Shown here piece after piece: positions 1-16,613 of a stretch of DNA of 16,613 nucleotides; the stretch's first letter is position 1, and the number at the start of each line of letters is the position of its first letter. A program made the translations under genes and the position numbers. Source of the stretch: Candidatus Altarchaeum sp. (GTDB taxonomy: Archaea > Altiarchaeota > Altiarchaeia > Altiarchaeales > Altiarchaeaceae). The stretch lies in the NCBI GenBank assembly GCA_018260755.1, contig JAGTWP010000018.1, positions 5,749 through 22,361 on the forward strand, given 5' to 3'. The notes below the pieces were generated by a model that was given only the letters and a program-made list of their open reading frames with translations, was not told the origin of the DNA and made no database searches.

Positions 1-217
1 TTTTCATCTTGGTGTTTTTATCTGAATTTTATCTTTTTAAATTTTATTTTTAAATTTTTAGACATTTAAATTTTTAAATTTATTCTAAGGATTACTTTTT
101 TTTCTTTTCGGCGTGTTTTCTTTTTTTCTAAAAAAGAAAAGTGCAACACATATCTTTTTCATCTTGGTGTTTTTATCTGAATTTTATCTTTTTAAATTTT
201 ATTTTTAAATTTTTAGA
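1..217. repeat. 62-bp perfect direct repeat (two copies)
   Basis: Positions 1-62 and 156-217 are identical and the sequence diverges at 63/218. The left copy may continue beyond the window. Read on the minus strand, both copies end in an ATG followed by AAA (ATG at 7..5 and at 162..160), so the repeat could be a duplicated gene leader. Between the copies lies a hairpin of 11 bp with a 3-nt loop (116-126 / 130-140). Confidence 0.85.
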
Positions 218-219
218 TA

Positions 220-251
220 TTTAGATGTTTAGATGTTTAGATGTTTAGATG
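220..251. repeat. 8-bp tandem repeat TTTAGATG x4
   Basis: Four exact head-to-tail copies of TTTAGATG occupy 220-227, 228-235, 236-243 and 244-251. Degenerate relatives flank them (TTTAGATA at 212-219). This simple-sequence array lies about 90 bp beyond the stop codon of mch, and no function can be assigned. Confidence 0.9.
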
Positions 252-341
252 TTTAAATTTTTAAATTTTTAAATTTATTCAAAGTTAAAATTTATTTTTA
301 AATTTATCAAATTTTTATCTGTTTAAATTTACCTCAAATTT

Positions 342-1268
342 TCATAAAATTTTGCTGATTATCTTATCGTTTATATGTCCGCTAACATACCCCTTATTAT
401 TTTTTGTGTCAACTATAGTAATTTTTGCAGGTGCGAATATTCCGAGATCTATTTTATAAAAGTCCCCTCCTGCTTCTGTGAATATATCTTTAAACGGCCT
501 TCCGTAAGCAGGTGAAGATGATGAAGAAATTTTATCCGTTAAATTTTCATCCCATCCATTCACATTTATCGTAACATCCGCACCATAAATCAATGCGTCA
601 TTTGAGGTATACATTATATCAGTAGTTAACTTTGGAATCGGAGCAAATCCCTCGCCGCTGCTCGCTTTATTTGTGTCAAATTTAAGATAATCCATCCTGT
701 AAAAACCCATTTCAACAACCCTTGCCAGAATATTTATTAATCCGACCATTGAGTCTCCTCTGAATGCCCCTACGATAACCTTTTTTGCCTTTGTTTTTTC
801 CAGAATTTTCTTTGCTGTTTCTTCGTTTGGCATAATATTTGTTTCTAAAAGAAGTGCTGCTTTTTCAGGGCTTTCAAAATAACCTATACGATTAATTGTC
901 TCTTTTGGAACTATTGCAGCTATTTTTGCAGGACCCGAACCAACCGCGATTGTATCCTTTATTTTAAATCGCCATCCAGCCATCTGACAGGAAAGTGTTG
1001 CAATTGAAGGATGCTCAAGAATTGAGACATAAATTTTGTTATCTTGAATAGAAATTTTTCCAAGCCCTCCCATTGCTGCCTCTGCGGTTATGATTCCGTA
1101 TTCAACCTTATCCCCTGCATCTTTTGTTTTATCCGTAACACCCATATCAAGGATAATTACCTCTCCGCTTGTTTCGCTATTTTCGTTCTTTTCAACCTTT
1201 ATAATTTTTCTTTCTGTTTCAATCGTATCAAGCAGCTTGTATGCCTTTTCATTTACTTCAAGATTCAT
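342..1268 (-). CDS. mch: Methenyltetrahydromethanopterin cyclohydrolase
   Basis: This enzyme hydrolyses N5,N10-methenyl-tetrahydromethanopterin to N5-formyl-tetrahydromethanopterin, reversibly. It is a cytosolic step of methanogenesis or of the archaeal methyl branch of the reductive acetyl-CoA pathway. The 308-residue length is close to the family norm of about 315-320. Family hallmarks are visible along the whole chain: 'AVGSGPAKI' near residue 110, 'IGYFESPEKAALLLE' near 130, 'RVVEMGFYRMD' near 190, and the C-terminal 'SSSSPAYGRPFKDIF' followed by 'DFYKIDLGIFAPAKI'. No other C1-pathway gene lies in the window. The ATG is preceded by 'ATAAA' and has no Shine-Dalgarno sequence. A TATA-like AT run at about 1303-1330 is in a suitable place for its promoter. 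The gene is divergent from the Sm-like gene. Confidence 0.93.
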   Translation of the reverse strand: MNLEVNEKAYKLLDTIETERKIIKVEKNENSETSGEVIILDMGVTDKTKDAGDKVEYGIITAEAAMGGLGKISIQDNKIYVSILEHPSIATLSCQMAGWRFKIKDTIAVGSGPAKIAAIVPKETINRIGYFESPEKAALLLETNIMPNEETAKKILEKTKAKKVIVGAFRGDSMVGLINILARVVEMGFYRMDYLKFDTNKASSGEGFAPIPKLTTDIMYTSNDALIYGADVTINVNGWDENLTDKISSSSSPAYGRPFKDIFTEAGGDFYKIDLGIFAPAKITIVDTKNNKGYVSGHINDKIISKIL

Positions 1269-1507
1269 TTTATGATTTTATTAAAAAAACACAATTAATT
1301 ATGAATTATAATATAAAAATAATATAAAAATAAACTATGAAAGCAAAATCCAAATTATGTGAAATTTTATGGAAATTTTATTGTAAATTTATTATATATG
1401 TTCTTAATTACTATTCCTAATTATCTAATCAAAGAATAATAAATCAAAGAATAATAAATCAAAGAATAATAAATCAAACAATACAAATAAAAAGAACAAA
1501 GTTGAAG
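1269..1507. promoter_or_regulatory. Divergent promoter region between mch and the Sm-like gene
   Basis: This 239-bp A+T-rich intergenic region separates two divergent genes. TATA-like words for the minus-strand gene lie at about 1303-1330, where ATAATATAAAAATAATATAA is read on the plus strand. A plus-strand candidate is TTATTATATATG ending at 1400. Box assignment is by eye only. A 15-bp tandem repeat (1426-1480) lies between the plus-strand TATA candidate and the Sm-like start codon. Confidence 0.4.
1426..1480. repeat. 15-bp tandem repeat, about 3.6 copies
   Basis: The unit AAATCAAAGAATAAT is present at 1426-1440 (first base T instead of A), 1441-1455 and 1456-1470, with a partial copy at 1471-1480. 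It ends 27 bp before the Sm-like start codon, so it would lie in the leader if transcription starts at the TATA candidate near 1400. Confidence 0.93.
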
Positions 1508-1747
1508 ATGGAAGAAACAAAATATATGAAACCTTTGGACGCATTGGGAGATGTATTAAATAAAGAAGTAATTGTGAAGACAAAAAACGGGCTTGAAATT
1601 TCAGGAACATTGAGGGCATTTGATATGCATGTGAATATTGTATTGGGAAATGTCCGTTTTAAAGATAAAGATCCGGAAGGAAACATAGTTGAAAAACGAC
1701 TGGAACAAATCTTTATAAGAGGAGATATGATTGTTATGGTAATGTAA
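1508..1747 (+). CDS. Archaeal Sm-like (LSm/SmAP) protein
   Basis: Small RNA-binding protein of the Sm fold. Archaeal members form heptameric rings that bind U-rich RNA and take part in RNA processing and turnover. The 79 residues show the family pattern: 'RPLDALG'-like start (KPLDALGDVLNKEV), Sm1 motif with 'LEISGTLRAFDMHVNIVL', and Sm2 motif 'IFIRGDMIVMV' at the C-terminus. I take the ATG at 1508. An in-frame TTG two codons earlier (1502) would add only two residues and is a poorer start. It is followed after 32 nt by rpl37e, a gene order common in archaea, so the two are probably co-transcribed. A 15-bp tandem repeat lies just upstream. Confidence 0.93.
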   Translation: MEETKYMKPLDALGDVLNKEVIVKTKNGLEISGTLRAFDMHVNIVLGNVRFKDKDPEGNIVEKRLEQIFIRGDMIVMVM

Positions 1748-1779
1748 ATACAAATAAATTTAAGAAATAAAATTTAAAA

Positions 1780-1953
1780 ATGAGTAAAGGAACACCAAGC
1801 TTCGGAAAGCATAATAAAGGGCATGTCCATATTTTATGTCCGCGATGCGGGAAATTTTCATTTCATCATGTAAAAAAGGTGTGTGCATCATGTGGTTACG
1901 GAAGAAGTGCAAGGATGCGACCTAGTAAGCAAAAGGATGTAGTAAGCAGGTAA
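1780..1953 (+). CDS. rpl37e: 50S ribosomal protein L37e (eL37)
   Basis: This 57-residue zinc-ribbon protein is part of the large ribosomal subunit. It begins [18 protein letters not shown], the usual eL37 opening, and has two CxxC pairs (C20/C23 and C35/C38) that would bind one zinc ion. '[13 protein letters not shown]' is a family signature. The C-terminus is Lys/Arg-rich, as expected for rRNA contact. The start ATG is preceded by an A-run (TTTAAAAATG) with no Shine-Dalgarno sequence. It lies between the Sm-like gene and the UPF0200 gene with gaps of 32 and 44 nt. Confidence 0.95.
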
Positions 1954-1997
1954 TGAAAACAGATGATGACGGATGATAAAATAAAATTTATCGCATT

Positions 1998-2534
1998 ATG
2001 AAACTCTTCTGTATAACCGGAATGCCTTGTGCAGGAAAGACAACCGCAATAAAAATTTTAAGCGGTAAATTTCCTGTTGTAAGCATGGGGGATGTTATAA
2101 GAAGAGATATAAAGGAAAAAAATATAGATAAGGATATGAGAGAATACAGTACAGAAATCAGAAAAAAAGATAAGAGTTATGTGGCAAAAATTTGCATACC
2201 CGAACTAACGGAAATAGCAAAAATTTCAAAGACCTGTATCGTTGACGGAGTAAGAAATTACGAAGAAGTCGAAGAATTCAGGAAATTTTATGATGTAGTA
2301 TTGCTCGCAATTCACGCATCGCCTAAAAAAAGATACGAAAGATTTACAAATAGAAAAAGGCCTGATGATAATCTTACTTACGATGGCTTTATAAATCGGG
2401 ATATTTCCGAATTAAGCTGGGGATTAGGAAATGTTATTGCGTTAAGTGATTTAATAATCAGCAATGAAGAAGACGATGTGAATAAATTTAAAGAAAATTT
2501 AACTGCTAAAATTTCCCGAATAGAAAAATTATAA
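1998..2534 (+). CDS. UPF0200 family P-loop nucleotide kinase-like protein
   Basis: This 178-residue protein resembles adenylate kinase and dephospho-CoA kinase and matches the archaeal UPF0200 group. Residues 8-16 'GMPCAGKTT' form the Walker A loop. 'VVSMGDVIRRDIKEK' near residue 30 and 'TCIVDGVRNYEEVEEF' near residue 80 are typical of the family (the usual forms are SMGDVVRE and VDGIRS.EV). 'RKRPDD' near residue 120 fits a lid-type segment. The substrate is not settled for the family, so only a (d)NMP or cofactor kinase-like role is inferred. It follows rpl37e by 44 nt and may share its transcript. It is followed by 208 bp without a gene. Confidence 0.82.
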   Translation: MKLFCITGMPCAGKTTAIKILSGKFPVVSMGDVIRRDIKEKNIDKDMREYSTEIRKKDKSYVAKICIPELTEIAKISKTCIVDGVRNYEEVEEFRKFYDVVLLAIHASPKKRYERFTNRKRPDDNLTYDGFINRDISELSWGLGNVIALSDLIISNEEDDVNKFKENLTAKISRIEKL

Positions 2535-2602
2535 TAAACTACTTTAAATTTATTAACTAAAAAATATAATTTATTAAAGCAAATAATAAAGCAAGTAAGG
2601 AT

Positions 2603-2696
2603 ATAAAGATAATAAAAAATAAAGATAATAACAAGCAATTAAATATAAAAATAAAGATAATAAAAAATAAAGATAATAACAAGCAATTAAATATAA
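2603..2696. repeat. 48-bp tandem repeat, about 2 copies, upstream of PCNA
   Basis: Positions 2603-2648 and 2651-2696 are identical at an offset of 48 bp. The unit contains two ATAAAGATAATA words and the rarer word ACAAGCAATT. The repeat ends 46 bp before the PCNA start codon. No open frame crosses it on the plus strand. It may sit in or near the PCNA promoter and leader. Confidence 0.93.
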
Positions 2697-2742
2697 TAAA
2701 AAATAATAAATAACAAAAATAAATAAAAATCAAAAATTTAAA

Positions 2743-3480
2743 ATGTTTACCGCAAAAATATCAAAGGTAAAGGACTTAAAAAGGGTTATAGAATCAGTAT
2801 CAGTTCTTGTTGATGAAGGTACGTTAAACATATCTTCAAAAGGTATTGATATAAAAGTAATAGATCCGTCTCAGATAGCAATGGGGATCTTAAATATTCC
2901 AAAGACAATGTTTGAAGAATATACCCTTGAAGGAGATAAAGACTTGGTTGTCGGAATGAATTTTCTTGAACTTTCAAAGCTGATGAAAAGAACCCGTTCG
3001 GATGATACTGTTGAATTAAAGATTGACAAGAAAATAGGAATTAAATTTAAAGGAAAAACAACCAGGGACTATGAATTGGGTATTCTTGAAACATCTACAC
3101 CGTCAAGAGAGCCGAAGATAGAAACGATTGACGAGATTAAAATTGCTGGAAATTTATTCGCGGACCATGTAAAAGATATAGAAATGGTAAGTTCAAAAAT
3201 AGCAGTTGAATTTAATAGCAAAGGTGTTGTGCTTTCCGCAGAAGGAGATGTATCAGAAGTAACGATAGAAATTTCAGATGAAAATTTAATAGATAAGAAT
3301 GTTAAGGAAGACGCAAAAGCAACATTTTCAATTGAATATTTAAAAAATTTAATCACAGCAGTAGATGCGGATACAATTATTACACTACGACTAAAGACAA
3401 ATTCTCCGATGGTGTTAGAATATAGCATCGGTGATGCAAGTATAAAATATTATCTGGCACCCCGTATTGAAGGGGTTTGA
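2743..3480 (+). CDS. pcn: DNA polymerase sliding clamp (PCNA)
   Basis: This is the archaeal processivity clamp, a ring of three subunits around DNA that tethers PolB/PolD, FEN1, ligase and other PIP-box partners. The 245 residues match the usual length of 245-250. Visible hallmarks are 'LVDEGTLNISSKGIDIKVID' near residue 22-41 (N-terminal subdomain), 'NFLELSKLMKR' near 73-83, 'DDTVELKID' near 87-95, and 'YYLAPRIEGV' as the C-terminal tail, which matches the conserved LAPRIE end. The start ATG follows TTTAAA with no Shine-Dalgarno sequence. The upstream 208-bp gap contains a 48-bp tandem repeat. A 68-nt gap separates it from the PRC-barrel gene. Confidence 0.95.
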   Translation: MFTAKISKVKDLKRVIESVSVLVDEGTLNISSKGIDIKVIDPSQIAMGILNIPKTMFEEYTLEGDKDLVVGMNFLELSKLMKRTRSDDTVELKIDKKIGIKFKGKTTRDYELGILETSTPSREPKIETIDEIKIAGNLFADHVKDIEMVSSKIAVEFNSKGVVLSAEGDVSEVTIEISDENLIDKNVKEDAKATFSIEYLKNLITAVDADTIITLRLKTNSPMVLEYSIGDASIKYYLAPRIEGV

Positions 3481-3548
3481 AATTAAAGATGTTTAATTGT
3501 GTTTAACAAATTTAAGATAATTAAAAAGAAAATTTTTAATGTATAAAA

Positions 3549-3785
3549 ATGACAAAGTATGAAATAGGACGACAAATAGGAAACAGAAGAGTGATAACGA
3601 CAAGCGGAGAGCCGGTCGGGCAATTGTATGACATAGAAATGGAAACAAACGGTAAACTTAATAGTTTAATTGTGCTGCCGGATGCAAATGCAAAAGCAAA
3701 TTTGCCAAAGGACGATAAGGGAAAGTTTGTTATTCCTTACAGTATGGTCAATGCGATTGGACAATATATTGTAATTAAGGGGTAA
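3549..3785 (+). CDS. Small PRC-barrel domain protein
   Basis: This 78-residue protein consists of a single PRC-barrel-like beta domain, with 'IGRQIGNRRVITTSGEPVGQLYDIEMETNGKL' as the typical opening (conserved switch from V.T..G..iG to a strand), then 'IPYSMVNAIGQYIVIKG', which matches the usual IP...V.aiGd.ivl. end. Stand-alone PRC-barrel proteins are common in Euryarchaeota, and their role is not well defined. Some act in RNA processing (RimM-like) or cell division (CdpB-like), so neither role can be claimed here. It is 16 nt upstream of the porD-like gene and probably co-transcribed with it. Confidence 0.85.
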   Translation: MTKYEIGRQIGNRRVITTSGEPVGQLYDIEMETNGKLNSLIVLPDANAKANLPKDDKGKFVIPYSMVNAIGQYIVIKG

Positions 3786-3801
3786 ATAAAAGATAATTAC
3801 T

Positions 3802-4053
3802 ATGAAATACAGTGTCGGAGCAACAATAGAGGAAGCAGGGAACAGCGTATTAAACAAAACATCTTCGTGGAGGGTGTTGAAACCTGTTGTTGAGAACTGT
3901 AAAAAATGCGGATTGTGTGCTACATTTTGCCCTGAAGGAATTATTCAGATTAAGGACATAGCGGTTATTGACTATGATTATTGCAAGGGATGCGGGATTT
4001 GTGCAGAAGAGTGTCCTATAAAAGGTATTAAAATGGTCTTGGAAAACAAATAA
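3802..4053 (+). CDS. porD: 2x[4Fe-4S] ferredoxin, pyruvate:ferredoxin oxidoreductase delta-subunit type
   Basis: This 83-residue iron-sulfur protein has two clusters of ligands: C33-x2-C36-x2-C39-x3-C43P and C61-x2-C64-x2-C67-x3-C71P. The N-terminal extension 'SVGATIEEAGNSVLNKTSSWR' matches PorD/VorD rather than a plain ferredoxin, since delta subunits open with a G-(A/T)-x-x-x-x-x-G-S...NKTG.WR pattern. It would pass electrons between the thiamine-diphosphate centre of a 2-oxoacid oxidoreductase and soluble ferredoxin. The porA, porB and porC partners are absent from the window, so the exact complex (pyruvate, 2-oxoisovalerate or 2-oxoglutarate) is uncertain. It is preceded by a PRC-barrel gene 16 nt away. 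Confidence 0.85.
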   Translation: MKYSVGATIEEAGNSVLNKTSSWRVLKPVVENCKKCGLCATFCPEGIIQIKDIAVIDYDYCKGCGICAEECPIKGIKMVLENK

Positions 4054-4139
4054 AAGTAGATAACACAGATAACACAAAAAGTAAATAGAACAACAAAATT
4101 ATTTTAATTTATTATTTTAAATTTTAATCTTACTATAAA

Positions 4140-4232
4140 ATGCCATGTGGGAAGAAAAGAAAAAAGCAAAAGATGCGAAAACATAAACAAGAGAGGCGAC
4201 AAAAATTATTAAGAAGCCAGCATAGCAGATAA
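4140..4232 (+). CDS. 30-residue very basic protein, bS22/mS38 (COX24)-like candidate ribosomal protein
   Basis: This short ORF encodes 30 residues, roughly half of them Lys or Arg, beginning MPCGKKRKKQK and continuing with 'MRKHKQERRQKLLR'. The pattern KxRK-(M/L)-(R/K)KHK-xx-(R/K)R-x-KLL-(R/K) is that of the bS22/AURKAIP1-COX24 group of mini ribosomal proteins, and MPCGKKRK also recalls short basic ribosomal proteins of Bacteroidota. Archaeal eL41 has a similar size and charge but a different pattern with a Trp, so it is a second option. The ATG follows CTATAAA. The stop codon lies in the loop of a 7-bp hairpin. This is a match by eye, with no alignment. The neighbours are porD and a membrane protein. 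Confidence 0.6.
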   Translation: MPCGKKRKKQKMRKHKQERRQKLLRSQHSR

Positions 4233-4240
4233 TTGCTATG
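4221..4240 (+). terminator. Hairpin over the stop codon of the 30-aa basic protein gene
   Basis: CATAGCA (4221-4227) and TGCTATG (4234-4240) are perfect inverted repeats with a 6-nt loop, GATAAT, which holds most of the TAA stop (4230-4232). No long T-run follows directly (TCTTAAATTT), so termination is uncertain. It may instead shield the 3' end of the mRNA. Confidence 0.4.
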
Positions 4241-4257
4241 TCTTAAATTTGATTGTT

Positions 4258-4647
4258 ATGAACACAAAAAGAGGACTGATTGGAACTGTTGCAGGATTTG
4301 TCTCGTATGTTCTTTTTACATATTTATTTATTTTTTTTACATCTTCTAATATTGGAAATTTTTTATTTCTATTACCGATTTTACCCCTTTTTTCATTTTT
4401 GGCAGGCATAGGAATTGGTTATTTTATAAAGGAATTTAAGGAATGTTTAATATTCGGAGGAATTGGAAGCATTGTTGGAATTGCTGTTGTTTTTGCATTA
4501 AATTTTGAACATTTAAATAATGATTTGCTTGGTGTGATGGGTTTAAATGCAATGGGATTATTTTTCGGATTCGGATTCGGTGCAATATTGTATTATAGAT
4601 CCGAGAGAAAAATAAAAATAATTGAGAAAATAAGCAGGAAAGGGTAA
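4258..4647 (+). CDS. Small four-helix integral membrane protein, function unknown
   Basis: This 129-residue hydrophobic protein has four predicted membrane segments at about residues 7-28, 33-57, 63-81 and 88-113, with glycine-rich helices ('GIGIG', 'GGIGSIVGI', 'FGFGFGA'). The C-terminal tail is strongly basic (RSERKIKIIEKISRKG) and is probably cytoplasmic. I take the ATG at 4258. An in-frame TTG at 4249 would add three residues. No family is recognised and no catalytic motif is visible. It is 16 nt upstream of the DUF166 gene and probably co-transcribed with it. Confidence 0.75.
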   Translation: MNTKRGLIGTVAGFVSYVLFTYLFIFFTSSNIGNFLFLLPILPLFSFLAGIGIGYFIKEFKECLIFGGIGSIVGIAVVFALNFEHLNNDLLGVMGLNAMGLFFGFGFGAILYYRSERKIKIIEKISRKG

Positions 4648-4663
4648 AATAAATACCCCAAGT

Positions 4664-5263
4664 ATGATGCTTAAAATTGCAATTGTCGGAAATTCGCTAT
4701 GCGCAGGAGAATTTATAAAAAAAACAGATAATGATGAAAGTGTCCGATTTATCGGACAGTGGATTCCTGAAAATTTGCCTGAAATAATTGATGATTTTTT
4801 AGAAATTAAAATTCCGGATTTTGTTTTTTCAGCGGATGTTGTGCTTGATTATACAAACCATCCGGATGTGCCATATCTGTTAAAAGATGCAAAAAAGATC
4901 TTAACAACATCAAGATGTAATTTGAAGAATGCCCTTCATACCGATTGTTTTTGTGCTGTTAACATAACTGAAAAATTCGGAATACCAGAATTCATGGTAA
5001 AGATAAATGAAGGCAAAATAAAAGATATAGTTGTTTTGAAATCATCTCCCTGCGGAGCGGCGTTTATTGTTGCGGAAAAAATTAAAGATAAAACACTGGA
5101 AGAGGCATTAAATACAGTTGGCTTACTAACACAATATGAGTGTAAAGGAAAAGGCGGACCAATTAGTTCTATTCACAAAGCAGCCGAAATTCATAAAAAT
5201 GCTTTAGAGAAAGCAATAATGAACGCACAAAAATCTAAATCTCAGATTGACACAAAATTATAG
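4664..5263 (+). CDS. DUF166 family protein
   Basis: This 199-residue protein matches the archaeal DUF166 family, whose biochemical function is not established (older records call some members thymidylate synthase-like, without good support). Family signatures are 'DYTNHPDVPYLL' (residues 62-73), 'VVLKSSPCGAAFIVAEK' (123-139) and 'QYEC' (157-160), where the last Cys sits in the expected C-terminal position. It contains six Cys (13, 85, 95, 97, 130, 160), so a metal or iron-sulfur site is plausible but not shown. Two adjacent ATGs (4664 and 4667) could each serve as start. It converges on hisF, with 204 bp between them. Confidence 0.82.
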   Translation: MMLKIAIVGNSLCAGEFIKKTDNDESVRFIGQWIPENLPEIIDDFLEIKIPDFVFSADVVLDYTNHPDVPYLLKDAKKILTTSRCNLKNALHTDCFCAVNITEKFGIPEFMVKINEGKIKDIVVLKSSPCGAAFIVAEKIKDKTLEEALNTVGLLTQYECKGKGGPISSIHKAAEIHKNALEKAIMNAQKSKSQIDTKL

Positions 5264-5467
5264 CTCGTTAAATTTTTGTCGCTCTTATGTTGATTTTCAC
5301 AGATAGAGTTCAAATACATTGTTGAAGTTTTGCAAATTTTAAAATTCAAGCACAAATTCAAATATAAATTCAAGTTCAAATACACTATAAAATGTAAAAC
5401 ACAAAAGTTCAATGTTCATAGGTATATGAGCGAAAACCATTTAGTTTTCTGAATTTACAAATAAAAT

Positions 5468-6244
5468 TTAAATTCTTACATTAATTTTATGCTCTTTTAA
5501 AAATTTCTTAACAACAGGAATAGGATATTCATCAAAATGAAATATTGAGGCTGCTAATGCCGCACTTGCCTTTGTTTTTTTGAAGACCTCATAAATATGC
5601 TCGGGATTTCCAACCCCGCCGGATGCAATTACAGGAATATCTAAAATTTCCGAAATTTTTTTGGTTAAATTTAACTCGTAGCCATCTTTCATTCCGTCTT
5701 TGTCCATTGAAGTAAGCAAAATTTCACCTGCTCCTAATTGTTCGCATCGTTCCGCCCATTCAACTGCGTCAATTCCTGTTTCCTGTCTTCCTCCGTAAAT
5801 ATAAATTTCGTAACCGCTTTTTGTCCTGCCTGTTTTCTTGGCATCAATTGCGACAACGATGCACTGACTTCCGAAAATTTTTGCCGATTGTTTTATAAAT
5901 TCGGGATTTTTTATTGCAGAAGTATTTATTGCAACCTTGTCTGCTCCTACATTTAAAATTTTATTAATATCCTCAATACTTTTAATCCCCCCTCCGACAG
6001 TTAAAGGCACGAATACCTTTTCCGCTGTTTTTTCAATCACATCAATCATTGTTCTTCGTTTTTCATAAGATGCGGTTATGTCCAAAAACACAATTTCATC
6101 CGCACCTTCTTTGTAATATTTTTCCGCTAAAATTTCAGGAATTCCCGCATAAATTATATTTTTAAATTTTTTTCCTTTAACTACCCTTCCTTTCGGAATA
6201 CTTAAATCACAGTCAAGGCAGGGAATTATACGTTTTGTTAGCAT
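5468..6244 (-). CDS. hisF: Imidazole glycerol phosphate synthase subunit HisF (cyclase)
   Basis: HisF is the TIM-barrel synthase half of the HisH-HisF complex. It joins PRFAR and ammonia to give imidazole glycerol phosphate and AICAR in histidine biosynthesis. The 258-residue length is normal for the family. Visible hallmarks are 'RIIPCLDCD' at the N-terminus with catalytic Asp11, 'LTVGGGIKS' near 81-89 (phosphate loop), 'VVAIDAKK' with Asp134 as the second catalytic acid, '[21 protein letters not shown]' near 171-191, and '[13 protein letters not shown]' near 215-227. Neither hisH nor other his genes are nearby, as is common in archaea with dispersed his genes. The start codon follows TTTAAA, and the gene is divergent from the TrxR-like gene across a minisatellite. 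Confidence 0.95.
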
Positions 6245-6507
6245 TTTAAATTTTAAATTTATTTCATCTTAAAATTTATTTCAATTTATAATTTATTTCA
6301 AATTATTTCATCTTAAAATTTATTTCAATTTATAATTTATTTCAAATTTATTTATTTCATCTTAAAATTTTATTTCAATTTATAATTTATTTCAAATTTA
6401 TTTCAAATTTATTTCAAATTATGTTTAATTTAAAATGTTAAATTTAAAATTATTAATATTAAATCTTAATAAATAATAGATATAATTATAATAATAAATT
6501 TTTTAAA
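6245..6507. other. Divergent intergenic region with a 44-bp minisatellite
   Basis: These 263 bp separate two divergent start codons (hisF and the TrxR-like gene), so promoters for both genes should lie here. It is almost entirely A+T. The hisF-proximal half is repeat, and the gene-proximal plus-strand end (about 6470-6500) contains AT-only TATA-like words (TATAATTATAATAATAAA). No ORF is seen. Confidence 0.6.
6261..6420. repeat. 44-bp tandem repeat (three copies) merging into an 11-bp repeat
   Basis: Positions 6261-6304 and 6305-6348 are identical 44-bp copies starting ATTTCATCTTAAAATTTATT. After 5 bp, a third copy at 6354-6398 differs by one extra T. The tail then breaks into three units of TTCAAATTTAT (6391-6401, 6402-6412, 6413-6420 partial). 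The tract lies between the divergent start codons of hisF and the TrxR-like gene. Confidence 0.9.
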
Positions 6508-7443
6508 ATGGATTACGACCTTATTGTTGTAGGGGGAGGACCTGCAGGACTTTCTGCTGCATTGACCGCAGTGTGCTATAAATTAAAAACACTTGTAATT
6601 GATGCTGCTTCTGCTGGCGGAGCACCGATGAATAATTTTCCGTGGAAAATCGTTGATAATACTCTCGGATTCAGGAATATGACCGGAAAGCAGATCGCGA
6701 GTATATTTGTTGGGCACATAAAAGAAGAAGGTGTTGAAATAAAAGAGAATGAGAGTATTGAAAATATAACAAGAGATGATGCAGCTGATGAAATTTTAGT
6801 TGAAACAAATAAAGGCAAATACACTGCAAAGGCAGTAGTAATAGCAATAGGTGTACTTGGAAAGCCGCGAAAAGCAAATGTGCGTGGAGAAAATTTAAAC
6901 GGCGTCAATTACACACTGACAGACCCAAATTTATATGCTAACAAGAATATTTTGGTTGCTGGCGGAGGAGATACGGCGGTTGAATGGGCAGTCGGACTTG
7001 CTCAAGCAGGAGCGGAAACAACAATAATGCACAGAAAAGGTGTATTCAGGGCAAACGAGAAAAACCAGAACGACATATCGCAGAGTAAAGTTAAAATTTT
7101 GTGGAATACAGAAACAAAGGAAATTTTAGGAGAAAACAACAGGGTTAAAAAAGTAATGTTCACAAATAACCAGACAAACGAAACAAAGACCGAGGACTTT
7201 GATGAAATTTTTCTCGCATTAGGTAATGTTCCGCACAGTGATTTTCTTGAAAAAATAAAAGTTAAAACAGATGAACGGAAGATGAAAATTATTGTTGATG
7301 AAACAATGAGAACAAGTATAAAAGGCATCTTCGCAGCAGGAGATATTACACAAAAGTGGCTTAGGATTCCTGAGGCAATAGGTGAAGGAGGATATGCCGG
7401 GATTTGTGCTTATAAATATATAAAGAATCCTTATTGGGCATAA
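6508..7443 (+). CDS. Thioredoxin-reductase-like FAD/NAD(P) flavoprotein lacking the CxxC redox pair
   Basis: This 311-residue protein has the two-domain fold of the low-Mr thioredoxin reductase family. It has a FAD dinucleotide motif GGGPAG (9-14), a NAD(P) motif GGGDTAVEWA (152-161), the 'HRKGVFR' 2'-phosphate reading motif (175-181) that favours NADPH, and 'GIFAAGDI' (273-280) for the flavin. At the place where thioredoxin reductases carry CATCDG, just before the NAD(P) motif, it reads 'YTLTDPN' (135-141). Both redox Cys are absent, and Cys23 and Cys300 are the only cysteines. It therefore cannot reduce thioredoxin in the usual way. The GGGDTAVEWA motif and Cys-less site recall the TrxR-like ferredoxin/flavodoxin:NADP+ reductases (YumC type), a likely but unproven role. 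The start ATG follows TTTAAA. Confidence 0.85.
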   Translation: MDYDLIVVGGGPAGLSAALTAVCYKLKTLVIDAASAGGAPMNNFPWKIVDNTLGFRNMTGKQIASIFVGHIKEEGVEIKENESIENITRDDAADEILVETNKGKYTAKAVVIAIGVLGKPRKANVRGENLNGVNYTLTDPNLYANKNILVAGGGDTAVEWAVGLAQAGAETTIMHRKGVFRANEKNQNDISQSKVKILWNTETKEILGENNRVKKVMFTNNQTNETKTEDFDEIFLALGNVPHSDFLEKIKVKTDERKMKIIVDETMRTSIKGIFAAGDITQKWLRIPEAIGEGGYAGICAYKYIKNPYWA

Positions 7444-7687
7444 CTTTTTGTATGAGCAGAGCATCTGCACAAAATTTAAATAAAAAAACTTAGTAACTAT
7501 TCAGCCACCCAAAAAATTAATGGTAAATTTTTGAAATTTTACGCCTCATTTTTCAAACGATTTCGTTTGAAAATCGCGGGTATTAAAAAATATTGCCTAT
7601 CGGCGAACGTCGTATATCCTCCATCCGTTATATGACATTTGCCTTCGTCCACTAAAAAGTTTAATAATATTTTGAGATTAATGAATT
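7444..7687. other. Intergenic region with higher G+C, two hairpins and a possible ORF relic
   Basis: This 244-bp gap separates two plus-strand genes. A small hairpin (GCAGA, GCA loop, TCTGC at 7456-7468) lies 12 bp after the TrxR-like stop. A perfect 11-bp inverted repeat with a 2-nt gap lies at 7550-7573 (TTTTCAAACGA / TCGTTTGAAAA). Positions about 7540-7655 are clearly richer in G+C than neighbouring spacers and hold the minus-strand ORF listed separately. Confidence 0.6.
7539..7652 (-). pseudogene. Short minus-strand ORF, possible gene remnant
   Basis: Starting from GTG at 7652 the frame is open for 37 codons to a TAA at 7541..7539, and it stays open upstream for about 14 more codons without an ATG. 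The peptide includes 'CHITDGGYTTFADRQYF' and ends with a basic stretch (FKRNRLKNEA), and the codons are more mixed than in the surrounding spacer. I do not recognise a family. It may be a relic of a larger gene or a recently inserted fragment. It may also be chance, since one hairpin (7550-7573) is encoded inside it. Confidence 0.25.
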
Positions 7688-8209
7688 ATGATGAACAAAA
7701 CAAAAACCAGAAAAATTGGAGCAACAGCACTTGTAGTTTTAGGCCTTTTGATATTCGCAGCTTATTCCATTCATCTCATATTGTTCAAACTTTCATTGCC
7801 CCCTTCAAACTCAGTCCTGACAGAGGGAAAATATGTTGCATATGGTTTGGAGGTGTGGGGTTTTCTCTTCTTATTGCCTGTTGTCATTTCCCTATTTTTA
7901 TTAGCATATCTAATCTATCCTTCAAAATTTGAGAAATTTTCTACAATAGTAAAAACATTATCTGTGCTCCTCGCTATCGGCGGATTTGGAGTAACTGCTT
8001 TATATGTTGTCCTTGCGATTATCAATAATTTTCCACCAACAGATTACCTCTTGATGTTTATATCCGCACTCATTGTTGGGACATCTCCCTTTTGGATAAT
8101 GGGAATTTTAGCTGTATTTGCGTTCAAAAAAGATAAATTTGAAAAAATGAAAAAGGAATATAAATTGGATTTGTTGCAAATTAAAAATTTTAAAGGTAAA
8201 AACCAATAA
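7688..8209 (+). CDS. Four-helix integral membrane protein, function unknown
   Basis: This 173-residue protein has four strongly hydrophobic segments at about residues 9-31, 54-76, 85-110 and 117-145. It has a short basic N-terminus (MMNKTKTRK) and a Lys-rich C-terminal tail of about 25 residues (KKDKFEKMKKEYKL onward). This pattern places both ends in the cytoplasm. No enzymatic motif, signal peptidase site or known family is visible. Two adjacent ATGs (7688 and 7691) are possible starts. It converges on the HemW-like gene with 149 bp between the stop codons. Confidence 0.72.
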   Translation: MMNKTKTRKIGATALVVLGLLIFAAYSIHLILFKLSLPPSNSVLTEGKYVAYGLEVWGFLFLLPVVISLFLLAYLIYPSKFEKFSTIVKTLSVLLAIGGFGVTALYVVLAIINNFPPTDYLLMFISALIVGTSPFWIMGILAVFAFKKDKFEKMKKEYKLDLLQIKNFKGKNQ

Positions 8210-8358
8210 AATTTAATAAGAAATTTAAAATCTCATCGTTTAAAATAGATAATAAGATAATGGTTCGGAGGATAAAAGGAAAAAACACACAGCAAAAGTT
8301 TATTGCAGAGACATTGTAGTCTAAATCGTTAAAACCACTAATTTTGATTTCATTCAAA

Positions 8359-9603
8359 TCAAATCTTATTCTCAATACAATACTCTCGCAAACCATTCAG
8401 CGAGGAAAAAAATTTTCGCATCATTACATTAACATAATACATTCCTTTCTCAGTTACCTCTAATTTATTATTTTCATTATCTTCTTTTATTATTCCACAA
8501 AATTTAAAAAACGCGATTTCCTTTCTTAACTTGCTGTGAATATCAGAATTGAATTTATCATAAAATTTATTTTTATCAAGTTCCATTCCAAATAATTTTG
8601 TTAGAAAATAATAATTAATAAATTCTCTTTCAGATAGTTTTTTCCACATCACAACCGGAAATTTCCCTTTATTTATCAAATTACCATAGTTTTCAAGCGA
8701 AAAAGAATTTGCATAAAAATTCCCGGAAAGGAAACTAACAGACCCTGCACCGATACCGATGTAATCATCGTAATCAATAATATATTCGTCAATTATTTTT
8801 TTGCCTTTTGAGAAACACCAGACAGTTGACGGATCATACAGTCCATTCATCTCATCTAAAATTACATCATAAAATTTTCTCTCTCGGGAATTATCAACGG
8901 TGTTAAATTTCTTCTCCATTGCTGATTTTTTGTGAGGAGACGGCATCAGCGGGTAGAATGTAACCTGTTCAATTTTTAGTTCCTTGAAAATTTTTATATC
9001 TTTTTTGAATTTCTCGCATGTCTGGGAGGGAAAGTTAAACATCAAATCAATATTTATCGTATCAAAATTCTCTTTTGCAATTAAAATTTTTTCTCGCGCT
9101 TCCTCTCCGGTGTGAGATGTCCTGCCCATGCTTTTTAAAAGTTCATCATCAAAACTCTGGACTCCAATTGAGAGCCGCTTGACACCTGAATTTTTTAATA
9201 AATTTACATTTTCGCAGTTCACATCCAAGGGATTTGTTTCAAGAGAAATTTGTTTTACATTGAAATTTTCATGCAGATAGTCAATAAATTCAATTAATTC
9301 AGGCATCATTATCGTGGGGGTCCCGCCGCCGAAATAGAAATGTGAAAATTCAAATCCCCGAGCAATGTATAATGCGAGTTCTTTTTTCAAATTTTTGAAA
9401 TATTTTTTTGTAAGGTCTTCTTTGAAAAGATACCTGTTGAATGAGCAGTAAGGGCAGAGTCTTTTGCAAAAAGGAATGTGAACATAAAGGGATGCGTCAT
9501 TTTTAATTTTCCTGTTAAAAATTGATTCGTCAAAATTTTCGTTGAGGTCTAAAAATTTTTTCCCCTCTCTTTGCATGACAAATTCAATGATTTTGGGTAT
9601 CAT
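8359..9603 (-). CDS. HemW / coproporphyrinogen III oxidase-like radical SAM protein
   Basis: This 414-residue radical SAM enzyme resembles HemW (heme chaperone, formerly 'HemN-like'). The S-adenosylmethionine cluster motif is C46-x3-C50-x2-C53 in 'VHIPFCKRLCPYCSF', typical of the HemN/HemW group. Other marks are 'FYFGGGTPT' (89-97), 'SLETNPLDV' near 120, 'LSIGVQSFDDELLKSMGR' near 145-162 and 'GIGAGSVSF' near 280. The C-terminal helical domain is present. HemW-like proteins are not oxidases of coproporphyrinogen, so the heme-related role is inferred only. Related heme-utilisation enzymes (HutW-type) are an alternative. It starts with ATG after an A/T-rich leader that contains TATATAA-like words at about 9630-9650. 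It follows the M50 protease gene in the same direction, 239 bp away. Confidence 0.85.
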   Translation of the reverse strand: MIPKIIEFVMQREGKKFLDLNENFDESIFNRKIKNDASLYVHIPFCKRLCPYCSFNRYLFKEDLTKKYFKNLKKELALYIARGFEFSHFYFGGGTPTIMMPELIEFIDYLHENFNVKQISLETNPLDVNCENVNLLKNSGVKRLSIGVQSFDDELLKSMGRTSHTGEEAREKILIAKENFDTINIDLMFNFPSQTCEKFKKDIKIFKELKIEQVTFYPLMPSPHKKSAMEKKFNTVDNSRERKFYDVILDEMNGLYDPSTVWCFSKGKKIIDEYIIDYDDYIGIGAGSVSFLSGNFYANSFSLENYGNLINKGKFPVVMWKKLSEREFINYYFLTKLFGMELDKNKFYDKFNSDIHSKLRKEIAFFKFCGIIKEDNENNKLEVTEKGMYYVNVMMRKFFSSLNGLREYCIENKI

Positions 9604-9842
9604 GTTATGATTTAGATATGAATAATTTAGTATATAATTTATATAATTTAGTATGTGATTTAGAATTAAAGATTGTAAGTATTCAGAGGTGTTAAATTTA
9701 TGTTATTTTTGTTATTTATGTTTTTGTGTTATTTGGCTATTTTTGTTAATATATTATACTTGTGATTAAAAATATATTTTAGCAGATGGATACAAAAATT
9801 TTCAGCGCCTTCACGGAGTTGAAAATAAGAACCAATATTTTA

Positions 9843-10949
9843 CTATTTATTTTGTCCGATTATCATATCTCTTGTTAGGAATCCAATCACAATTCTGTTT
9901 TCCTCCACGATGCATAAATCCGCTGATAAAATTTTTCCAAAGGATTTCGTTATCAAATCATCTGCTTCAATAAATGCAACATTTTTATTCATTACTTCAT
10001 AAACAGGTGTGTCATAAGAAATTTTACGGGTTGATATCTGGTTCATAAGTTCATTTATTCTAATTACTCCCTCAATTTTTCCGTTCATTGTAACAACAAA
10101 AGATGACGGAAGAGTGTAAGAATAAGCAAAGGAGTTTAAATTTAAATTTAAAAGATCTCCTACGGTTAAATTTCCGTTTATCTCCTGTAACCGGACCGCC
10201 AATTCTCTGTTTTTCATTCCTTTAAATTTTTCTCTTGTTTCCGTCCATCTGCCTTCACCCTCTCCGGCAACAAGCAGGAACATCCCTATAAACACCAACA
10301 TTATACCATTAAAAGCATATCCTTTGAGCGTCAGAAATAATCCAACTAATATCATCACTACAAATAAAATTTTTGCTATTAATAATGAAATTTTTGTCGC
10401 TTTGAGATAATCCATGAACAACGCAAGGAATGCCCTTAAAACCCTTCCGCCGTCCATCGGAAATGCAGGAAGCAGATTAAACATAGCAAGCATAAAATTT
10501 ATCCACATTATCCAGCCCAAAAATCCGAAAAGGTCTAATGAAAATTCGGGTGCAAAAATATTAAGATAGTGAGACCAGTTGGGGGTTAAAAACATGAGTA
10601 AGATAAGACAAACCCATGCAAACAAAATGTTAAATAAAGGTCCAGCAAAAGCCATCAGAAGTTCTGCTTTGGGATTTTCCTCAATCTCAACATCCGCTGC
10701 TCCGCCGATAGGATAAAGTGTTATACTCCTTACTTTAAATCCGAACTCAATGGCAACAACAGAATGCGAAAGTTCATGAAGCAAAACAATTGAAAACAAA
10801 ATAAAAATTAACAATAAAGATGCGATTCCCGCTATGAAACCATAAGAGATGACAAACAACATAAATAAAAACAATATGAACATCAAAAAAGATATGTGTA
10901 ATTTTACAGAAATTCCGAAAATTTCAAAAATTTTTATTGATGATTTCAT
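9843..10949 (-). CDS. Site-2-type M50 metalloprotease with C-terminal CBS domains
   Basis: This 368-residue polytopic membrane protein is a site-2 protease family zinc metallopeptidase. With the start at 10949 (MKSSIKIF), the zinc motif 'HELSH' lies at about residues 58-62 in the second membrane segment and the third ligand is in 'NLLPAFPMDGGR' at about 158-169 (Asp166). Six or so membrane segments are followed by a soluble C-terminal part with a CBS pair ('NLTVGDLL', 'YEVMNKNVAFIEADD', 'IGFLTRDMI'), the usual layout of archaeal and bacterial M50B proteins, which sense an adenosyl ligand or regulate intramembrane cleavage. Its target is unknown. The open frame extends 20 codons upstream into the 3' part of the tRNA-Ile, so the upstream Met is not used. 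The gap between tRNA and start codon is 37 nt. Confidence 0.88.
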   Translation of the reverse strand: MKSSIKIFEIFGISVKLHISFLMFILFLFMLFVISYGFIAGIASLLLIFILFSIVLLHELSHSVVAIEFGFKVRSITLYPIGGAADVEIEENPKAELLMAFAGPLFNILFAWVCLILLMFLTPNWSHYLNIFAPEFSLDLFGFLGWIMWINFMLAMFNLLPAFPMDGGRVLRAFLALFMDYLKATKISLLIAKILFVVMILVGLFLTLKGYAFNGIMLVFIGMFLLVAGEGEGRWTETREKFKGMKNRELAVRLQEINGNLTVGDLLNLNLNSFAYSYTLPSSFVVTMNGKIEGVIRINELMNQISTRKISYDTPVYEVMNKNVAFIEADDLITKSFGKILSADLCIVEENRIVIGFLTRDMIIGQNK

Positions 10950-10986
10950 TTGATGCTCATTAAGATATGTAAAAATTAAAATATAA

Positions 10987-11061
10987 CGGGCCTGTGGTGA
11001 TTTGAACACCAGGCCTCACGATTATCAGTCGTGCGCTCTAACCAAGCTGAGCTACAAGCCC
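10987..11061 (-). tRNA. tRNA-Ile (anticodon GAU)
   Basis: The 75-nt gene on the minus strand folds fully: acceptor GGGCTTG with CAGGCCC (one T-G pair), D-stem GCTC/GAGC, anticodon stem CACGA/TCGTG with loop CTGATAA (anticodon GAT), 5-nt variable region and T-stem TGGTG/CACCA around TTCAAAT. U8, A9, A14 and G15 are in place. The CCA tail is not encoded (GTT follows). Position 73 is G, whereas most tRNA-Ile carry A73. It lies between the AT-hook protein gene (21 nt upstream) and the M50 gene (37 nt downstream), so co-transcription is possible. Confidence 0.96.
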
Positions 11062-11082
11062 TTAAAATAAAATTTTAAATTT

Positions 11083-11679
11083 TTATTCTTTTTTCGGTCG
11101 CCCTCTCTTTTTTCCAACCTTCTCAGATTTTTCCTCTACCGATTTCACATCCGATTTTAGTTCTTTATTCTCATCCTTTCTGCTTTTCTCTTCTTTTTTG
11201 ATTTCCGTCTTTTCTTCTTTTTTACCTTTATCTTCTTTTTTGTCTTCCTTCTTTTCTTCTTTCTTACCTTTATCTTCTTTTTTGTCTTCCTTCTTTTCTT
11301 CTTTTTTACCTTTATCTTCTTTTTTGATTTCCTTCTTTTCTTCTTTCTTAATGTTATTTTTTTTGCTTTCCTTTTTCTCTTTCTTAAATTCTTTGTCGAG
11401 CAGTTCCTTAAATTCCTTTAAGTCGTTTTCAACATCCTGACTTGCCGAAATTAAGTCATCTGCTGGGTTTGATGAGCGAATATGTATTCGCGGTCCATTT
11501 AGCAAAGGGTGTGGTGTATAAGTATAAGCATCAATTTTTTTTTCTATTAGCTTTTTTCTAATCAGGTCAGGAATTTCTTTTGCAACCAATGATTCAATTT
11601 CTATTTCTTTATCTGTTTTTTGAATTAACTTAAATTTTTCTTTTTCCTTTTGTTCCGTTGTGTTATTTGTATTATCCAT
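11083..11679 (-). CDS. Lys/Glu-repeat protein with C-terminal AT-hook; N-terminal domain unknown
   Basis: This 198-residue protein has three parts. Residues about 25-100 form a possibly folded, conserved-looking domain ('EIPDLIRKKLIEKKIDAYTY', 'PRIHIRSSNPADDLISASQ'). Residues 111-175 are a charged low-complexity tract with a 14-residue period (KEDKGKKEEKKEDK, 120-133, 134-147, then degenerate 148-161 and 162-175), predicted helical or disordered. The C-terminus 'KKRGRPKKE' (190-198) is an AT-hook, which binds the minor groove of A/T-rich DNA. I infer a DNA-associated protein. No family is recognised for the N-terminal domain. The mRNA-like strand is almost all purine across the repeat. It is 117 bp downstream of TyrRS and 21 nt upstream of tRNA-Ile. 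Confidence 0.78.
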   Translation of the reverse strand: MDNTNNTTEQKEKEKFKLIQKTDKEIEIESLVAKEIPDLIRKKLIEKKIDAYTYTPHPLLNGPRIHIRSSNPADDLISASQDVENDLKEFKELLDKEFKKEKKESKKNNIKKEEKKEIKKEDKGKKEEKKEDKKEDKGKKEEKKEDKKEDKGKKEEKTEIKKEEKSRKDENKELKSDVKSVEEKSEKVGKKRGRPKKE

Positions 11680-11796
11680 TTTATAGTTATAATTATATCT
11701 TTGTATTCTTTATACTTGTATATATTTATATTTTATATTAATTAAATTTTTAAGGTTAAATTTATAAATTGTAAAACTAACAAAAAACTAATAAGC

Positions 11797-12747
11797 TTAA
11801 ATTTTTATTTCCTCTCTTATTGGATTTAAAATTTCAATTAAGTGTTCAGCGGTTGCACTCTTTAAATCGGCAGGATGTAATTTTTTGTTTATAAATGTAT
11901 TCTCTAATTCGGTATAACTGCTAAATTCCAAATCACCGCCAAATTTTTCAGGCCTTCGGACTTTAAATTTATCTGTCTTCGAAAATATTATAAATTTACA
12001 GATTTGTAAGACGGGATTGTCTTCTGTTGATATGGGACAATATGCAGAGGAAATTTTTTTCTTTATTACTTCTGGATCTTCATCAATCTTTATCATCGTT
12101 TCCGGCTTGCTGCTTGACATCTTTGAACCGGGACCTAAAAGAGATACGATTAAAGGAGAATGGCAAAACACAATGTTTTTATAAATTGCAGGTAAAATTT
12201 CTCTTGCGAGCATGTGAATTTTTCTCTGTTCCAAACCACCGTAAGCAACATCTACTTTCAACGCCTTCATATCAGCAATCTGCATAAGAGGATAAATCAT
12301 CTGTGAAACCCTTGCGTTTTCAAGGTCTCTTGCTACTTCCTGCATACTTCTCCTTGCCCTGTCCACAGTAATTTCCAGCCCCAATGCCAATACATCTTGC
12401 ACATAACTTTTTTCAAACTGAAACTCAGAGCCGCGCACAAATTCGGACTCTTTCAATCCGAGTGCAATGAAGCATTTTTTCCAGTAATTTACCATTTCTT
12501 CAATAAATTGAGCATCGCCTTTACGGTTCAGTTTCGTATGCACATCGGCAAGCAAAATTTTTACCTTGAATCCAGCATTTTGAAATCTTAATAAATTTAA
12601 GGCAGTTGTCATAGTTCCTATATGGAATGGACCTGATGTTTCATATCCGCAATAAACAACGCTGCCTTCTTTTAAGTTGTCAAATTCTTCTTCCGTTATT
12701 ATTTCCGTTAAATTTTCCTTTAAATTTTTTAGTTTTTTAGCATCCAT
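11797..12747 (-). CDS. tyrS: Tyrosyl-tRNA synthetase (archaeal type)
   Basis: This class I synthetase attaches Tyr to tRNA-Tyr. The 316 residues align by eye end to end with the archaeal TyrRS. The substrate pocket residues are in place: Tyr32 ('VYCGYETSG'), Tyr152, Gln156 and Asp159 in 'IYPLMQIAD'. 'YGGLEQRKIHMLARE' (169-183) and the catalytic loop 'KMSSSK' (209-214) are intact. The HIGH-type signature reads HIGT (42-45). Loss of the second His is seen in many TyrRS, so activity is not in doubt. 'RRPEKFGGDLEF' near 268 and 'ELHPADLK'-like 'KKLHPADLKSA' near 293 are typical of the C-terminal tRNA-binding domain. It is divergent from phoU across a 318-bp repeat-rich gap, and co-directional with the AT-hook gene. 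Confidence 0.94.
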   Translation of the reverse strand: MDAKKLKNLKENLTEIITEEEFDNLKEGSVVYCGYETSGPFHIGTMTTALNLLRFQNAGFKVKILLADVHTKLNRKGDAQFIEEMVNYWKKCFIALGLKESEFVRGSEFQFEKSYVQDVLALGLEITVDRARRSMQEVARDLENARVSQMIYPLMQIADMKALKVDVAYGGLEQRKIHMLAREILPAIYKNIVFCHSPLIVSLLGPGSKMSSSKPETMIKIDEDPEVIKKKISSAYCPISTEDNPVLQICKFIIFSKTDKFKVRRPEKFGGDLEFSSYTELENTFINKKLHPADLKSATAEHLIEILNPIREEIKI

Positions 12748-12805
12748 TTTTTATGGTAAAGAAAGTAATAATTAGGTTTTGTTATAGTAAATTTTTATTA
12801 TTTCC

Positions 12806-12910
12806 GAACGAAGCGATGTGATTTTAAATTTTATAAATTTTAAATATGAGAGCGAAGCGATTTTAAATTTTATAAATTTTAAATATGAGAGCGAAGCGAT
12901 TTTAAATTTA
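12806..12910. repeat. 39-bp tandem repeat with GAGCGAAGCGA core, about 2.5 copies
   Basis: The unit begins GAGCGAAGCGATTTTAAA and continues with a TTTATAAATTTTAAATAT tail. Two copies start at about 12850 and 12889 at an offset of 39 bp. A first copy near 12809 carries 5 extra bases (CGAAGCGATGTG). The GC-rich core stands out from the A/T tail, which could act as a protein-binding site. Confidence 0.85.
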
Positions 12911-12981
12911 TTTAAAATGTAGATTATATTGTTTCAGGTCTTTCGGTTCGCAGTAAAAATATATCAAATTTATTGATATTG

Positions 12982-13060
12982 AAATTTAATTATCTATATA
13001 AATTTAATTATCTATATAAATTTAATTATCTATATAAATTTAATTATCTATATAAATTAA
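12982..13060 (+). promoter_or_regulatory. Four-copy 18-bp tandem TATA-box array ahead of phoU
   Basis: The unit AAATTTAATTATCTATAT repeats at 12982-12999, 13000-13017, 13018-13035 and 13036-13053, with a partial fifth. Each junction makes TATATAAA (12995-13002, 13013-13020, 13031-13038, 13049-13056), the archaeal TATA-box consensus. The third box lies about 25-35 nt upstream of the phoU start codon, at the right distance for a leaderless transcript. Which box is used cannot be told from sequence. Confidence 0.7.
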
Positions 13061-13065
13061 CTAAA

Positions 13066-14073
13066 ATGGAATCCAGAAAGATTCAATTTACCGGAAAATC
13101 ATCTTATATTGTGTCTTTGCCAAAGAACTGGGTTGAATCACAGGGAATAAAAAAGAACGATTCGGTCATAATAATACCTCACAGAAACGGGACTCTGATG
13201 CTCATGCCAAAGGCAGGAAAAAAGCGAATAGAAACCAGAGAGATTGATATAGATAGTATAGGAGATAATGAGACCTTGTTATTCAGAATTCTTATAAGTG
13301 CATATATAAACGGATACTCAAACATAGTATTAAAATCAAAAAAAGAAATATCTCCAATGGTTAGAAACTGTGCAATAAAATTTGCCCAAAGTGCTATAGG
13401 TCCGGAAATAATAGATGAAGATGATGCAACTATAACAATTAAGGACTTGCTTGACCCATGTGAAATGCCATTTGATAAGACAATAAAGAGAATGTATGCT
13501 CTTACAAAAGCAATGCATGAAAGTGCGATGTCAGCAATCAGGAATAATGATAAGGAAACCGCAAAAAAAACAATTGAGATGGACACTGATGTGGATAGAT
13601 TGCATTGGTTTGTTTCAAGGCAATTCAATATTTTACTGAAAAATATGGAGTTTTCGGAAAAAATGGGATTAACACAAAATGAGGGGGCGTATTATTTTTT
13701 AATAAGCCGGCTGATTGAAAGAATTGCCGACCATGCAGTTAAGATAGCAAGAGCATCTCTTTTTGTTATGGATGAAGGTATTAGTGCAGATATGGTCGGA
13801 ATGCTGTCCTCGCAGAGCGAAACTGCTTTAAAAATTTTCGGCAATTCCTTTGATGCATGGACTAAAAAAGACATAAATTTAGCGAATAAAAATATTGACT
13901 CTATAGAAAAACTGATTTCGGGTTGTGAGACAATAAATAAGGAGATATTAAGGAAGAACTACAAATCGGCAACTTATATGAGTGATATTATTGACAGTAT
14001 AAGAAGGACAGGAGAATATTCTACGGATATGTCTGAAATTACAATAAACTCTCTCGTTGACAATAAAATATGA
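13066..14073 (+). CDS. phoU: AbrB/SpoVT-type N-terminus with PhoU domains: phosphate uptake regulator
   Basis: This 335-residue protein joins an N-terminal AbrB/SpoVT-like swapped-hairpin domain (about residues 3-45, 'KIQFTGKSSYIVSLPKNW', then 'GIKKNDSVIIIP') to a PhoU-type helical region (about 120-320) with two PhoU repeats: first 'MYALTKAMHESAMSAI' and 'TVDRLHWFVSR'-like 'DTDVDRLHWFV', second 'LISRLIERIADHAVKIARA'. This is the archaeal PhoU-like regulator, thought to bind DNA at one end and sense phosphate transport at the other. I place the start at 13066 because the in-frame stretch before it is made of the 18-bp repeat. It lies in front of the DUF47 and PiT genes, consistent with a phosphate role. 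Gap to DUF47 is 270 bp. Confidence 0.88.
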   Translation: MESRKIQFTGKSSYIVSLPKNWVESQGIKKNDSVIIIPHRNGTLMLMPKAGKKRIETREIDIDSIGDNETLLFRILISAYINGYSNIVLKSKKEISPMVRNCAIKFAQSAIGPEIIDEDDATITIKDLLDPCEMPFDKTIKRMYALTKAMHESAMSAIRNNDKETAKKTIEMDTDVDRLHWFVSRQFNILLKNMEFSEKMGLTQNEGAYYFLISRLIERIADHAVKIARASLFVMDEGISADMVGMLSSQSETALKIFGNSFDAWTKKDINLANKNIDSIEKLISGCETINKEILRKNYKSATYMSDIIDSIRRTGEYSTDMSEITINSLVDNKI

Positions 14074-14343
14074 TGGAATTTATAAGATAGAATAAAAATT
14101 TTCTTTTTCACGATTTTAAGTTTATCCTGGACAGAGATTCTGTTGCCGTTCTAACATTTTTTGTTTGAATAGATACAATTTAGAAACTACATGTTTCTGA
14201 TGAATCGGTAAATTTATTTATTTTAAATTTATTTATCTGGTTGTAATCTAATATATTTGTGTTTTAATTTATATAGTTAAATTTTAATTCATATATTTAT
14301 AGTTCAAAATATAATTATTAATCAAAAAATAAAAAATTTTAAA
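14074..14343. other. Spacer between phoU and the DUF47 gene
   Basis: This 270-bp gap contains no convincing ORF. Two small perfect hairpins occur (ACAGA, GAT loop, TCTGT at 14131-14143; AGAAAC, TACAT loop, GTTTCT at 14182-14198), the first possibly ending the phoU transcript. Near its right end, ATATATTTATAG (about 14290-14301) is a TATA-like word about 45 nt before the DUF47 start codon, so a separate promoter for DUF47-pit is likely. Confidence 0.4.
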
Positions 14344-14979
14344 ATGGTTTTTGAATGGTTAATTCCAAAGGACAAGGAATTTTACGGATTTTTTGAAGAG
14401 CAGGCAAAAATAGTAGTTGTGGCAAGTGAAAAATTAAGCGAAATTTTAGAAAATTATTCGAAGGGAAAAACAGAAATTTATGCCGGTGAAATGAAAGACA
14501 TTGAACATAAAGCAGATGAAATTGCGGAAAAAATTTATATAAAGACGGCAACCTCTTTTATGACACCTATTGATACCGAGCGGATTATCGGATTAAATAA
14601 GGAACTGGATAATATAGTTGATATGATTGAAAAATTTATCAGTATGTGTAATGTGTATGAATTAACAGGCATAGATGATTATATATTAAAATTCGGAAAT
14701 TTATTGAAAGATACATCTATAATTATACAAAAAAATGTTTCTTACCTGCGGGATGCGGAGAAAAACAAAGAAAATATCAAAAAATTAAACGAAGAGATCA
14801 GAGAAAAAGAAAGAAAAGGTGATGAAATTTATAAAGCAGCGATGAAGGAGTTGTTTAAAAGTAAGGATGCGATACATATTATAAAAATGAGGGATATTTA
14901 TGATACATTAGAGGATGCAATGGATGCGTGCAGGGATGTCGCAGATGAAATTTCAGACATAATAACAAAGTTGGCATAA
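14344..14979 (+). CDS. DUF47 (PhoU-like) Pit accessory protein
   Basis: This 211-residue all-helical protein belongs to the DUF47 family (also called Pit accessory protein), which is related to PhoU. It opens with 'PKDKEFYGFFEEQAKIV', the usual family start, then 'DIEHKADEIAEKIY' near residue 57 with the conserved E-x3-D-x3 metal-binding pattern, 'FMTPIDTERIIGLNKELDNIVDMIE' (about 77-101) and 'DIYDTLEDAMDACRDVADEI' near 190. DUF47 genes typically precede a PiT phosphate permease and modulate its activity, and that order holds here (pit begins 49 nt downstream). The function is inferred from this pairing. Confidence 0.9.
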   Translation: MVFEWLIPKDKEFYGFFEEQAKIVVVASEKLSEILENYSKGKTEIYAGEMKDIEHKADEIAEKIYIKTATSFMTPIDTERIIGLNKELDNIVDMIEKFISMCNVYELTGIDDYILKFGNLLKDTSIIIQKNVSYLRDAEKNKENIKKLNEEIREKERKGDEIYKAAMKELFKSKDAIHIIKMRDIYDTLEDAMDACRDVADEISDIITKLA

Positions 14980-14999
14980 ATGAATATATAGGGAATTAG

Positions 15000-15029
15000 C
15001 ATAAGCGAAAAATTTAACATAAGCGAAAA
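15000..15029 (+). repeat. 12-bp direct repeat before the PiT start codon
   Basis: CATAAGCGAAAA occurs at 15000-15011 and again at 15018-15029, centre-to-centre distance 18 bp, and the second copy ends on the A of the pit ATG. It is part of the 49-nt space between DUF47 and pit. It could bind a regulator of pit or contribute to translation of the second gene. Confidence 0.8.
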
Positions 15030-16054
15030 TGATAGAGTCTGTTTTATTACCTGTTGCCATTCTTGTTGCCATAATTCTGGTTTTTGATTTTATTAACGGG
15101 TTTCATGATACGGCAAATCAGGTAAGTCCGGCAATCGGATCAAAGGCATTAAAGCCGAGAGATGCGGTTTTGCTTGCGGCAATAATGAATTTTGCAGGAC
15201 CTTTTGTTTTAGGCACACTGGTAGCAAATACGATTGGAAAGATAGTGGATGCAAAGGCATTGCAATCCTTGTCTACAGATTTTGCTTTAACTGTGATTGG
15301 ATGTGCAATACTTGCGGCAATTGTGTGGAATTTAATAACATGGCAGAAAGGAATTCCGTCTTCGTCAAGTCATGCCCTTGTTGGAGGTGTTGTCGGTGCG
15401 GCGGCAATAGCAATCGGATTTGATGCAATAAATCCGGCAGCAATAACAAAAACCATAAACGGATTACTTTTTTCTCCGTTAATTGCATTTTGTTTTGCAT
15501 TTTTATTGACAATACTGATTTTTTGGGTTACCTTCAAGGTCTTAAAAAACAGCCCGAAATCAGGAAAAATTTATAAATACTCTCAGATTTTCTTTGTAAT
15601 ATGGACCGGCCTGGCTCACGGAGGAAATGATGCGACAAAATCAATGGGAATAATCGGACTGGTTTTGCTTATTACGGGAATAACACAAAAATTTGAAATT
15701 CCTGTTTGGGCCATATTTTCATGTTCATTGGCAATGGCACTTGGAACTGCAATCGGCGGATTTAAGATTATAAGAACAATGGCAAAGAAAATGACAAAAT
15801 TAAGTCCTGATTTGGGATTTGCTGCGCAGGCGGGGAATTCTCTTGTTTTAACTCTTGGAACCATAACCGGCTTTCCGATGTCAACAACACATGTAATAAC
15901 TACGAGTATTATGGGGGCGGGAAGTGCAAAGGGATTTAAGCGCGTGCAGTGGGGGTTGGGAAAAAATATAGTCCTTGCATGGATTTTGACAATTCCGATA
16001 ACAGCGGTTATTGCGGGGTTGCTGGTATTTCTGGCAAAAATTTTATTCTTTTAA
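15029..16054 (+). CDS. pit: PiT family inorganic phosphate permease
   Basis: This 341-residue polytopic membrane protein is a cation-coupled phosphate transporter of the PiT (Pi transporter) family. The duplicated signature is clear: N-terminal half 'FDFINGFHDTANQVSPAIG' (19-37) and 'GIPSSSSHALVGGVVGA' (108-124), C-terminal half 'GLAHGGNDATKSMGIIG' (194-210) and 'GFPMSTTHVITTSIMGAG' (281-298). About nine or ten hydrophobic segments are visible. Length is at the short end of the range for archaeal members. Its partner DUF47 is directly upstream and a PhoU regulator is further upstream. The gene uses ATG at 15029, immediately after a 12-bp direct repeat. No Shine-Dalgarno sequence is present. 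Confidence 0.93.
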   Translation: MIESVLLPVAILVAIILVFDFINGFHDTANQVSPAIGSKALKPRDAVLLAAIMNFAGPFVLGTLVANTIGKIVDAKALQSLSTDFALTVIGCAILAAIVWNLITWQKGIPSSSSHALVGGVVGAAAIAIGFDAINPAAITKTINGLLFSPLIAFCFAFLLTILIFWVTFKVLKNSPKSGKIYKYSQIFFVIWTGLAHGGNDATKSMGIIGLVLLITGITQKFEIPVWAIFSCSLAMALGTAIGGFKIIRTMAKKMTKLSPDLGFAAQAGNSLVLTLGTITGFPMSTTHVITTSIMGAGSAKGFKRVQWGLGKNIVLAWILTIPITAVIAGLLVFLAKILFF

Positions 16055-16211
16055 ATTTATTGATTTTTGGTTCATCTGAAGTATTTGTTTAGCTAATTGA
16101 TTTTACTGAAAATTATGGGTATATAAAAAGGTAAACTTTGGACAATTTTTAAAGTTAGAATTTATGTGTATATATTGTTATAGTATATAAGAGGTCTAAA
16201 AATTTTAGTAG

Positions 16212-16318
16212 TTATTTTCAAAACACATAGTTTTAAAATACTGAAAATCTGCAAGATTTTCAATCTTACAAAATGCAAAGCATTTTGTAAATCTCCGAAT
16301 GAAATGAGGTAATTTTTT
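16212..16318 (+). ncRNA. Candidate small structured RNA with two hairpins
   Basis: A TATA-like box at 16184-16190 would start transcription near 16212. The transcript would contain two perfect hairpins, TGAAAATCT/AGATTTTCA around a GCA loop (16242-16262) and TTACAAAATGC/GCATTTTGTAA around an AAA loop (16266-16290), then a T-run at 16313-16318. The 3-nt loops and the pure A/T-rich stems make a terminator or chance origin possible too. The end points are guesses. Confidence 0.35.
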
Positions 16319-16446
16319 CACAATTTTCACACTTAATTTTTTAAGCAGCTAAACAAAACCCTCCGAACAACTTGCTTTTTAAGAAATAGGTTTAAAAGTT
16401 ATTTAAATATTTATACTTTTATTTATAATTAGTATGTATTAAACAA

Positions 16447-16566
16447 TTAAGGGATATATTCTGCGGGGCATCCGGATTCAATGGTTTTTGTATTGTGAAA
16501 AACAACCAATCCCTTTTTCACTTTATTTTGGCTGGATGCCCCTAAAATTAATAAATTTAGGATCAT
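16447..16566 (-). CDS. Hypothetical 39-residue ORF within an inverted repeat
   Basis: ATG at 16566 opens a 39-codon frame ending in TAA at 16449..16447. The peptide includes 'KKGLVVFHNTKTIESGCPAEYIP' split as KKGLVVFHNT then KTIESGCPAEYIP. No known family is recognised. The frame lies across an inverted repeat, GGGGCATCC (16465-16473) and GGATGCCCC (16534-16542), so its codons might be constrained by RNA structure rather than by protein. G+C is higher than in the flanking spacer. Coding status is uncertain. Confidence 0.25.
   Translation of the reverse strand: MILNLLILGASSQNKVKKGLVVFHNTKTIESGCPAEYIP
16465..16542. repeat. 9-bp inverted repeat bounding a 78-bp element
   Basis: GGGGCATCC (16465-16473) and GGATGCCCC (16534-16542) are perfect inverted repeats, extended inward by a G-T and a G-C pair. 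A second inverted repeat lies inside it (GTGAAAAA at 16495-16502, TTTTTCAC at 16514-16521). AAGGGAT (16449-16455) outside is complementary to ATCCCTT (16509-16515) inside, so a pseudoknot could form. It may be a structured RNA or a MITE-like element; no target-site duplication is evident. Confidence 0.5.
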
Positions 16567-16613
16567 ATTTTTAAGAGAGTGATACGCTTAAAATGATGTT
16601 AAAATTTTCAAAA

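Follow-up and report, generated by a model that had tools for sequence, protein, structure and literature searches.

The window (the whole analysed stretch of 16,613 bp from Candidatus Altarchaeum sp.) contains a short ORF that is complete from ATG to TAA and encodes the peptide MPCGKKRKKQKMRKHKQERRQKLLRSQHSR. The initial annotation had described a complete ORF at this place with half of its residues being Lys or Arg; the position is exact, and the count of 14 such residues out of 30 is about right. The main features around the ORF are listed in Table 1. Genes for a DUF166 protein and for methenyl-H4MPT cyclohydrolase (MCH) are also found near it in the window. A small membrane-like protein is encoded directly downstream (4258–4647). 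It shows no Pfam or NCBIfam family above the cut-off, and its position is kept in four of four genomes of the genus.

Table 1. Features of the window around the bS22-like ORF.
Feature	Coordinates	Strand	Evidence or remark
Archaeal LSm (Sm-like) protein, upstream of eL37	1502..1747	+	Pfam PF01423, E 3e-18
Ribosomal protein eL37	1780..1953	+	Pfam PF01907, E 6.4e-19; archaeal, translation-related contig
PCNA sliding clamp	2743..3480	+	Pfam PF00705 and PF02747; equivalent place in 4/4 genomes of the genus
PorD-type ferredoxin subunit, immediately upstream of the bS22-like ORF	3802..4053	+	NCBIfam TIGR02179 above cut-off
Candidate AT-rich promoter box (TTTATTATTTTAAA)	4108..4121	+	Position only in the window; relatives carry TTTATA there (16/24 vs 0.9 expected)
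Gene of a bS22/COX24-family mini ribosomal protein, 30 aa and TAA stop	4140..4232	+	Homologues, dN/dS, profile tests

Homologues of about the same length (28–30 residues) were identified in 24 of the 29 genomes of the phylum to which the ORF belongs (Altiarchaeales-like), including all five genomes with completeness of at least 90%. Seven positions, M1, P2, G4, K6, H15, K16 and R20, are invariant in the alignment of 24 archaeal sequences. The gene is under clear purifying selection: within the genus dN/dS equals 0.04–0.19, pairs outside the genus give similar values, and all 15 substitutions between two of the loci (L005 and L006) are synonymous. Hence the search for conserved homologues in related genomes and the selection analysis, both suggested in the initial annotation, gave positive results, and further homologues were found in other phyla. 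AT-rich intergenic DNA may produce a Lys-rich frame by chance, and the ORF is indeed short and Lys-rich, as A-rich DNA would give, but this explanation is refuted by the conservation, the dN/dS values and the profile tests described below, and its probability is negligible. The ORF is a real gene that was overlooked in annotation, far beyond what chance would produce.

The hexamer TTTATA occurs 24–36 nt upstream of the ATG in 16 of 24 loci of the family, whereas 0.9 are expected from dinucleotide shuffles. This layout fits an archaeal TATA box and a leaderless or near-leaderless transcript. The archaeal-looking start context noted in the initial annotation is thus supported by family-wide enrichment, although the window copy has at the corresponding place an AT-rich box that lacks the exact hexamer. 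Several copies from other archaea have GGTG-type Shine-Dalgarno-like sequences instead of TTTATA, and some of these copies appear to use a GTG start.

For the assignment to a family, a profile of 24 archaeal peptides was searched against all PDB chains. It retrieved bS22 of Borreliella burgdorferi (8fmw chain V, E 3.9e-7), a bacterial AURKAIP1/COX24 protein (9i5v, E 2.5e-6) and bS22 of Flavobacterium johnsoniae (7jil, E 8e-6); mitochondrial mS38 (8a22) was matched weakly (E 0.68), and eL41 was absent from the matches. Since these peptides consist of little more than Lys and Arg, 5,000 shuffles per sequence were used as a composition control. Bacterial bS22s scored 48–57 bits on the archaeal profile (z 10–14), and none of 5,000 shuffles scored as high. 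An artefact of Lys/Arg content is excluded, because composition-matched shuffles never reach the scores of bacterial bS22s. In the reverse test, a profile of nine bacterial sequences and no archaeal ones was run against 515 stop-to-stop frames of the window, and the ORF was the sole significant match (E 2.6e-7, the next frame having 0.43). The window peptide is among the more diverged members of the family. Searched alone, it matches bS22 weakly (E about 0.3), and therefore the family membership rests on profiles.

Pfam COX24_C (PF08213), a model of 33 positions named for the mitochondrial protein, was the most often matched family, with 14 of the 24 members hitting it below the curated cut-off (best E 0.02); the window peptide alone gave no match to it, and the NCBIfam search of the peptides yielded no useful model. 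The archaeal family shows the characteristic features, namely 28–33 aa, the start MP-x-G-[KR]-K-[RK]-K, the core K-x3-HK and a composition of mostly Lys and Arg. The resemblance to the bS22/mS38 (COX24) group proposed in the initial annotation is supported by the PDB matches, the shuffle control and the bacteria-only profile alike. Judging from its sequence, the product of the ORF is a member of the bS22/COX24 family and not eL41.

Among proteins of known structure, the B. burgdorferi bS22 (28 residues in the PDB chain; PMC10618245) shares with the archaeal peptides the MPCG[RK]KRK start, the K-x3-HK core, the length, a Lys/Arg content of about half or more, and the helical conformation, as predicted for the archaeal form. 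Like the archaeal gene, it was unannotated, until cryo-EM revealed it; among the ribosomal proteins of Borreliella, it alone escaped identification by mass spectrometry (PMC10618245). The F. johnsoniae bS22 and the AURKAIP1/COX24 protein from 9i5v follow the pattern MP-x-GKKRK...HKRKKR...RHKKK, have chains of 30 aa and align end-to-end with the archaeal profile. These three proteins are bacterial, unlike the archaeal forms, and there are differences at single positions: the third residue is S or N in the latter two vs C, and position 17 is R in all bacterial forms compared, including B. burgdorferi (HKR), vs L in most archaeal forms (HKL). The closest bacterial forms among the matches listed are COX24-like ORFs of Omnitrophota and Elusimicrobia (L147–L154, L156, L157) with MPCGRKRKLRKIRTHKRKKLRKALRHLKKR; they differ from the archaeal ones in having HKR and being 3–4 residues longer at the C-terminus. 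The mitochondrial mS38 (AURKAIP1/COX24) aligns by its KIKKHKLRKRRKANR core and occupies the ribosomal pocket presumed for the archaeal family (PMC7005279), whereas its N-terminus is different and it belongs to the mitoribosome.

The archaeal eL41 (eS32), represented by the 37-aa protein of Pyrococcus (6sw9, 6skf), is also tiny and basic, has a helical fold as predicted for the archaeal bS22, and its presumed site is the same h27/h44/h45 pocket (PMC7005279). Given this presumed common site, together with comparable length and basicity, the window peptide might be a divergent eL41 that converged on bS22 or was mistaken for it. By eye, KMRKHKQERRQKLLR looks like the eL41 core, and the peptide scores slightly high on the eL41 profile (z 1.7). 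This score is close to the level of shuffles (292 of 5,000 are equally good), and in the other direction archaeal eL41s score no better on the bS22 profile of archaea than shuffled versions of themselves (z from −0.5 to 0.7). The W-K-K ... R-W core is invariant in 21 archaeal eL41s and absent from the archaeal bS22-like peptides, which lack the WKKKGRMRWKW segment and the N-terminal extension of 12–14 residues typical of archaeal eL41 (PMC7005279) and show no homology to it beyond composition. Moreover, the peptides start with MPCG[KR]KRK exactly as bacterial bS22 does. No clear match to eL41, the outcome that the initial annotation had named as speaking against bS22, was obtained in either the PDB profile search or the shuffle test. 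The eL41 identity was rejected by these three observations (no PDB profile match, no eL41 core, shuffle-level scores), and we consider it very improbable.

The search with the archaeal profile identified a bS22-like gene in 39 of 394 archaeal genomes. It is present in 18 of 34 genomes of a second archaeal phylum and in 55 of 156 genomes of a third one (that of G238); a single further carrier (G231) lies outside the three phylum sets. According to these profile matches, the bS22 family extends beyond Altiarchaeales to three or more further archaeal phyla, which may belong to DPANN, judging from their small genomes. The carriers are mostly multi-contig draft genomes, and close relatives of the peptides occur in Omnitrophota MAGs, so that bacterial contamination of metagenome bins has to be considered. 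Several observations make it exceedingly unlikely. The window copy is surrounded by archaeal genes (MCH, LSm, eL37, PCNA), archaeal TATA boxes are found upstream, some copies reside on long contigs (1.39 Mb in G012 and 511 kb in G010), and the gene occurs in 24 genomes of one phylum. The copies outside Altiarchaeales are not bacterial contaminants either, because their contigs carry archaeal translation or RNA genes, those of aIF1A, aIF2 gamma, RNA polymerase subunit RpoL, TFS, Dph2 and Cbf5. In the non-altiarchaeal genome G210 (L134) the gene (5001–5087) adjoins the co-oriented gene of aIF1A (4541–4888), and at the G134 locus (L141) it lies (5001–5087) about 1 kb from the gene of aIF2 gamma (6131–7396). 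These two loci may possibly form a translation-initiation neighbourhood.

The distribution of eL41 was analysed with a profile of archaeal eL41 (A2), built because Pfam PF05162 proved too weak for the archaeal protein, with no control or archaeal genome above its cut-off. Matches with E ≤ 1e-6 were considered clear. Clear eL41 was found in 141 of the 394 archaeal genomes, and not one of the 394 has both this protein and a bS22-like gene, although about 14 such genomes would be expected if the two were independent. The archaeal groups bearing bS22 lack eL41, i.e. the two proteins are mutually exclusive. As the genomes are related and the absence of eL41 is phylum-wide, this exclusion has the weight of about four independent lineages, not of 39. 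Calculated at the level of families, the probability of exclusion by chance is about 0.0005 if no family is counted as shared, and 0.006 if the family of G028 is so counted, values that still overstate independence. About half of the archaeal genomes have neither a bS22-like gene nor eL41 at the thresholds used. In the phylum of G238, eL41 was found in none of 156 genomes, including those without bS22; hence its loss there need not stem from bS22 and could have preceded it.

The sole eL41 match inside the phylum of the ORF is on contig C397 of G028. The 16S rRNA of this contig is archaeal but shares no more than about 75% identity with any genome searched, its nearest relatives being genomes outside the class, and the second 16S rRNA of the same genome (contig C174) is 88% identical to that of G009. 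C397 is most likely a misbinned contig. Its eL41 gene is directly upstream of a 16S-tRNA-23S operon (L144, 39–137 and 378–5311), and the 23S rRNA contains a group I intron.

In solved ribosome structures, archaeal eL41, bacterial bS22 and mitochondrial mS38 occupy one cavity of the 16S rRNA lined by h27, h44 and h45 (PMC7005279, PMC10085706, PMC10618245). There eL41 makes contact with the base modifications that surround the P site; bS22 extends to the large-subunit rRNA, forming an intersubunit contact (PMC7005279, PMC10085706, PMC10618245, PMC6582356). It has been proposed that bS22 and mS38 aid leaderless or SD-less initiation (PMC6582356). AlphaFold2 modelling of a relative of the window peptide (L007, the first row of the alignment) as an isolated peptide predicted one confident helix at residues 5–29, with mean pLDDT of 90; in the ribosome, the helix of bS22 is bent. 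Since bS22, mS38 and eL41 have one pocket in solved structures, the filling of the eL41 site by bS22 is the best explanation of the data, and the ORF very probably encodes an archaeal bS22 that takes the h27/h44/h45 place of eL41. The altiarchaeal peptide would be a basic alpha-helix inserted between these helices below the decoding centre, where eukaryotes and other archaea have eL41 (eS32). In this position it would support the P site and the junction of h44 with h45 and provide a further contact between the subunits; eL41 would be replaced in this way in Altiarchaeales and in no fewer than three additional archaeal phyla. That the protein is built into archaeal ribosomes, occupies this pocket and has this function we infer from the solved bacterial, mitochondrial and archaeal ribosomes.

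The peptide could also belong to the bS22 family by descent and now act off the ribosome, e.g. by binding nucleic acids or as an antimicrobial. In its free form bS22 is an inhibitor of bacterial growth, and both bS22 and eL41 inhibit in vitro translation (PMC10085706). Such a role is improbable given the phylum-wide conservation, the invariant N-terminal and HK residues common with ribosome-bound bacterial bS22, the single match per genome (partial repeats in G016 aside), the absence of a signal peptide in the sequence, and the mutual exclusion with eL41.

The bS22 family, its fold and its probable site are already known. We found no report of archaeal bS22, or of complementarity between bS22 and eL41, in the literature searched (open-licence PMC texts). 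If the ribosomal role is correct, some archaeal ribosomes would regularly contain, beside the P site and in place of eL41, a protein hitherto described in bacteria and mitochondria, and the swap would provide a natural experiment on the requirements of the pocket. It would help to account for the "missing" eL41 of some archaeal genomes, noted as puzzling in PMC7005279, and would support the proposals to rename these proteins as occupants of a single universal site (PMC10085706, PMC10618245). Further, a gene of 30 aa, too short for most annotation, is added to several archaeal phyla. More tentatively, and with the odds rather against it, bS22, mS38 and eL41 might mark one universal site at which several archaeal lineages (Altiarchaeales and representatives of three or more further phyla) have had the bacterial-type protein since their early history. 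On this view, which of bS22 and eL41 is present would be a ribosomal character dating back to deep archaeal branching, or else the result of an ancient exchange of a ribosomal protein close to the decoding centre between domains, rather than of any recent transfer.

Two minor observations concern gene starts. In G016 (contig C123; L010, 1113–1524) the intact bS22-like gene is directly preceded by 2.7 tandem copies of its promoter and first codons, with a unit of 155 bases and copies 100% identical; this reflects either amplification of the promoter or an artefact of assembly. In the window, the mechanical GTG start of an M50 peptidase ORF (9843–11009) overlaps a tRNA-Ile (GAT) gene on the minus strand (10987–11061), and the true start of the peptidase is probably further in.
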